64,000 nucleotides of DNA from Arcobacter sp. CECT 8983 (lineage in GTDB: Bacteria > Campylobacterota > Campylobacteria > Campylobacterales > Arcobacteraceae). Under the pieces are notes generated by a model. That model made no database searches and was not told the origin of the DNA. It saw nothing but the letters and a program-made list of their open reading frames with translations. A program made the translations under genes and the position numbers. The stretch covers positions 1 to 64,000 of the forward strand of contig NZ_PDKF01000024.1 in the NCBI RefSeq assembly GCF_004118855.1. The letters run 5' to 3'. Positions within the stretch are counted from its first letter, which is position 1, and every line of letters starts with the position of its first letter. Shown here one piece after another: positions 1 to 64,000 of the stretch.

Positions 1-645
1 GTTGAACCAGATGAAGAGATTGTTAAATTAGCAAGTGAAAAATTAAAACTTGAACCAACAAAAGAAAACCCACTAGATATAGCTGATAGAGATGAAAAGA
101 AGACTTTTAAATACTGGGAAGGAAGATTAAAAGAAGAGAATATCGACCCAAGTGAAGAGAATATTTTTATCGCAGCAGCTTGTGATGAAAAAGGTATTGC
201 TTTCTTAAAAGGTGAAAGCCCATTAAATGTAAGAAAAGTTGCTGATGCAACTTGTGAAAATGATAAAGAATGTACTTTAGGAGAAGGAAATAGTATGAGT
301 AACGCAACTGGAAACTATACAGTAGTAGTAGATGGACAAAAATTTAATGTATCTATTGCAGAAGGTAATGCAGATATCCAAGTAACACCAGCAACACAAA
401 GTGAAACACCAGCAGCAACACCAACAAACGGTGGAGCAGAAGTAGGAGCAACTGTTGCAGGTAATGTATGGAAAATGAATGTAAAAGTTGGTGATACAGT
501 AAAACAAGGTGAAATTATTGCAATCTTAGAAGCTATGAAAATGGAAATAGATGTAGAAGCTCCTTGTGATGGAACAGTAAGTGCAGTTTTAGCTAACCCT
601 GGTGACGCTGTTGAAGAAGGTCAAGCAATAGCAACTATTAGCTAA
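1..645 (+). CDS. oadA: Oxaloacetate decarboxylase (or pyruvate carboxylase B) alpha subunit, C-terminal part
   Basis: The reading frame is open from base 1, so the gene starts outside the window and only its last 214 codons are seen. The end of the protein is a biotinyl-carrier domain: an Ala/Thr/Pro-rich hinge (visible residues about 125-140) is followed by the motif EAMKMEI, whose biotinylated lysine is the codon at 538-540. Family knowledge: the N-terminal carboxyltransferase domain, not seen here, moves the carboxyl group of oxaloacetate to biotin, and the membrane beta subunit then decarboxylates it and pumps Na+. The beta subunit gene follows 21 bases downstream, which favours the decarboxylase over a soluble pyruvate carboxylase. 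The ATG at 295 lies inside the continuous frame and is not the real start. The gamma subunit is not in view and may lie upstream. Confidence 0.85.
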   Translation, partial: VEPDEEIVKLASEKLKLEPTKENPLDIADRDEKKTFKYWEGRLKEENIDPSEENIFIAAACDEKGIAFLKGESPLNVRKVADATCENDKECTLGEGNSMSNATGNYTVVVDGQKFNVSIAEGNADIQVTPATQSETPAATPTNGGAEVGATVAGNVWKMNVKVGDTVKQGEIIAILEAMKMEIDVEAPCDGTVSAVLANPGDAVEEGQAIATIS

Positions 646-666
646 AAGAACTGGAGAACTATTTAA

Positions 667-1983
667 ATGAATAAAAAAATAATGGCTTCAATGCTACTAC
701 TTTTCTTTGCTCTTTTTAGTACAAATGTATTTGCAAACTCAAATGCAACACCAAAAGAAGAAGTAAAACATGAGTATCATGAAAAATCATTAGGTCAACT
801 TCTTGAATCATTCTATAAAACTACTGGGATTTATTCTTTTACAACTCCTAGAGATGATGTAATGACTTCAGAAGCTCATGCAGAAGATGCAAGACCTATG
901 ACAACATTTGAACAAACTTGGGGTAGATTAATAATGATAGGTATTTGCTTGTTGTTATTCTACCTTGCAATTGCAAGAGGATTTGAACCCCTATTATTAA
1001 TGCCAATTGCATTTGGTGGTATCTTAGCTAATATTCCATTAGCTGGTATTGCTGGAGAGACTGGTATGCTAGGTATTATCTATAATATGGGTATTGCTAA
1101 TGGATTCTTTCCTTTACTTATCTTTATGGGTGTTGGAGCAATGACAGACTTTACTCCACTGCTAGCAAATCCTAAATCAGCAATATTAGGTGGTGCTGCA
1201 CAGTTTGGTATCTTTGGATCATTAGTTGGAGCAGTTGCAATTGGATTTGATTTACAATCAGCTTCTGCTATTTCAATTATTGGTGGAGCTGATGGACCAA
1301 CATCAATCTTTATTGCAAATAGACTTGCTCCAGAATTATTAGGAGCAATAGCAGTTGCAGCATACTCTTATATGGCATTAGTACCAGTAATTCAACCTCC
1401 AATTATGAAGGCATTAACTTCAGAGGCTGAAAGAAAAATAAAAATGCCAAAATTAAGAAAAGTAAATAAATTAGAGAATTTAACATTGCCAATTGTTATC
1501 TTATTGTTAGCAATTTTGTTCTTGCCAGAGTCAACACCTCTTATTGGAGCCTTTTGTTTAGGAAATTTCTTTAAACAATCAGGTGCAGTTGAGAGACTTT
1601 CTGATACAATGCAAAATTCATTAATCAATATAGTAACAATATTCTTAGGATTAGGAGTTGGATCAAAACTAGCTGCTGATAAATTCTTGGTGTTAGAGAC
1701 TTTAGGGATTATGGTTATTGGATTAATAGCATTTGCAGCAGGAACAGCAGCAGGTGTAATCATGGCAAAAGTTATGAATAAATTTGCGTCTGATGAGAAT
1801 AAGATTAACCCACTAATTGGAGCTGCAGGAGTATCTGCTGTGCCAATGGCTGCTAGGGTTGTATCAAAAGTTGGACAAGAATATGACAAATCTAATGTAT
1901 TATTAATGCATGCGATGGGTCCAAATGTTGCTGGTGTTATTGGCTCTGCCGTAGCTGCTGGTGTACTTTTATCGATTTTTTAA
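667..1983 (+). CDS. oadB: Oxaloacetate decarboxylase beta subunit (Na+ pump)
   Basis: A 438-residue polytopic membrane protein with the family signatures [10 protein letters not shown] (near residue 160) and [10 protein letters not shown] (near residue 207); aspartates in these regions carry Na+ in characterised homologues. It decarboxylates carboxybiotin supplied by the alpha subunit and couples this to Na+ export across the inner membrane. The first 24 residues look like a cleavable signal peptide (ending near VFAN), followed by a hydrophilic stretch up to the first membrane helix near residue 88, so the protein is longer at the N terminus than many OadB. It sits directly after oadA and before pckA, a neighbourhood for oxaloacetate handling. 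Confidence 0.92.
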
Positions 1984-2010
1984 AATTTTAATTAGTAGGG
2001 AATGTAGGAA

Positions 2011-3591
2011 ATGTCTGAAATTAAAGACTCACTTGGTTTAGAAAACGTAGGTAAAGTTTATAGAAACTTAGATGTAGATAGTTTAATGCAACATGCAGTA
2101 GAAAATGAGGGAGCTAAAATCTCTTCTACTGGTGCTCTTATGGTAGATACGGGAATTTTTACAGGAAGAAGTCCTAAGGACAAATTCTTTGTTAACCAAG
2201 ACCCATCAAATAGATATATTGCTTGGGGTGATATTAATAGAAAAGTTTCAAAAGAAGTATATGAAGATTTAGAAGTTGTTGCTAAAAAACAATTAGGTGG
2301 TAAAGATTTATATGTAACTGACGTTTATTGTGGTTCTTCTTTAGATAGTAGAAAATCAGTTAGATTTATTACTGAAGTAGCTTGGCAAGCACATTTTATT
2401 CAAAATATGTTTATTGTTCCTCCAAAAGAGGATTTAGAAAATTTTGAACCAGAATTTACTGTTTATAATGCTTGTAAAACTGTAGATATGGCTTATGTAA
2501 GTCATGAGTTACATTCAGAAGTATTTGTTGTATTTAATGTAGAAGATAACACAGCTCTTATTGGTGGTACTTGGTATGCTGGTGAAATGAAAAAAGGTGT
2601 TTTCTCTATGATGAATTATTGGTTACCTCTAGAAGGTAAATTACCAATGCATTGTTCAGCAAATATCGGAGAAAATGGTGATACTGCCCTATTCTTTGGT
2701 TTATCAGGAACTGGAAAGACTACACTTTCAACTGATCCAAAAAGAAGATTAATTGGTGATGATGAACATGGTTGGGATGATAATGGAGTATTCAACTTTG
2801 AAGGTGGTTGTTATGCTAAAGTTATTAACTTAGATGGAAAATCTGAACCAGATATCTTCAATGCTATTAAAAAAGGTGCTATTTTAGAAAACGTAGTAGC
2901 TGATGAAAATGGTATTGTTGATTATACTGATGGTAGTAAAACAGAAAATACTAGAGTATCATATCCAATTGATCATATTGAAAATCATACTCCAGATATG
3001 AGAGGTGGACATCCAGAGAATATTATCTTCTTATGTGCTGATGCATTTGGAGTTCTTCCTCCCGTATCTAAACTTGATAAAAGACAAGCAATGTATTACT
3101 TTTTAAGTGGATATACTGCAAAAGTAGCAGGTACAGAAAGAGGTATTACTGAGCCAGTTGCAACATTCTCTTCTTGTTTTGGAGAGGCATTCTTACCATT
3201 AAACCCAACTGTTTATGCAGAATTACTTGGTAAAAAGATTGATGAGCATGGTGTAAATGTTTATTTAGTTAATACTGGATGGACTGGTGGTCCTTATGGT
3301 ATTGGTTCAAGAATGAGTATTAAAAATACTAGAGCTTGTATTGATGCAATTTTAGATGGTTCAATCAATAATTCAGAGTTTGAAACTCTTCCAATTTTTA
3401 ATTTAGAAATTCCTAAAACACTTAATGGTGTTGATACTGAAGTTCTAAACCCTAGAAATACATGGGAAGACAAAGAATCTTATGATGAAACAGCTATTAA
3501 ACTTGCTGGAATGTATATTGATAACTTTAAAAAGTATTTAACTTTAGAGAGTGATTATGACTTTACGTCAGCAGGACCAAAATTAGTTTAA
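2011..3591 (+). CDS. pckA: Phosphoenolpyruvate carboxykinase (ATP)
   Basis: 526 residues, the usual size for the ATP-dependent enzyme that converts oxaloacetate and ATP to PEP, CO2 and ADP. The substrate loop RSPKDKF lies near residue 51, the kinase-1a P-loop GLSGTGKTT near residue 230 and the metal/ATP motif IGDDEHGW near residue 248. It lies 27 bases after oadB on the same strand, probably cotranscribed, so the three genes together control the oxaloacetate/PEP/pyruvate node. A strong hairpin follows the stop codon. Confidence 0.95.
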
Positions 3592-3604
3592 TAAATAAAC
3601 TAAA

Positions 3605-3634
3605 CAAATAGAGTGTTTATTAACACTCTATTTG
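3605..3634. terminator. Shared bidirectional terminator between pckA and ribBA
   Basis: A perfect 13-bp inverted repeat (arms 3605-3617 and 3622-3634) around a 4-base loop sits between the convergent genes pckA and ribBA and overlaps the ribBA stop codon. The outer part of each arm is A/T-rich, so it could stop transcription in both directions. Confidence 0.7.
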
Positions 3635-4651
3635 AATCTCTTCAATAATTTCTAAACCAAAACCATTTAATCCTACAAATGAGTGTTTCCCTCCACTTGT
3701 CATTAACTTAATTTTCTTTACATTTAATGAATTTAAAATTTGAGCTCCAATTCCATAGTCTTTTTGAGACTCTTTATGTACTTTATCTTGCCCTAAGAAG
3801 ATTAGTAAACCACCTTTAGCTTGTAAGAAGTTGATTGTTTTTAGCATTGAGTTTAATTTTTCATCATTTAAAAATAGCTCAATATCTGGAATTACTGTAT
3901 GAAATTTAACATGAGTTATTTCTTCAGGCTCACCAAACTGAATAACAGTATGAATATCTCCTAAATGGTCTTTAAACTCTTTTTTAACAGCTTTTGAACC
4001 TAGAAATTCAATATCATCTTTTTTTACTTCATCTACTAATTTTTCATGACTTAATCTATATTCTACTAAATCAGAAATATAAATTTGTTTCATATTATGT
4101 TTTTGTGCAAAAATATCTAAGTCATCTCTTCTTGCCATTGTTCCATCATCTTTCATGATTTCACAAATTACAGCTTCTCCATTTAATCCTGCTAGCTTAC
4201 ATAAGTCAACGCTACCTTCTGTATGCCCTGTTCTAACTAATACTCCACCATCTTTTGCAATTAGTGGAAAGATATGCCCAGGCTTAACTAACTCTGTCTC
4301 TTTTGAAATAGGATTAGCTAAAATCTTAATAGTATCATCTCTCTCCCCTGCACTAATTCCTGTTGCTGCATCTGCTGCATCAACTGAAACTGTAAAGGCA
4401 GTCTCATATGAAGAAGTATTCGAATTAACCATAGGATTTAAAGCTAGTCTTTGAGCAGTCTCTTTTGTAACAGATACACAAATTAAACCTTTAGCGTGAC
4501 TAGCCATGAAGTTAACTTTATCAGGAGTACTCAATGCTGCTGCATAAACTAAATCTCCTTCATTTTCTCTGTCTTCATCATCTAACATGATTACCATGTT
4601 ACCTTTTTGAATTTCTTCTATTGCTTCTTTTACTCTTTGTATTGCATTCAT
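3620..4651 (-). CDS. ribB: 3,4-dihydroxy-2-butanone-4-phosphate synthase with degenerate GTP cyclohydrolase II domain (RibBA-like)
   Basis: 343 residues. The N-terminal half (about 1-200) is an intact RibB that turns ribulose 5-phosphate into the four-carbon unit of riboflavin: LDDEDRENEGDL and RTGHTEGSVDL are the acidic metal loop and catalytic region. The C-terminal half resembles GTP cyclohydrolase II in overall layout but lacks the zinc-binding Cys motif and the arginine finger region, so it is probably not catalytic. A separate intact ribA lies at 12744-13319 and would supply that activity. The start at 4651 is chosen because AAAGAG lies just upstream; extending to 4747 would run the gene into the -35/-10 promoter of the divergent tRNA operon. 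Confidence 0.9.
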   Translation of the reverse strand: MNAIQRVKEAIEEIQKGNMVIMLDDEDRENEGDLVYAAALSTPDKVNFMASHAKGLICVSVTKETAQRLALNPMVNSNTSSYETAFTVSVDAADAATGISAGERDDTIKILANPISKETELVKPGHIFPLIAKDGGVLVRTGHTEGSVDLCKLAGLNGEAVICEIMKDDGTMARRDDLDIFAQKHNMKQIYISDLVEYRLSHEKLVDEVKKDDIEFLGSKAVKKEFKDHLGDIHTVIQFGEPEEITHVKFHTVIPDIELFLNDEKLNSMLKTINFLQAKGGLLIFLGQDKVHKESQKDYGIGAQILNSLNVKKIKLMTSGGKHSFVGLNGFGLEIIEEIQIEC

Positions 4652-4731
4652 ATTAATCTCTTTCATAAATTGTATTATTTCTTGAATTTCTTCTATTATA
4701 TCAGAAATTTCAAAAAATTTTATAAAAACCC

Positions 4732-4760
4732 TTGACAAACAAAGCATTTTTTACTATAAT
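4732..4760 (+). promoter_or_regulatory. Consensus sigma70 promoter of the tRNA cluster
   Basis: TTGACA (4732-4737), a 17-base spacer and TATAAT (4755-4760) match the full sigma70 consensus. The first tRNA begins 18 bases after the -10 element, fitting a stable-RNA promoter. Confidence 0.9.
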
Positions 4761-4777
4761 TTCGGCACTTAAAAAGT

Positions 4778-4852
4778 TGGGGTATCGCCAAGCGGTAAGG
4801 CACTGGTTTTTGGTACCAGCATTCGTAGGTTCGAATCCTGCTACCCCAGCCA
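4778..4852 (+). tRNA. tRNA-Gln (TTG)
   Basis: Cloverleaf with a 7-bp acceptor stem (TGGGGTA with TACCCCA), anticodon TTG at 4810-4812, a TTCGAAT T-loop and an encoded CCA. It is the first gene of the cluster after the promoter. Confidence 0.96.
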
Positions 4853-4868
4853 CTTTTTTAAGTCATAT

Positions 4869-4945
<77 letters not shown>

Positions 4946-4966
4946 ATTTAATAAATGATGTCTTAT

Positions 4967-5043
4967 GTCAAGGTAGCTCAGCTGGCTAGAGCGCTGGTCT
5001 CATAAGCCGGAGGTCGAGAGTTCAAGTCTCTCTCTTGACACCA
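4967..5043 (+). tRNA. tRNA-Met, elongator (CAT)
   Basis: Acceptor stem GTCAAGG with TCTTGAC, anticodon CAT at 5001-5003, discriminator A and encoded CCA. Its acceptor stem is fully paired, so it is not the initiator. A lysidine-modified tRNA-Ile2 also has a CAT anticodon in the gene; I favour elongator Met but cannot exclude Ile2 by eye. Confidence 0.88.
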
Positions 5044-5049
5044 TTTTTA

Positions 5050-5068
5050 AACTTGAAATCGTCAAGTT
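5050..5068 (+). other. Small hairpin between tRNA-Met and tRNA-Thr
   Basis: A 7-bp perfect inverted repeat (AACTTGA, 5-base loop, TCAAGTT) follows tRNA-Met by six bases. No T-tract follows, so it may be a processing signal, a weak terminator or a protein site. The rest of the gap up to 5145 shows nothing I can name. Confidence 0.35.
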
Positions 5069-5145
5069 GGTAGACATCACTTTATTTATCCCCTTATCTT
5101 AACATTGTTTAACTATAAACTTTGATAAGGATAGCTATTTATTTT

Positions 5146-5222
5146 GCTGATGTAGCTCAGTTGGCTAGAGCAGCTGATTTGTAATCAGCAGGTCGTAGGT
5201 TCGACTCCTATCATCAGCTCCA
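5146..5222 (+). tRNA. tRNA-Thr (TGT)
   Basis: Acceptor stem GCTGATG with CATCAGC, discriminator T, encoded CCA, anticodon TGT at 5180-5182. It is separated from the other three tRNAs by about 100 bases. Confidence 0.96.
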
Positions 5223-5230
5223 TTTTGCGA

Positions 5231-5323
5231 ATAAAAATGAAATAGAATTACTTTTATACATAAAATCCTATAGAATTTCCCTCCTAAAAATTAAATACAT
5301 TATTCTTTCTATTTCATTTTTAT
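5231..5323. repeat. Perfect 17-bp inverted repeat flanking 59 bases
   Basis: The 17-mer at 5231-5247 is the exact reverse complement of 5307-5323. The pair fills almost the whole gap between tRNA-Thr and the hydrolase gene. In RNA it could fold into a long stem closing a 59-base loop. No standard terminator T-tract follows. Confidence 0.6.
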
Positions 5324-5346
5324 ATTCTTTAATGTAAAATCCTCCT

Positions 5347-6021
5347 ATGAAACAATTACTTTTAATACCAGGACTAATGTGTACTCAAAAGCTTTGGTCT
5401 AAACTAAATCTAACAAATTATCAAGGAATCAAAATTCCACAAAAAGACTCTATTGATAAAATGATTGAAGAACTCCATAAAGAGTTTTCAATATACAAAG
5501 AACCTATAAACCTAGTTGGTTTTTCTTTAGGAGGATACATAAGCTTAAAATACTTAATTAAGTATCCTAATAGAGTAAATAAAGCCTTGATTATATCTTC
5601 TGGAATTGATTCTTTAAATGAAAAAGAGATAAGTAAAAGAAAAAAAATGCTTGAAACTTTAAAAAGAAATAATATTAATTCCTTAAGTTTTATGGCTATT
5701 TCTCAACTCTTGGAAGATAAAACAAACGAAAATAACCTTGAGATTATAAATGAGATGTTTGCCGAACTAGGAATGGATATTTATCAACAACAACTGTTTG
5801 CAACAATGAAACGTAAATCTTTATTTGAAGAATTAAAAGAAGTAAATACCCCTATTTTGTTTTTAAGTGCTATAAATGATGCTTTAGTGAATTTGCAACC
5901 TATAAAACAATTATGTTTAGAAAAAGAAAACTTTCAGTTAAAAACATTAAATACAGACTCCCATATGCTACCTTTAGAATATGATGACTTTTTATACAAT
6001 GAAATTCAAAACTTTTTTTAA
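5347..6021 (+). CDS. Alpha/beta-fold hydrolase
   Basis: 224 residues. The nucleophile elbow GFSLGGY (Ser60) is clear, the oxyanion side is the N-terminal LIPGLMCT, and later acid and His positions are plausible in NDAL and DSHMLPLEY, giving a Ser-Asp-His triad. No signal peptide, so cytoplasmic. The substrate cannot be told from sequence; small esterases, and BioH- or MenH-like enzymes, share this outline. It lies 21 bases before a histidine kinase gene and could be cotranscribed with it. Confidence 0.8.
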   Translation: MKQLLLIPGLMCTQKLWSKLNLTNYQGIKIPQKDSIDKMIEELHKEFSIYKEPINLVGFSLGGYISLKYLIKYPNRVNKALIISSGIDSLNEKEISKRKKMLETLKRNNINSLSFMAISQLLEDKTNENNLEIINEMFAELGMDIYQQQLFATMKRKSLFEELKEVNTPILFLSAINDALVNLQPIKQLCLEKENFQLKTLNTDSHMLPLEYDDFLYNEIQNFF

Positions 6022-6042
6022 TAAATAATGTTATAATTATTT

Positions 6043-7446
6043 ATGTATAATTTATTTAATCTAAAAAAGCTAACGATAGTTTATTTTATAGTCTTTTTAT
6101 CTTTAGTTTTTTGGGCTTTCTTTGCTTATTCTACAATGAATGAAATGATTTCTAGCCAAAAAATATATGCAAAAATAATTAATATTGCTGGTAAACAAAG
6201 AATGCTTTCTCAAAGAACTGCATTAATGGCAAAATTAAGCTTTGAAAATGGAACAAGCAATTATATTGATAGTACAAATAGTTTATTAAAACAAATGAAA
6301 AAAGATCATGGGTTTATTATTTCTAATATAACTTCTAGTGAAATAAATGAGATATATTTTAAAGAACCTTATAATCTTGATTTTCATGTAAATAGATATT
6401 TTAAAAGTCTTGAGGCTTTTCTTTTAGATAAAAATAAAGAAAAATTAGAAAAAATCGAAGATTTATCAAACACTATTCTTCCTAAGCTAGATTATGCAGT
6501 AAGTAACTTTGAAGCTGAAAGTGATAAAAAAATAGAAAAATTAACGAAGCAAGAGCTTTTTATTCTACTTGGAACACTTATAACTATATTGCTTGAAGCT
6601 GTTTTAATTGTAATACCTTCAATTCGTTATAACAAACAGAAAGAACAAGAATTAAAAGATTTAAATAACAGTCTCAAAAAACAAATTGATGATGCAATAA
6701 GTAAAAGTAAAAAACAAGATTTAGTAATAGCAGAACAATCAAAAAACCTTACAATGAAAGAGATATTAAATAATATAGCTCATCAGTGGAGACAACCTTT
6801 ATCTATCATTACTACTTGTACAAGTGGACTTAGACTAAAAAAAGATTTTAATAATCTAAGTGATGAAAATCTACAAGAAAGTATTGATATTATACTTAAA
6901 AACTCAAACTATTTATCAAATACTATAGAAAACTTTAGACAGTTCTTTGATGAATCAAATAATACATATTATACTTTTTATGATGTTATTGAAAAAGCAA
7001 AAGCATTATTGTCACATAGACTTGAAAATAAAAATATTACTATTATTAAAGAAGTAGATAATAATCTATCTTACTTTGGTAATGAGACCAGATTAGTTCA
7101 AGTATTTATTCATATTTTAAATAACTGTATAGATGTATTAATAGAAAAAGAGTTACCAAGATATGTATTTATTGAAATAAAAAAGAAAAGTGATTTAATT
7201 TTTATTAATATAACTGACAATGGATTGGGAATTAGTGAAAAAATTATAGATAAAATATTTGAACCTTATTTTACAACAAAACATCAATCTATAGGAAAAG
7301 GAATTGATCTTTATAATTGTAAACAAATAATTGAGTCTTTATTTAAAGGTAAAATAATAGCAAGTAATAAAGAAAAATATTTTGATAATAAATGTTATAA
7401 AGGGGCCTGTTTTACAATAACAATCCCCTTAAAAGAACAAAACTAA
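6043..7446 (+). CDS. Membrane sensor histidine kinase with PilJ/NarX-like periplasmic domain
   Basis: 467 residues. Membrane helix near residues 11-29, a periplasmic domain containing NIAGKQRMLSQRT (the type IV pili/NarX-like sensor motif), a second helix near 172-192, a coiled coil, then the kinase core. The phosphoacceptor is His247 in AHQWRQPL. The N-box (LNNCID), the G1 box (DNGLGI) and the F-box (FEPYFTTKH) are present, but the G2 box reads GKGIDL where relatives in this window have GTGLGL or similar, so nucleotide binding may be altered. No response regulator is adjacent. Confidence 0.88.
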   Translation: MYNLFNLKKLTIVYFIVFLSLVFWAFFAYSTMNEMISSQKIYAKIINIAGKQRMLSQRTALMAKLSFENGTSNYIDSTNSLLKQMKKDHGFIISNITSSEINEIYFKEPYNLDFHVNRYFKSLEAFLLDKNKEKLEKIEDLSNTILPKLDYAVSNFEAESDKKIEKLTKQELFILLGTLITILLEAVLIVIPSIRYNKQKEQELKDLNNSLKKQIDDAISKSKKQDLVIAEQSKNLTMKEILNNIAHQWRQPLSIITTCTSGLRLKKDFNNLSDENLQESIDIILKNSNYLSNTIENFRQFFDESNNTYYTFYDVIEKAKALLSHRLENKNITIIKEVDNNLSYFGNETRLVQVFIHILNNCIDVLIEKELPRYVFIEIKKKSDLIFINITDNGLGISEKIIDKIFEPYFTTKHQSIGKGIDLYNCKQIIESLFKGKIIASNKEKYFDNKCYKGACFTITIPLKEQN

Positions 7447-7451
7447 ACTTT

Positions 7452-7619
7452 TTAGTCTTCTGTAGCTTCGTTAATTGCTTCTTTTGTAGCTTTGTAAGCT
7501 TTTTTTGTTCCTTTTTTTGTAGCATCCCATGCATCTGAAGAGTCTTTTTTAACTCCTTTCCATGTTGCACAACCACTAAATAAAAAAAGTACCCCTAAAC
7601 CTAATAAAAAAGCTCTCAT
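7452..7619 (-). CDS. Small lipoprotein, 55 residues
   Basis: Starts MRAFLLGLGVLFLFSGCATW: a short signal peptide with the lipobox FSGC, so Cys17 should be acylated. The mature part is about 39 residues, rich in Lys, Ala and Asp/Glu, and looks like an amphipathic helix. AGGAGA lies just upstream of the ATG. It is immediately upstream of glyS on the same strand. Role unknown; small membrane-anchored helices of this kind resemble entericidin-like lipoproteins only in general style. Confidence 0.75.
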   Translation of the reverse strand: MRAFLLGLGVLFLFSGCATWKGVKKDSSDAWDATKKGTKKAYKATKEAINEATED

Positions 7620-7631
7620 TATAGTCTCCTA

Positions 7632-9647
7632 TTAAATTGTAATCTCTTTAATATCAGCAATTTCTTTAAATGCTTGATACACTTTACCAATAATATTTTT
7701 TCTATTTGTTTTTATTTTATTATCATCATGATTAACAAAAACATTGTCAAAGAAATTATCAAGTTGTGGCTTTAAAGCAAATAAAGAATCTAACTCTTCT
7801 TCATAGCTTAAGTATTCTTTAGAAATTACTTTGTTAAATGCTTCATATAACTCTTTTTCTTCTTTGTCTTCTAAAAGTTCTTCTTTTACTTCTAATTTTG
7901 AATTAATATCTAAATCTTTGATAATATTTGCAACTCTTTTAAATGTTGCAGAATATTCTTTAAAATTGTCACTTAAAACAATTGGATTTAAGGCACAAAG
8001 TTTTTGTGAAATTTTAAAGATATCACTCTCTTCAGAACCTAGTACAGCTTTTAATACAGATGGGTTAACATCAAAAATCTTAAATAGTCTTTCATTAAAA
8101 AACTCTATAAGTTTTGCTTTATCTAGACCTTTATAGTTTGAACTTAAAGTGTCAATAATCTCTTCTAAATCAATTGCTAATTTATGTTCAATTGCAATTT
8201 TTACAATACCTGCAGCTGCTCTTCTAAGTCCAAATGGATCTTTAGAACCTGAAGGAATTTTTCCAACAGAGAACAATCCCATTAAATTATCAAGTTTGTA
8301 TGAAAGTGCAACAATAGAAGAGAAAGTAGTTGATGGTAAGTCAGAGTCTTCTCCATCTGGTAAATATTGCTCTTTTAGTGCTGTATATACTTCTTCTTTT
8401 TCTCCAGCAATTTTTGCATAGTAATATCCCATTAGTCCTTGAAGTTCTGTAAACTCAAATACCATTTCAGACATTAAATCAGCTTTTGAAAGCATTACTG
8501 CTTTTTGAACTAATTCCTTCTCATTTACATTTAGCTTTTCTGCTAAGAAAGCTGCAATTTTAGCTTCTCTTTCACACTTCTCATACATAGAACCTAAACC
8601 TTCAACAAAAGTTAACTTTTTAAGTCCTTCATTCGAAAGTCCATTTTCAATATCATTTTTCCAAAAAAACATTCCATCTGCAAGTCTAGGTCTAAGTACT
8701 TTCTCATTTCCAGCAATAATATGAGAAAAGTCTTCAGTTTTTGAGTTTGAAACAACTATAAAGTTATTTGTTAATTCCCCATCTTTATAAACTGCAAAAT
8801 ACCTTTGATGTTCTTTCATTGAAGTTACAATAACTTCTTCTGGTAACTCTAAAAACTCTTCATCAAATTTACCAATTAAAGCAGTAGGATATTCAGTAAT
8901 GGCAACAACTTCTTCTAATAGTTCTTCATCAATATCAATTTTTACATCATTAGAAGCTTCAATCTCTTTCATTTGTTCTAAAATTCTTTTTCTTCTATCA
9001 TCTGGGTAAAGAATAACACCATTTTTATCTAATTTACAGAAATAATCACCTGCAAAATCATAAGTGAAAGGCTCATACGAAACCATTCTATGTGCAAATG
9101 AGAAGTTTGAAGATTTAACTCCAAAAAGTTCTGCTTCTACTACTTCTTCACCTAAAAGAATAGATAAAGATCTAATTGGTCTAATAAAACTATCAGTTCT
9201 ACTTGCCCATCTCATTGATTTTCCAAAATCTAAACTTGAGATAAATTCATTTACCATATCATTTAAAAGATCTTTTGCTTTAATACCTAAAACTTCTTTT
9301 TTATAATATAGGACTTCACCCTTACCTTGATCTTTTTTCTCAAGTTCATCAACACTTACACCACATTTTTTTGCAAAACCTAGTGCTGCAGGAGTTGGTT
9401 CACCATCTTTAAAAGCAATTTTAACAGGTGCTCCAAACATCTCTTCTACTGAATCTTCTTGTTTAACTTGAAATTCTCTATGCCATAATACTAATCTTCT
9501 TGGTGTATAAAAAAAGTCAAAATCACATAATAATCTATTCTTTTCTAATATTTTTGCCCATTTTTTTTCAATATTTAGTAGTTCTTTTAAAAATGGAATT
9601 GCTGGCAGTTCTTCTACACCAATTTCTATTAATAATGGTTTGTTCAT
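7632..9647 (-). CDS. glyS: Glycyl-tRNA synthetase beta subunit
   Basis: 671 residues, starting MNKPLLIEIGVEELPA, the conserved N terminus of bacterial GlyS. It forms the alpha2-beta2 enzyme with GlyQ, which is not in the window, and charges tRNA-Gly. The C-terminal region is the anticodon-binding part. The gene is alone here, following the small lipoprotein gene only after 12 bases in the opposite reading order of position (the lipoprotein lies downstream). Confidence 0.96.
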   Translation of the reverse strand: MNKPLLIEIGVEELPAIPFLKELLNIEKKWAKILEKNRLLCDFDFFYTPRRLVLWHREFQVKQEDSVEEMFGAPVKIAFKDGEPTPAALGFAKKCGVSVDELEKKDQGKGEVLYYKKEVLGIKAKDLLNDMVNEFISSLDFGKSMRWASRTDSFIRPIRSLSILLGEEVVEAELFGVKSSNFSFAHRMVSYEPFTYDFAGDYFCKLDKNGVILYPDDRRKRILEQMKEIEASNDVKIDIDEELLEEVVAITEYPTALIGKFDEEFLELPEEVIVTSMKEHQRYFAVYKDGELTNNFIVVSNSKTEDFSHIIAGNEKVLRPRLADGMFFWKNDIENGLSNEGLKKLTFVEGLGSMYEKCEREAKIAAFLAEKLNVNEKELVQKAVMLSKADLMSEMVFEFTELQGLMGYYYAKIAGEKEEVYTALKEQYLPDGEDSDLPSTTFSSIVALSYKLDNLMGLFSVGKIPSGSKDPFGLRRAAAGIVKIAIEHKLAIDLEEIIDTLSSNYKGLDKAKLIEFFNERLFKIFDVNPSVLKAVLGSEESDIFKISQKLCALNPIVLSDNFKEYSATFKRVANIIKDLDINSKLEVKEELLEDKEEKELYEAFNKVISKEYLSYEEELDSLFALKPQLDNFFDNVFVNHDDNKIKTNRKNIIGKVYQAFKEIADIKEITI

Positions 9648-9736
9648 TTATTCTTTCCTTAGTAAAACTGTATGAGAGTATATTTATCTTAAAAAGTAGT
9701 TATTTTATCGAAAGAAGGCTTATTTTTTGGTTAGTG

Positions 9737-9767
9737 AAAAAGAAGATTTAGAGATACCTAAACCTTC
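9737..9767 (-). terminator. Terminator after the BCCT transporter gene
   Basis: On the minus strand a 10-bp stem (9767-9758 with 9751-9742, one G-U pair) with a 6-base loop is followed directly by five T residues (9741-9737). It starts ten bases after the transporter stop codon. The remainder of 9648-9776 holds only the glyS leader. Confidence 0.7.
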
Positions 9768-9776
9768 TTCTTTAAA

Positions 9777-11339
9777 TTATTTATATAGTTTGATTTCTGT
9801 CTGTAAGCCTTTAAATAGACTAATACACATTAAAATTAAGATTATAGTAAATGGAAGACCTGTAGTAATAGCACCTGCTTGTAATGCTTGCAGTGCTTCT
9901 TTCCCACCTATGTATAATAATGAACCTGCAATTAATCCTTCCATAGATGCCCAAAATATTCTTTGAGGAACTGGAGCATCTACTTTTCCACCTGAAGTAA
10001 TTGAATCAATTACTAATGAACCTGAGTCAGAAGAAGTAATAAAGAAAACTAAAACTAAAATAATTGCCAATGATGATGTTATAGTTGTAAATGGTAAGTT
10101 CTCTAACATTTGATACATTGCTAAAGGAACTTTTGTTATACCATCTGCTAAAGCTCCTACATTGTTAATTGTTTGATCTAACGCTGAACCACCAAATGCT
10201 GACATCCATACTATTGTAACTAATGTTGGTATTAATAGTACTGCAACTAAAAACTCTCTTACAGTTCTTCCTTTTGATACTCTTGCAATAAACATTCCAA
10301 CAAATGGAGACCAAGAAATCCACCATGCCCAATAAAAAACAGTCCAACCATGGAACCATGTAGAATCATCTCTATCAATCCAATTACTTAAAGGTATAAT
10401 GTTTGATGCATAACTTACTGCTGTAGAAAAAACACCAGAAAAAATATCTAATGTTGAACCAGCTAATATAACAAAACATAGTAATACAGTGGCAATAAAC
10501 ATATTTATATTACTTAAAAGTTTTACTCCACCATCAATACCTCTAATCACAGAAATAATTGCAACTGCTGTAACAAAAATTACTATACCTATTTGAGTAT
10601 TTATTCCAGCACTAATATCAAAAAGATAACTCAGTCCCGAACTTGCTTGTTTAGCTCCAAGACCTAAAGAAGTTGCAAGACCAAAAATTGTTGCAAATAC
10701 AGCAAGTAAATCAATAATATGTCCTGGCCAACTCCAAACTTTTTCCCCTAAAAGTGGATAAAAAGCTGATCTTACAGTAAGAGGTAAACCTTTATTGTAA
10801 GAAAAAAATGCTAATGCTAAACCAACAACACCATATATTGCCCAAGGGTGAACTCCCCAGTGATACATAGTTGCGGCCATTGCTAAATCAGCAGCTTGCT
10901 CAGTATTAGCTTCAACTCCTAGTGGTGTTTTATACCAGCCAGTATAATAAGCAACTGGCTCAGCAACACTCCAGAACATCAGTCCTATCCCCATACCAGC
11001 TGCAAATAACATTGCAAACCATGATAATCTAGAGTATTCTGGTTTTATATCTTTACCACCTAATCGTATTTTGCCAAAGGGAGAAAATACTAATGCAACA
11101 CAAAATAATACAAAAATATTACCGCCCATCATAAACAACCAGTCAAAATTATTGATTGACCAAGTTTTCATTCCATCTAAAATTTCTTTTGATGATGTCG
11201 GGAAAACAATTGTTACAACAACAAATGACAGAATTAACAATGCACTAACAAAGAAGACAGGGTTGTGCATATCCATCCCAAAAGCTTTGAGATTATCTTG
11301 CCCTGCTTCGTATTCGGTATCGTATTCGATTCTTTTCAT
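9777..11339 (-). CDS. BCCT-family transporter (glycine betaine/choline/carnitine)
   Basis: 520 residues with about 12 membrane helices. The family signature is present as GWTVFYWAWWISWSPFVG, with the conserved tryptophans that line the substrate path, and the helix 3 motif MGIGLMFW near residue 116. These carriers take up trimethylammonium compounds with Na+ or H+, often for osmoprotection. The C-terminal tail after the last helix is very short, so an osmosensing tail like that of BetP is missing. AAAGGAG lies seven bases before the ATG. The gene has its own terminator and appears to be a single transcription unit. Confidence 0.9.
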   Translation of the reverse strand: MKRIEYDTEYEAGQDNLKAFGMDMHNPVFFVSALLILSFVVVTIVFPTSSKEILDGMKTWSINNFDWLFMMGGNIFVLFCVALVFSPFGKIRLGGKDIKPEYSRLSWFAMLFAAGMGIGLMFWSVAEPVAYYTGWYKTPLGVEANTEQAADLAMAATMYHWGVHPWAIYGVVGLALAFFSYNKGLPLTVRSAFYPLLGEKVWSWPGHIIDLLAVFATIFGLATSLGLGAKQASSGLSYLFDISAGINTQIGIVIFVTAVAIISVIRGIDGGVKLLSNINMFIATVLLCFVILAGSTLDIFSGVFSTAVSYASNIIPLSNWIDRDDSTWFHGWTVFYWAWWISWSPFVGMFIARVSKGRTVREFLVAVLLIPTLVTIVWMSAFGGSALDQTINNVGALADGITKVPLAMYQMLENLPFTTITSSLAIILVLVFFITSSDSGSLVIDSITSGGKVDAPVPQRIFWASMEGLIAGSLLYIGGKEALQALQAGAITTGLPFTIILILMCISLFKGLQTEIKLYK

Positions 11340-11407
11340 GAGACTCCTTTAAATTTTTGTCACATATAGGTTACAAAAATAAACTTAAGGAGTAATTAAG
11401 GAGTTTT

Positions 11408-11557
11408 CTATTCTTTAGTTTTTGTATCTACTTTAGGTTTATCAGGATCTATTTTATTTTTATGTTTTTCTATTTGTTGTTTATTAAAACCTTTTATAAA
11501 CATAAATACAAAAAATACAAAAAGAGCTAATACTATAAAGTCTAATATTTCTTTCAT
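11408..11557 (-). CDS. Small single-span membrane peptide, 49 residues
   Basis: MKEILDFIVLALFVFFVFM starts a protein with one hydrophobic helix (about residues 5-23) followed by a charged Lys-rich tail. The ATG follows the stop codon of the upstream gene with no gap (TAGATG), so translation is probably coupled and it is the last gene of the ribA-rsmG operon. No family recognised. Confidence 0.6.
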   Translation of the reverse strand: MKEILDFIVLALFVFFVFMFIKGFNKQQIEKHKNKIDPDKPKVDTKTKE

Positions 11558-11932
11558 CTATTTTTCCAATAAGTTTGAGTATATAACTCCATCTATTTCA
11601 TTTAAAGCAATTTTTTCAATCTCACTAGAGTCATCAATTATTGCTAAAACCTTTGAGTCAAAAATATAGTTTTCTGCTATTTTTTGAACTGTTTTTGCTA
11701 ACTTCTTGTCACATATTATATATTTACTATTTAAAGCATTGCAATAAATAGCTTGTGTTATATTTTCTACTACTACAGCAAACTCTATATCATTTTTACT
11801 ACAATATAATAGAAGATTTTCATCATAGTTAAAAACAACTGTTGAATTAGCAATTGTATATTCAATATCTGCAATTGAGTCTATAAAACTTAAATTCTCT
11901 GAAGGAACTAAATTATCACCAATTAAAATCAA
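11558..11932 (-). CDS. Conserved hypothetical protein, 124 residues
   Basis: Acidic, soluble, without signal peptide. The sequence alternates strands and helices (for example VLAIIDDSSEIEKIALNEID) in a Rossmann-like pattern but has no catalytic motif that I recognise. It follows the PP0621-family gene by nine bases and precedes a membrane peptide gene with no gap, so it belongs to the ribA-rsmG operon. Function unknown. Confidence 0.7.
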   Translation of the reverse strand: MILIGDNLVPSENLSFIDSIADIEYTIANSTVVFNYDENLLLYCSKNDIEFAVVVENITQAIYCNALNSKYIICDKKLAKTVQKIAENYIFDSKVLAIIDDSSEIEKIALNEIDGVIYSNLLEK

Positions 11933-11941
11933 TCTTTTCTC

Positions 11942-12166
11942 CTATTTATTTAATAAACACTCTTTTGAACAATAAAAATTACCATTACTTAATATAGCTT
12001 CTTTTTTAGAAACATAAGTACTACAAGTTGGACACTCAACCATTATATCTTCAATTTTTTCTTTTATTCTATTGTCCTTGTTTACCTGTTTCTCTCTATC
12101 TTTTTTGAATAATACAATATAAATCAAAAAAAGTACTACTGCTACAGCTAAAATCTTTAAAATCAT
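11942..12166 (-). CDS. PP0621 family protein, 74 residues
   Basis: One N-terminal membrane helix (about residues 2-20), a charged linker and a C-terminal four-cysteine zinc-ribbon-like module, CPTC...CSKEC. This architecture is that of the PP0621 family found in many proteobacteria; function is not established. The start overlaps the end of rsmG by four bases, suggesting translational coupling. Confidence 0.75.
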   Translation of the reverse strand: MILKILAVAVVLFLIYIVLFKKDREKQVNKDNRIKEKIEDIMVECPTCSTYVSKKEAILSNGNFYCSKECLLNK

Positions 12167-12744
12167 ACATTACCTTTTAAATATAAATAGTTTCTATCTT
12201 TTCTATTTTGAATGATACAATCATTTAGTTTAGCTTCTTCAATTTCACTTTCAAGTAGTGAACCTTTATAAAATAAAAACTTTGTATTTTTTGTACAAAT
12301 TTTTGAAGTAATATCTAAAAGAAGTTTTGTATTAGTAACAGCTCTTGAAGTAACTAAATCAACTTTTAAATCTTCAACTTCTTCAACTCTCTTACATAAA
12401 ACTTCTACATTTTTTAAACCTAAACTATTTTTTACAAAATTTAAAAATGCAACTCTTTTTTGTCTTGGTTCTATCAAATAGCACTTTTTATCTGCTCTTG
12501 CCATTGCTAAGATAAGTCCTGGATAACCTGCACCTGTACCAATATCTGCAAAACTTTCAAAATCATCTATAAAACCTAAAGGAGTTATTGAATCAATAAT
12601 ATTTTCTTCAATATCTTCTTTTGTAAGTCTTCCACTTAAATTATGAACTTTACCCCATTTTTGAAGTAATGTTGTAAAAGTATCACATCTTGATAAAAAC
12701 TCATTATCTATTTTTAGTTTTTCTAAATCAATATCCTTAAGCAT
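12163..12744 (-). CDS. rsmG: 16S rRNA (guanine-N7)-methyltransferase
   Basis: 193 residues. The SAM-binding signature GTGAGYPGL is near residue 70, followed by IEPRQKRVAFL, which is typical of RsmG. It methylates G527 of 16S rRNA, a site linked to streptomycin sensitivity. Start and stop codons overlap neighbours on both sides (1 base with ribA, 4 bases with the PP0621 gene), so it is embedded in a tight operon. Confidence 0.95.
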   Translation of the reverse strand: MLKDIDLEKLKIDNEFLSRCDTFTTLLQKWGKVHNLSGRLTKEDIEENIIDSITPLGFIDDFESFADIGTGAGYPGLILAMARADKKCYLIEPRQKRVAFLNFVKNSLGLKNVEVLCKRVEEVEDLKVDLVTSRAVTNTKLLLDITSKICTKNTKFLFYKGSLLESEIEEAKLNDCIIQNRKDRNYLYLKGNV

Positions 12745-13319
12745 TAAAACATATGTCCCATTTTTTCTTTTTTAGTATTGACATAATGTTCATTATATAC
12801 ATTTAATTCTGTAATTGCTGGTATTCTCTGCTCTATTTCAACACCTAAAGACTCCACATAAGAAAGTTTCTTTGGATTATTTGTAATAAGTCTTATTTTC
12901 TTTAGATTTAAATCTTTAAATATTTCATCTACTATTGAATAATCTCTGTCATCTTCTCCAAATCCAAGTTCTAAATTAGCTTCTATAGTATTTCTTCCTT
13001 TATCCTGCAAAGCATAGGCATTTACTTTATTTAGTAAACCTATGTTTCTTCCTTCTTGTCTATGATAAATTACTAAGCCACCCTCTTTTGAAATAAATTT
13101 AAGAGATAAATCAAGTTGATTTTGACAATCACATTTTAAACTTCCTAGTGTGTCTCCTGTTAAACATTCAGAGTGAATTCTTACATATGGAGATTCTAAG
13201 TTTTCAAAATCTTCACTCATAATTGCTAAATGCTCTTGATTATCTTGTTTATATGCTCTAATTTTAAATTTTCCGTATTTTGTAGGTAGGTTAGCAATAT
13301 TTGATTTTTCTATATTCAT
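12744..13319 (-). CDS. ribA: GTP cyclohydrolase II
   Basis: 191 residues, close to the length of stand-alone RibA. The zinc site and GTP loop are intact in RIHSECLTGDTLGSLKCDC and the catalytic Tyr/Arg region in YHRQEGRNIGL. It opens GTP to the pyrimidine precursor of riboflavin. It complements the RibBA-like protein at 3620-4651, whose cyclohydrolase half has lost the zinc cysteines. First gene of a five-gene minus-strand operon, divergent from hemB. Confidence 0.95.
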   Translation of the reverse strand: MNIEKSNIANLPTKYGKFKIRAYKQDNQEHLAIMSEDFENLESPYVRIHSECLTGDTLGSLKCDCQNQLDLSLKFISKEGGLVIYHRQEGRNIGLLNKVNAYALQDKGRNTIEANLELGFGEDDRDYSIVDEIFKDLNLKKIRLITNNPKKLSYVESLGVEIEQRIPAITELNVYNEHYVNTKKEKMGHMF

Positions 13320-13378
13320 ATCTTTTTAAACCTTAAACTGTTAAAATAGCGAGATTATAGCTAATAAAGGTAAATATT

Positions 13379-14353
13379 ATGTTTAAAAGATTTAGAAGAT
13401 TAAGAATTAATGAAACTCTAAGAAATCTAGTTCAAGAAACTACTCTTTCATCAAATGATTTTATATATCCACTATTTGTAAGAGAAGGTGAGAATATAAA
13501 AAATGAAGTTTCTTCTATGCCTGGTGTATTCCAAATGAGTATCGATGAAATTCTAAAAGAGTGTGAATATATTAGAACTATTGGATTAAATTCAATTATT
13601 TTATTTGCAATTCCTGATGTAAAAGATTCTGTTGGTAGTGAGTGTTTATGTGATGAAAGTATAATTGCAAGAACAATTAAAGCTATTAAATCTAAATTTC
13701 CTGATATGTTTATTGTTACTGATCTTTGTTTCTGTGAATACACAGATCATGGACATTGTGGAATCTTAGACCCAGTAACTCAAACTGTTGATAATGACAA
13801 AACACTAGAAATCTCTGCACAACAAGCAATAGTTCATGCAAAAGCAGGAGCAGATATGATTGCTCCTTCAGGTATGATGGATGGAATTATTGAATGTTTA
13901 AGAACAGCACTTGATGAAAATGGATACAAAGATCTTCCAATAATGGCTTATTCAACTAAGTTTGCAAGTGCTTATTATGGACCATTTAGAGATGTCGCTG
14001 AATCAACTCCTTCATTTGGAGATAGAAGAACTTATCAAATGAATCCAGCAAATAGACTTGAAGCAATTGAAGAGTCTTTAGAGGATGAAAAACAAGGTGC
14101 TGATATTCTTATGGTTAAACCAGCACTTTCTTTTATGGATGTAATTAGAGATATTAGAAATAACTCAAATCTTCCAATTTGTGCATATAATGTAAGTGGT
14201 GAGTATGCTATGCTTAAACATGCAGGTGCTGCTGGATTAGTTGATTATGAAAGAGTAATGCTTGAAACACTGACTAGCTTCAAAAGAGCTGGAGCTGATT
14301 TAATTATTACTTATCATGCAAAAGAGGCTTGTGAACTTTTAAATAAAAAATAA
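13379..14353 (+). CDS. hemB: Delta-aminolevulinic acid dehydratase (porphobilinogen synthase)
   Basis: 324 residues. The two active-site lysines are Lys194 (STKFAS) and Lys247 (MVKPAL). The zinc cysteines are in LCFCEYTDHGHCG, so this is a zinc-type enzyme. It condenses two 5-aminolevulinate molecules for heme synthesis. hemN lies nearby at 22054 but in another unit. A histidine kinase gene starts four bases after the stop codon, which suggests cotranscription of heme synthesis and signalling genes. Confidence 0.96.
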   Translation: MFKRFRRLRINETLRNLVQETTLSSNDFIYPLFVREGENIKNEVSSMPGVFQMSIDEILKECEYIRTIGLNSIILFAIPDVKDSVGSECLCDESIIARTIKAIKSKFPDMFIVTDLCFCEYTDHGHCGILDPVTQTVDNDKTLEISAQQAIVHAKAGADMIAPSGMMDGIIECLRTALDENGYKDLPIMAYSTKFASAYYGPFRDVAESTPSFGDRRTYQMNPANRLEAIEESLEDEKQGADILMVKPALSFMDVIRDIRNNSNLPICAYNVSGEYAMLKHAGAAGLVDYERVMLETLTSFKRAGADLIITYHAKEACELLNKK

Positions 14354-14357
14354 TACT

Positions 14358-15557
14358 ATGAGTCAAACTTACCAAGAAGCAATTGAAAACTCAAATATTG
14401 TATCTAGAACAGATATAAATGGAATAATAACTTTTGTAAACGAGGAGTTTTGTAAAATCTCTGGCTTTACAAAAGAAGAGCTTCTTGGAAGTAATCATAA
14501 TATAGTAAGACACCCTGAGGTTCCAAAAGAAAACTTCACTCTTTTATGGAATACAATTCTTTCAAAGAAACCTTATAAAACTACAGTTAAAAATCTTTGC
14601 AAAGATGGTTCAACTGTTTATCTTAATACTACAATTACACCTATTTTAGATGAAAATGAAAATATCAAAGAGTTTATAGCTATTAGATATGATGTTACAC
14701 AAGAAGTAGAACTAAAAAAAGATTTAGAACAAAAAGATAAAGAATTAAATCTTCTAAATAAAACTTTGGAAGAAAAAGTTAAAAAACAAACAGCAAAACT
14801 TTTAGAATTAAACCAGACCTTAGAGCATAGAGTTGCAAAAGAGATTGAAAAAAATGAAGAGAAACAAAAACTTCTTTTTTGGCAATCTAGAATGGCAAGT
14901 TTAGGGCAAATGCTTGCTAATATTGCTCACCAATGGAGACAACCTCTAACAGAGCTTACATTAACACTATTTAATGTAAAAAAAGCTGTTAAAAAACAAA
15001 GTTCAAAGGAAATAGATAAATATTATAAAGAGTCCTTAGAGATAATAAATAATATGTCAAAAACTATTGAAGATTTTTCAAACTTTTTTAACCCAAATAA
15101 AGAGAAAGAAGAGTTTTGTTTAAAATCTTCCATTGAAGAAGCCTTAGCAATAACAAAAAAAATGTTAGAAAAAAATAATATAGAGATTAATACAAACTTA
15201 GAAAAAATAGATATTTTTGGAGTCTCTAATGAATTTTCTCAAATCATCATTAATCTTTTACAAAACTCTACAGATGCTTTTAAAGACAAAGAAAAGAAGA
15301 AAAAGATATCTATTAAAAGTTTTATAGATAAAGATTGTGCAATTATTGAATTTAAAGATAATGCAGGTGGAATAGAGGAAAAAACATTAGATAAGGTGTT
15401 TGAACCATATTTCACAACAAAACACCAATCTAATGGAACAGGATTAGGACTTTTTATGTCAAAAATGATTATAGAAAAGAGTCTAAATGGTAAAATGAGC
15501 TTAGAAAATTGTTTTGATGGAATAAATATAACTATAAAACTTCCCCTGGAGAAATAA
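14358..15557 (+). CDS. Soluble sensor histidine kinase with Aer-like PAS domain
   Basis: 399 residues, no membrane helix. An N-terminal PAS domain (about 8-118) carries HNIVRHPEVPKENF, the pattern of the Aer redox-sensor PAS that binds FAD. A coiled coil (about 120-175) leads to the kinase core with His191 in AHQWRQPL, N-box LLQNSTDAF, G1 DNAGGI and G2 GTGLGL. The response regulator gene begins right after its stop codon, so the two are a cognate pair. FAD binding is inferred from motif similarity only. Confidence 0.9.
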   Translation: MSQTYQEAIENSNIVSRTDINGIITFVNEEFCKISGFTKEELLGSNHNIVRHPEVPKENFTLLWNTILSKKPYKTTVKNLCKDGSTVYLNTTITPILDENENIKEFIAIRYDVTQEVELKKDLEQKDKELNLLNKTLEEKVKKQTAKLLELNQTLEHRVAKEIEKNEEKQKLLFWQSRMASLGQMLANIAHQWRQPLTELTLTLFNVKKAVKKQSSKEIDKYYKESLEIINNMSKTIEDFSNFFNPNKEKEEFCLKSSIEEALAITKKMLEKNNIEINTNLEKIDIFGVSNEFSQIIINLLQNSTDAFKDKEKKKKISIKSFIDKDCAIIEFKDNAGGIEEKTLDKVFEPYFTTKHQSNGTGLGLFMSKMIIEKSLNGKMSLENCFDGINITIKLPLEK

Positions 15558-16241
15558 GTGCAAGAAAATATATTAAAAGATTTGAAAATTTTATGTGTAG
15601 AAGATGAAGAAAATATCTCAAAACTATTAAAAAGTGCTATCTCTGAATATTTTTATTCATATACTGTAGCAAAAGATGGCGTAGAAGGATTAGAAAAGTT
15701 TAAAAAGCTAAGTCCTGATATTGTTATTACTGATATTATGATGCCAAATCTAGATGGTTTGGATATGACTAAAGAGATTAAACAAATAAATGAAGATATC
15801 CCTATAATTGTATTAAGTGCTTTTTCTGAAAAGGAAAAGCTTTTAAAAGCAATAGATGTAGGGATTAATAAATATTTTATTAAACCTTTTGATCCAGAAG
15901 AATTACTGGAATACTTAATATTAATGGCTAAAAAGATAAATAAACAAAGAGTTATTTGTTTAAATAAATATTTCTCTTTTGATGTAAACAGTAAAAACTT
16001 ATTTGAAAATGATACTTTAATTAAATTAACTAAAAGAGAAAAAGAGTTTATAACTTTACTTATAAAAAACTCTAAAGAGTTTGTATCAACTGATATGATG
16101 AGAAAAGTACTTTGGGAAGAAGATGAGGTTTCTGATGAAAGAATAAGAACTTTTATTAAAAGATTAAGACAAAAGACAAAAAAAGAGCTTATTTTAAATA
16201 TATCAGGACAAGGATATTTAATTTCTAAAACTGATATCTAA
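15558..16241 (+). CDS. Response regulator, OmpR-type winged helix
   Basis: 227 residues. Receiver domain with acidic pair Glu15-Asp16, phosphoacceptor Asp59 (TDIMMPNLDG) and conserved lysine in KPFDP, followed by a C-terminal winged-helix DNA-binding domain (about 140-225, LTKREKEFITLLI). It starts with GTG directly after the kinase stop codon, with GGAG in the kinase end as ribosome site. Its 3' end overlaps the convergent nrdG by 24 bases. Confidence 0.9.
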   Translation: MQENILKDLKILCVEDEENISKLLKSAISEYFYSYTVAKDGVEGLEKFKKLSPDIVITDIMMPNLDGLDMTKEIKQINEDIPIIVLSAFSEKEKLLKAIDVGINKYFIKPFDPEELLEYLILMAKKINKQRVICLNKYFSFDVNSKNLFENDTLIKLTKREKEFITLLIKNSKEFVSTDMMRKVLWEEDEVSDERIRTFIKRLRQKTKKELILNISGQGYLISKTDI

Positions 16242-16889
16242 AATTTTATCAAGTTTAAAACAATCAAAACTTGTACTACTTTGTTTTAAGTTTGTAAAAT
16301 TTTCTTCTTCTAAAAAATTTTGTATATAAAAAGTCTTTATGTAACCATTTTCACTTAATACCTTTTGCATCTCATTTATATCTTTTTCGTCTAATAAATC
16401 TCTATGTAAAGTTGTTCTTACTTCATAATCAATTGAAGAATTTACAAGAAATTTTAATGAAGAAAGAAATCTATCATATAAAGAACTTTTCGTAATATAT
16501 TTAAATTTTTCTTTTGTACTTTTAAAATCTAAAGAGACAAAATCTAACAAATTTCTTTTTAAAAGTATTTCTAAAAGTTTTGGATTTGTACCATTTGTAT
16601 CTAGTTTTATTTTAAAACCAAACTCTTTTATTTCTTTGCAAATAGGCAGTAAATTATGAATAGTAGCTTCTCCTCCACTTAACACTACAGCATCAAGAAG
16701 CCCTACTCTTTTTTTCAAAAAACTGTATAAGTCTTCTAACATATATTGTCCATTTTTTGCACTTACTATATTGCAGTTATAACAATACTGACATTGCATA
16801 TTACAATGAATAAACCAAACAATACACGAAAGATGGTCCTTATAGTCAATTGTAGTAAAAGGTGTAATATTATAAATGATCTTTTTCAA
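16218..16889 (-). CDS. nrdG: Anaerobic ribonucleotide reductase activating protein (radical SAM)
   Basis: About 223 residues. The radical-SAM cluster motif CNMQCQYC binds the 4Fe-4S cluster; a glycine-rich SAM site follows at LSGGEATIH. The enzyme makes the glycyl radical on NrdD under anaerobic conditions. I choose a TTG start at 16889, giving LKKIIYNITPFTTID as the N terminus, because it has AAAGGG upstream and overlaps the preceding small gene by 20 bases; an in-frame alternative lies at 16943. The gene is the last of nrdD - glycyl tail - nrdG and overlaps the response regulator at its 3' end. Confidence 0.85.
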   Translation of the reverse strand: MKKIIYNITPFTTIDYKDHLSCIVWFIHCNMQCQYCYNCNIVSAKNGQYMLEDLYSFLKKRVGLLDAVVLSGGEATIHNLLPICKEIKEFGFKIKLDTNGTNPKLLEILLKRNLLDFVSLDFKSTKEKFKYITKSSLYDRFLSSLKFLVNSSIDYEVRTTLHRDLLDEKDINEMQKVLSENGYIKTFYIQNFLEEENFTNLKQSSTSFDCFKLDKILDISFRN

Positions 16890-17028
16890 GAAACTTAACC
16901 CTTTGTTTATGCTCACCTTTTTTACCAATATTGAAACTTTCAACTGGTCTATGATAACCCATAACTCTGGTATATACTATACATTTTGTACGTTTTTCTT
17001 GTAGTTTTTTAAGCTCTAAGCTTTGCAT
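16870..17028 (-). CDS. nrdD: Separate glycyl-radical C-terminal segment of NrdD, 52 residues
   Basis: The peptide contains RTKCIVYTRVMGYHRPVE and then NIGKKGEHKQRVKF. This matches the extreme C terminus of class III NrdD, where the Gly in the RV-x-GY motif carries the stable radical (Gly24 here). In usual NrdD it is fused directly after the zinc cysteines. Here it is a separate gene in the +1 frame relative to nrdD, overlapping its last 20 bases. It has a strong ribosome site of its own: AGGAG at 17040-17036, seven bases before the ATG. The radical domain would thus act in trans, as YfiD does for pyruvate formate-lyase; a frameshift-made fusion is the alternative. Confidence 0.8.
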   Translation of the reverse strand: MQSLELKKLQEKRTKCIVYTRVMGYHRPVESFNIGKKGEHKQRVKFLEKDHL

Positions 17029-19120
17029 TTTTTAACTCCTCTTCTAAGATTTCTTGGTCACATTTTGGACAATATTCATACTCTCCATTTATATATCCAT
17101 GTTTAGGACAAATTGAAAAAACAGGAGTAATAGTAATATATGGCAAAGTATAATTTGATATAACATTTTGAACTAACTTTCTGCAAGCTTCACTACTTGA
17201 AAGTTTTTCTTTCATATATAAGTGTAAAACTGTTCCACCTGTATATTTTCCTTGTAAATCATCTTGTAAATCTAAAGCTTCAAAAACATCTTCTGTATAA
17301 TCAACAGGAAGTTGAGAAGAGTTAGTATAATAAATATTTTTATCGAATCCTGCTTGTAAAATATTTTTGTATCTTTTTTTGTCTTCTTTTGCAAACCTAT
17401 AGGTAGTTCCTTCTGCTGGTGTTGCTTCAAGATTATATAAATTTCCTGTCTCTTCTTGATACTGAACCATCTTATCTCTCATAAAATCTAAAATCTCATG
17501 GGCAAAAATAATTCCATCTTCCTTTGAAATATCAAACTCCTCTTGAGAAAAGTTTAATATCATCTCATTTATACCATTTACTCCAATAGTAGAAAAGTGA
17601 TTATTGAAGTTTGGAAGATATCTTTTTGTATATGGGAATAGTCCTCTTTCATACATTTCATTTACAAAAACTCTCTTTTTTTCTAAAGTTGATTTTGCTA
17701 AATCCATTAACTCTTCAAGTTTTTCAAAAAGCTTTTCTTTGTTTCCTTGATATAAATACCCTAACCTTGCCATATTTATGGTTACTACACCTATACTTCC
17801 TGTCATTTCAGCACTTCCAAAAAGACCACCACCTCTTTTTAAAAGCTCTCTTAAGTCTAATTGTAATCTACAACACATAGACCTAACGTGACCTGGTTTA
17901 TATGCCTTATCATTTGGTATTAAATTTCCTACTTCATCTTTAGTATATTGACTTCCTATAAAGTTTTGAAAGTATGAACTTCCTATTTTCGCTGTATTTT
18001 CAAATAAAAGGTCAGTATTTTCTCCATGCCAATCAAAATCTTCTGTGATATTTACTGTAGGAATTGGGAAAGTAAAAGGTTGTCCTGTTTTGTCACCTTC
18101 TGTCATAACTTCATAATAAGCTTTATTTATCATATCCATCTGCTTTTGAAAAGCTTTATATGTCATATCAGTTAAAGACTCAAAGCCTTTATTTTTTGCT
18201 CTTTGAAGTAACTCTTCATCTTCTATACCTTCAAAAAGATGATGTTGTTTTTTAGTTGGTATTTGATCTTTTAAATCCTCTGGTACTGTCCAATCAATAG
18301 TTATATTTGTAAAAGGACTTTGTCCCCATCGTGCTGGAACATTTAAGTTATAAATAAAACTTCTAATATTTTTCTTTACTTCCTTAAATGATAATTTATC
18401 TTTGAAAACATAAGGTGCTAAATAAGTATCAAAAGAAGAAAAAGCTTGTGCTCCTGCCCATTCACTTTGTAAAATACCTAAAAAGTTTGCCATTTGACCT
18501 AAGGCTTCTCTAAAATGATTTGGAGCTGTACTTTCTACTCTTCCTCTTACTCCATTAAAGCCTTCATCAAGTAATACCCTTAGACTCCAACCTGCACAAT
18601 AACCACTTAAACAATCTAAATCATGAATGTGATAATCAGCATTTCTATGGGCATAACCTTCTTCTTTTGAATATACTTTATCTAACCAGTAGTTTGCTAT
18701 AACCTTTCCTGCTGTATTGTTTATAAGACCTGCATGAGAATAACCAGTATTTGAGTTTGCTTTAATTCTCCAATCACTTCCATTTATGTATTCTTCAATA
18801 GTTTGAGTAGAGTTTATATATGTAGTATCTTCTTCTAAACCTAAAACTTGTTCTCTTTGTAACTTATGCAGATGTCTATATAACATAAATGATTTCATTA
18901 CATCGAAATATCTTGCTTTGAATAGTTCATTTTCAATAATATCTTGGATATCTTCAACTGCAACTACTCTTTTTTGCTCAATAATTGCTAATACATTAAA
19001 ATAAACCGATGAGTCAAAAGTTGTATGTGCACTTTTAAAAGCTTTTTTTATTGCATCTTTAATTTTATAAGAATGAAAATCTTCATATGTTCCATCTCTT
19101 TTTAATATTTTATTTACCAT
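17009..19120 (-). CDS. nrdD: Anaerobic class III ribonucleoside-triphosphate reductase, main chain
   Basis: 703 residues. An N-terminal ATP-cone (about 1-90, starting MVNKILKRDG) gives allosteric control; the catalytic barrel contains cysteines that form the thiyl radical, and the end carries the zinc-type CPKHGY...YCPKC motif. It reduces ribonucleoside triphosphates without oxygen. The chain stops about 13 residues after the last zinc cysteine and lacks the RV-x-GY glycyl-radical segment, which lies in the next overlapping gene. The ATG at 19120 has AAAGG seven bases upstream; a GTG at 19135 would overlap this site. Confidence 0.93.
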   Translation of the reverse strand: MVNKILKRDGTYEDFHSYKIKDAIKKAFKSAHTTFDSSVYFNVLAIIEQKRVVAVEDIQDIIENELFKARYFDVMKSFMLYRHLHKLQREQVLGLEEDTTYINSTQTIEEYINGSDWRIKANSNTGYSHAGLINNTAGKVIANYWLDKVYSKEEGYAHRNADYHIHDLDCLSGYCAGWSLRVLLDEGFNGVRGRVESTAPNHFREALGQMANFLGILQSEWAGAQAFSSFDTYLAPYVFKDKLSFKEVKKNIRSFIYNLNVPARWGQSPFTNITIDWTVPEDLKDQIPTKKQHHLFEGIEDEELLQRAKNKGFESLTDMTYKAFQKQMDMINKAYYEVMTEGDKTGQPFTFPIPTVNITEDFDWHGENTDLLFENTAKIGSSYFQNFIGSQYTKDEVGNLIPNDKAYKPGHVRSMCCRLQLDLRELLKRGGGLFGSAEMTGSIGVVTINMARLGYLYQGNKEKLFEKLEELMDLAKSTLEKKRVFVNEMYERGLFPYTKRYLPNFNNHFSTIGVNGINEMILNFSQEEFDISKEDGIIFAHEILDFMRDKMVQYQEETGNLYNLEATPAEGTTYRFAKEDKKRYKNILQAGFDKNIYYTNSSQLPVDYTEDVFEALDLQDDLQGKYTGGTVLHLYMKEKLSSSEACRKLVQNVISNYTLPYITITPVFSICPKHGYINGEYEYCPKCDQEILEEELKNAKLRA

Positions 19121-19176
19121 TTTTTTACCTTTCACGATAGCAATATTAAAGCTTTCGTACTTAAAAAATAATAATT

Positions 19177-19198
19177 AAAAAAGTCACAAAAAAGTCAC
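19177..19198. repeat. Two tandem copies of an 11-mer in the nrdD/purK divergent promoter region
   Basis: AAAAAAGTCAC occurs twice head to tail without spacer. An 11-base period is one helical turn, as expected for tandem half-sites of an OmpR-type regulator. It lies 57 bases upstream of the nrdD start and about 160 upstream of purK. Function is inferred only. Confidence 0.45.
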
Positions 19199-19361
19199 TA
19201 CTTAGACTATATAATCGAGTTTTATAAATAAATAGTCAAGTAAAATCTTTTTCATTTTATAAAAAGCAATTATTAGATATAATATCTACCTTTTAAGAAA
19301 ACAAAAAAGTTATAAAAAGTGTTTAATACAACTACACAAAAAACTATTGGAGAAAAGATTG

Positions 19362-20516
19362 ATGGATAAAAACTTTAACTATTCTAGTTTAAAGCTTGGA
19401 ATTATTGGTGGTGGACAGTTAGGTAAGATTATGTCTCAAAAAGCTAAAAAGATGGGATTTCATGTAACTATACTAGACCCAACATTTAACTGTCCTGCGG
19501 CACAAGTTTCAGACAAGCATATCATGGGTGGATTCTATGATAAAGAAAAACTAGAACAATTAGTTCAAGAAAATGATGTTACAACTTTTGAATTAGAACA
19601 TGTAGATACTGCTATTTTAAAAAAGTTATATGATGGTGGTCATAATATTCATCCTTCTCCATACGTAATGGAATTAATTCAAAATAAATATGAACAAAAA
19701 AAACTTTTAGATGAAAAAGGTATTCCAGTGCCAGCATACAAAGATGTAAAATCAAAAGAAGATTTAAGTGCATTTGGTTTTCCAGTTGTACAAAAAGCTA
19801 AACTTGGTGGATATGATGGACAAGGTGTTCAAGTATTAAAATCTTTAGAAGATGTTGAAACTAAAGCACTTAAAGGAGAATCTTTTATTGAAGAGATGGT
19901 TGACATTGATAAAGAGCTTGCAGTTATTGTTGCTAGAAACATAGAAGGTCAAATGAAATGTTATCCTGTAGTTGAGATGCTTTTTGATGAAAGAGTCAAT
20001 ATCTGTGACTCTGTAATGGCTCCTGCAAGAATTTCTAAAGAGATTGAAGAAAAATCTTTAGAAATTTGTAAAAAATCAATTGAAGCTTTAGATGGTGTTG
20101 GTATTTTTGGGGTAGAATTATTTTTAACAAAATCTGGAGAGATTCAAGTAAATGAAATTGCTCCTAGACCACATAACTCAGGTCACTATACAGTAGAAGC
20201 ATGTGCGACATCTCAATTTGAACAAATTATTCGTGCTGTTACAAACTTACCATTAGGTTCTACTAAATTAATTTCTCCTGCAGTGATGGTTAACTTACTT
20301 GGAGAACAAGGATATGAAGGTGAACCTTTTATTGAAGGAATTCATGATGCATTAGAGATTCCTGAATTATCTTTTCACTTTTATGGAAAATCTTTTACAA
20401 AACCATTTAGAAAAATGGGACATATTACAGTATTAGATGATGATATTAATATAGCACTAAAGAAAGCAAATAAAGCAAAAGAGATTTTAAAAATTAAAGG
20501 GAGCAAAAAAGTATGA
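19362..20516 (+). CDS. purK: N5-carboxyaminoimidazole ribonucleotide synthase
   Basis: 384 residues, ATP-grasp fold. The N-terminal [12 protein letters not shown] and later [11 protein letters not shown] are PurK signatures. It makes N5-CAIR from AIR, ATP and bicarbonate in purine synthesis. The ATG at 19362 has GGAG about nine bases upstream; a TTG at 19347 in the same frame overlaps that site. The stop codon overlaps the purE start by four bases. Confidence 0.95.
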
Positions 20517-21055
20517 GCCAAGTAGAAAATAAACCACTTGTAGGAATTATTATGGGGTCTGACTCTGATTTACCAGTTATGAGTGCAGCAGCTGATATGT
20601 GTGAGAAGTTTGGAATAGATTATGAAGTAACAATTGTTTCAGCACATAGAACACCAGAAAGATTAGTTAAATATGCAACTAAAGCAGAAAAAAAAGGACT
20701 AAGAGTTATTATTGCAGGAGCTGGTGGAGCTGCACATTTACCAGGTATGGTTGCATCTATGACTGCACTTCCTGTTATTGGAGTTCCTGTTAAGGGATCT
20801 AATTTAGAAGGAATGGACTCACTTTTATCAATTGTTCAAATGCCAGGAGGAGTTCCTGTTGCAACAGTTGCAGTTAATGGAGCTAAAAATGCAGGTATTT
20901 TAGCTGCACAAATGATTGGTATAAAATCTAAAGAAGTTAGAAAGAAAGTATCAGAATATAAAAAAGAGATGCTTGATGAGGTTAATGCAAAAATTGAAAA
21001 GCTTGAAGATATTAAATATAAAAAATATTTAGAGCAAATGCCAAAGAAAAAGTAA
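20513..21055 (+). CDS. purE: N5-carboxyaminoimidazole ribonucleotide mutase
   Basis: 180 residues. [22 protein letters not shown] and [12 protein letters not shown] are the class I PurE active-site motifs, which move the carboxyl group of N5-CAIR to give CAIR. Start overlaps purK (ATGA), so the two are translationally coupled and act in consecutive steps. Confidence 0.96.
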
Positions 21056-21121
21056 AACGATATAAGTTAAAGTAAAGGCACTTAATATATAATTTGTGCT
21101 TTTATTACAAAGGGGTACCCG

Positions 21122-22054
21122 ATGAGACATTTTTTAACATTAAAAGATTATTCAAAAGAAGAAATTTTAGAAATATTAGAATTAGCACATAAAATAAAAA
21201 AAGAGACTAAAAAAGGTGTATTTAAAGACTATATGCCAAAAAATACTCTAGGAATGATTTTTGAAAAATCAAGTACTAGAACAAGAGTTAGTTTCGAAGT
21301 TGGTATTTATCAACTAGGTGGTGTAGGTTTATTTTTATCATCAAATGACATTCAACTAGGAAGAGGTGAGCCTATGAGTGACACTTCTAGAGTAGTTTCT
21401 AGTATGGTTGATATGGTTATGATTAGAACTTTTGCACAATCAAAAATTGAAGAGTTTGCTAAATATTCTAAAGTTCCTGTTATAAATGGACTTACAACTG
21501 AGTATCACCCAGTACAACTTATGGCTGATTATATGACTATCCAAGAAGCAAAATTAGATAAAGATTTAGTTGTTGCTTATATTGGAGATGGAAATAATCT
21601 TGCTCACTCTTGGTTAATGTTAGCTTCAAAACTTGGGTTTGAACTTAGAATTGCTACGCCAAAAGGTTATGAAGTAGATGAAAACATTTTAAATGATGCT
21701 TTAGAGTTTGCAAAAGAATCAGGAGCAAAAATCTCTATTGGAAATGACCCTAAAGAAGCTTGTAAAGATGCAACAGTTATCACAACTGATACTTGGGTTT
21801 CTATGGGACAAGAAGAAGAGAAAGAACAAAGACTAAAAGATTTTGATGGATATATTGTAGATGATGCTATGATGAAACTAGGTAGCAAAAATGCGAAATT
21901 CTTACACTGTTTACCTGCTTATAGAGGTTATGAAGTAAGTGATGATGTTATTGAAGGTCAAGATAGTTTAGTTTTTGAAGAAGCAGAAAATAGATTACAT
22001 GCACAAAAAGGTGTAATGGTTTGGCTTCATAACTTAAGAAAAAAAGAACAATAA
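21122..22054 (+). CDS. argF: Ornithine carbamoyltransferase
   Basis: 310 residues. [10 protein letters not shown] is the carbamoyl-phosphate loop and HCLPAYRG the ornithine-site motif. It forms citrulline in arginine synthesis; argG is in this window at 38584 in a different unit. A weak 8-bp hairpin (21074-21081 with 21096-21103) lies in the 66-base gap after purE and may be a terminator or attenuator. The stop codon overlaps the hemN start by one base. Confidence 0.96.
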
Positions 22055-23421
22055 TGATTGATTTTAAAAAATTTGAAAAATATTCGAGACCTGGACCTAG
22101 ATATACTTCATATCCAACGGCTCCAGAGTTTTCAGAAAGTTTTACGCAAGAAGATTTAAAAAACTACTTCAAAAATCAAGATAGTAAAAGAAATCTATCT
22201 TTATATTTACATTTACCATTTTGTAGATCTGCCTGTTATTTTTGTGGTTGTAATGTAATTTTTACATCAAAAGAGGATAAAAAAGTTAGATATTTAGAAT
22301 ATTTACAAAAAGAGCTAAATATTTTAAAACAATATCTAAATACTTCTAGAGAAGTGTCTCAAATGCACTTTGGTGGAGGAACTCCAACATTCTTCTCACC
22401 TTCTCAATTAGAAGAAGTTATTTCTATGATAAAAGAGGTTTTCCCTAATTTTAGTGCAGATGCTGAAATTTCTTGTGAAGTTGATCCTAGATATTTTACA
22501 AAAGAGCATATGGATGTACTTAAAGCTGGTGGTTTTAATAGACTTTCATTTGGTGTACAAGACTTAAATGAGAAAGTACAAAAAACTATTCATAGAATTC
22601 AACCATATGAAACAACTCAAAATGTAATGAATATTGCAAGAGAAGCTGGAATTAAATCTATTAATATTGATTTAATTTATGGACTTCCTCATCAAAACAA
22701 AAAAACATTCCATGAAACTATTGAAAAGGTTATACAATTAAATCCTGATAGATTAGCTGTATTTAACTACGCTCATGTTCCATGGCTTATGAAAACAATG
22801 AGAAAGTTTGATGAATCAACTTTTGCTCCACCATCAGAAAAATTAGAGATTTTAAAAGACACTATTGAGTTTTTTACAACAAATGGTTATAAAATGGTTG
22901 GAATGGATCACTTTGCAAAACCTGAAGATGAACTATTTAAAGCTATTGAAAAAGGTGAACTTCATAGAAATTTCCAAGGTTATACTACCAAAGGTGGTGC
23001 TGATTTAATAGGAATTGGAGTTACTTCTATAGGAAATGGTGTTGACTATTATGCACAAAATTTTAAAGACTTAAAACAGTATGAAACTGCTATTGATAAC
23101 GGTGACTTACCTATTTTTAAAGGTTATAAGTTAAGTGGTGATGATATCTTAAGACAATATGTAATAATGGAGCTTATGAGTAACTTCTCTTTAAATATAA
23201 AAAGAGTAGAAGAAAACTTTAATATAGATTTTAATGAATACTTTGATGATGCGATAGAAGCTTTAGGTGAGTTTGAGCAAGCCCAACTTGTAGAAATTAC
23301 AGAAGATAAAATCCAAGTATCACAAACAGGAACAATGCTAATTAGAAATATTTGTATGCCATTTGATGCATATTTAAATAAGATTCCTGAAAACAAAAGA
23401 AGGTTTAGTAAAACAATATAA
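22054..23421 (+). CDS. hemN: Oxygen-independent coproporphyrinogen III dehydrogenase
   Basis: 455 residues. The radical-SAM site is FCRSACYFCGCN, giving the CxxxCxxCxC pattern specific to HemN, and the N terminus YSRPGPRYTSYPTAPEF is characteristic. It decarboxylates coproporphyrinogen III without oxygen in heme synthesis. One-base TAATG overlaps join it to argF before and the iron-sulfur gene after. Confidence 0.96.
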   Translation: MIDFKKFEKYSRPGPRYTSYPTAPEFSESFTQEDLKNYFKNQDSKRNLSLYLHLPFCRSACYFCGCNVIFTSKEDKKVRYLEYLQKELNILKQYLNTSREVSQMHFGGGTPTFFSPSQLEEVISMIKEVFPNFSADAEISCEVDPRYFTKEHMDVLKAGGFNRLSFGVQDLNEKVQKTIHRIQPYETTQNVMNIAREAGIKSINIDLIYGLPHQNKKTFHETIEKVIQLNPDRLAVFNYAHVPWLMKTMRKFDESTFAPPSEKLEILKDTIEFFTTNGYKMVGMDHFAKPEDELFKAIEKGELHRNFQGYTTKGGADLIGIGVTSIGNGVDYYAQNFKDLKQYETAIDNGDLPIFKGYKLSGDDILRQYVIMELMSNFSLNIKRVEENFNIDFNEYFDDAIEALGEFEQAQLVEITEDKIQVSQTGTMLIRNICMPFDAYLNKIPENKRRFSKTI

Positions 23422-24719
23422 TGGCTAAGTTAGAAAAATTTAATTACACTGCTATTTCAGACGATTGTGTTAAATGTGGTAAATGTAAACCTGTATGTAC
23501 AATTTTTAATATAAATCAAGATGAAGCAACATCACCTAGAGGTTTTATTGACTTATTAGGTGCATATGAAAGAGATGAGTTAGAACTTGATAAAAATGCA
23601 AAAGACATTTTTGAGTCATGTTTTTTATGTACTAACTGTGTTGAAGTATGTCCTAATGACTTACCAACAGATATGATTATTGAGCAAGTAAGAAGTGATA
23701 TTGCAAAAAAATATGGTATAGCTTGGTATAAAAGATTATTCTTCTTCCTTTTAAGACACAGAAAAACTATGGATTTTTTATCAAAACTAGGATGGATGTT
23801 TCAAACATGTGCATTAAAAATAAATGAAAAAAAAGAGTCTGCACTACCTAGATTTTCTTTACCAATTGTAAAAAAAGATAGAGCTTTACCTTATGCTGAT
23901 TCAAAATCTTTTTTAAATAAATATCCTGAGAATATTTCATCAAATAAAAAAGATATTGTTGATTCTAAGAAAAATAAAGTTGCTATATTTATTGGTTGTA
24001 TGAGTAATTATACTTACACCAAAACAGGTGATTCATTAGTAAAAATTCTTAAAAAACTTGAACTTGATATTTTTATTCCTAAAAAACAATTATGTTGTGG
24101 TGCACCTGCATACTTTACAGGAGCATTTGATACAGTTGATTTCTTAGTAAAACATAATATTGAATACTTTGAGTCTTGGATTGATGATGTAGATGCTATC
24201 ATTATTCCTGAAGCTACTTGTAGTGCTATGATAAACCAAGACTGGGAACACTATTTACATGACCAACCTGAGTGGAAAGAAAGAGCAGCTAAAATTTCTA
24301 AAAAAGTTTATATGGCTACAAAATGGCTTGAAAACAATACAGAATTAAAAGATATTCTTGCGAAATCAAATAAAAAGATGAATGAGCTAGTTACTTATCA
24401 TGATCCATGTCATGCAAAGAAAATGCAAAACGTATGGCAAGAGCCAAGAAATCTTTTAAAACAAAACTATAATTTACAAGAGATGAGTGATTCAAACAGA
24501 TGTTGTGGCTTTGGTGGTGTTACTATGCAAACAGAAAAATATGATTTTGCAAAAGCAGCAGGACTTCCAAAAGCAGCAATGATAAAAGATACAAAAGCTC
24601 AAATTGTTAGTGCTGAATGTTCTGCATGTAGAATGCAAATTACAAACTCTTTACACCAAGCTGATGTAGATGTTGAGTTTAAAAATCCTATTGAATTAAT
24701 TGCAGAAGCTATTGACTAA
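23421..24719 (+). CDS. 4Fe-4S binding (Fe-S)-oxidoreductase with two CCG domains
   Basis: 432 residues. Two ferredoxin-type clusters near the N terminus (CVKCGKCKPVC and CFLCTNCVEVCPND) are followed by two cysteine-rich CCG domains (CCGAPAYF and CCGFGGV). This layout is that of GlpC, GlcF and LutA-type electron-transfer subunits of flavin-dependent dehydrogenases. No FAD subunit is adjacent. Its position between hemN and lgt, with one-base overlaps on both sides, suggests a role coupled to hemN, perhaps electron supply, but that is inference. Confidence 0.85.
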   Translation: MAKLEKFNYTAISDDCVKCGKCKPVCTIFNINQDEATSPRGFIDLLGAYERDELELDKNAKDIFESCFLCTNCVEVCPNDLPTDMIIEQVRSDIAKKYGIAWYKRLFFFLLRHRKTMDFLSKLGWMFQTCALKINEKKESALPRFSLPIVKKDRALPYADSKSFLNKYPENISSNKKDIVDSKKNKVAIFIGCMSNYTYTKTGDSLVKILKKLELDIFIPKKQLCCGAPAYFTGAFDTVDFLVKHNIEYFESWIDDVDAIIIPEATCSAMINQDWEHYLHDQPEWKERAAKISKKVYMATKWLENNTELKDILAKSNKKMNELVTYHDPCHAKKMQNVWQEPRNLLKQNYNLQEMSDSNRCCGFGGVTMQTEKYDFAKAAGLPKAAMIKDTKAQIVSAECSACRMQITNSLHQADVDVEFKNPIELIAEAID

Positions 24720-25537
24720 TGGAATTTTGGCGAAATATATATTCTCATTTTGATCCTATAGCAATAAGTATAGGTTCTATTAATGTTCATTGGTATGGAA
24801 TCATGTATGCCCTTGCCCTACTTTCTGCAATTTTTGTAGCAAAGTGGCTAATAAAAAAAGATAATTTACCTATTTCTTCTGACCTATTTGATTCTTATAT
24901 CTGGTGGGTTGAAATAGGTGTTATTTTAGGAGCAAGACTTGGTTATATAATTTTTTATGACCCTAATACAATGTATTACCTAACTCATCCTTGGCAAATA
25001 TTTAATCCTTTTATAAATGGTGAGTTTACAGGAATCTCTGGAATGAGTTATCATGGAGCTTTTATAGGCTTTTTAATTGCTTCCTTACTATTTTGTAGAA
25101 AACATAAAGTATCTTTTTGGTTTTTAGCTGATATTGCTGTACTTGGTATTAGTGCAGGATATGTATTTGGTAGAATTGGTAACTTCTTTAATCAAGAGTT
25201 AGTAGGAAGAACTACAGATGTTTCTTGGGGAATTTATGTAAATGGAATATTAAGACATCCTTCACAGCTTTATGAAGCAGTTTTAGAAGGCTTATTAATA
25301 TTTACTATTCTTTACTATTTTAGAAATAAAAAGAGCTTTGATGGACAATTAGCAATTATGTATGGAGTTTTATACTCTATTGCAAGAATTATTGCAGAAT
25401 TATTTAGACAACCTGATGTTCAACTGGGATTTATCTATAGTGACTGGCTTACAATGGGAATGTTAATTTCAGGAATATTTGCAATATTTAGTTTAAGTGT
25501 ACTACTTGTAATAGATAAAAAAAGAAAGACTACCTAA
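24719..25537 (+). CDS. lgt: Phosphatidylglycerol-prolipoprotein diacylglyceryl transferase
   Basis: 272 residues, seven membrane helices. GRIGNFFNQELVGR and HPSQLYEA are the Lgt signatures. It adds diacylglycerol to the lipobox cysteine of prolipoproteins; two small lipoproteins are encoded in this window. Last gene of the argF-hemN operon; its 3' end overlaps the convergent signalling gene by eight bases. Confidence 0.96.
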   Translation: MEFWRNIYSHFDPIAISIGSINVHWYGIMYALALLSAIFVAKWLIKKDNLPISSDLFDSYIWWVEIGVILGARLGYIIFYDPNTMYYLTHPWQIFNPFINGEFTGISGMSYHGAFIGFLIASLLFCRKHKVSFWFLADIAVLGISAGYVFGRIGNFFNQELVGRTTDVSWGIYVNGILRHPSQLYEAVLEGLLIFTILYYFRNKKSFDGQLAIMYGVLYSIARIIAELFRQPDVQLGFIYSDWLTMGMLISGIFAIFSLSVLLVIDKKRKTT

Positions 25538-26816
25538 CGGTAATCTTTCCATACTGTTTTTCATAAGCTTCAATCAAATCCTCTAAATCAGCAATTTTCT
25601 TTCTATATTCATCTATATAACCTTGTAAAGTTTTAATTGCTTCTTGTGACTTTTCTATTTTTTCAGTGATTAAAGCATTTTTCTTTTTAAAACTATTATA
25701 TTTTTCTAAAGAAATAACAGCAGTTTTATGAAGCTTCTCTACTTTTTCTTGATAGGCTTTTTGCATATTATCAAGCTTATCATTAGACTCTTTATATTTT
25801 CTTTCTAATGATAAGATTCTTCCTTTATCATCATTATGTTTTTCCCTAAGAGTTTTTATTTGGTCATTAAGTCCTTGAATAAATTTAGCCATCTTTTCAT
25901 CAGTTTCCATCTTTGCTGCATGTACAGCATCATGAAATTCTTCTTGTAGCTGTTTTTCATGTTTTACTTTTTGAGACTTCTGATGCATAATATATTTTTT
26001 TAATTTATGCTTTTCTTCTTCTTGCTCAGTTATTAAAAATCTACTTCCTACGTATTTTTCAATATTTCCTTCATTATCTAAAATAGGGAAAATAGTAGCT
26101 TGTACATAATATGTACTGCCATCTTTTGCTTTGTTTTTTAGCTTACCTTTCCAAGTTTGTTTATTTTGAATAGTTTCCCAAAGATTTCTATAAACTGCTT
26201 TTGAAACATCTGGATGTCTTACTATATTATGAGGTTTTCCAATAAGCTCTTCTTTTGAATAACCAGAAACTTCACAAAAAATATCATTTGCATATGTTAT
26301 AACTCCATTTAAGTCTGTTTCACTTACAAGGTTCTCTTTGTCTAATATATCTTTATATATTACAAGTTCATTTCTTTGTTTTTCTACAACTTTTTTATTT
26401 GCTAAGTCTTCTAATATTTTATGCATAATTTTAAGAGTTGTATTAAGTTGAATGGGTTTTACAATATAATCCGTTATTTTTAATTTAATTGTATTGATTA
26501 ATTGATTAATATCGTTGAAGATAGTAACAATAAGAACTGGTATATCAGTATTTTCTTCTCTAACTTTTGAAAGAAAGTCAATTCCATCAAGGTTAGGCAT
26601 TTCAATATCAGTTAAAATTAGATCAATTTCTGATTTATGATCTTGGAAAAGCTCTAAACCTTCTTTACCGTCACTTCCAACTAAAATTTTTTTAAAAATT
26701 TTTTCAAAGACTGATAAAGTATCTTTTCTTATTTGTTCATCTGGTTCTAAATATAATAGTGTTGATTGATTTAAAATTGTGTCAGAAAACTGACTAATTT
26801 GACTCGATGTATCCAT
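25530..26816 (-). CDS. Receiver - Aer-like PAS - coiled-coil protein
   Basis: 428 residues, cytoplasmic. A receiver domain (about 18-135; Asp70 in TDIEMPNLDG, lysine in VKPIQ) is followed by a PAS domain (about 155-265) with HNIVRHPDVSKAVY, the Aer-type pattern also seen in the kinase at 14358, and then about 150 residues of predicted coiled coil with regular Leu/Lys/Glu periodicity. There is no enzymatic or DNA-binding output, so it probably works by protein interaction. Last gene of a four-gene minus-strand cluster and overlapping its upstream neighbour by 23 bases. Confidence 0.85.
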   Translation of the reverse strand: MDTSSQISQFSDTILNQSTLLYLEPDEQIRKDTLSVFEKIFKKILVGSDGKEGLELFQDHKSEIDLILTDIEMPNLDGIDFLSKVREENTDIPVLIVTIFNDINQLINTIKLKITDYIVKPIQLNTTLKIMHKILEDLANKKVVEKQRNELVIYKDILDKENLVSETDLNGVITYANDIFCEVSGYSKEELIGKPHNIVRHPDVSKAVYRNLWETIQNKQTWKGKLKNKAKDGSTYYVQATIFPILDNEGNIEKYVGSRFLITEQEEEKHKLKKYIMHQKSQKVKHEKQLQEEFHDAVHAAKMETDEKMAKFIQGLNDQIKTLREKHNDDKGRILSLERKYKESNDKLDNMQKAYQEKVEKLHKTAVISLEKYNSFKKKNALITEKIEKSQEAIKTLQGYIDEYRKKIADLEDLIEAYEKQYGKITVR

Positions 26817-27054
26817 ATTCTATTGCCAGTTCTTCAATTTTCTTTTGCAATAGATCAATTCTCCAGCCATGTCTATTTCCAAAGTTTTCAATTTCTACTT
26901 CTCTTTGTTCAGGAGTACAAAAAACAAAAATTCTTTTTAAAAATGGTTTTGGTACCTGTATTGCAATTAATTGAAAATAGTTCTCTTTACAGCTTCTTGA
27001 ACAAAAAGCTTTACTCATAGCAATTTTTTTACCACAGTATGGACAATGTGACAT
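26794..27054 (-). CDS. Small zinc-finger-like protein, 86 residues
   Basis: CPYCGKK near the N terminus and CSRSCKENY shortly after form a four-cysteine treble-clef or YacG-like zinc module; the rest is mixed charged and hydrophobic. The start codon overlaps the stop of the 67-residue gene upstream (TAATG), and its end overlaps the receiver-PAS gene by 23 bases, so all are translationally linked. Function unknown. Confidence 0.7.
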   Translation of the reverse strand: MSHCPYCGKKIAMSKAFCSRSCKENYFQLIAIQVPKPFLKRIFVFCTPEQREVEIENFGNRHGWRIDLLQKKIEELAIEYGYIESN

Positions 27055-27257
27055 TAATATCTTCTCCCCTCTTCTTTCGGTATTATTTTATAAAGTTTTG
27101 CATTAGTTACATCTTGTAAATATTTTGGTTCAACATCATGTAAAGCAATTATTTCAACTTCTTTACCGTTCATCAACCAAGCCTTATTTGTATCAATAAT
27201 AACTTCGTCTTGAAATAATTGAATTAATTCACTTTTTGATAATATTTTTTCTTCCAT
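27054..27257 (-). CDS. Hypothetical protein, 67 residues
   Basis: Short soluble protein without cysteines or signal peptide. It lies 20 bases after the winged-helix regulator gene and overlaps the next gene by one base. I recognise no family. Its place between a receiver protein and a zinc-finger protein suggests an accessory role in the same signalling unit. Confidence 0.65.
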   Translation of the reverse strand: MEEKILSKSELIQLFQDEVIIDTNKAWLMNGKEVEIIALHDVEPKYLQDVTNAKLYKIIPKEEGRRY

Positions 27258-27277
27258 ATTTTACTTCATAAAAAATA

Positions 27278-27976
27278 TTATTCTTTAAATTCTAAGGTAT
27301 AACCTTTATTAGAATGGTTTCTTATAATTTCATAATAAGTTTTTTGTCTAATTTTATTAACAATATTTCTCATTGTATAAATAGACATATTTTTACCCTT
27401 CCAAACAACATCTTTAATCGTATCATAATCAACAACTTCACCTCTTTTAGAGATAAGAAGCTTCATAAAACCTTTTTCTAATCTTGTAAAATCAACTAAG
27501 CTTCCACCAGATTTAAAAAATTGATCTCTATACTCATCAAAGTAGATTCCATTGTTGAACTCTACTTTATCACCTCTTTTTGTTTGATTTAAACACATAA
27601 TAACAGATAACTTAATATCTTCTGGTCTTAAAGGCTTTGTCAAGAAAGTATATGCACTATTGTTAATTGCAACTACAATATCTTCATTACTTCCTCTATC
27701 AGAAATAACTATTTTTGGCAAAGTCGGAGCAACTTTTGTTATACCTGAACATGCTTCATCAAAATCTTTTGAAACAACATTTGTATCAATAATTGCCATA
27801 TCGAAGTTTTGATTTTTTAATAATTCAATTGCTTCAGTAGAACTTTTAACTAATACTAATTCCCTAAAGTATTCGTCAAACTCAATTTCAATACTATTTT
27901 GTACTTCACTATCATTACTTATTACAAGTAATTTTGCATTGTATAATTTTCTTATATTCTTTAAAGTTTTAAGCAT
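27278..27976 (-). CDS. Atypical response regulator with winged-helix output
   Basis: 232 residues. The receiver-like domain has the acceptor position Asp64 (AIIDTNVV) and the lysine in TKPLRPED, but the acidic pocket reads SNDSE instead of the usual Asp/Glu pair, so Mg2+ binding and phosphorylation may be weakened. The C-terminal part (about 140-232) is an OmpR-type winged helix ending GYTLEF. First gene of the four-gene cluster. Confidence 0.82.
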   Translation of the reverse strand: MLKTLKNIRKLYNAKLLVISNDSEVQNSIEIEFDEYFRELVLVKSSTEAIELLKNQNFDMAIIDTNVVSKDFDEACSGITKVAPTLPKIVISDRGSNEDIVVAINNSAYTFLTKPLRPEDIKLSVIMCLNQTKRGDKVEFNNGIYFDEYRDQFFKSGGSLVDFTRLEKGFMKLLISKRGEVVDYDTIKDVVWKGKNMSIYTMRNIVNKIRQKTYYEIIRNHSNKGYTLEFKE

Positions 27977-28079
27977 AATATCACTCTTTACTTAATAATT
28001 TTTAGCATTTTATCTAAAATAATTCAAATTGTCAAAGAAAAATTATTAAAAAATAAATTTATAATACACTATTTAAATA

Positions 28080-30782
28080 CTATTTCAGCTCTTGCCATGT
28101 ATTACCAACTGACTTTGACACTTTTAGAGGTATCTTTAAAGAATAAATATTTTCCATTATTTCTACTAATTTATTAGTTATTTTATCAACTTCAGACTCT
28201 TTTATCTCAAATATAAGTTCATCATGAATTTGAAGTAACATTCTTATATCTTCATTATCTTTAAATTCATTAAAAATTTTAATCATTGAAAGCTTTATTA
28301 AATCTGCTGCACTACCTTGAAATAATGTATTTACAGATTCTCTTAAGTATGCAGCTTTCATCATCGCATTTGCAGAATCAAAGTCAAAAAGTCTTCTTCT
28401 TTTTAATAAAGTCTCTACATAACCATTTTCTAAAGCAGCGTCTTCAACAGATTTAAAGTAATCTTTTACACTAACAAAAGCTTTAAAATATGACTCTATA
28501 TATTGCTTAGCTTCTTTTGTTGATATTCCTAATGTATCAGCAAGTTTTCTACTTCCCATTCCATAAAGTAGTCCAAAATTAATTGATTTTGCAATTGATC
28601 TTTTTTCTTTTGCTTCTTTTTCCCCAAAAATTTTCACCGCTGTTTGATGATGAATATCTAAATTATTATTGAAAGCATCAACTAAAGCCTTATCTTCACT
28701 AAAATGAGCAAGTAGTCTTAACTCAATTTGAGAATAATCAATACCAACTAATTTAAATCCATCTTTTGGAATAAATACACTTCTAATCAAAGACCCAGCT
28801 GGTGTTCTAACTGGTATATTTTGTAGGTTTGGATTTTTAGAACTTAATCTTCCAGTAGCCGTTCCTGTTTGTAAAAATGATGTATAAATTCTATTTTCAT
28901 TATCTTTTAAAGCCAATTCTAAAAGTGGTTCTATATATGTAGATTGTAATTTAAAAGCTTCTCTATACTCTAAAATTAAAGGAATTACTTCATGTTCATC
29001 ATATAGTTTTTGTAATACAAACTCATTTGTACTATATCCACTTTTTGTTTTTTTAGAAGGAGGAAGTTTTAAAGTATCAAACAATACTTCTCCAAGTTGT
29101 TTTGGAGAGTTGATATTGAACTCAACTCCAGACTTTTCATAAATATCTATTTTAAGTTCTTGAATATGTTTATTGTTTTTTTCTTTTAACTCTTCTAGTT
29201 TTTTAATATCAAGCTTTATTCCATTATCTTCCATATTTGCAAGTATATATATAAATTCAAACTCAACTTCATGTGCTAAGTTAATAAGATGCTCAGAATC
29301 TTTTTCTTTTAATTCATCAGTAAGTTTAAAATAAATATTTCTCGTAAATACAGCATCTTCAGCAGCATATTTACAAGCTTCATTAATATCTACATTTGAA
29401 AAATTTTCACCTTTTTTTACTACGTCTTTAAAACTAATCATCTCATGGTCATAATATTTTAAAGCTAAAGCATCAAGTCCAATTTTTGAGCTTGTATCTA
29501 ATAACCAAGCTAAAATCATGGTATCAGCAAAAAGATTTAATTCTATTCCTAATTGATTCTTAATAATTGCAAAATCATATTTAAAGTTTTGTAATACAAG
29601 TTTTCTTTTATTTAAGATTTCTATTGCCTGTTTTGCAACTTCTTTTGATATTTGATTTGATACGCCTAAATAATAATGTCCAATTGGTACATAATAACCT
29701 ATTCCCTCTTCATAAGAGAAAGAGAAACCTACTAAAGAGGCATTTCTTACATCTAAGTCTGTTGTTTCCGTATCAAAAGCAACAATAGCAATTTCAGGAA
29801 TTGACGAAACAACTTCTAAAAGCTTTTTTTCATCATCCAATAAAATATACTCTGTTTTTAGTTCTTTTTTTACTTCAACAGGCTTTTCTTCATAACCTTT
29901 TGGAATTGATGTTTTATAACTTAGTCCATCTTTTTCAACTTTTGAAATAATTCTATTTAAATCATATTCCATTAAAGTATCTGCTATTTTTAAAACAGGG
30001 TTTTCTTGGGGTAAAACATATTTTTCAATATCTTCAATAGCATGACACTCGGTATAAAGTGTTACAAGTTTCTTAGAAACATAAGCTAAATCTTTACCTT
30101 CTGTAAGTAAGTTTTTCCATCTTGTTTTTTCTATATTTTCTATATTTGCATAGATATTATCTAAATTATCAAACTGTTTAATTAATGCTTCTGCTGTTTT
30201 AGCCCCTACTCCTTTTACTCCAGGAACATTATCAGCACTATCCCCTAAAAGAGACTGATAATCTGTAAATTGTGCTGGTGTTACACCATATTTATCATAA
30301 CATTTTTGTTCATCTACTACTGATTTTTTAATTGGGTCAAATAAATAAACATTATCATCTATTAATTGATATAAATCCTTATCATGAGAAACAACTCTAA
30401 CAGCAAGGTTTTTCTCTTTTGCATCCTTTGCAATTGAGGCTATAACATCATCGGCTTCATATCCATCTTCCATTGCTATTTGAAATCCCATTTTTTCAAT
30501 CCAATCAATTGCAACAGGTAATTGTTTTAATAAATCTTCTGGAACATCAGGTCTATGAGATTTATATTCATTATAAATTTCTTTTCTAAAAGTATCACCC
30601 TTAGAATCAAGTGCAAATACTAGATAATCTGTTTGAAAATCTCTACCTATATTTGAAATAAAGTTCATAAATCCTGTTAAAAGTCCTGTTGGAAAACCAC
30701 TTTTTGATTTTAAAGGGGGTAATGCGTAATAAGCTCTAAATAAAAAACCAAAGGTATCAATAACTGTAATTGTTTTTTTCAT
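28080..30782 (-). CDS. polA: DNA polymerase I
   Basis: 900 residues with three domains: 5'-3' exonuclease (about 1-290), 3'-5' exonuclease whose first motif FDTETTDL is intact, and polymerase with motif A DYSQIELRLLAHFSED, motif B and motif C QIHDELIFE. It fills gaps and removes primers in replication and repair. An intact proofreading motif is worth noting since many PolA have lost it. Single-gene unit, divergent from a histidine kinase. Confidence 0.97.
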   Translation of the reverse strand: MKKTITVIDTFGFLFRAYYALPPLKSKSGFPTGLLTGFMNFISNIGRDFQTDYLVFALDSKGDTFRKEIYNEYKSHRPDVPEDLLKQLPVAIDWIEKMGFQIAMEDGYEADDVIASIAKDAKEKNLAVRVVSHDKDLYQLIDDNVYLFDPIKKSVVDEQKCYDKYGVTPAQFTDYQSLLGDSADNVPGVKGVGAKTAEALIKQFDNLDNIYANIENIEKTRWKNLLTEGKDLAYVSKKLVTLYTECHAIEDIEKYVLPQENPVLKIADTLMEYDLNRIISKVEKDGLSYKTSIPKGYEEKPVEVKKELKTEYILLDDEKKLLEVVSSIPEIAIVAFDTETTDLDVRNASLVGFSFSYEEGIGYYVPIGHYYLGVSNQISKEVAKQAIEILNKRKLVLQNFKYDFAIIKNQLGIELNLFADTMILAWLLDTSSKIGLDALALKYYDHEMISFKDVVKKGENFSNVDINEACKYAAEDAVFTRNIYFKLTDELKEKDSEHLINLAHEVEFEFIYILANMEDNGIKLDIKKLEELKEKNNKHIQELKIDIYEKSGVEFNINSPKQLGEVLFDTLKLPPSKKTKSGYSTNEFVLQKLYDEHEVIPLILEYREAFKLQSTYIEPLLELALKDNENRIYTSFLQTGTATGRLSSKNPNLQNIPVRTPAGSLIRSVFIPKDGFKLVGIDYSQIELRLLAHFSEDKALVDAFNNNLDIHHQTAVKIFGEKEAKEKRSIAKSINFGLLYGMGSRKLADTLGISTKEAKQYIESYFKAFVSVKDYFKSVEDAALENGYVETLLKRRRLFDFDSANAMMKAAYLRESVNTLFQGSAADLIKLSMIKIFNEFKDNEDIRMLLQIHDELIFEIKESEVDKITNKLVEIMENIYSLKIPLKVSKSVGNTWQELK

Positions 30783-30883
30783 AAATTATTTCTCTCAAAA
30801 TTATATTTTTTAAATAATGTACTCTTGTTTAAAGATATTATATTATAATAAAAAGAACTGAAAATAAGGTTTATTTACTAACA

Positions 30884-32407
30884 ATGAATGAAATAGAAAA
30901 ATTACAAAGAAATAATCATGAGTTACAAGAAATAATAAATAACTCTTGGGATGGTATTGGAATCATAGATTATGATACTAATCTTGTATATTTAAATAAT
31001 GCTTTTGTTCCTATGCTAGGGTTTAAAAAGAATGAACTAAAAAATAAACCTTTCCTTGACTTGATGGAAGAAGAGTATAAAAAACCTTTTTTTAAACTTT
31101 TAAAAAAAGATTTTGAAGAGAATAAATATAAAGCAGAGATTGATATTGCTTGCCTAAGAAAAGATAATCAAAAAATATTTTTAAAAGTAACTATTTCTTC
31201 AATGCTTAATAAAAATCTTTTTGTTATAAATGCAAAAGATATTACAAGTAATATATCTGATGAACAAATTATTGATGATTTTGTAGTTTCAATGCATACA
31301 GATCTTCATGGACATATAACAAAAATAAGTAAAGCTTTTTTAGAGTTTTTTTCTTTTGATAAAGATTCACTAATTGGAGAGCATTACAGTAAGATAATTC
31401 ATGAAGATATAGATCCAATTGTTTTTAAAAATATTAATAAGTCATTACTTACTTTTCAAGAATATAGTGGAAAGATAAAAGCTAAAAATAGTCTAAATGA
31501 AGCTATTTGGTTAAATATGAAGGCAAAAGCTATTTTCAATAAATATGGAGATATTACAGCTTATACATATCTCTTATTTGATATCACAAAGGATGTTACA
31601 TCTAAAGATGAAACTTCAATTTTAAGTAAACAGGTTGAAAACTCAAAAAAAGAAATTGATATCAAAAATAAACTTCTTCAAGAACAATCAAAACTTTCAA
31701 TTATGAATGAAACTTTACAAAGGTTATCCCATGAATGGAGACAACCTTTAAACTTTATTTCTATTCAAGCCCAAAAACTAGAACTTGAATACTCAATGGG
31801 AAATGAACCATCTATAGATGAGACTTTAAATGTATTAGATAATATAAAAGAAGAAGCAAATAATCTATCAAATACAATAGAAAATTTTTCAGAATTTTTA
31901 AAACCAAGTAATAAAAAAAGTGAAATAAATATTCGAAACTTTTTTGACAAGCTAAAAGAATCATTTAAAAATAAGATAGATGATTTTTCTTTTGCTTTAA
32001 ACATTCAAATAAATGATGATTTGTCTTTTTTATCATATGAAGAAGATTTAAAAACACTATTTTCAAATATTTTAAATAACTCTATAGAAAATTTTGATAA
32101 AAATAATATCACTAATAGAAAAATTGATATAACCCAAAGTTTTGAAAGTGGAAAGTTATATTTTAATATTTGTGATAATGCAGGTGGAATAGATGATTCA
32201 ATTTTAAATAAAATTTTTGAACCATATTTTTCAACAAAGGCTGAAAAGAATGGTGTCGGATTAGGATTATATATTTGTAAAATGATTGTAAACTTACATT
32301 TAGATGGTATAATTACAGCCACAAGTGAAAATCAAAATACAATTATAAAGATTTCAATACCTATAGAAGAGGATTTAATTAATGATAATAATACCAGCAA
32401 GACTTAA
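30884..32407 (+). CDS. Soluble PAS-PAS sensor histidine kinase
   Basis: 507 residues, no membrane helix. Two PAS domains (about 8-125 and 135-245), a coiled coil, then the kinase core with His283 in SHEWRQPL, N-box LNNSIENF, G1 DNAGGI and G2 GVGLGL. No adjacent response regulator. Its last 26 bases overlap the kdsB start, an unusual link of a sensor to lipopolysaccharide synthesis. Confidence 0.88.
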   Translation: MNEIEKLQRNNHELQEIINNSWDGIGIIDYDTNLVYLNNAFVPMLGFKKNELKNKPFLDLMEEEYKKPFFKLLKKDFEENKYKAEIDIACLRKDNQKIFLKVTISSMLNKNLFVINAKDITSNISDEQIIDDFVVSMHTDLHGHITKISKAFLEFFSFDKDSLIGEHYSKIIHEDIDPIVFKNINKSLLTFQEYSGKIKAKNSLNEAIWLNMKAKAIFNKYGDITAYTYLLFDITKDVTSKDETSILSKQVENSKKEIDIKNKLLQEQSKLSIMNETLQRLSHEWRQPLNFISIQAQKLELEYSMGNEPSIDETLNVLDNIKEEANNLSNTIENFSEFLKPSNKKSEINIRNFFDKLKESFKNKIDDFSFALNIQINDDLSFLSYEEDLKTLFSNILNNSIENFDKNNITNRKIDITQSFESGKLYFNICDNAGGIDDSILNKIFEPYFSTKAEKNGVGLGLYICKMIVNLHLDGIITATSENQNTIIKISIPIEEDLINDNNTSKT

Positions 32408-33107
32408 TTCAAGTAGATTTGAAAATAAAATATTAGTTGATATATTAGGTTTACCTATGGTTATAAGAACTGCTAAACAAGTTAGTTCTTTAGATAAAGT
32501 AGTAATTGCTACAGATTCACAAGAAGTTATTGATTTAGCAAAAGAACATGGTTTTGATGCAGTTATGACATCAAGTGAACATCAAAGTGGTACAGATAGA
32601 ATAAATGAAGCGGTAAATAAGTTAAATTTAGATGAAGATGAAATTATTGTAAATGTACAAGCTGATGAACCATTTATAGAAGAAGATGTTATTAAAGCTG
32701 TTATAAATAGAGTTAAAAAAGTAAAAGAAAATGATGAAGATATTATGATAACATCATGTTACAAAAAAATATCTTCTGAATTAGCTGATGATCCAAACCA
32801 TGTAAAAGTTGTTTTAGATGAAAATAAAAATGCTATTTATTTTTCAAGGGCAAAAGTTCCATATCATAGAGACCACTATGAAAACTCTCAATATTTTGGA
32901 CATTTAGGAATTTATGGTTTTACAAAAAAATCATTAAATTTATTTTGTAGCCTAAACTCATCTATTTTAGAAAATGTAGAAAAATTAGAGCAATTAAGAG
33001 CAATAGATAATGGTCATAAAATAGCGATGGTAGAAGTAGAGTCAAAATCATTTGGTATTGATACACAAGAGGACTTACAAAATGCCCTTAAGATTTTTAA
33101 TAAGTAA
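32382..33107 (+). CDS. kdsB: CMP-KDO synthetase (3-deoxy-manno-octulosonate cytidylyltransferase)
   Basis: 241 residues, starting MIIIPARLNSSRFENKIL, the KdsB nucleotide-binding motif. It activates KDO with CTP for lipid A inner core. AGAGGA inside the preceding kinase gene is eight bases before the ATG, supporting this overlapping start. Confidence 0.95.
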   Translation: MIIIPARLNSSRFENKILVDILGLPMVIRTAKQVSSLDKVVIATDSQEVIDLAKEHGFDAVMTSSEHQSGTDRINEAVNKLNLDEDEIIVNVQADEPFIEEDVIKAVINRVKKVKENDEDIMITSCYKKISSELADDPNHVKVVLDENKNAIYFSRAKVPYHRDHYENSQYFGHLGIYGFTKKSLNLFCSLNSSILENVEKLEQLRAIDNGHKIAMVEVESKSFGIDTQEDLQNALKIFNK

Positions 33108-33166
33108 CTTCATGTTATAATGTAATATAAAAATATAAACTATTATTAAAGTTAAAGGCACTATTT

Positions 33167-34483
33167 ATGAATAAAGAGATATTAAAAGATATTAATGTTT
33201 TATATGTAGAAGATGAAGATGATGTAAGAGAATTTACCAGTAAAACTATTAGTACAATTGTAAATAGTGTAGTAACAGCAAAAAATGGGGTAGAAGGCTT
33301 AGAAAAATTTGAAGAAAATAAAGATATTAATTTAATCTTGACAGATATTAATATGCCTAAAATGGGTGGTCTTGAAATGTGTGCTGAGATTAGAAAAGTA
33401 GATAATGAGATTCCAATTGTAATTACAAGTGCCCATAGTGACCCAGGTTTTTTAAAAAAAGCTATTGATGTAAAAGTTAGTGCATATGCTATGAAACCAA
33501 TTGACCTTTATCATCTAATAGAAAGTATGATTAAAGCAGTAGAACCAATATTTTTAAGAAAAAAACTTGAGCATGTTAATTTAACATTAGCTAATAAGGT
33601 TGAAGAAGCAATAAATCAAACTAAATCAATTCTTGATGCCCAAGATAATATGGTGATTCTAACGGATTTAGAAAAAACAATAGATGCAAATAAAAAATTC
33701 CTTGAATATTTTGAAGTTAAAAACTTAAAAGATTTTTTACAAAAGTATAACTCCTTACTAGATGTACTTAAAAAAGATAATAACCTTCTAAAAAAAGATA
33801 TATTTGAAGATAGCAAAAACTGGATAAGCAAACTTTCTAATTTAAGCGAAATAGATAGAATTGTCAAAATAAAAAATAAAAATGGTGAAGATAGAGTATT
33901 TACAATTAATATTGATGACTATGAACAAAAAGGAGAGCATTATGTTATCTCTTTTACTGATATTACAGAATTAAAAGAGAAATCAAATCTTTTAGAATAT
34001 CAAGCAAATCATGACCAATTAACAGGTCTATTTAATAGACAAAAATTTAATGAAATATTCAAAAAAGAGATTAAAAGAGAAAAAAGATACAAAAATAATC
34101 TATCATTAATTATTTTTGACATTGATAACTTTAAAAGTATTAATGATGAGTTTGGACATAATGTAGGAGATGAAGTATTAAAAGTAATTGCAAAAGTTCT
34201 TTTAGAAAGCATTAGAGAACATGATTGCGTTGCTAGATGGGGAGGTGAAGAGTTTTTAGTGTTATTACCCCAAACAGATGAATATGGTGCAAAAAAAGTT
34301 GCAGAAAAAATTAGAGAAGCAATTGCAAAATATAAGAAAGAGGATTTACCAAAACAAATAACTGCAAGTTTTGGGATTGCAAAATTAAAAGAAGATGATG
34401 ATGAAGTAAGTATTCTAAAAAAAGCAGATGATGCGCTATATGAAGCTAAAAAAAAGGGTAAAAATAGAGTTGAAGTTTTTTAA
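33167..34483 (+). CDS. Response-regulator diguanylate cyclase
   Basis: 438 residues. Receiver (about 8-125) with Asp60 in [10 protein letters not shown], a PAS-like middle part (about 150-270), and a canonical GGDEF domain (about 275-438) with [20 protein letters not shown] and the active-site GGEEF at 359-363. It should make c-di-GMP from two GTP when phosphorylated. Contrast with the two degenerate GGDEF proteins at 54073-55967. The stop overlaps lptB by four bases. Confidence 0.93.
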
Positions 34484-35202
34484 AAACTAAAACTCTCTCC
34501 TAAATAGTGTTCTCTTACACTACCATCACTTTTTATATCTTCTGCATTTCCAGAAGCTAATAAAGACCCATTTTTCATAACATAAGCTCTATGACAAATC
34601 TGTAATGTTTCTCTTACATTGTGATCTGTAATTAAAATTCCAATACCAAATTTTGTTAATTCATTGATAATTTCTTGAATATCCTTAACAGCAATTGGAT
34701 CAACCCCTGCAAAAGGTTCATCTAGAAGTAAAAACTTTGGTTTTGATACTAAAGCTCTAGCAATCTCTGTTCTTCTTCTTTCTCCACCAGATAAAGAGAT
34801 ACCTTTTCTTTGTCTAATTGGTTCAATATTAAATACTTCAAGTAAATCTTCTACTCTTTTTCTTTGCTCTTTTTTATCTTTTGTGATAATTTCTGCTGCA
34901 AGTAAAAGATTATCTTCAACACTTAAATCCTTAAAAATAGATGATTCTTGAGGTAAGTACCCTATTCCTTTTAATGCTCTTTTGTGTAAAGGAAGCTTTG
35001 TAATCTCTTCTTCATCAAAAAATACTTTTCCACTTGTTGGTGCAACTAAGCCACAAACAGTATAAAAAGTAGTTGTTTTTCCTGCACCATTTGGTCCTAA
35101 TAAACCTACAATTTCTCCTGAATTCACCTCAAGTGAAATTCCATGTAAAATTTGTGTTTTTTTGATACTCTTTTTAATATCTTCTATTCTTAATTTACTC
35201 AT
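34480..35202 (-). CDS. lptB: LPS export ABC transporter ATPase
   Basis: 240 residues. Walker A GPNGAGKT (36-43), signature LSGGERRR, Walker [13 protein letters not shown] and switch His in LITDHNV. LptB with LptFG extracts LPS from the inner membrane. The start overlaps tsaE by eight bases. kdsB nearby belongs to the same envelope pathway though on the other strand. Confidence 0.95.
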
Positions 35203-35608
35203 TTATAATATATTGCCTTTTATCATCATCTTTTTTTATATTTAATACTAATACTTCAAAGCCATAAGATTTTAATAACTCTTCTAAACGTTCATCACCC
35301 CACTCTACAAAGTGAATACCATTTTTTTCGAACTCTTCTAATAAACCTAAAGAGATAAAATCCTCTAAACTTTTATTATAAACATCATAATGGAAAACTT
35401 TTTCAGAATAAATTGATTGTAAAGAGAATGTTGGAGAATTAACAATATCATCTAAACCTAAACTCTTTACAAAATGTTTTACAAAAGTAGTTTTTCCACT
35501 TGCTAAGTCACCTCTTAAAATAATAATGCAATTATCTTGTTTTGACTTTATTAAAGAAGAGACTTTTTTTACTATTTTATCAATTTCATTTAAAGCTAAA
35601 ATCAACAT
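35195..35608 (-). CDS. tsaE: tRNA threonylcarbamoyladenosine biosynthesis ATPase
   Basis: 137 residues. Walker A GDLASGKT at 33-40, and the TsaE pattern VNSPTFSL and FHYDVYN. It supports t6A formation at position 37 of ANN-decoding tRNAs together with TsaB and TsaD. Overlaps lptB downstream; trpD ends six bases upstream. Confidence 0.94.
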
Positions 35609-35614
35609 CTTTTC

Positions 35615-36598
35615 CTAGCTTAATTTTAAAGATACATCAATTATTTCTTCCAATTTAGCTTTTGCTTTTCCACTTTGAATAGTCTCTTTTGCAATCTCTA
35701 TACCTTCTTTTATATCTCTAGCTTTATCATCTACTTGTAATGCTGCAGCTGCATTTAACAAGACGATATCAAGTTTTGCACCCTCTTCTTCATTAGATAA
35801 TATTGCTTTTGTAATCTTTGCATTATCAACTGCATCTCCACCTAATATTGCTTCTTTAGTAGATAACTTCATTCCATATTCTTGTGGGTCTATAATAAAG
35901 TCATTAGTTCTTTGATTGATTAAACTAGTTGCATAAGTTACATCACTTATAGATATTTCATCCATCCCATCTTTTGAACTTACAACCATCGCTCTATTTG
36001 TATCTAATAAAGTAAGTGCCGTAATCATTTTATTAATATAAGAATCACTAAATACACCTATCAATTGTTTAGATACAGTTGCAGGATTAGCTAAAGGTCC
36101 TAAAATATTAAATATTGTTCTATGTGGAATTGATCTTCTAATTGGCATAACATATTTCATTGCAGGATGATGATTTTGTGCAAACATAAAACAAAAACCA
36201 GTGTCTTCTAACATCTTCGCTGTATTTTCTATAGAATGGTTTAAATTTAATCCAAGTGCTTCTAACATATCTGCACTACCACTCTTACTTGTAATACTTC
36301 GATTTCCATGTTTAGCAACATAACACCCACATGCAGATAAAAGAATTGAAACAGTAGTTGAGATATTGAATGAATTTGATTTATCCCCACCTGTCCCGCA
36401 ATTATCAATTATTTTTTCTTTTAAACTATAATGTACAGGCAATGGAATTAAATGGTCCCTCATAGCACTAGCAGCACCTGCTATTTCAGCAGCAGTTTCG
36501 CCTCTTTTATATAATTCAATTAAATATTCTTTAACTTCTTCTTCGGGCAATTTATTTTCAAAAATGTCATCAAATTTTAATTTTGCCATATTAAACAT
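35615..36598 (-). CDS. trpD: Anthranilate phosphoribosyltransferase
   Basis: 327 residues. The PRPP motif DNCGTGGDKSNSFNIST and KHGNRSITSKSGSADML are clear TrpD signatures. It attaches phosphoribose to anthranilate in tryptophan synthesis. The other trp genes are not adjacent; trpB is at 49461 without trpA, so the pathway is dispersed. AAGGA from the end of the upstream S4 gene is seven bases before the ATG; a second ATG lies three codons in. Confidence 0.95.
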   Translation of the reverse strand: MFNMAKLKFDDIFENKLPEEEVKEYLIELYKRGETAAEIAGAASAMRDHLIPLPVHYSLKEKIIDNCGTGGDKSNSFNISTTVSILLSACGCYVAKHGNRSITSKSGSADMLEALGLNLNHSIENTAKMLEDTGFCFMFAQNHHPAMKYVMPIRRSIPHRTIFNILGPLANPATVSKQLIGVFSDSYINKMITALTLLDTNRAMVVSSKDGMDEISISDVTYATSLINQRTNDFIIDPQEYGMKLSTKEAILGGDAVDNAKITKAILSNEEEGAKLDIVLLNAAAALQVDDKARDIKEGIEIAKETIQSGKAKAKLEEIIDVSLKLS

Positions 36599-36602
36599 AC
36601 TC

Positions 36603-36854
36603 TTATCCTTGCACTCTTTTTACATATTCATCCATTTTTGATTTTGGAGTGGATTTTGTAGTTGGTATTTGAAGAACTTCAAATTTATCAGTTCTTTCAA
36701 GGTATTTTATTTCAATAATATCTCCAACTTTTACCTCTTTTGCTTTTTTAACAGCTTGTCCATTTATAAAGACAACTTTGTGCTCAAGCATATCTTCAGC
36801 AACAGCTCTTCTTTTAGTTATATTAACTGCATTTAAATATTTATCTATTCTCAT
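36603..36854 (-). CDS. S4-domain RNA-binding protein (HslR-like)
   Basis: 83 residues making a single S4 domain: MRIDKYLNAVNITKRRAVAED then GDIIEIKY. Family members such as Hsp15 bind RNA of stalled 50S subunits. It precedes trpD by four bases and is likely first in the trpD-tsaE-lptB operon. Confidence 0.88.
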   Translation of the reverse strand: MRIDKYLNAVNITKRRAVAEDMLEHKVVFINGQAVKKAKEVKVGDIIEIKYLERTDKFEVLQIPTTKSTPKSKMDEYVKRVQG

Positions 36855-37024
36855 AGTTTAAATTATATCTAAAACTATTTAAAAACACTTTTTTACAAAT
36901 AAGTAAAAATTTTTAAAAATAAAGTAAAAGTAAAAAAAAATGATACTTTTAAAACACTATGTTCTATTATACTTTTTTTAACAATTGAAATATAAGTAAA
37001 TAAAATTTAAATCTCACATATTTC

Positions 37025-37048
37025 AAGTACTCAAAAAGGGAGGTACTT
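37025..37048 (+). promoter_or_regulatory. Hairpin enclosing the ribosome site of the chemoreceptor gene
   Basis: AAGTAC (37025-37030) and GTACTT (43-48 of the same hundred) pair around a 12-base loop holding most of the GGGAGG ribosome site. It could modulate translation but may be chance. The rest of the 197-base gap upstream (36855-37024) is AT-rich with no clear element. Confidence 0.3.
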
Positions 37049-37051
37049 ATT

Positions 37052-38485
37052 ATGTTTAACTTAGGAAAAACACAAGAGGAATCAGGAAGATTAGCTGCAA
37101 TGGAAGAAAACTATGCAATTATATCATTTAAGCCTGATGGTACAATCATTCATGCAAATAATAATTTTCTAAATGCATTAGGATATTCTTTAGATGAAAT
37201 TACAGGAAAACATCACAGAATGTTTTGTAATAAAAATTATGCAAACTCTACTGAGTACATGCAATTTTGGAAAGACTTAGCAAGCGGAAAATCAAAAATT
37301 GATGAGTTTGAAAGATTTAGAAAAGATGGTAGTTCAATTTGGATTCAAGCTTCATATACTCCTGTAAAAGACAATAAAGGAGTTGTAATAAGAGTAGTTA
37401 AATTTGCTCAAGATATTACAGATTCAAAAGCTGTAATAAACTCAGTTAAAGATGCTATTGATGTTGCAAAAGAAGGGAATATGAATCAAACAATAGAAAA
37501 AAGTACAAAAAACATAGCTATTGAAGAACTTAAAAATGGAATCAATGAACTATTTAAAATTGTGTCTTCTAAGGTTGATAATGATTTAAACAATATAACA
37601 AAAGCTTTACTTTCTTATCAAAATCTTGATTTTACACATAAGATAGTTGGTGATGATTTAGGTGAAACTGCAATCGGATTAAACAGTTTAGCAGATGTTA
37701 TTAATAAAATGTTATTAGATAACAAAAAAAATGGACTTACGTTAGAAAAAAGTTCAAACATTCTTTTAACAAATGTTGATAATTTAAATACTAATTCAAA
37801 TGCAGCTGCTGCAAGCTTAGAAGAAACAGCCGCTGCTTTAGAAGAGATTACATCAAATATATCATTAAATACACAAAATGTTATAAAAATGACTGAATTT
37901 GCAAATCAAGTTACAACTTCAGCAAACGAAGGAAAAAGTTTAGCCGAACAAACAACTGCTTCAATGAATGAAATTGATAATGAAGTCAATGCTATTAATG
38001 AAGCAATTACAGTAATTGATCAAATTGCTTTCCAAACAAATATTCTTTCACTAAATGCGGCTGTGGAAGCAGCTACTGCAGGAGAAGCAGGAAAAGGTTT
38101 TGCAGTAGTTGCACAAGAAGTTAGAAATCTTGCTTCAAGGTCAGCTGAAGCGGCAAAAGAGATTAAAGATTTAGTAGGAAAAGCAACAAGTAAAGCAAAT
38201 AATGGAAAAGTTATCTCGGATAAAATGATTTTAGGATATAACGAGTTAAATGAAAATATTACTAGAACGATTGAGCTTATTTCAAATGTAGAGTCAGCTT
38301 CAAAGGAACAAGAAGCTGGAATTGTACAAATAAATGATGCAATAAATAGTCTTGACCAGCAAACACAACAAAATGCTTCAATTGCTAATGAAACTAAAGT
38401 TATAGCTCAACAAACAGATGAAATAGCTAAAATTATTGTTTCTGAAGCAAATGAAAAAGAATTTTTTGGAAAAGATACTGCTTAA
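37052..38485 (+). CDS. Soluble PAS-containing chemoreceptor
   Basis: 477 residues, no membrane helix. An N-terminal PAS domain (about 20-130) with GKHHRMFC, as in BdlA-type and other heme/FAD-linked receptors, then a helical region and an MCP signalling domain whose hairpin tip reads [20 protein letters not shown] and EVRNLASRS, which contact CheA and CheW. A cytoplasmic energy or redox sensor is likely. GGGAGG before the ATG sits in the loop and edge of a small hairpin (37025-37048). Confidence 0.9.
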
Positions 38486-38504
38486 ATAAAAAACATAAAA
38501 TAAG

Positions 38505-38540
38505 AAGAAAGTTATATAAACTATTTTATAGCTTTCTTTT
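38505..38540 (+). terminator. Terminator after the chemoreceptor gene
   Basis: A 12-bp stem with one G-U pair (38505-38516 with 38527-38538) is followed by a short T-run. Confidence 0.6.
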
Positions 38541-38583
38541 GTTAGAATATATTCTTTAAAATAACCATTTCATAGGATATATT

Positions 38584-39819
38584 ATGAACAAAAAAGATGT
38601 TAAAAAAGTAGTATTAGCTTACAGTGGTGGGTTAGATACTTCTACTATATTAAAATGGCTTCAAGACGAGTATAATGCAGAAGTTATAACTTTTACAGCT
38701 GATTTAGGTCAAGGTGAAGAAGTTGAACCAGCAAGAGAAAAAGCACTTGCTTGTGGAATTAAACCAGAGAATATTTTTATTTTAGATATTAAAGAAGAGT
38801 TCGTTAAAGATTATGTATTTCCAATGTTTAGAGCAAATGCAATTTATGAAGGTGAGTATTTATTAGGAACTTCTATTGCTAGACCTCTTATTGCTAAAAA
38901 ACAAATTGAAATTGCTAAAAAAATGGGTGCAGATGCAGTATCACACGGTGCAACAGGAAAAGGAAATGACCAAGTAAGATTTGAACTTGGATATTTAGGA
39001 TTAAATCCAGATATTACTGTAATTGCTCCTTGGAGAGAGTGGGATTTAAACTCAAGAGAAAAACTATTAGCATATGCAAAAGAGCATGGTATTGAAATAG
39101 ATAAAAAACATATTGATGCAGATGGAAATCCTGCAATTTCTCCATACTCTATGGATGCTAACCTTTTACATATTTCTTATGAGGGATTATCTTTAGAGGA
39201 CCCAAATGCAGAGCCAAGTGAAGATATGTGGTTATGGACAAACTCACCTGAAGAAGCTCCTAATGAACCTGAATATATCACAATTTCATATAAAAATGGA
39301 GATCCAATTGCAATTAATGGTGAAGAAATGTCACCAGCAACTATTTTAGAAACTTTAAATAAATATGGAAATAAACATGGTATTGGAAGAATTGATATTG
39401 TAGAAAATAGATATGTTGGTATGAAAGCAAGAGGTTGTTATGAAACTCCAGGTGGAACAATTATGCTTAAAGCACATAGAGCTATCGAGTCTATTACTCT
39501 TGATAGAGAAGCTGCTCATTTAAAAGATGAAATGATGCCTAAATATGCTAAATTAATTTACCAAGGATATTGGTTCTCTCCTGAAAGAGAAATGCTTCAA
39601 GCTGCAATTGATAAAACACAAGAAAATGTAGAGGGAACTGTTAAGTTAAAACTTTACAAAGGAAATGTTATTGTTGTGGGAAGAGAATCTAAAAAATCTT
39701 TATTCTCTGAAGCACACTCTACTTTCGAAGAAGATGAAGTATATAATCAAAAAGATGCAGAAGGTTTCATTAGACTTAATGCATTAAGATTTATAATCGC
39801 TGGTCAAACTAGAAAATAA
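38584..39819 (+). CDS. argG: Argininosuccinate synthase
   Basis: 411 residues. [13 protein letters not shown] is the ATP-binding P-loop of the N-type PPase family and [13 protein letters not shown] the substrate region. It joins citrulline and aspartate in arginine synthesis. Single-gene unit with its own strong terminator. argF lies at 21122, not linked. Confidence 0.97.
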
Positions 39820-39828
39820 ATAAAATAC

Positions 39829-39860
39829 AAAAAGGTCAAGAATTAATCTTGACCTTTTTT
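39829..39860 (+). terminator. Intrinsic terminator of argG
   Basis: A perfect 12-bp stem (39829-39840 with 39848-39859) that ends in a T-run. Confidence 0.88.
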
Positions 39861-39900
39861 ACTCACTCTTTCAAAAGCAAAACTTTTTAAACTATTTATC

Positions 39901-39929
39901 TTGAATTTTTTTATATCAATAGTTATAAT
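39901..39929 (+). promoter_or_regulatory. Sigma70-type promoter of the gamma carbonic anhydrase gene
   Basis: TTGAAT (39901-39906), 17-base spacer, TATAAT (39924-39929), 33 bases before the start codon, directly after the argG terminator. Confidence 0.7.
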
Positions 39930-39962
39930 TTAATACTACAATATATGATTAGGGAGAATTAG

Positions 39963-40463
39963 ATGTTATTAAAATTTAAAGGACATTATCCAAAAGTGGC
40001 ACCTACTGCATGGATTGCTCCAAGTGCAGATGTTATTGGAAAAGTTGAAATAGGAGATAACTCTTCAGTTTGGTTCGGCTGTGTTTTAAGAGGAGATGTA
40101 AATAATATTAAAATTGGAAACAATACAAATATACAAGATTTATCAATGATTCATATGGATACAGATTCTGAAACAATCTTAGGAGATAATGTAACTATAG
40201 GTCATAAAGTTATGCTTCATGGTTGTACAATTGAAGATAACTGCTTAATTGGTATGAGTGCTACAATACTAGACCATGCTATTATAGGAGAAGGAAGTAT
40301 TGTTGGAGCAAACTCTCTTGTAACTTCAGGTAAAAAATTTCCTCCAAAAAGTTTAATTATGGGAAGTCCAGCAAAAGTAGTAAAAGAATTAACAGATGAA
40401 GATGTAGAGAAATTAATAAAACATGCAGGACATTATGTGGAGTATAAAAACGACTATATCTAA
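39963..40463 (+). CDS. Gamma carbonic anhydrase family protein
   Basis: 166 residues of left-handed beta-helix with hexapeptide repeats; the zinc histidines are expected in MIHMD, GHKVMLHGC. Family members include active carbonic anhydrases and YrdA-like proteins of unknown activity. GGGAG lies upstream of the ATG. Flanked by terminators on both sides, so a single-gene unit. Confidence 0.9.
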   Translation: MLLKFKGHYPKVAPTAWIAPSADVIGKVEIGDNSSVWFGCVLRGDVNNIKIGNNTNIQDLSMIHMDTDSETILGDNVTIGHKVMLHGCTIEDNCLIGMSATILDHAIIGEGSIVGANSLVTSGKKFPPKSLIMGSPAKVVKELTDEDVEKLIKHAGHYVEYKNDYI

Positions 40464-40464
40464 T

Positions 40465-40492
40465 AAAATTAGAGTATTTTTACTCTAGTTTT
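40465..40492. terminator. Bidirectional terminator between convergent genes
   Basis: A 12-bp stem (40465-40476 with 40481-40492, one G-U pair) with loop TTTT, ending in T-rich sequence on both strands. Confidence 0.75.
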
Positions 40493-40670
40493 CTTTACAA
40501 TAACTTCTAATTTCATATTTTCCAGTTCTATAGTTTAAAACTTTTTCTTTTTTATATTCTAAACCTAAAGCTTTGCACTCTTCTTTTGTGATTTCTTCAC
40601 TATTCACACAAGAAACAAAAAATAATGAACAAAAAATAAATGATACAATTGTTAAAAAAAGATTTTTCAT
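40485..40670 (-). CDS. Small lipoprotein, 61 residues
   Basis: Signal peptide MKNLFLTIVSFIFCSLFFVSC with lipobox FVSC (Cys21), so it is lipidated. The mature part of about 41 residues has two further cysteines (CKALGLEY and SYCKEN) that could form a disulfide. It lies just after a single-domain response regulator gene. Family not recognised. Confidence 0.72.
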   Translation of the reverse strand: MKNLFLTIVSFIFCSLFFVSCVNSEEITKEECKALGLEYKKEKVLNYRTGKYEIRSYCKEN

Positions 40671-40681
40671 TTAGAATCCTT

Positions 40682-41065
40682 TTATATTGAATCTAACACC
40701 TTCATACTACAATTAAGTAAATCTTTCATATCAAAAGGTTTTGGTATGCATTTACTAACACCTAAGCTCTTAATTCTTTCAATTATTTCTATATCAACAG
40801 CAGAAGTTATGATGCATGGAATATGAGGATTAATATTTCTAATCTCTTTAAGCATTGCTATTCCATCTTTTAGGGGCATATTGATATCTGTAATAATTAA
40901 GTCTATTTTCTCATTATTGAACTTTTCAAGACCTACTTTACCATTTTCTGCAATTATTACATTAAAAACGTAGTTTAAACAAATCTCTACATTAGATCTG
41001 ACAATACTCTCATCTTCTACGTACAGAATAGTAAAATTTTTATAGTTTTGTGATGTACTTAACAT
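40682..41065 (-). CDS. Single-domain response regulator
   Basis: 127 residues, receiver only. Acidic pair Glu17-Asp18, Asp60 in TDINMPLKDG, lysine in PKPFDM. Without an output domain it must act by binding partners, as CheY does, or in a phosphorelay. Lies 54 bases after the winged-helix regulator gene on the same strand. Confidence 0.88.
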   Translation of the reverse strand: MLSTSQNYKNFTILYVEDESIVRSNVEICLNYVFNVIIAENGKVGLEKFNNEKIDLIITDINMPLKDGIAMLKEIRNINPHIPCIITSAVDIEIIERIKSLGVSKCIPKPFDMKDLLNCSMKVLDSI

Positions 41066-41119
41066 GATACACCTCCCACTATAAAAATTATAGTGACAAA
41101 TAGTACTATAAAGGTATCA

Positions 41120-41866
41120 TTATTTTAAATTTATTCTGTATCCAAAACCATAAACATTTTCTAAATCTAATTCTGGAACTTTTTTTCTAAGTCTAGAAAT
41201 TATGTTTTTTAAATTTGATATGCTAGGTGATTTTTCATCGTCATTAGCCCAAAGTATGGTGATTAGTTCTTCTATTGTATGAGTTTTTTCACTATACTTA
41301 AAAAGTATTTCTAGCAGTAGTATTTCTTTTTTAGTAAGCTTGATATTCTCTTTATTTTTAAGTAGTTGTTTTGTTTCTTTATTCCAAGTAAGATTATCAT
41401 TTATTCTTAAAATAGTACTATTAATATTGTCTTCTTTGTTACTTTTATGATACAGTTCCTTAAGCTTTGTATATAGAACATGAACAAAAGAGTCATAATT
41501 TAAAGGTTTAGCTATAAAATGAGAGATACCAATATTTACAAGCTCTAACAGATAGTTTGATTCACTATGAGCAGACAATATTATTAAAAGTTGCTCTTTA
41601 TTTATATCATAAACTTCTCTTGTAAGTTCTATACCATCTTTATTTGGCATTTTGATATCACTAATTACTACATCATAATAGGTATTGTTTTCTTTATAGA
41701 AATTTTTATACTTCTCAATAGCCTCTTGCCCATCAAAGGCAACATCAACTTTTGGAAAAATCAATTCCAATAATTCACTTGTCTCTTTTATAATATCTTT
41801 ATCATCTTCAACAAAAAGAACACTTTTGTCTTTTGCATATTTTTCTAAAAGAATATAATCAACCAT
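41120..41866 (-). CDS. Response regulator, OmpR-type winged helix
   Basis: 248 residues. Receiver with Glu20-Asp21-Asp22 and Asp70 (SDIKMPNKDG), lysine in AKPLNYDS; C-terminal winged helix (about 160-247) ending GFGYRINLK. It is transcribed divergently from a histidine kinase gene 64 bases away, the likely partner. Confidence 0.9.
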   Translation of the reverse strand: MVDYILLEKYAKDKSVLFVEDDKDIIKETSELLELIFPKVDVAFDGQEAIEKYKNFYKENNTYYDVVISDIKMPNKDGIELTREVYDINKEQLLIILSAHSESNYLLELVNIGISHFIAKPLNYDSFVHVLYTKLKELYHKSNKEDNINSTILRINDNLTWNKETKQLLKNKENIKLTKKEILLLEILFKYSEKTHTIEELITILWANDDEKSPSISNLKNIISRLRKKVPELDLENVYGFGYRINLK

Positions 41867-41930
41867 TTTAGCTCCTAAAAAGTGTTATTAAATTATACTA
41901 TAAAGATATTTTATTCTAATTAGGAAAATA

Positions 41931-42971
41931 ATGAATGATAATTACTTTGAATGTTTCTTTGATAATACAATAGAGGGTATTTTAATTATTGAAAATGGAT
42001 TTATTATTAATATAAATCAAGCAATGCTTAATATTTTAAAATACAATAATAAAGATGAAATCATTGGAAATCTTGCAACTGGAATACTTATTCCAACAAT
42101 TAATCATAAATATCTAGAATATAATAATACAACTTTTGAAGAAATTTCTTTAATAACAAAGGAAGGTGAAATAACTCCTGCTATCATAAGAATTAAAGAT
42201 ATTAAAGAAAACAATAAAAAGTATAAAATGGTTTTTATTCAAGATTTAACTGATTTAAAAGAGAAAGAAAGTTTACTTATAGAACAATCAAGAATGGCTG
42301 CTATGGGAGAAATGATTTCAATGATTGCTCACCAGTGGAGACAACCTTTATCTTCAATTGGAACTGCTGTTTCTAATTTAAAACTGCGTATAAATATGAA
42401 AAACTATGATGAAGATATTTTTAATAAAAAATTAGATGATGTGGAAAATTATCTAAATTATATGTCAACTACAATTGATGATTTTAGAAACTTTTTTAAA
42501 AAGGACAGAGAAAAAGAGCTTACAAGTATTACTTATATAACAGATATTGCACTAGAGATGTTATATGAAGCCTTTGAAAAAAATAATATAAAACTAGAAA
42601 ATAGAAAAAACATAAAATTAGAAAATATCTTTTTATATAAAAATGAACTCTTGCAAGTAATTATAAATATATTAACAAATGCAAAAGATGCATTTGATAC
42701 TAAAAAAATTCAAAATAACAATAAAATAATAATAGAGTATAAAGAATTAAAAAAAGTTCAAAAAATCATAATAAGCGATAATGCAGGGGGAATTGCAGAT
42801 AATATAATTGATAAAATTTTTGACCCTTATTTTTCTACAAAAGAGAATAAAAATGGAACGGGTATTGGATTATATATGTGTAAAACTATTATTGAAAAAC
42901 ATTTTGATGGTAAAATAACAGTATCTAATAAAAAAGATGGTGCTTGTTTTGAAATAGTTATTTCAAAGTAA
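41931..42971 (+). CDS. Soluble PAS sensor histidine kinase
   Basis: 346 residues, no membrane helix. One PAS domain (about 5-105), then His134 in AHQWRQPL, N-box LTNAKDAF, G1 DNAGGI, F-box FDPYFSTKE and G2 GTGIGL, so a complete kinase. It is divergent from the OmpR-type regulator at 41120-41866. Confidence 0.9.
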   Translation: MNDNYFECFFDNTIEGILIIENGFIININQAMLNILKYNNKDEIIGNLATGILIPTINHKYLEYNNTTFEEISLITKEGEITPAIIRIKDIKENNKKYKMVFIQDLTDLKEKESLLIEQSRMAAMGEMISMIAHQWRQPLSSIGTAVSNLKLRINMKNYDEDIFNKKLDDVENYLNYMSTTIDDFRNFFKKDREKELTSITYITDIALEMLYEAFEKNNIKLENRKNIKLENIFLYKNELLQVIINILTNAKDAFDTKKIQNNNKIIIEYKELKKVQKIIISDNAGGIADNIIDKIFDPYFSTKENKNGTGIGLYMCKTIIEKHFDGKITVSNKKDGACFEIVISK

Positions 42972-42991
42972 AGAAAAAGTTCTTTACTTTG
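42964..42991. terminator. Bidirectional terminator between kinase and dUTPase genes
   Basis: A perfect 12-bp stem (42964-42975 with 42980-42991) with loop AAAG lies across the kinase stop codon and ends next to the dUTPase stop. Confidence 0.65.
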
Positions 42992-43912
42992 TTAATTTGA
43001 AGGATAGTTTTCTTCTAGTTTAGAGTATAGTTCATCAAAACTTACATTTTCCATATCTTCTAGTAAAGAAACCATAACAACATTGTCTTCATTACCATTC
43101 CATGTTTTGATATAAGTTCCTTCTTTATAACCATGATCTTGTCTAAATTTATTTAAACAATTTTTACCAATATAAAGTTTTTGAAGCCATGTAAATGAAA
43201 GTCCAGAAATTTTACAACATCTAAAGAATTGATCAATAAACCTTTCAATTCCACTAAATGATGGCATATTTCCTGTTTCTATTGCAAGTGAAATATAAGA
43301 TAATTTTTCTGCTTCTTTCACCATTGCTTTTACATCTATATCTTCTGATGCTTCATAAATACAATGAGTATTTACTAATGAAACAGCTCTAGGAACATTT
43401 GTTTCTTGTAAAATATAAGACATTAAAAAATGCCAAATATCAACTAGCTCAACATGAATATTATTCATATCAGGTTCTGAATTAATATTCTTCCAATGTT
43501 TCCAAGGAGTAGAATCAATTAACTCTGCAACTTCCATATGAATACATCTAAGCCAGTTAATCTCTTTTCCAAACTTATTTCTACCTAATTCCCAATTCTT
43601 ACCATTTGTAGAGTCATTTAACTCTTTTTGTAGTAAAAACATCTCTTCTAATTTATGTGGAAAAGAAGATGCTTCTTCTAAAAGCTCTGCTAAAGGTAAG
43701 CACTCTTCAATTAATGTATCTAATGATTTATTATTTGGTAAGTCCTTATCTCCTTTTAATAAATGAATAATTAATGATACTATATAAGGAACTTCATCTT
43801 TCTCTTCCCATTCTAAAATATCAGAAGATGTAACTCCAATATATTGGACAAAATCTTCAATAGAAAGGAAACCAAGAGACTTAATACTATCTTTTAAATC
43901 TTTGTATAACAA
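42992..43912 (-). CDS. dut: All-alpha dUTPase with N-terminal helix-turn-helix-like extension
   Basis: 306 residues. From about residue 85 it is a dimeric dUTPase: FLLQKELNDSTNGKNWE, CIHMEVAELID and VELVDIWHFLM supply the Mg2+-binding Glu/Asp residues. It hydrolyses dUTP to dUMP and keeps uracil out of DNA. The first 70 residues, LSIEDFVQYIGVTSSDILEWEE, look like a repressor-type helix-turn-helix, not part of the catalytic fold. Campylobacter-type enzymes are usually shorter. Could autoregulate; this is inferred. Confidence 0.87.
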   Translation of the reverse strand: MLYKDLKDSIKSLGFLSIEDFVQYIGVTSSDILEWEEKDEVPYIVSLIIHLLKGDKDLPNNKSLDTLIEECLPLAELLEEASSFPHKLEEMFLLQKELNDSTNGKNWELGRNKFGKEINWLRCIHMEVAELIDSTPWKHWKNINSEPDMNNIHVELVDIWHFLMSYILQETNVPRAVSLVNTHCIYEASEDIDVKAMVKEAEKLSYISLAIETGNMPSFSGIERFIDQFFRCCKISGLSFTWLQKLYIGKNCLNKFRQDHGYKEGTYIKTWNGNEDNVVMVSLLEDMENVSFDELYSKLEENYPSN

Positions 43913-43977
43913 TTATAACTCCTAAACTAAATAAAGTGTTTATTATACTCAAAAATAACTTTACAAAAAATCTTGTA

Positions 43978-44154
43978 TTATTCTTGAGGATTTTTTAATT
44001 GGAAAAATGAACAAGGCAAACCACTGCTATTTTTAACTACTACAGAGGGAATGGCCTTTGATTTAAATCCATAGGCTTTGCAACCGTGAGGTTTGTTTTG
44101 TTGCCACGTAACAAAATAGTGAATACACTTTTGGCATACTATTCTATTTGTCAT
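43978..44154 (-). CDS. Small Cys-rich conserved protein, 58 residues
   Basis: MTNRIVCQKCIHYFVTW begins a protein with CQKC, a CK in HGCKAYGF and a C in LPCSFF: four cysteines that could hold zinc. It starts one base after the recR stop codon, so it is probably cotranscribed and translationally coupled with recR. No annotated function known to me. Confidence 0.7.
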   Translation of the reverse strand: MTNRIVCQKCIHYFVTWQQNKPHGCKAYGFKSKAIPSVVVKNSSGLPCSFFQLKNPQE

Positions 44155-44155
44155 T

Positions 44156-44728
44156 TTATATATCCACCCTACTTTGTATCGCTTTTGCTAAAGATAACAT
44201 ATCAACATTTTCTAAACTAACACCTGTTGGTACACCTTGGGCGATCTTTGAAAATGTTATATTAAAATCTTTTAATTTATCTTCAATATACAACATAAAT
44301 GCATCATTTGATAAAGAAGGAGTAATTGCAAAAAGCGCTTCTCTTACTACATTTTCTTCCACAAAAGAGACTAGCCTTTCCATACTCTGTACTTCTAGTT
44401 CTTCAATAACAAAATATAGTCCATCAAACTGTTTTGAATCTTCTATTAAAAATATATCTTTTGCACTTTGAACAATGCATACCTTTGATGAGTCTCTTCT
44501 ATCATCTAAACAGATTTCACAAATTTCATGTTCACTCATAGAACCACATTTAACACATCTTTTTATGCTTTTTAATGCACTTTCAATACTATGAGCTATT
44601 TTTATGCCACTATAGTGATCATTCATTGTAACATGATAAGCTAGTCTTAAAGCAGATTTTTTACCAATTGTAGGTAAAGACTCAAAGGCTTCAACTAAAT
44701 TATAAAATTTTTCTAAACCTTTTTTCAT
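44156..44728 (-). CDS. recR: Recombination mediator RecR
   Basis: 190 residues. N-terminal helix-hairpin-helix, the C4 zinc finger CVKCGSMSEHEICEIC and a Toprim domain (IVQSAKDIFLIED). RecR with RecO loads RecA at gaps. Divergent from dnaJ. Confidence 0.95.
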   Translation of the reverse strand: MKKGLEKFYNLVEAFESLPTIGKKSALRLAYHVTMNDHYSGIKIAHSIESALKSIKRCVKCGSMSEHEICEICLDDRRDSSKVCIVQSAKDIFLIEDSKQFDGLYFVIEELEVQSMERLVSFVEENVVREALFAITPSLSNDAFMLYIEDKLKDFNITFSKIAQGVPTGVSLENVDMLSLAKAIQSRVDI

Positions 44729-44797
44729 GTAATTATTATATCAAAGATTAATAGTATTTTAGATAAAATCGCGAAAAATATATTTAGGAGTTAGCAA

Positions 44798-45925
44798 TTG
44801 ACTGAAGTGGATTACTATGAATTATTAGAAGTTGCTAGAGATAGTGATAAAGGAACAATTAAAAAAGCTTACAGAAAAATGGCAATGAAATATCATCCAG
44901 ATAAAAATCCTGATGATACAGATGCAGAAGATAAGTTTAAAGCTGTAAATGAAGCATATCAAGTCCTAAGTGATGATGAAAAAAGATCTATTTATGATAG
45001 ATATGGAAAAGCTGGACTTGAAGGTCATGGACAAGGTGGAGGTTTTGCTGGTGGCTTTGATGACTTAAGTTCTATCTTTGAAGAGATGTTTGGTGGTTCT
45101 GGCTTTGGAGGCTTCGGTGGAGCTTCAAGAAGACAAAGAAAAACATATAACTACAATTTAGATATTGCTATTGAATTAACAGTTGAATTTAACGAAGCAA
45201 TTTTTGGATGTAAAAAAGATATAGAATATAAATACAAAAATGCTTGTGGTGACTGTAAAGGAACTGGTGCAAAAAATGGTAAACTAAATACTTGTCCTCA
45301 TTGTGAAGGACAAGGACAAATTCATATGAGACAAGGTTTTATGACTTTTGCTCAAACATGTCCTCATTGTAATGGAACAGGTCAAGCTGTAACAAGTAAA
45401 TGTAATACTTGTAATGGAACGGGATATGATGAAAAGAAAGAAACATTTGAAGTTAATGTTCCTGAAGGTGTAAATGATGGAAATAGAATTAGAGTTTCAA
45501 ATAGAGGTAATGTAGCACCAGATGGAACAAGAGGTGATTTATATTTACAAATTAAAGTAAATGAAGATTCTCATTATGTAAGACATGATGATGATATCTA
45601 TTTAGAAGTTCCTATTTTCTTTACTCAAGTAGCTCTTGGTGCAACAATCAAAATACCTGGCTTAAGAGGAGAACTTGAATTAAAAGTTCCAGCTGGAACT
45701 AGAGATAAAGAACAATTTAGATTTAGAAATGAAGGGGTTAAATCAGTTCAAGGTTATGGACAAGGTGATTTAATTGTTCAAGTTAAAATTAATTACCCTA
45801 CTTCTTTAAATAGTGAACAAGAAAACCTTTTAGAAAAATTACAAGAAAGTTTTGGGGTAGAAAGTAAACCTCATGAATCAAACTTTGAAGGAATGTTTGA
45901 AAAAGTTAAAAAGTGGTTTTCTTAA
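44798..45925 (+). CDS. dnaJ: Chaperone DnaJ
   Basis: 375 residues. J-domain with the HPD triad in YHPDKNP, a Gly/Phe-rich linker, four zinc-finger repeats of type CxxCxGxG ([32 protein letters not shown]) and the C-terminal substrate domains. It starts with TTG; AGGAG lies seven bases upstream. dnaK and grpE are not in the window. Confidence 0.97.
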
Positions 45926-45928
45926 AAT

Positions 45929-45954
45929 CTTATTTGGTATACTTACCAAATAAG
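45929..45954 (+). other. Perfect 11-bp hairpin between dnaJ and the next kinase gene
   Basis: Arms 45929-45939 and 45944-45954 with loop TACT begin four bases after the dnaJ stop codon. There is no T-tract; the ATG of the kinase follows nine bases later, so the hairpin may control readthrough or translation start rather than end transcription. Confidence 0.5.
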
Positions 45955-45962
45955 GTTATAAA

Positions 45963-48900
45963 ATGAAAAATATAATAAGTCTTTTTCTTATAATTGTTTT
46001 TTCTACTTCTTCTTTATATTGTAATGATATTTTTACCAAAAAAGAAAAAGAGTTTATAAAAAACAACCCTTCTATTAAAGTAGGAATAGAAAGAGATTGG
46101 CCTCCTTTTGATTTCGTTAATGATAATATACACAAAGGCTTAGTTAATGATTATTTAAAAATCATTAGCAATAAAACGAACTTAAACATTGAGTATGTAA
46201 CAGATACTTGGTCTAACTTACTACAAAAAGCAAAAAACAAAGAGATTGATTTACTTCCAGTAATAGCAAAAACAAAAGAGAGAGAAAATTTTTTACTTTT
46301 CACGGATAAATACTTAGAAATAAGGGACTATTTATTCTCAAAATCAATAAATTTTAATAGCTTAGATGATCTAAAGAATAAAACTTTAGCTATACCAAAA
46401 GATTATGCTTACGGAACATACATAATAAAAAACTATCCCAAAATAAAAATTTATGAAGTGAAAAATGTCCTAGAAGCCTTAAATGCAGTTTTAGAAAATA
46501 AAGCAGATGCCCTAATTTCAAATCCAGCTGTAGTAAACTATTTAACCAAAAAACATAACATAAAAGATATTGTTGGTAACTTTAATTTAGATTACAATAA
46601 AAACAGTCTATTTATGGCAACAACAAAGGAAAATAAAACATTAAATAATATTATAAACAAAGTGCTTAGAAATATTACAAAAGAAGAAAAACAAAATATA
46701 TATTATAAATGGGTCTTTTCAACAAGCAAAGAAATAAATATTAACTCTACACTTTCTTTAACAAAAGAAGAAAAAGAGTTTATTTTAAATAAAAAAAGAG
46801 TAACTATTGGAAATGAATTAGATTGGATTCCATATGATTATAATGAAGATGGTATTGCAAAAGGTTATATAATTGATTATATAAAACTTCTATCAAATAA
46901 GTTAGGTCTTGAACCAGTATTTGTTACTGATAAATGGTCAAATTTAGAAAATAAAGTAAAAAATAAAGAAATTGATATTCTTCCTGTTCTTGCCAAAAAT
47001 CAAAAAAGAGAGGAATATTTAAACTTTACTACAAGAATTTTAACTCAAGAATTAACTATAGTTACAAAAGTATCAAAAAATGAGATAATAAATCTAGACG
47101 ATTTAGCAAATAGAAAAATTGGTATGATAAAAAAATGGAATTTAACTGAACTAATTAAGAAAAATTATCCTTCAATCAAAGTCATAGAGTTTGATTCTAT
47201 TGATGATATTTTAGATGCAATAAAACACAACTTTATTGATGCAACAATCCAAAATGAATTACTTGCTAAATACTATATAAACCAGAAAATATATGAGTCT
47301 GATTTAAAAACTGTTGGAGTAATAGAAGTAAATGGTTTTAAAAAAGATCTTTTTATAGGAGTTAGAAAAGATTTAAAGATTCTTCAAACTCTTTATAATA
47401 AAGCTTTAAAAAATACCACTGAAACAGAAAAATTAATTCTAAAAAATAAATGGCATAATAGTTCTAAAGGCTTAATTCTTTCAGATGAAGAAAAAGAATT
47501 TATACAAAATAATGTAATAAATATCTCATTCACTTCAAATTGGAGACCCTTTAGCTATGTAAAAGATAATCAACCGCAAGGATTAGCCTATGATTATTGG
47601 AACCTTATAAGCAATAAAGTTAATTTAAAAACAAACTATATTTTTGAAGATAAATTTACAAAGTCCTTAGATTTAATAAAAGAGAAAAAAAGGGATCTTC
47701 TTTTATTAACCTCGAATACAAAAGAAAGAGAAGAATACTCAATTTTTACTAATACAATCTTCAAAACTCCAATCGGTATTGCAACTTTAAAAGATGAAAA
47801 CTATATACCTGATGCATCATATTTAGAAGGGAAAAAAGTTGCAGTTGGAAAAAACTATACAGCACAAAAACTATTAGAAGAAAAATATCCTAAAATAAGT
47901 TTTGTAGAGACAAAAAATTTAAAAGAAGCTCTTGAATTATTATCAGAAAATAGAGTTTATGCAGTAATTGATAGTATGCCAGCCTTATCTGATCAAATAA
48001 AAGAGTTTGCCTTTACTAATATAAAGATATCTGGAAGTACTAAAGTTGTTTTCAATATGAAAATGATGATTAGAGATGATTATACTATTTTAAGGTCTAT
48101 CATTAATAAAGTACTTTTAAATATTACAGAAGAAGATAAAAAAATTATTAAGAATAAATGGATTAATCTAGAATATGAAGAAAATTTTAATTATTCATTA
48201 ATCTGGAAAATTGTTTTAGGATTTACTATTGTTTTAATATTTGTGATTTATAAAAACAGACAACTTTTACAATATCAAGAAGAGTTAAATGAAACTAAAA
48301 CAAATTTAGAAAACTCTATAAAAAACTTTAAATTATTACTCGATGTAAATATTGCAGGAATCGTAATAATAAATGATAATAAAATAAAATATATAAATGA
48401 TGAATTAACAAATATTTTGAAAATAGATTCTAAAAATGATTTATTAGAAAAAGATTTGCAGATATTATTTGAAAACTATACAATAGAAGATTTATTGATA
48501 AAAACTAAAAATAATGAATCCTTTGAATTAGAATTAACATATAATAGTAAAATAACAATACCAGTACTTGTAAAAGTAAAAGATATTGTATATGATAAAA
48601 AGAAATCATATATTATTTCCATAATTGACTTAACAGATATAAAGAATAAAGAAGAATTACTTTTACAACAATCTAAAATGGCAAGCTTAGGTGAAATGAT
48701 TGGTAATATTGCCCACCAATGGAGACAACCTTTATCTACAATTTCAACTGCGGCTTCTGGTGTAAAAATACAAAAAGAGTTTAATTCGCTAACAGATGAA
48801 ATGCTTATAACTAGCCTAGATACAATAACACAGACAACACAATTTTTATCTCAAACAATCAATGATTTCCAAAACTATATTAAAGACGATAAGAAAAAAG

Positions 48901-49364
48901 TTTTATTCTATGTAAATGATAGTTTTGAAAAAGTTTTATCTATATTAAATGCTTCTTTTATTAATCATCATATTGAAGTAAAAAAGGATATAGAAAATAT
49001 AGAAGTGTATGGTTATCCTAATGAATTAAATCAAGTATTATTAAACATTTTTGCAAATTCAAAAGATGCATTAAAAGAGAAAGAAAGTATAGAAAAATAT
49101 ATTTTTATAAAAACTTATAAAAAAGATAATAATGTTTATCTAGAAATAATTGACAATGGTGGTGGAATAAAAAAAGAGATTATAGAAAAAGTATTTGAAC
49201 CATATTTTACTACAAAACACAAATCACAAGGAACAGGCTTAGGTTTATATATGACACACAAAATCATTACTGAAAGTATGATGGGTAAAATAAAAATAGA
49301 AAACTGTAAATATAAAACTTTTGATAATTGTACAAAAGTTACAATCTCACTTCCAATAGATTAA
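45963..49364 (+). CDS. Sensor histidine kinase with three periplasmic substrate-binding domains
   Basis: 1133 residues. A signal peptide (1-20) precedes three tandem SBP_bac_3 domains (about 25-255, 270-500, 510-740), each opening with a variant of WxPFDF and containing the KTKEREN-like motif. One membrane helix (about 744-764), a PAS domain (about 790-885) and a kinase core with His918 in AHQWRQPL, N-box FANSKDAL, G1 DNGGGI and G2 GTGLGL follow. The binding domains probably sense amino acids or similar solutes, as in BvgS. No response regulator is adjacent. Confidence 0.92.
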   Translation: MKNIISLFLIIVFSTSSLYCNDIFTKKEKEFIKNNPSIKVGIERDWPPFDFVNDNIHKGLVNDYLKIISNKTNLNIEYVTDTWSNLLQKAKNKEIDLLPVIAKTKERENFLLFTDKYLEIRDYLFSKSINFNSLDDLKNKTLAIPKDYAYGTYIIKNYPKIKIYEVKNVLEALNAVLENKADALISNPAVVNYLTKKHNIKDIVGNFNLDYNKNSLFMATTKENKTLNNIINKVLRNITKEEKQNIYYKWVFSTSKEININSTLSLTKEEKEFILNKKRVTIGNELDWIPYDYNEDGIAKGYIIDYIKLLSNKLGLEPVFVTDKWSNLENKVKNKEIDILPVLAKNQKREEYLNFTTRILTQELTIVTKVSKNEIINLDDLANRKIGMIKKWNLTELIKKNYPSIKVIEFDSIDDILDAIKHNFIDATIQNELLAKYYINQKIYESDLKTVGVIEVNGFKKDLFIGVRKDLKILQTLYNKALKNTTETEKLILKNKWHNSSKGLILSDEEKEFIQNNVINISFTSNWRPFSYVKDNQPQGLAYDYWNLISNKVNLKTNYIFEDKFTKSLDLIKEKKRDLLLLTSNTKEREEYSIFTNTIFKTPIGIATLKDENYIPDASYLEGKKVAVGKNYTAQKLLEEKYPKISFVETKNLKEALELLSENRVYAVIDSMPALSDQIKEFAFTNIKISGSTKVVFNMKMMIRDDYTILRSIINKVLLNITEEDKKIIKNKWINLEYEENFNYSLIWKIVLGFTIVLIFVIYKNRQLLQYQEELNETKTNLENSIKNFKLLLDVNIAGIVIINDNKIKYINDELTNILKIDSKNDLLEKDLQILFENYTIEDLLIKTKNNESFELELTYNSKITIPVLVKVKDIVYDKKKSYIISIIDLTDIKNKEELLLQQSKMASLGEMIGNIAHQWRQPLSTISTAASGVKIQKEFNSLTDEMLITSLDTITQTTQFLSQTINDFQNYIKDDKKKVLFYVNDSFEKVLSILNASFINHHIEVKKDIENIEVYGYPNELNQVLLNIFANSKDALKEKESIEKYIFIKTYKKDNNVYLEIIDNGGGIKKEIIEKVFEPYFTTKHKSQGTGLGLYMTHKIITESMMGKIKIENCKYKTFDNCTKVTISLPID

Positions 49365-49460
49365 ACTCCTTAAATAGCATATATAAAGGGCTATTTAAAA
49401 AAATATAAATATAATAATCGAAATAAAAATATAAACTCATTAGACACACGAAGGAAAATA

Positions 49461-50675
49461 ATGTCAAATTATTTAGAGAATACACCAGATAATAATGGTT
49501 ATTTTGGAAGATTTGGAGGTTCTTTTATCCCTCCTGTTTTAGAAAAACCATTCGAAGATATAAAAGAAGCATATGAAAAAATCAAAAAAGACCCAAAATT
49601 TATTGAAGATTTAAAATATGTAAGAAAACATTATCAAGGAAGACCAACTCCAATTAGCTTTGCAAAAAACTTAAGTGACTACTGTGGTGGGGCAAAGATA
49701 TATTTAAAAAGAGAAGATTTAAATCACTCAGGAGCTCATAAATTAAATCACTGCATGGCTGAAGTAATTTTAGCTAAGCACATGGGATATAAAAAAGTTA
49801 TAGCTGAAACAGGAGCTGGGCAACATGGTGTTGCATTAGCAACTGCTGCTGCTTATTTTGGATTAGAGTGTGAAATTCATATGGGTGAAGTAGATATAAA
49901 AAAAGAACACCCAAATGTTGTAAGGATGAGAATTCTTGGAGCAAATGTTATTCCTGCAACCCATGGTTTAAAAACTTTAAAAGAGGCAGTTGATTCAGCT
50001 TTTGAATCATATATTAATCAAGCTGATACTGCTATTTATTGTATTGGTTCAGTTGTTGGACCACATCCTTTTCCTATGATGGTAAGAGATTTCCAAAGTA
50101 TTATTGGAATAGAGTCAAGGGAACAATTTTTTGAACATGAAGATAGCTTACCAAACAATATTGTCGCTTGTGTTGGTGGTGGTTCAAATGCAATGGGAAT
50201 TTTTTCAGGCTTTATTGATGATAAAGAAGTAAACCTTTATGGAGTTGAGCCAATGGGTAAAGGTGATAAAATAGGAGAACACTCTGCAACTTTAACTTAT
50301 GGAGAAGAAGGTGTAATGCACGGATTTAACTCTATTATGTTAAAAGATGAAAAGGGAGAACCTGCTGCTGTTCATTCTATTGGTTCTGGAATTGACTACC
50401 CATCAGTTGGACCAGAGCATGCCCATTTAAAAGATATAGGAAGAACTAAAGTTGGTCTTTGTAATGATGAAGAAGCAGTAAATGCTTTCTATAAACTTTC
50501 TCAACTTGAAGGTATTATTCCAGCATTAGAATCTGCTCATGCAGTTGCTTTTGCAATGAAACTTGCAAGTAAACTAGCAAAAGATGAGACTATTTTAGTT
50601 AGTTTAAGTGGTAGAGGTGACAAAGATATTGATTTTGTTGTTGAAAACTACCCTATTCCAAATGCAAAGTTTTAA
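49461..50675 (+). CDS. trpB: Tryptophan synthase beta chain
   Basis: 404 residues. The PLP lysine is in HSGAHKLNH and the phosphate loop in [10 protein letters not shown]. It joins indole and serine. trpA does not follow; the next gene is convergent, so trpB is a separate unit, like trpD at 35615. A 9-bp inverted repeat in the 96-base leader lacks a T-run. Confidence 0.96.
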
Positions 50676-50692
50676 TACATGAATAAGAGTAA

Positions 50693-51220
50693 TTAAATTT
50701 CACAAAGAGATTTAATTAACTCTTTAAACTTTTTTATAGACAACTCTAAAGAAGAAGAGTTGTCAAAATTTATAAGATTTTTACAGTTGATCTTAGAATA
50801 AGTCCTATTTAACCTATTTTCAATCTCTTCTTTTGACTCCCTAGCTCTTTTTTCAAGTCTTGTTTTTAAAACTTCTTTTGAAACAGTAATATTTATGGTA
50901 ATTACATTTTTGTAATTACTTTCAAAATCTTCTATTTTTGACCTTGAAATAGATATTATATTTGCACCTTTTTTTATTGATGACTTTGAAATTCCATAGT
51001 TATTACCATGTGCATACCATGATGAAATAAAAAAACCATGGTTTTGTAAAATAGAAAAAGCACTTGTTTCTAAAAAATAGTTATTTTCATTTTTATCAGG
51101 CTTTCTTGTTATATACCTTCTTACAAAATTAATATCATTAAAGTCATTTTTTAATGCTTTTAACAAAGTATCTTTTCCAGAACCACTGTTACCAACAATT
51201 AATATAATTTTTTCATCCAT
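50693..51220 (-). CDS. PhnN-like ribose bisphosphokinase / guanylate kinase fold protein
   Basis: 175 residues. Walker A GNSGSGKDTLLKAL, then VRRYITRKP, which resembles PhnN (ribose 1,5-bisphosphate phosphokinase, PRPP formation). Other phn genes are absent. A nucleotide or ribose-phosphate kinase is likely, exact substrate unsure. Confidence 0.75.
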   Translation of the reverse strand: MDEKIILIVGNSGSGKDTLLKALKNDFNDINFVRRYITRKPDKNENNYFLETSAFSILQNHGFFISSWYAHGNNYGISKSSIKKGANIISISRSKIEDFESNYKNVITINITVSKEVLKTRLEKRARESKEEIENRLNRTYSKINCKNLINFDNSSSLELSIKKFKELIKSLCEI

Positions 51221-51242
51221 GTTAATCTACTAATTATTTTTT

Positions 51243-51317
51243 TCAAACTATACCATAAAAATTATCTTTATTATATTTTGCAGTAAGATGTAAAATACTT
51301 CTATATATTGTAACCAT
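51243..51317 (-). CDS. Possible 24-residue leader peptide
   Basis: ATG at 51317 with AAGGA seven bases upstream opens a 24-codon frame ending 22 bases before the PhnN-like gene. Sequence begins MVTIYRSILHLTAKY. No homologue known to me; could be chance. Confidence 0.22.
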   Translation of the reverse strand: MVTIYRSILHLTAKYNKDNFYGIV

Positions 51318-51478
51318 ATTATTTTCCTTATATTTTTAACTATTATAAAGAAGTAAAATTACACAACGATTACAACTTGTAACTAAAAAATATCTCAAAA
51401 AAGTATATTTTTGTATTTTTTAAAATTAATATTTTTTTATAAGTATTTTTTAAGATATTATTATAAAAGGTCAATATT

Positions 51479-51496
51479 ACTTGACTTGAGTCAAGT
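51479..51496. promoter_or_regulatory. Palindromic site ACTTGA-N6-TCAAGT
   Basis: Six-base arms pair exactly. It lies about 45 bases upstream of the putative -35 of the formate dehydrogenase gamma gene. A similar palindrome with a 5-base centre occurs at 5051-5067. An operator is possible. Confidence 0.35.
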
Positions 51497-51541
51497 AAAA
51501 GTAAAAATTTATTTGCTTTTATTAAAAAAGGTAAATAAAAC

Positions 51542-51571
51542 TTGACTTTTTTATTATAATTAATATAGAAT
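51542..51571 (+). promoter_or_regulatory. Putative promoter of the formate dehydrogenase gamma gene
   Basis: TTGACT (51542-51547), 18-base spacer, TAGAAT (51566-51571), 86 bases before the start codon. Confidence 0.5.
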
Positions 51572-51657
51572 TCAATTTTAGTAGTAATATTTAATTTACT
51601 TTTAAAATAAAGCTATTTTTTTATTGAAAAAAAAGCTTTTTCTATGAAGGAGACGTT

Positions 51658-52539
51658 ATGAAAAAATATCTATTAGTGATGTTATTTCTATCAAGTGCAC
51701 TGTTTGCACACACAACTGTAAGTGATGCTAACCAAGAAATTATTACAAATATGCTTGCATATGAAAAAACTGGTAATACTCAATTGGGGGAAATGTTTGT
51801 ATATCTTCAAACAAAAATATTTGAAAATGCTTATTTATCAATTATTCTAATTGTGCCATTAGTATTTTTAATTCATTTCTTAATTATCGGACCAAAAAAA
51901 TTCAGTCATGATGGTAAAAAGTATTATGTATTTAGTTTATTTAATAGAATAATACACGCAATGGCAGCTATTTCATTCTTAATAATTATTCCTACAGGAT
52001 TAATTATGATGTTTGGTTCAACATTTGGTGGAGGAGAGTTTGTAAAAGCTTGTAAAGAACTTCATGCTGTTTCAACTATTCTTTTTATGATAAGTGTAGT
52101 ACCAATGTTTTTAATGTGGCTTAAAAGTATGCTTTTTACTAAAGAGGATATAAAATGGTTTATGATTTTAGGTGGTTATTTATCTAAAGAGAAAAAACCT
52201 GTTCCTGCAGGAAAATTTAATGCTGGACAAAAAATGTGGTTTTGGGTTTGCACTATTGGTGGAGTTGCAATGATTTTTACAGGTGCAACACTATATGTTC
52301 AAGATTTAAATTTAGCAGTTTTAACTATGTTTGGTTTAACAAAAATTGAAATGCTAAGAATATGTATTATAGTACATAGTGCAGTAGGTCTTGCAATGGT
52401 TGCATTATTCTTTACTCACTTATATATGTCTGTTTTTGCAATTAAAGGTGCAATTGTTAGTATGATTAATGGATATAAAGAAGAGGAAGAAATGAAAATT
52501 CTTCATAGTTCTTATCATAAAGAGCTTGAAAAAAATTAG
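51658..52539 (+). CDS. Formate dehydrogenase gamma subunit (cytochrome b)
   Basis: 293 residues with a signal peptide and about five membrane helices. FNRIIHAMAAISFLIIIPTG and KELHAVSTILFM hold heme-ligand histidines typical of the FdnI family, which passes formate electrons to quinone. The catalytic alpha and beta subunits are not in the window, so it is an orphan here. AAGGAG lies eight bases before the ATG. Confidence 0.88.
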   Translation: MKKYLLVMLFLSSALFAHTTVSDANQEIITNMLAYEKTGNTQLGEMFVYLQTKIFENAYLSIILIVPLVFLIHFLIIGPKKFSHDGKKYYVFSLFNRIIHAMAAISFLIIIPTGLIMMFGSTFGGGEFVKACKELHAVSTILFMISVVPMFLMWLKSMLFTKEDIKWFMILGGYLSKEKKPVPAGKFNAGQKMWFWVCTIGGVAMIFTGATLYVQDLNLAVLTMFGLTKIEMLRICIIVHSAVGLAMVALFFTHLYMSVFAIKGAIVSMINGYKEEEEMKILHSSYHKELEKN

Positions 52540-52552
52540 TAGTAACTTTATA

Positions 52553-52580
52553 AATACAAAGGATTATATTCCTTTGTATT
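52553..52580. terminator. Hairpin between convergent genes
   Basis: A perfect 11-bp stem (52553-52563 with 52570-52580) around six bases separates the cytochrome b gene from the DUF455 gene. T-tracts are weak on both strands. Confidence 0.5.
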
Positions 52581-53397
52581 AATTACAATCTTCTTTCTTA
52601 GATAAAAACTTTAATTCATCACAAGAAAAACCTGCTTTTTTTCTAGCTTCAATATTTAATTGATATTTTTTTGTTGTACTACCTGGAAATACTTTTTCTA
52701 AAATCTCTATGTAAGTTTTTTCAGGGTCTAAACCTTGTCTTTTGCACTCAAACTTAAACCACCTATCACCTTTTGTTACATGGTCAACCTCTTCTTCTAA
52801 AATAACCTTTAAAGCATTTAATATCTTTTCATTAAAATCATCTAAATTTGAATTTAATTTCTCCATAATTTTGGGATTTTGTTCTAAGCCATTTGCTTCT
52901 AAAAATCTTGGAACAACTGCCATTCTTGATAATAAATCTGGGGTACTTTTCATTGCTTCAAAAAGATTTGTATGTACCTCAAGTTCTCCATAATATGATC
53001 CTAATTCTTTAAGTAAACCTTCAAGCATTTCAAAATGTCTAACTTCATCATTTGCAACTTCTAACCAATCATCATAATACTCTTTTGGTAAGTTTTTAAA
53101 TCTCAAAGCAGCATCTAAAGCTAAATCTATGGCGCTATATTCTATATGTGCAATAGTATGTAAAAGAATTACTTTCCCTTCATTTGTATTGAAATACTTT
53201 GGTGTTTTTACCTCTTTTGGTAATACAATTTTTAAAAAATCATAATATGATGGATTTTTTAGCTCATATGGTGTATAATTGTAATCAAATTGTGATTTTT
53301 TGTTTAAATAATCGTTATAAAAGGCTTTGAAGTCACTAATCTTTTTTTGAGGGTTAGCTTCAAGTACGATTTTTTCTAGCCTTAAATGATAATGCAT
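52579..53397 (-). CDS. DUF455 ferritin-like protein
   Basis: 272 residues, all-helical. HTIAHIEYSAIDLALD, NDEVRHFEML and EEEVDHVTKGDRWF show the Glu/His ligand pattern of a diiron ferritin-like fold (DUF455, sometimes compared with MiaE). Catalytic function of the family is not settled. Divergent from an MBL hydrolase gene. Confidence 0.85.
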   Translation of the reverse strand: MHYHLRLEKIVLEANPQKKISDFKAFYNDYLNKKSQFDYNYTPYELKNPSYYDFLKIVLPKEVKTPKYFNTNEGKVILLHTIAHIEYSAIDLALDAALRFKNLPKEYYDDWLEVANDEVRHFEMLEGLLKELGSYYGELEVHTNLFEAMKSTPDLLSRMAVVPRFLEANGLEQNPKIMEKLNSNLDDFNEKILNALKVILEEEVDHVTKGDRWFKFECKRQGLDPEKTYIEILEKVFPGSTTKKYQLNIEARKKAGFSCDELKFLSKKEDCN

Positions 53398-53463
53398 AAT
53401 CTTCCTTACAGTTTTAATTTAATATACTAGATTAAATTTTAGCTAACTAAGGATTAAAGAACT

Positions 53464-54057
53464 ATGTCATTAAAAGTCCAACCAATGGGTGATTATCAAA
53501 CAAACTGTTACATTATTACTGTAGATGGGAAAGATTTTATTATTGATCCAGGTGTAGGTGCTACAAGATGGGTTTTACAAAATGTTCAAAACCCTGTTGC
53601 CATTTTAAATACACATGGACATTTTGACCATGTGTGGTCAAACAAAGAAGTGAGTGATAAATTAGGTTTAAAAATTTATACTCCAGAAGAAGACAATTTT
53701 ATGCTAGAAAAAGACCCTTATGGGTTTGGTATGACTCCTTCATGTGCTGATGTATTAGTTAAGCCAGATGAAGAGTTTGATTTTGATGGAATAAAAGTAA
53801 AATTTCATTATTTTCCTGGTCATACTCCTGGATGTTCTGCAATTGAGATAGATAGCCACTTATTTTCAGGGGACTTTATCTTTAATAACTCAATTGGAAG
53901 AACAGATTTTCCTTTTTCTAGTCCAGAAAAAATGAAAAAGAGTATAGATAAGATATTAGCATGGAATAAAGATATTAGAATATATCCAGGTCATGGTCCA
54001 GCTACATCTTTAAATAGTGAAAGAAACTCTTTGTTAAATTGGAAAAATTATTTATAA
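53464..54057 (+). CDS. MBL-fold metallohydrolase (glyoxalase II-like)
   Basis: 197 residues. THGHFDHVW is the HxHxDH metal motif, with further ligands in PGHTPGC, SGDFIF and PGHGPATS. Glyoxalase II-like members hydrolyse thioesters such as S-lactoylglutathione; the exact substrate is unknown. It precedes the GGDEF gene pair by 15 bases. Confidence 0.88.
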   Translation: MSLKVQPMGDYQTNCYIITVDGKDFIIDPGVGATRWVLQNVQNPVAILNTHGHFDHVWSNKEVSDKLGLKIYTPEEDNFMLEKDPYGFGMTPSCADVLVKPDEEFDFDGIKVKFHYFPGHTPGCSAIEIDSHLFSGDFIFNNSIGRTDFPFSSPEKMKKSIDKILAWNKDIRIYPGHGPATSLNSERNSLLNWKNYL

Positions 54058-54072
54058 CAGTTAGGTAAAAAT

Positions 54073-54984
54073 ATGAATTATAACAAGTTGAATTCTTATA
54101 GTTTTCAAATGATTATTGCATTAAATGATCACTTAAAAACTTTAAATAAATTAGATGATATTTTTGCATATCTATCATCTTATTTAAATAAAGATTTTGG
54201 GATATCTAAAATAAAAGCATGTATTAATAATAGAAGCATTTATTCTAATATTGAGGAAGATAAAGAGCTTAAAAGAAAAAATTTATTTATCAAACTTGAT
54301 GAAAATGATGAACTAGAAATAACGTTCTATTTTAATTCAGAACAAGAAGAAGATAAAATTGAATCTACTACAGATATAATAAGAACAACATTTAACTTAA
54401 TTTCTCAAACTATATATAATAAATATCTAACATCTCAACTTAAAGAGTTATCATTAAAAGATACATTAACAGGTCTTTATAATAGACAATATGTAGATGA
54501 ATATCTAAAAACAATTCTTCCTCTTTCATCTAGAGAGAAAAAGAAAATAGCTTTTTTAAAAATTGGTATTGACCATTTTAAAGCTGTTATTGATGAATTC
54601 GATTATAAAATAGGAGATAAAGTTTTAAAAGAGTTAGCAGTTAGCTTAAAAAACTCTGTTAGAACTTCTGATATAGTTTCAAGAATTGACTCAGATGAGT
54701 TTTTAGTTATTTTACATAATGTAGAAAGTGAAGAAAATGCAATAAAAGTTGCAGAAAAAATAATAGAAAACTTTAAGAAGAAAAAAGTTATTGTTAACAT
54801 AAGTACAAATCAAATACTTATGAAAACAATTTGTGCTGGTATTTCTATGTTTCCTGATGATGCAAACAAAACAGAAGAGATTTTTAGATCTTCTGATATT
54901 GCCCTTTATGAAGCAAGGAATAAAGGTAGAAGTCAACTTTTCAAATTTAAAAAAGAAGAGACAAATACAATAGATCTTTTTTAA
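54073..54984 (+). CDS. Degenerate GGDEF-domain protein (first of a tandem pair)
   Basis: 303 residues, no membrane helix. N-terminal GAF-like part (about 1-130), then a GGDEF domain. The signature reads DSDEF (206-210), the metal Asp of the canonical DIDHFK is Gly in KIGIDHFK, and the guanine-contact Asn is Ile in AVIDEF. It may be an inactive c-di-GMP or GTP sensor rather than a cyclase. It ends TNTIDLF, shared with the next gene eight bases downstream. Confidence 0.82.
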   Translation: MNYNKLNSYSFQMIIALNDHLKTLNKLDDIFAYLSSYLNKDFGISKIKACINNRSIYSNIEEDKELKRKNLFIKLDENDELEITFYFNSEQEEDKIESTTDIIRTTFNLISQTIYNKYLTSQLKELSLKDTLTGLYNRQYVDEYLKTILPLSSREKKKIAFLKIGIDHFKAVIDEFDYKIGDKVLKELAVSLKNSVRTSDIVSRIDSDEFLVILHNVESEENAIKVAEKIIENFKKKKVIVNISTNQILMKTICAGISMFPDDANKTEEIFRSSDIALYEARNKGRSQLFKFKKEETNTIDLF

Positions 54985-54992
54985 GGAACAAA

Positions 54993-55967
54993 ATGAAAAA
55001 CAATATTTTAGAATTAGTAAAATCAGCAAAAACAAATGAAAAAGATTATAAAGCGTTAGAAAATATTTATAAATTATATGACCAATTACAATACTCTTCA
55101 AACTTAAAACAAATGGCAGAAGACATATACCTTTGGTTACATACAAACTTTGAAGTTGACAATGTGACTTTTGCTTTATTTGATATTGAAAGAAATAATA
55201 GAGAGAATGTTTTTATTGAAGGAGATGAATTTTATTTAGATGATTCCTTATCTTTTTTCTTTATTATTAATACACATACAAATCTAAATGCCATAGTATC
55301 ATTTTGTGCCTCATCAAAGGAACATCATAATATTTTATCAGAACAATACAATGTAATTGAATCTGCACTATTTCAAATTTCACCTATTATTCAAAATGGT
55401 ATTATTAAGAAAAACTTTATTGAATCACTTTCTTTAGACTCAGTTACAAAAGTTTATAATAGACATTATCTAATTGAAAACTTAAATAAACAAATAACAC
55501 TATCTAAAAAAGAGTATAAAAGTATTTACTTCTTAATGGTTGGTGTTGATCACTTTAAAGCTGTTATTGATGAGTTTGACCATGAAATTGCAGACCAAGT
55601 ATTAGTTGAACTTGCAAGGGTTATTCACTCAAACATCTCAGAATTTGACATGGTTGCAAGATTAAGTGGTGATGAATTTTTAATATCAATGCTTAGTACA
55701 ACAAGTGAAAGTGAAATAGCTAAAATTGCACAAAATATAATAAATGATTTTGCAAAAATAAAAGTAATAGTAAATGATGCAGGACATACTTTACAAAAAA
55801 CAATTTGTATAGGATATGATGTATTTAATACCTTAGATAGTGATGATAATATTGATAAAACTATTAAAAATGCTGATATAGCTCTATATGAAGCAAAAAA
55901 TAGAGGAAGAAGCCAGTTCTTTAATTATAAAGACTTAAAACCAGATGACACAGTAGATTTATTCTAA
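54993..55967 (+). CDS. Degenerate GGDEF-domain protein (second of a tandem pair)
   Basis: 324 residues and a clear paralogue of the preceding protein: LMVGVDHFKAVIDEF and SGDEF (225-229) show the same losses of metal Asp and Asn, while the signature is closer to active enzymes. The N-terminal half is a separate GAF-like region. It ends DTVDLF. Likely translated from the same mRNA as its neighbour. Catalysis is doubtful on sequence grounds. Confidence 0.82.
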   Translation: MKNNILELVKSAKTNEKDYKALENIYKLYDQLQYSSNLKQMAEDIYLWLHTNFEVDNVTFALFDIERNNRENVFIEGDEFYLDDSLSFFFIINTHTNLNAIVSFCASSKEHHNILSEQYNVIESALFQISPIIQNGIIKKNFIESLSLDSVTKVYNRHYLIENLNKQITLSKKEYKSIYFLMVGVDHFKAVIDEFDHEIADQVLVELARVIHSNISEFDMVARLSGDEFLISMLSTTSESEIAKIAQNIINDFAKIKVIVNDAGHTLQKTICIGYDVFNTLDSDDNIDKTIKNADIALYEAKNRGRSQFFNYKDLKPDDTVDLF

Positions 55968-55968
55968 T

Positions 55969-56883
55969 CTATTGTATCTTTCTGGCTTTCATATAAACTC
56001 TCTTAGGTGCTGGATAACCTTCAACTGTTCTACTTGGATCTTCTGGGTCTAAAAAATCTTCTAAACTTTGATCAAATGACCATTTTGTTTTTCTTTGTTC
56101 TTCATTTGTAGTAGTTGTTGTAGCAATTACTTCAATATTTTCAAAACCTGCCCTACTCAACCAGTTTCTTAAAGCAGGAATAGTTGGAATAAAATAGATA
56201 TTTGGAATTTTTGAATATCGTTTATTTGGAGTTAAACAAATTTCTTCTTCTCCATCTATCATAAAAGTATCAATTAAAATCTCACCCTTTGAATTTAATC
56301 CACGTGCCAATGATTTTAAAGTTCCAACTGGATCTGGTCTATGATATAAAACACCAAGCATAAAAATAAAATCAAACTTATGATTATAATATTCTAAATG
56401 CTCTACTCCAAGCATCTCATAGATAATATCTGATTTAACAAAATGATTAATAAACTCAAACTGATGTAAAGTTAAAGGAGCAGGATCAAAACCAATCAAT
56501 CTTTTTGGCTTATCTTCAAGCATTCTAAACATATAATATCCGTTGTTACAACCAATATCTGCTACTACTTTATCTTTTAAATTAAAATGAGGCCTAATAA
56601 GATTATATTTTATATTACTTTGCCATTCACTATCAATTTCAAGACCAAATAGATTAAAAGGACCTTTTCTCCAAGGAATAAGTTTTTGTGCTGTTTCTTC
56701 TATTAAAGCAAACTCATTATCAGTTAAATCCTCTTTTTTTCCAATAGTAAACCAATCACCATAATCTATGTGCAATTTCTCTTTATGTAAATCAAAAACC
56801 TTTAATAATTGATTATACCAAGGTTCAACATTTTTCCATTTTCGACAATCGTCTTTTTTCTTTTTAAGTTCTTCTAAATTCAT
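55969..56883 (-). CDS. cmoB: tRNA U34 carboxymethyltransferase
   Basis: 304 residues. The SAM-binding DIGCNNGYYMFRML and the conserved FMLGVLYHRPDP are CmoB signatures. It makes cmo5U at the wobble position from carboxy-SAM; CmoA, which supplies that, is not here. Convergent with the GGDEF pair. Confidence 0.94.
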   Translation of the reverse strand: MNLEELKKKKDDCRKWKNVEPWYNQLLKVFDLHKEKLHIDYGDWFTIGKKEDLTDNEFALIEETAQKLIPWRKGPFNLFGLEIDSEWQSNIKYNLIRPHFNLKDKVVADIGCNNGYYMFRMLEDKPKRLIGFDPAPLTLHQFEFINHFVKSDIIYEMLGVEHLEYYNHKFDFIFMLGVLYHRPDPVGTLKSLARGLNSKGEILIDTFMIDGEEEICLTPNKRYSKIPNIYFIPTIPALRNWLSRAGFENIEVIATTTTTNEEQRKTKWSFDQSLEDFLDPEDPSRTVEGYPAPKRVYMKARKIQ

Positions 56884-57044
56884 TTGGCAATTATAATCTT
56901 AATTTAGTTAAAAACTTGTTTTAAATCAAGAATAAGTAAAGTTTTTTAGTTATAATAACGAAATTTTGGGAAAAACACTTTCTACACGTTAATTAGATAG
57001 ATTTTACGTATAATTAACATTAACTTTTAAAAAAAGGATTTATA

Positions 57045-59795
57045 TTGAAACAGCTAACTGATGTCTTGTTCTCCTTCAAGACAACACTTATTCTTTTAGC
57101 TCTTCTGGCCATTGGGGCTGGAGTAGCTACTTTCATCGAAAATGATTTCGGTACATCATCTGCGAGGGTTCTTGTATATAACCACTTTTGGTATGAAACA
57201 GTATTAGTTTTAACCACTATTAATCTTGCAGGAATAATTTATAAATATAAAATGTGGAGACATAAACCAAGGTTTATTTTCCATTTATCTTTTGTTGTGA
57301 TATTAATTGGTGCAGCTGTAACTAGATATGTTGGTTATGAAGGTATCATGCAAATTAGAGAAGGTCAGATTCAAAATAGAATGATATCTTTAGAGCCATA
57401 CTTACAAGTTAAAATCAAACAAAAAGATGCAACTTACTACAAAGAATATCCAATGGAATTCACAGCTTTAGGTAGCAATGATTTCTCTCACTCTATTTCT
57501 TTTGATAATAAAGAATTAATAGTAGATTTTAATAATTATCTTTATGCAAAAAAAGGTAAAAATGATATGGGTATTTTAACAGTTGATGTTTCATTAAATG
57601 GGGAAACAAAAACTGTAAAACTTCCTGGTAAAAGAGGAATGAAAGGTGTTACAAAAGTTGAAGACTTTGGTGATACTGTTGTAACATTAGAGTATGGTTC
57701 AAAAACGCTTGAACTACCTTTTGCTATTCAATTAAAAGACTTCCAACTTGATAGATATCCAGGTAGTATGGCACCATCATCATATGCTTCAGAAGTAACA
57801 GTTATTAAACCTGATGGAAAGAAATATGACTATAGGATTTTTATGAATAGAACACTACACGAAGGAAATTTCTTATTCTTCCAAAGTTCATATGACCCAG
57901 ATGAAAAAGGAACTGTATTATCTGTAAATAATGACCCAGGAAAATGGCCAACTTATTTAGGATACTTTTTACTGGCTTTAGGACTTATTTGGAATCTTTT
58001 TGATAAAAAATCAAGATTCTGGAAACTTACTAAATACGTAAGTGGAAAAAATCTAGCTTCTATTGTAGCTGCCTGTTTTATTACTTTTGCAAGTACAAAT
58101 TTACAAGCAGAAGATAAATTAGCTAATTTTACTCCTGATAAAGTAGAGATTGAAAAATATCTAGAGAGATTTAAAAACGATTCAGCAGAAACTGCAAAAA
58201 ACTTCTCTGAAATAGTTGTTCAAAGTAATGGTGGAAGAATGAAACCACTTGATACTCTTAATCATGAAATTCTTAGTAAGCTTTCTGGAAAAGCATCAAT
58301 GTTTGGTATGAATGCAGACCAAGTTGTATTAGGAATGCTTACTAGACCAGAAATCTGGCGTAATATGAGAATGATCAGAATTAAAACACCAAAACTAAAA
58401 GAGTTTTTGGGTATTGAACAAGATAGAAAATATATCGCTTTTACAGAAGTATTTAAAGACAATAAATATATTCTTCAAGAAGAGACTCAAAGAATCTCAA
58501 TGATTAGTCCTAATCAAAGAGGGACTTATGAAAAAGATATTGTAAAACTTGACGAAAGATTAAGTATTTCATATATGGTTTATAATGGGAGTTTATTTAA
58601 TATATTCCCTAAAACTGGGGCTCAAAAACTTGAAAATAATAAATGGTACTCTCCTTTAGATGCAATTCAAGGTTTTGAAGGAGATAATCAAAAAGCAATA
58701 GAAACTCTTGTAAGAGGATTTTTAAACTCAGTAATTAGTGAAAAATGGGAATTATCTAATAAATTTATAGGAATGATTCAAGAGTATCAAAGACAAGTTG
58801 GAAAAGAAGTAATGCCTCCACAATCTCAAATTGAAAGAGAAATTGCATTTAACAAACTACAAATCTTTGAAAAGTTAACACTTGCATACCTTTTAGTAGG
58901 ATTTATTATGTTAGTTGTTGCATTTATTGTAGTATTTAATCCAAAAATTAAACCAAGAAAAACTACACTATTCTTCTTTATAATGTTAAGTTTATTATTT
59001 GCAGCACATACATTTGGTATGGGATTTAGATGGATTATTTCAGGACATGCTCCTTGGTCAGACACCTATGAATCATTACTTTATATTTCATGGTCAGCAG
59101 TATTTGCAGGGGTAGTATTCTTTAGAAAATCTTTACTTGCCTTAAGTGCTTCTATTATAGTTGCAGCTATTTTTATGTTTACAGCTCACTTAACAAGTAT
59201 AGACCCACAAATAACAAACTTAGTTCCAGTACTTAAATCTTATTGGTTAACTATTCATGTATCTATATTAACAGCTTCATATGGTTTCTTTGGACTTAGT
59301 GCAATTTTAGGATTTATGACTTTAATATTATTTATTTTCAGAAAAAATAGACCACACCTTGATGAAACAATCAAACAAGTAACAGCTATTAACGAGATTT
59401 CATTAATTATTGGACTTAGTGCAATAACTATTGGTAACTTTTTAGGTGGTGTTTGGGCAAATGAGTCTTGGGGTAGATATTGGGGATGGGATCCAAAAGA
59501 GACTTGGGCTTATGTTTCAATTGTAATTTATGTATTTGTAGTTCACATGAGATTTGTTAAAAAACTTAACACTCCATATGCTCTATCTGTTGCATCATTA
59601 TTAGCATTTTCTTCAATTTTAATGACATATTTTGGAGTTAACTTCTACTTATCTGGTCTGCACTCATATGCAACAGGTGATCCAGTTCCAATTCCAATGT
59701 GGGTTTACTACGTAACTGCTTTAGTATTTATAACTATTGCATTAGCATTTAAAAACAGAAATCTTAAAGACGATATTTGTCATACAAAAAAATAG
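57045..59795 (+). CDS. Fused cytochrome c biogenesis protein CcsBA
   Basis: 916 residues. The N-terminal half is ResB/CcsB (helices and a periplasmic domain to about 330), the C-terminal half is CcsA with the heme-handling WWD motif WGRYWGWDPKETWAY and flanking histidines in HVSILTASYG and HSYATG. It carries heme to the periplasm and attaches it to CxxCH motifs (system II). The fused form is typical of Campylobacterota. It starts with TTG, with AAGGA seven bases upstream. Confidence 0.94.
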   Translation: MKQLTDVLFSFKTTLILLALLAIGAGVATFIENDFGTSSARVLVYNHFWYETVLVLTTINLAGIIYKYKMWRHKPRFIFHLSFVVILIGAAVTRYVGYEGIMQIREGQIQNRMISLEPYLQVKIKQKDATYYKEYPMEFTALGSNDFSHSISFDNKELIVDFNNYLYAKKGKNDMGILTVDVSLNGETKTVKLPGKRGMKGVTKVEDFGDTVVTLEYGSKTLELPFAIQLKDFQLDRYPGSMAPSSYASEVTVIKPDGKKYDYRIFMNRTLHEGNFLFFQSSYDPDEKGTVLSVNNDPGKWPTYLGYFLLALGLIWNLFDKKSRFWKLTKYVSGKNLASIVAACFITFASTNLQAEDKLANFTPDKVEIEKYLERFKNDSAETAKNFSEIVVQSNGGRMKPLDTLNHEILSKLSGKASMFGMNADQVVLGMLTRPEIWRNMRMIRIKTPKLKEFLGIEQDRKYIAFTEVFKDNKYILQEETQRISMISPNQRGTYEKDIVKLDERLSISYMVYNGSLFNIFPKTGAQKLENNKWYSPLDAIQGFEGDNQKAIETLVRGFLNSVISEKWELSNKFIGMIQEYQRQVGKEVMPPQSQIEREIAFNKLQIFEKLTLAYLLVGFIMLVVAFIVVFNPKIKPRKTTLFFFIMLSLLFAAHTFGMGFRWIISGHAPWSDTYESLLYISWSAVFAGVVFFRKSLLALSASIIVAAIFMFTAHLTSIDPQITNLVPVLKSYWLTIHVSILTASYGFFGLSAILGFMTLILFIFRKNRPHLDETIKQVTAINEISLIIGLSAITIGNFLGGVWANESWGRYWGWDPKETWAYVSIVIYVFVVHMRFVKKLNTPYALSVASLLAFSSILMTYFGVNFYLSGLHSYATGDPVPIPMWVYYVTALVFITIALAFKNRNLKDDICHTKK

Positions 59796-59826
59796 ATTAA
59801 GTCTTCGGACTTAATCTTTTCTTTCA
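59794..59826 (+). terminator. Intrinsic terminator of ccsBA
   Basis: A perfect 10-bp stem (59794-59803 with 59808-59817) closed by a stable TTCG tetraloop and followed by TTTCTTTC. Confidence 0.9.
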
Positions 59827-59892
59827 ATAATTACTTAATTATTTTAAAATATAAAACAGACTATAATCATCCTTTAGAAGGATAATTATAAA

Positions 59893-60630
59893 ATGAATCA
59901 AGATAATCTTCAAGATATTATAAAATCAACAAAGAATTTACGATTACTTTACATAGAAGATAATGAAGATGTTAGAGAACAAACTCTAAAAATGCTTCAA
60001 ATTTTTTTTGATGATATAGTTGTAGCAAATGATGGACAACAAGGATTAGAAGAATTTCAAAAAAATAACAAATTTGAATCTACTTCATATGACTTAATTA
60101 TTACTGATATAGAAATGCCACAAAGAGATGGTATTTCAATGATTACTGCTATTAGAGAGTTTGATAGTGATATCCCTATTTTAATATTTTCAGCACACAG
60201 TAATACTGATTACTTTTTAAAATCAATAAATGCAGGAATTGATGGCTATATTCTAAAACCATATAATATAGAGCAAATATCAAATTCATTGATGAATATT
60301 ATAGAAAAAAATAAACTTATACCTACAAATGAACATATTACACATCTTCATGATGATTTTATTTGGAATAATCAAGAACAAACTCTATACAAAGATGAAG
60401 AAGCAATAAAACTTACTAAAAATGAAACAAAATTATTTAAACTATTCATAAAGTCAAAAGGTTCATTAAAGACTTATGATGAAATAGATAACTATATTTT
60501 TAATGAATTTAGTGATACAAATAAAAGAGTTAGAAACCTAGTTTCAAGATTAAAAAATAAACTTAGTTGTGAAATATTTGAATCTATTTATGGTCATGGG
60601 TATAAACTAAAATATAAAAAATTTATTTAA
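59893..60630 (+). CDS. Response regulator, OmpR-type winged helix
   Basis: 245 residues. Receiver with Glu22-Asp23, Asp72 in TDIEMPQRDG, lysine in LKPYNIEQ; C-terminal winged helix (about 155-245) ending GHGYKLKYKK. No kinase is adjacent, so it is an orphan here. A HAD phosphatase gene follows 15 bases later. Confidence 0.9.
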   Translation: MNQDNLQDIIKSTKNLRLLYIEDNEDVREQTLKMLQIFFDDIVVANDGQQGLEEFQKNNKFESTSYDLIITDIEMPQRDGISMITAIREFDSDIPILIFSAHSNTDYFLKSINAGIDGYILKPYNIEQISNSLMNIIEKNKLIPTNEHITHLHDDFIWNNQEQTLYKDEEAIKLTKNETKLFKLFIKSKGSLKTYDEIDNYIFNEFSDTNKRVRNLVSRLKNKLSCEIFESIYGHGYKLKYKKFI

Positions 60631-60645
60631 ATATATAGGAACTTC

Positions 60646-61272
60646 ATGGCATTAATAATGTTTGATATGGATGGTACACTAATAAATAGTAGTGCCCCAT
60701 TAGTAAATACGATCAATTATGTAAGAGAAAATCTTGGACTTGAAACACTTGAAAAAAATATTATCTTAGAGAGTGTAAACGATCCTAAAATAAATGCTGC
60801 CCAGTTTTTCTATGGTACTTCTAAATTTACTTTAGAACAACAAAAACTCTTTGAAGATTATTATGATGCAAATTGTTTAAACGGTTTAGAACTTTATGCT
60901 GGAATTAAAAAATTGATTGATGATTTAAGTTCTGAGTTTACGCTTACTGTTGCAACAAATGCAAACTCTATTTTTGCTAGAAAAATGCTTGATCACTTAG
61001 AAATTGGACACTATTTTAATACCATACTAGGTTTTAATAATGTTAAAAATCCAAAACCACATCCTGAAATGATTAATAAAATCCTAGAAACACATAAGAT
61101 ACAAAATACAAAAGCACAAGTTATAGGTGATTCACACAAAGATATCATGGCTGCATCAAAAGCAGGAGTAGATTCTGTTTTAGTTAACTGGGGATTTTCA
61201 AATCACACAAAAGATGCTATTGAAACAATTGAAGAACTTGAACTAAAAATAAAAAATAAGTTTTTTATATAA
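60646..61272 (+). CDS. HAD-family phosphatase (phosphoglycolate phosphatase-like)
   Basis: 208 residues. MFDMDGTLINSSA holds the nucleophile Asp, VATNAN motif II and NPKPHPEM and IGDSHKDIMAA motifs III and IV, so all catalytic parts are present. The small helical cap resembles Gph. Its end overlaps the convergent tonB gene by eight bases. Confidence 0.88.
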   Translation: MALIMFDMDGTLINSSAPLVNTINYVRENLGLETLEKNIILESVNDPKINAAQFFYGTSKFTLEQQKLFEDYYDANCLNGLELYAGIKKLIDDLSSEFTLTVATNANSIFARKMLDHLEIGHYFNTILGFNNVKNPKPHPEMINKILETHKIQNTKAQVIGDSHKDIMAASKAGVDSVLVNWGFSNHTKDAIETIEELELKIKNKFFI

Positions 61273-61930
61273 GCTTATAAATAATTGGAAGTTTTATAGT
61301 TACCTCTTTACTTACTTTCGGGAAATATGCTGAAGCTTCATAAATAGCTTTTATAGTACTTTTTCTAAGAAGCCTGTGTCCTTTTATTGTTTCTATTTCA
61401 CCTAAAATTCCACTTTTAGATAATCTAAACTTTACTAAAACTTCCCCTTGAATATTTAACCTTTTTGCTCTTGATGAATATTTTATATGCTTTTGTATCT
61501 CTTTTTGAATAAGCAATAAGTTTTTATGTAAAAATTCTTGTTCATAGTTATATACTTTTTTTTCTAAAATCTCTTTTTTTTCTTTTTTTTCTTGAACTTT
61601 CTTTGAAGAAGTAGTTTCTTTTTTGATTTTTTCTTTTTGTATTTCTTGTTTTACTACTCTTTTAGGTTTTGATATAACTTTCTTTTTTTGTTTTTTTACA
61701 GGCTTCTTTTTCTTCTGTTTTTTAATAACTTCTTTTTCAGGCTTTTTCTCTTCTTTTATTTGTTTTACTTGCTTTTTTTGCTTTTCAATATTTACAAAGT
61801 TTAAAGAGATTTTTTTCTCATCTACTTTTTTATCTACAACTTTAAACTCATTAAAGCTAAACAAAATTGCTCCAAATAAAGCTGTATAAAGTATAGTTGT
61901 AATAAAAAAAGATGAAAAGTATCTACTCAT
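61265..61930 (-). CDS. tonB: TonB energy transducer
   Basis: 221 residues. One N-terminal membrane helix (about 9-26), a Lys-rich periplasmic spacer with KPEKEV and KKKPVKKQKK, and a C-terminal domain GEVLVKFRLSKSGILGEI that fits the TonB fold. It links the proton-motive force to outer-membrane receptors. Overlaps exbD by eight bases. The spacer has few Pro and many Lys. Confidence 0.9.
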   Translation of the reverse strand: MSRYFSSFFITTILYTALFGAILFSFNEFKVVDKKVDEKKISLNFVNIEKQKKQVKQIKEEKKPEKEVIKKQKKKKPVKKQKKKVISKPKRVVKQEIQKEKIKKETTSSKKVQEKKEKKEILEKKVYNYEQEFLHKNLLLIQKEIQKHIKYSSRAKRLNIQGEVLVKFRLSKSGILGEIETIKGHRLLRKSTIKAIYEASAYFPKVSKEVTIKLPIIYKLI

Positions 61931-62303
61931 TTTGGGTCACTATAGATATATTTAAAAAATCTTTTGACTTTAAAAAGTCCAACACTTTAACAAAACTATT
62001 AAAATCAGCCTCTTTATCACTTCGTATTAAGATTAAAGAGTCATAGTTTAATTTTAAAAGCTCTTCTTCTAAGTTTTCAAAAGTGATTTTCTTTTTATTT
62101 ACATAATAAAAATTCTGTGCATCAATATAGATTGTAAACTCTTTATTCTCTTTTAGTTTTTTAGCACTTTTAGTCTCAGGTAAAGATACAGGGATAACTC
62201 CTTTAGCAATAAAAGTTGAAGTCATCAAAACTATTGCTAAAAGAACTAATAATACATCAATAAAAGGAATTACATTAATTGAATCAAACTTTTTAATCTT
62301 CAT
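61923..62303 (-). CDS. exbD: ExbD proton channel subunit
   Basis: 126 residues. One membrane helix with the conserved Asp in NVIPFIDVLLVLLAI, then a periplasmic domain. Works with ExbB and TonB; overlaps both neighbours (8 and 11 bases). Confidence 0.94.
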   Translation of the reverse strand: MKIKKFDSINVIPFIDVLLVLLAIVLMTSTFIAKGVIPVSLPETKSAKKLKENKEFTIYIDAQNFYYVNKKKITFENLEEELLKLNYDSLILIRSDKEADFNSFVKVLDFLKSKDFLNISIVTQNE

Positions 62304-62709
62304 AGCTACTTTCTAAAACCTCTGCATATCTTGATAAAATATTATAAAAAATCATTGATATAATTGCTACAACAAGTCCTATTGCTGTTGCTTTAAGTGC
62401 AAGGGCTAAAGAAGCCATAATCTTAGTTGCTTCAATATTTCCTTCACTCATAGTTATAAAAGTAAGCATGATTGCAAGAACTGTTCCAAGTAAACCAATA
62501 TATGGAGAGTTTGATGCAATAGTTCCTATAAAAGTTAAGTTTTTTGTCAAGGCTACTTCTAATTTCTTTTTTGATTCATATTTTTTTACATCAAGTTTTC
62601 TGTAAAAAAGAACTCTTTCTATAAAAAACATAACTGCAATAAAACTCATAACTACAAGTAAAGCAATCACACCATAATCAACTAGATTTTTTAATAATTC
62701 GATATTCAT
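62293..62709 (-). CDS. exbB: ExbB proton channel subunit
   Basis: 138 residues with three membrane helices and the MotA/TolQ/ExbB pattern NSPYIGLLGTVLAIM. It is at the short end of the family. Third-from-last gene of the minus-strand operon, four bases after the iron-sulfur gene. Confidence 0.93.
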   Translation of the reverse strand: MNIELLKNLVDYGVIALLVVMSFIAVMFFIERVLFYRKLDVKKYESKKKLEVALTKNLTFIGTIASNSPYIGLLGTVLAIMLTFITMSEGNIEATKIMASLALALKATAIGLVVAIISMIFYNILSRYAEVLESSYED

Positions 62710-62713
62710 AAGT

Positions 62714-64000
62714 CTATCCCTTATTCTCTTGTTTTATTATCACTATATTTAAAGAAGAGTGATTGTTTGTTTGCTTTTGATGTTGTATATGATTGTGCTC
62801 TGCTCTTTTTTGTGCTCCATATGTTTTAAATACATAACCTGTGTAAAAATTTAACCCCATATAAAAGATTATAAGTGCTGAAGCAAAAGGATATGCAAAT
62901 ACTTTTCTAAGTTTTGTTGAATCTAAAAGTTTTATTCTAGCAATCATAATAATAAATGCCCAAATATATGCAAGATGATTAAACATTTTGAATATATGTA
63001 GCCATGAGTCCCTTCTTGTAGCAAGTGGTTCTATATAGTTAAAATTTAAAGAAAAGGCTTGAATAAAGCCATTTACTATATTTGAAGCATAATGTAAAAA
63101 GAAAAACTCAATAACATGAGATAATCCACCAATGATAAATAAAGGAGCAAAAGCATAACCTAAAGTATAAAAAGTTTTTTCATAATCAACTTTTAAAATC
63201 TTTGAAGCAATAAACATTCCACCCCTACTTGCAATTATTACAAAAAATATTGCATAAGAAAAAGCAAAAAAACTACCTAAATTAATATTTGTATCAAGAA
63301 GAGTACTAAAATAATTAGCTGACTTCATCCAAATAAAATTGTCTGCAATTGCGGTTCTATTTAATGCATGGCTAAAATTTATTGCAAAAGATAAAATTGC
63401 AGTTAATAATATAATTGTCCAAATTTCAATTTTTTGTATTTTAAATTTTTCGAATAACATATGAGAAGGTTTTTTAATTTTGAAAGCAACATTCTGACAA
63501 GAAACTGCACAATCCATACATAAAGTGCAATCCTCCATTGTTTTCTTCTTAGCAAAAGTAAAAGGTTTTAAATTATAAGCACATGCATTAGCGCAATCAA
63601 AACTTTCACATGAAGAACAACCTTCTTTATATGTTTCCAATTTTGTAAAGCTTACTTTTGAAAAGGCTTTTGTTACACTACCTAAAGGGCAAATATATTT
63701 GCAATAAGCCATATCTTTATAAATAAAAAAAACAACAAATGAAAGTATAGTTAATATAAAGAAAAATAATGCAGTATTTAAAGGTGTTCTATAAATACCT
63801 GGAAATGAAAATATTAAAAGCCAATATCCTATAATTAAGATTGATAAACCAATAAAAGGATTTTTTAATACCTCTGGCATTTTTTTATTTAATCCATATT
63901 TTGATATATATTTTCCTAAAAAACCATGAGGACAAATACCACAAAAAACTCTACCCAAACTAGCTAAAGTAATTACCATAAAAAATGGCCAAAACAGTCC
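62714..64000 (-). CDS. Membrane polyferredoxin (NapH/NosR-like 4Fe-4S protein), 5'-truncated by the window
   Basis: The frame stays open past 63979 to the window edge (GLFWPFF precedes the first internal Met), so the N terminus is missing. CGICPHGF and CKYICPLG are the NapH/NosR-type cysteine motifs, followed by a soluble 2x4Fe-4S part (CSSCESFDCANAC, CTLCMDCAVSC) and several further membrane helices. Electron transfer across the inner membrane is likely. Its link with ExbB-ExbD-TonB suggests a role in metal uptake, by inference. Confidence 0.8.
   Translation of the reverse strand, partial: GLFWPFFMVITLASLGRVFCGICPHGFLGKYISKYGLNKKMPEVLKNPFIGLSILIIGYWLLIFSFPGIYRTPLNTALFFFILTILSFVVFFIYKDMAYCKYICPLGSVTKAFSKVSFTKLETYKEGCSSCESFDCANACAYNLKPFTFAKKKTMEDCTLCMDCAVSCQNVAFKIKKPSHMLFEKFKIQKIEIWTIILLTAILSFAINFSHALNRTAIADNFIWMKSANYFSTLLDTNINLGSFFAFSYAIFFVIIASRGGMFIASKILKVDYEKTFYTLGYAFAPLFIIGGLSHVIEFFFLHYASNIVNGFIQAFSLNFNYIEPLATRRDSWLHIFKMFNHLAYIWAFIIMIARIKLLDSTKLRKVFAYPFASALIIFYMGLNFYTGYVFKTYGAQKRAEHNHIQHQKQTNNHSSLNIVIIKQENKG

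Follow-up and report, generated by a model that had tools for sequence, protein, structure and literature searches.

Two adjacent, conserved and apparently inactive GGDEF proteins of Arcobacter share a C-terminal peptide with an intact cyclase and with CheD

Two adjacent genes of Arcobacter sp. CECT 8983, here called A and B, encode soluble GGDEF proteins that are, judged by their residues, nearly certainly catalytically dead diguanylate cyclases (pseudo-DGCs). The same substitutions are kept across the family, and both proteins end in a short peptide that recurs on an intact membrane-bound paralogue, C, and on the chemotaxis deamidase CheD. Our best explanation, which we consider on balance probable, is that the pseudo-DGCs are recruited by this docking peptide to a putative hub that also receives C and CheD, and that A reads c-di-GMP. 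Both genes lie in a window of 64,000 nucleotides, the whole stretch of DNA analysed, which is part of contig 24 of a 2.74 Mb genome containing 41 GGDEF domains (Table 1).

Both reading frames lie at the coordinates given in the initial annotation, and their PF00990 scores of 123.3 bits (A) and 118.1 bits (B) lie far above the cut-off of 23.8. Only 8 bases separate A from B and 15 bases separate A from an upstream metallo-beta-lactamase (MBL)-fold gene; both A and B converge on a CmoB-like methyltransferase gene (PF08003), and this neighbour order is the same in most family loci. AlphaFold2 (AF2) models (pLDDT 87.7 for A and 86.5 for B) show a GGDEF fold joined by a long helix to a small α/β domain at the N-terminus. 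In A, two helices and four strands precede the long helix that runs into the GGDEF domain, whose fold superimposes on PleD (1w25) with a Z of 24.0 and on the first 18 rows of GGDEF structures with Z between 24.0 and 26.7. The N-terminal domains of A and B had no Pfam match, and full-length Foldseek matches had low TM-scores, so the label 'GAF-like' is tentative. Named records with close relatives of B come from Arcobacter, Halarcobacter, Malaciobacter, Campylobacteraceae and, once, Sulfurospirillum. A B-type gene of 58% identity is also found on a plasmid of Arcobacter cloacae (NZ_CP053834.1:42541-43512).

Table 1. Features of the A/B locus and of a comparison protein, in window coordinates
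Feature	Position	Strand	Evidence
Gene A, soluble GAF-like + inactive GGDEF protein, 303 aa	54073..54984	+	ORF list, Pfam, AF2 model
Gene B, soluble GAF-like + inactive GGDEF protein, 324 aa	54993..55967	+	ORF list, Pfam, AF2 model
A, N-terminal α/β sensor-like domain and linker helix (GAF-like, tentative)	54073..54456	+	AF2 model
A, GGDEF domain	54457..54936	+	PF00990 match, own genome
A, Gly165 replacing first metal Asp (PleD D327)	54565..54567	+	Sequence, alignment; Gly in 34/37 A-type rows
A, Ile173 replacing guanine-binding Asn (PleD N335)	54589..54591	+	I/V/L in 37/37 A-type rows
A, intact RxxD I-site, RTSD	54661..54672	+	Sequence; R and D in 37/37 A-type rows
A, DSDEF signature	54688..54702	+	Sequence
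A, tail TIDLF + stop	54967..54984	+	Pattern match; pLDDT <50 at residues 299-303
B, GGDEF domain	55434..55916	+	PF00990 match, own genome
B, Gly184 replacing first metal Asp	55542..55544	+	Gly in 46/53 mixed-B rows
B, Ile192 replacing guanine-binding Asn	55566..55568	+	I/V in 51/53 mixed-B rows
B, degenerate I-site, SEFD	55638..55649	+	Sequence; Arg in 8/53 mixed-B rows
B, SGDEF signature	55665..55679	+	Sequence
B, tail TVDLF + stop	55950..55967	+	Pattern match; pLDDT <50 at residues 321-324
MBL-fold gene, conserved neighbour upstream of A	53464..54057	+	PF00753
CmoB-like methyltransferase gene, conserved convergent neighbour of B	55969..56883	-	PF08003
RR-PAS-GGDEF comparison protein, intact residues, outside the A/B system	33167..34483	+	Pfam, alignment

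The motif reads KIGIDHFKAVIDEFDYKIGDKV in A and MVGVDHFKAVIDEFDHEIADQV in B. Alignment, in PleD numbering (D327, N335, D344, E370, K442, R446), upholds the residue losses first noted for the pair: the first metal Asp is replaced by Gly and the guanine-binding Asn by Ile, and the signatures are DSDEF and SGDEF. Specifically, an active diguanylate cyclase has two metal-binding acids (D327 and E370), of which the first is Gly in both proteins and the second is kept as Asp; it binds guanine through an Asn and an Asp, of which the Asn is Ile and the Asp (D344) is kept. Hypr-GGDEF proteins (cGAMP synthases) carry Ser for the D344-equivalent Asp and an intact catalytic site. A and B differ on both counts, with this Asp kept in 34/37 A-type and 52/53 other rows and the metal Asp lost. 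The RR-PAS-GGDEF protein encoded elsewhere in the window does keep the residues lost in A and B, as the initial annotation had it, together with a GGEEF signature and an RxxD. We read 28 domains by regular expression from the best 30 of the 41 GGDEF domains of the genome (one, L005, is clearly a mis-hit that lies away from the motif, and in another, L022, the Asp is Asn), and the combination of Gly and Ile occurs in A and B alone. This, with the recurrence of the pair of residues across the family, indicates more than chance. Lacking the metal Asp and carrying a greasy side chain in the guanine pocket, neither protein would synthesize c-di-GMP.

We searched 100 genomes for relatives and extracted the DNA surrounding the matches. 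At least one A/B-type protein is present in 52 of the 61 family genomes (own genome included; two of the 52 were added from a further search). By our own assignment of class labels, 37 rows are of A type; these have Gly (34) and never Asp at the metal position, and Ile, Val or Leu at the guanine position throughout. A mixed 'B' set of 53 rows has Gly (46) and never Asp at the former and Ile or Val (51) at the latter; it comprises every short tailed row outside the A list, mostly B, and takes in five rows of unsure place that carry an I-site, three divergent rows from a single genus, two Asn/Asn rows that the tree places next to C and two rows on long branches. The proposed check, that orthologues keep the substitutions, is thus borne out, and no orthologue among these 90 rows has the motifs restored. 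Asn occurs at the guanine position in two rows (G028 and G059), both of which also have Asn for the metal Asp and branch beside C, and so look like a second, separate inactive lineage. Members of this short Asn/Asn lineage carry GGGEF or SGGEF signatures and DLF ends (L121:5998-6957 and L125:4039-4992). Separately, the B-position protein of one genus has Glu where the metal Asp should be and TGYEM instead of GGDEF, and keeps the -LF tail (L099:5036-5998, L100:6864-7826 and L102:6875-7837).

We regard it as very improbable that the two proteins retain enzymatic activity, whether by using metal differently or by acting on a different nucleotide. The Asp equivalent to D344, the Asp of the signature and the Lys/Arg and Arg of the C-terminal part (K442 and R446) are mostly kept, but over all A/B-type rows the first metal Asp is Gly in 80/90 and Asp in none, the guanine position holds Ile, Val or Leu in 88/90, and the metal ligand has no conserved acidic replacement. 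Still less credible is that the two are decaying, non-functional duplicates. Catalytic residues are indeed lost, A/B-type proteins were not found in 9/61 family genomes, and one B-like match (G100) has an internal stop; against this, the same residues are fixed across many genera, and dN/dS against close relatives is 0.10-0.21 for A (four comparisons) and 0.03-0.07 for B (four), which makes B as constrained as the active C (0.04-0.14, two comparisons), with some dS values near or above 1 and hence saturated. The dN/dS range of 0.03-0.21 indicates genes that are maintained rather than decaying. Adjacent pseudo-DGC pairs in operon-like order number 35, of which 28 are 8 or 9 bases apart. A search of 298 genomes of the phylum returned no full-length short pseudo-DGC outside the family among the matches listed; the outside relatives there are of the longer, C-like kind. 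A non-catalytic role for A and B is, in our judgement, highly probable. The selected non-catalytic function proposed in the initial annotation is therefore well supported, by family-wide conservation of the substitutions and by purifying selection on both genes; its argument from shared losses in two paralogues has weakened, for the reason given next.

In a tree of 123 GGDEF domains, built with a quick method, rooted at the midpoint and containing several long branches, the A and B types form one group (SH-aLRT 98) that adjoins C and its relatives; seven bystander rows of 130 were excluded. With A and B forming a single clade next to an intact C, one catalytic loss is the most likely history, and parallel loss in A and B was rejected. 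C itself is a membrane diguanylate cyclase of ~615 aa, encoded in the same genome (C4:584001-585845; L128:5998-7842, minus strand), and all its catalytic residues are present in 29/29 rows. Its layout comprises an invariant CxxCH before a hydrophobic stretch, then a domain with four invariant cysteines (C343, C354, C372 and C383), then the intact GGDEF domain. Pfam found nothing in the periplasmic domain, and an N-terminal profile gave a weak match (E 0.0016) to 3b42, a chemoreceptor sensor of Geobacter, in a region containing the CxxCH. Domains of the sCache_heme type bearing CxxCH are common in Campylobacterota, as a 2026 preprint puts it in the portion available (PMC12889525). C is possibly a redox- or NO-sensing cyclase with a haem-c-type CxxCH domain. 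A and B would have arisen in the family ancestor by duplication of the cytoplasmic half of this membrane-bound protein.

C lies directly upstream of a pseudo-DGC, within 16 bases, in seven genomes and elsewhere in the own genome and most others; this is consistent with an ancestral C-A-B cluster that C left in other lineages. The MBL, CmoB and CcsBA neighbours mostly stay at the A/B locus. Alternatively, the GGDEF domains of A and B may be their main working part, forming heterodimers with an active cyclase such as C and thereby trapping or tuning it, with the tail secondary. This appears rather unlikely as the main account, even though A and B sit nearest to C in the tree and retain the GGDEF fold, the seven genomes place C next to a pseudo-DGC, and an E. 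coli two-hybrid study, in the part at hand, reports strong heteromeric contacts of degenerate GGDEF domains, for instance those of CdgI (PMC5635695). The separation of C from the pair in most genomes speaks against it, and it leaves the tail, and the presence of the tail on CheD, unexplained. Heterodimerization is compatible with the docking-peptide explanation, and both can be true together; a role as dimer partner, one of the two examples first offered for the pair, is possible.

The other example, nucleotide sensing, is possible for A through its I-site. An RxxD five residues before the GGDEF signature, the hallmark of an I-site receptor, is present in A and absent from B. Since A keeps this motif and the B type has mostly lost it, A could bind c-di-GMP at the inhibitory site and B probably does not. 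We consider c-di-GMP reading by A reasonably likely. PopA, CdgA and PelD are I-site GGDEF receptors, and A resembles them in combining an inactive catalytic site with an intact RxxD. The present system differs from them in having a B without I-site, paired genes and a shared tail, and c-di-GMP binding by A is a prediction.

The residue losses were read correctly by the initial annotation, but it had not seen that A and B share a C-terminal motif with C and CheD. Among 119 rows of A, B and C, 114 end in [IVL][DE][LF]F, in 12 forms in all, the commonest being IDLF (47), VDLF (24) and IELF (22). The five odd tails are INLF, VHLF, ITLF, FKLF and INFF. The terminal Phe is invariant (119/119), and the linker that precedes it is variable. 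In both models the tail residues are undocked, with pLDDT near 41-42 at the last residues, so docking of the tail within its own protein is not supported. A strict DNA pattern for the tail matches 12 sites in the own genome, and the gene-length frames ending there are those of C, A and B only. A wider [IV][DE][LF]F-stop pattern, which covers TAA and TGA stops and leaves out Leu or Met at -4, frames below 30 codons and, outside the strict pattern, TAG, matches 41 sites, where the gene-length frames are those of A, B, C and CheD only. In three other genera the strict pattern matches 30 sites, and frames of at least 40 codons ending there are again only A, B and C. From composition, ~0.57 such ends are expected by chance per 2,700 proteins, a round guess of proteome size; the estimate draws on 666 unrelated ORFs with two chance hits, both from one amidohydrolase family. 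That amidohydrolase stands beside B in one genus (two genomes), ends in SIELF or QIELF, and was taken as a chance structural end. The β-clamp motif is QL[SD]LF, and a β-clamp function was set aside, as Gln is found at -5 in none of the A/B/C rows. Literature on a 'DLF motif' with bacteria returned, judged by title, nothing on bacteria. We infer that the tail of A, B and C is likely a docking peptide.

The fourth tailed protein of the genome is CheD (PF03975), encoded next to a CheR-family gene and unlinked to A, B and C on the chromosome. With the identities of CheY, CheA and CheB presumed, the locus reads cheY-cheA-cheR-cheD-cheB. The order cheYARDB is that given for Arcobacter in the accessible portion of a published study (PMC9321776). 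Given the chance expectation, the CheD tail in one genome alone proves nothing; the link depends on the conservation and doubling of the tail in the CheD proteins of the family. CheD is present in 52/61 family genomes (a genome set that differs from that of the first relatives search). Of 50 distinct family CheD proteins, 48 end in [IV][DE][LF]F and the other two in MEFF, and 42 carry a further internal [IV][DE]LF within the last 45 residues. The tail extension is absent from all 20 CheD-like loci read outside the family, a count that excludes one locus (L305) without a CheD ORF by the expression used; one more outside CheD (G080) ends in ITLF. A tail in one more protein would be unsurprising, whereas a doubled, conserved tail of the same form within the same family is surprising. 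Two genomes, G044 and G049 (each 97% complete), keep tailed proteins and have chemoreceptors, with CheD and CheR not found, which indicates that retention of the tail does not depend on CheD; the two assemblies are fragmented MAGs, however, and the absence of a single contig could conceal both cheR and cheD. That CheD docks on the same hub is plausible at a little below even chances.

The C-terminal pentapeptide of chemoreceptors, of the NWETF type, is a tether for CheR and CheB. Like the tail, it is C-terminal and flexible, with an acid at -3 and Phe at -1; the tail differs in lacking Trp at -4 and in being carried by cyclase-like proteins and CheD, not by receptors. In the own genome, 10 of 28 chemoreceptor loci have a long flexible linker followed by a WE[STA]F end (L314, L318-L321, L323, L326 and L330-L332), the classical CheR/CheB tether. 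None of the 28 ends in the tail and two carry internal, chance-like matches to it, taking the longest ORF per locus. It is improbable that the tail is itself a variant of this pentapeptide with CheR or CheB as its docking site, which would set pseudo-DGCs and CheD in competition with chemoreceptors. WE[STA]F has the same spacing as the tail (bulky residue, acid, any residue, Phe) and CheD is encoded beside the CheR-family gene, but the xWxxF of the tether is missing: position -4 is Ile, Val, Leu or Phe in 119/119 A/B/C rows and Trp in none, and the fragmented MAGs G044 and G049 keep tailed proteins with CheR not found. CheR is an attractive candidate docking target for the tail. At one chemoreceptor locus of the own genome (L337) the longest frame ends in a long X run (masked or unknown bases). 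The linker of a CheA-like kinase (L291:6170-8308) contains four GF[FY][DN]-type repeats (GFYDEN, GFFNDE, GFFDEE and GFFDDM), and a relative (L292) has similar ones, which look like another repeated short motif.

According to the docking-peptide explanation, A and B would be non-catalytic regulators, each with a disordered C-terminal [IVL][DE][LF]F peptide that docks on a common partner, and the same partner would receive C and CheD. There A would read c-di-GMP through its RxxD, for example that made by C, and c-di-GMP-bound A might alter its own attachment or that of neighbouring proteins. For B, which has no I-site, the role would be that of a partner, competitor or scaffold blind to c-di-GMP. 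A stronger and more tentative version is a private docking code of the family, in which [IVL][DE][LF]F is displayed by C, by the two pseudo-cyclases and twice by CheD, and a single hub, for whose sites the two inputs compete, couples local c-di-GMP, made by C and sensed by A, to receptor adaptation by CheD.

Inactive GGDEF proteins are already known as a kind. One of the closest parallels is PdeB of Shewanella, whose inactive GGDEF domain docks on the polar landmark HubP/FimV (PMC9061725, as excerpted). As proposed for A and B, this GGDEF domain serves as a protein-docking module with its far C-terminal region involved; PdeB differs in binding GTP, in having an EAL domain and in keeping the catalytic residues with the I-site lost, and its contacts are Lys residues on the domain, where A and B have a terminal [IV][DE]LF peptide (same excerpt). 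By this analogy, a polar landmark is the other natural docking idea. CdgI and other degenerate GGDEF proteins of E. coli resemble A and B as stand-alone proteins and are proposed to act by heteromeric contacts; unlike here, the available text describes no common tail and no link to chemotaxis proteins (PMC5635695). Campylobacter subgroup II, in the same phylum, also has degenerate, inactive GGDEF proteins, but according to the text at hand no active cyclase is left there and the I-sites are degenerate, whereas C and many intact GGDEF domains remain here (PMC9239204). The A. butzleri genome paper suggests that GGDEF proteins likely interact with chemotaxis proteins, with no protein named in the excerpt (PMC2147049). 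In literature on Arcobacter cyclases, degenerate GGDEF proteins and CheD or chemotaxis, neither the A/B pair nor the tail appears in titles or abstract openings. The less ordinary aspects of the present system are the intact parent C, the one old loss, the I-site split between the copies and the tail shared with CheD.

Here an enzyme has cleanly died across a whole family and has been strictly conserved since, while its living parent persists, so pseudo-cyclase function can be studied against C; the shared tail is a handle for finding the partner. If cyclases are scored solely by their GGDEF signature, SGDEF proteins such as B are taken for active ones, as would follow from a Campylobacter survey that, in its accessible portion, lists SGDEF as an active motif (PMC9239204). 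Arcobacter has kept only one chemotaxis class (cheYARDB) and lost RpoN, FliA and CsrA, and its flagellar regulators are described as unknown in the part of the study available (PMC9321776); a c-di-GMP input joined to CheD would be a candidate for this missing flagellar regulation. If the docking code is true, local c-di-GMP and receptor adaptation would be physically coupled.
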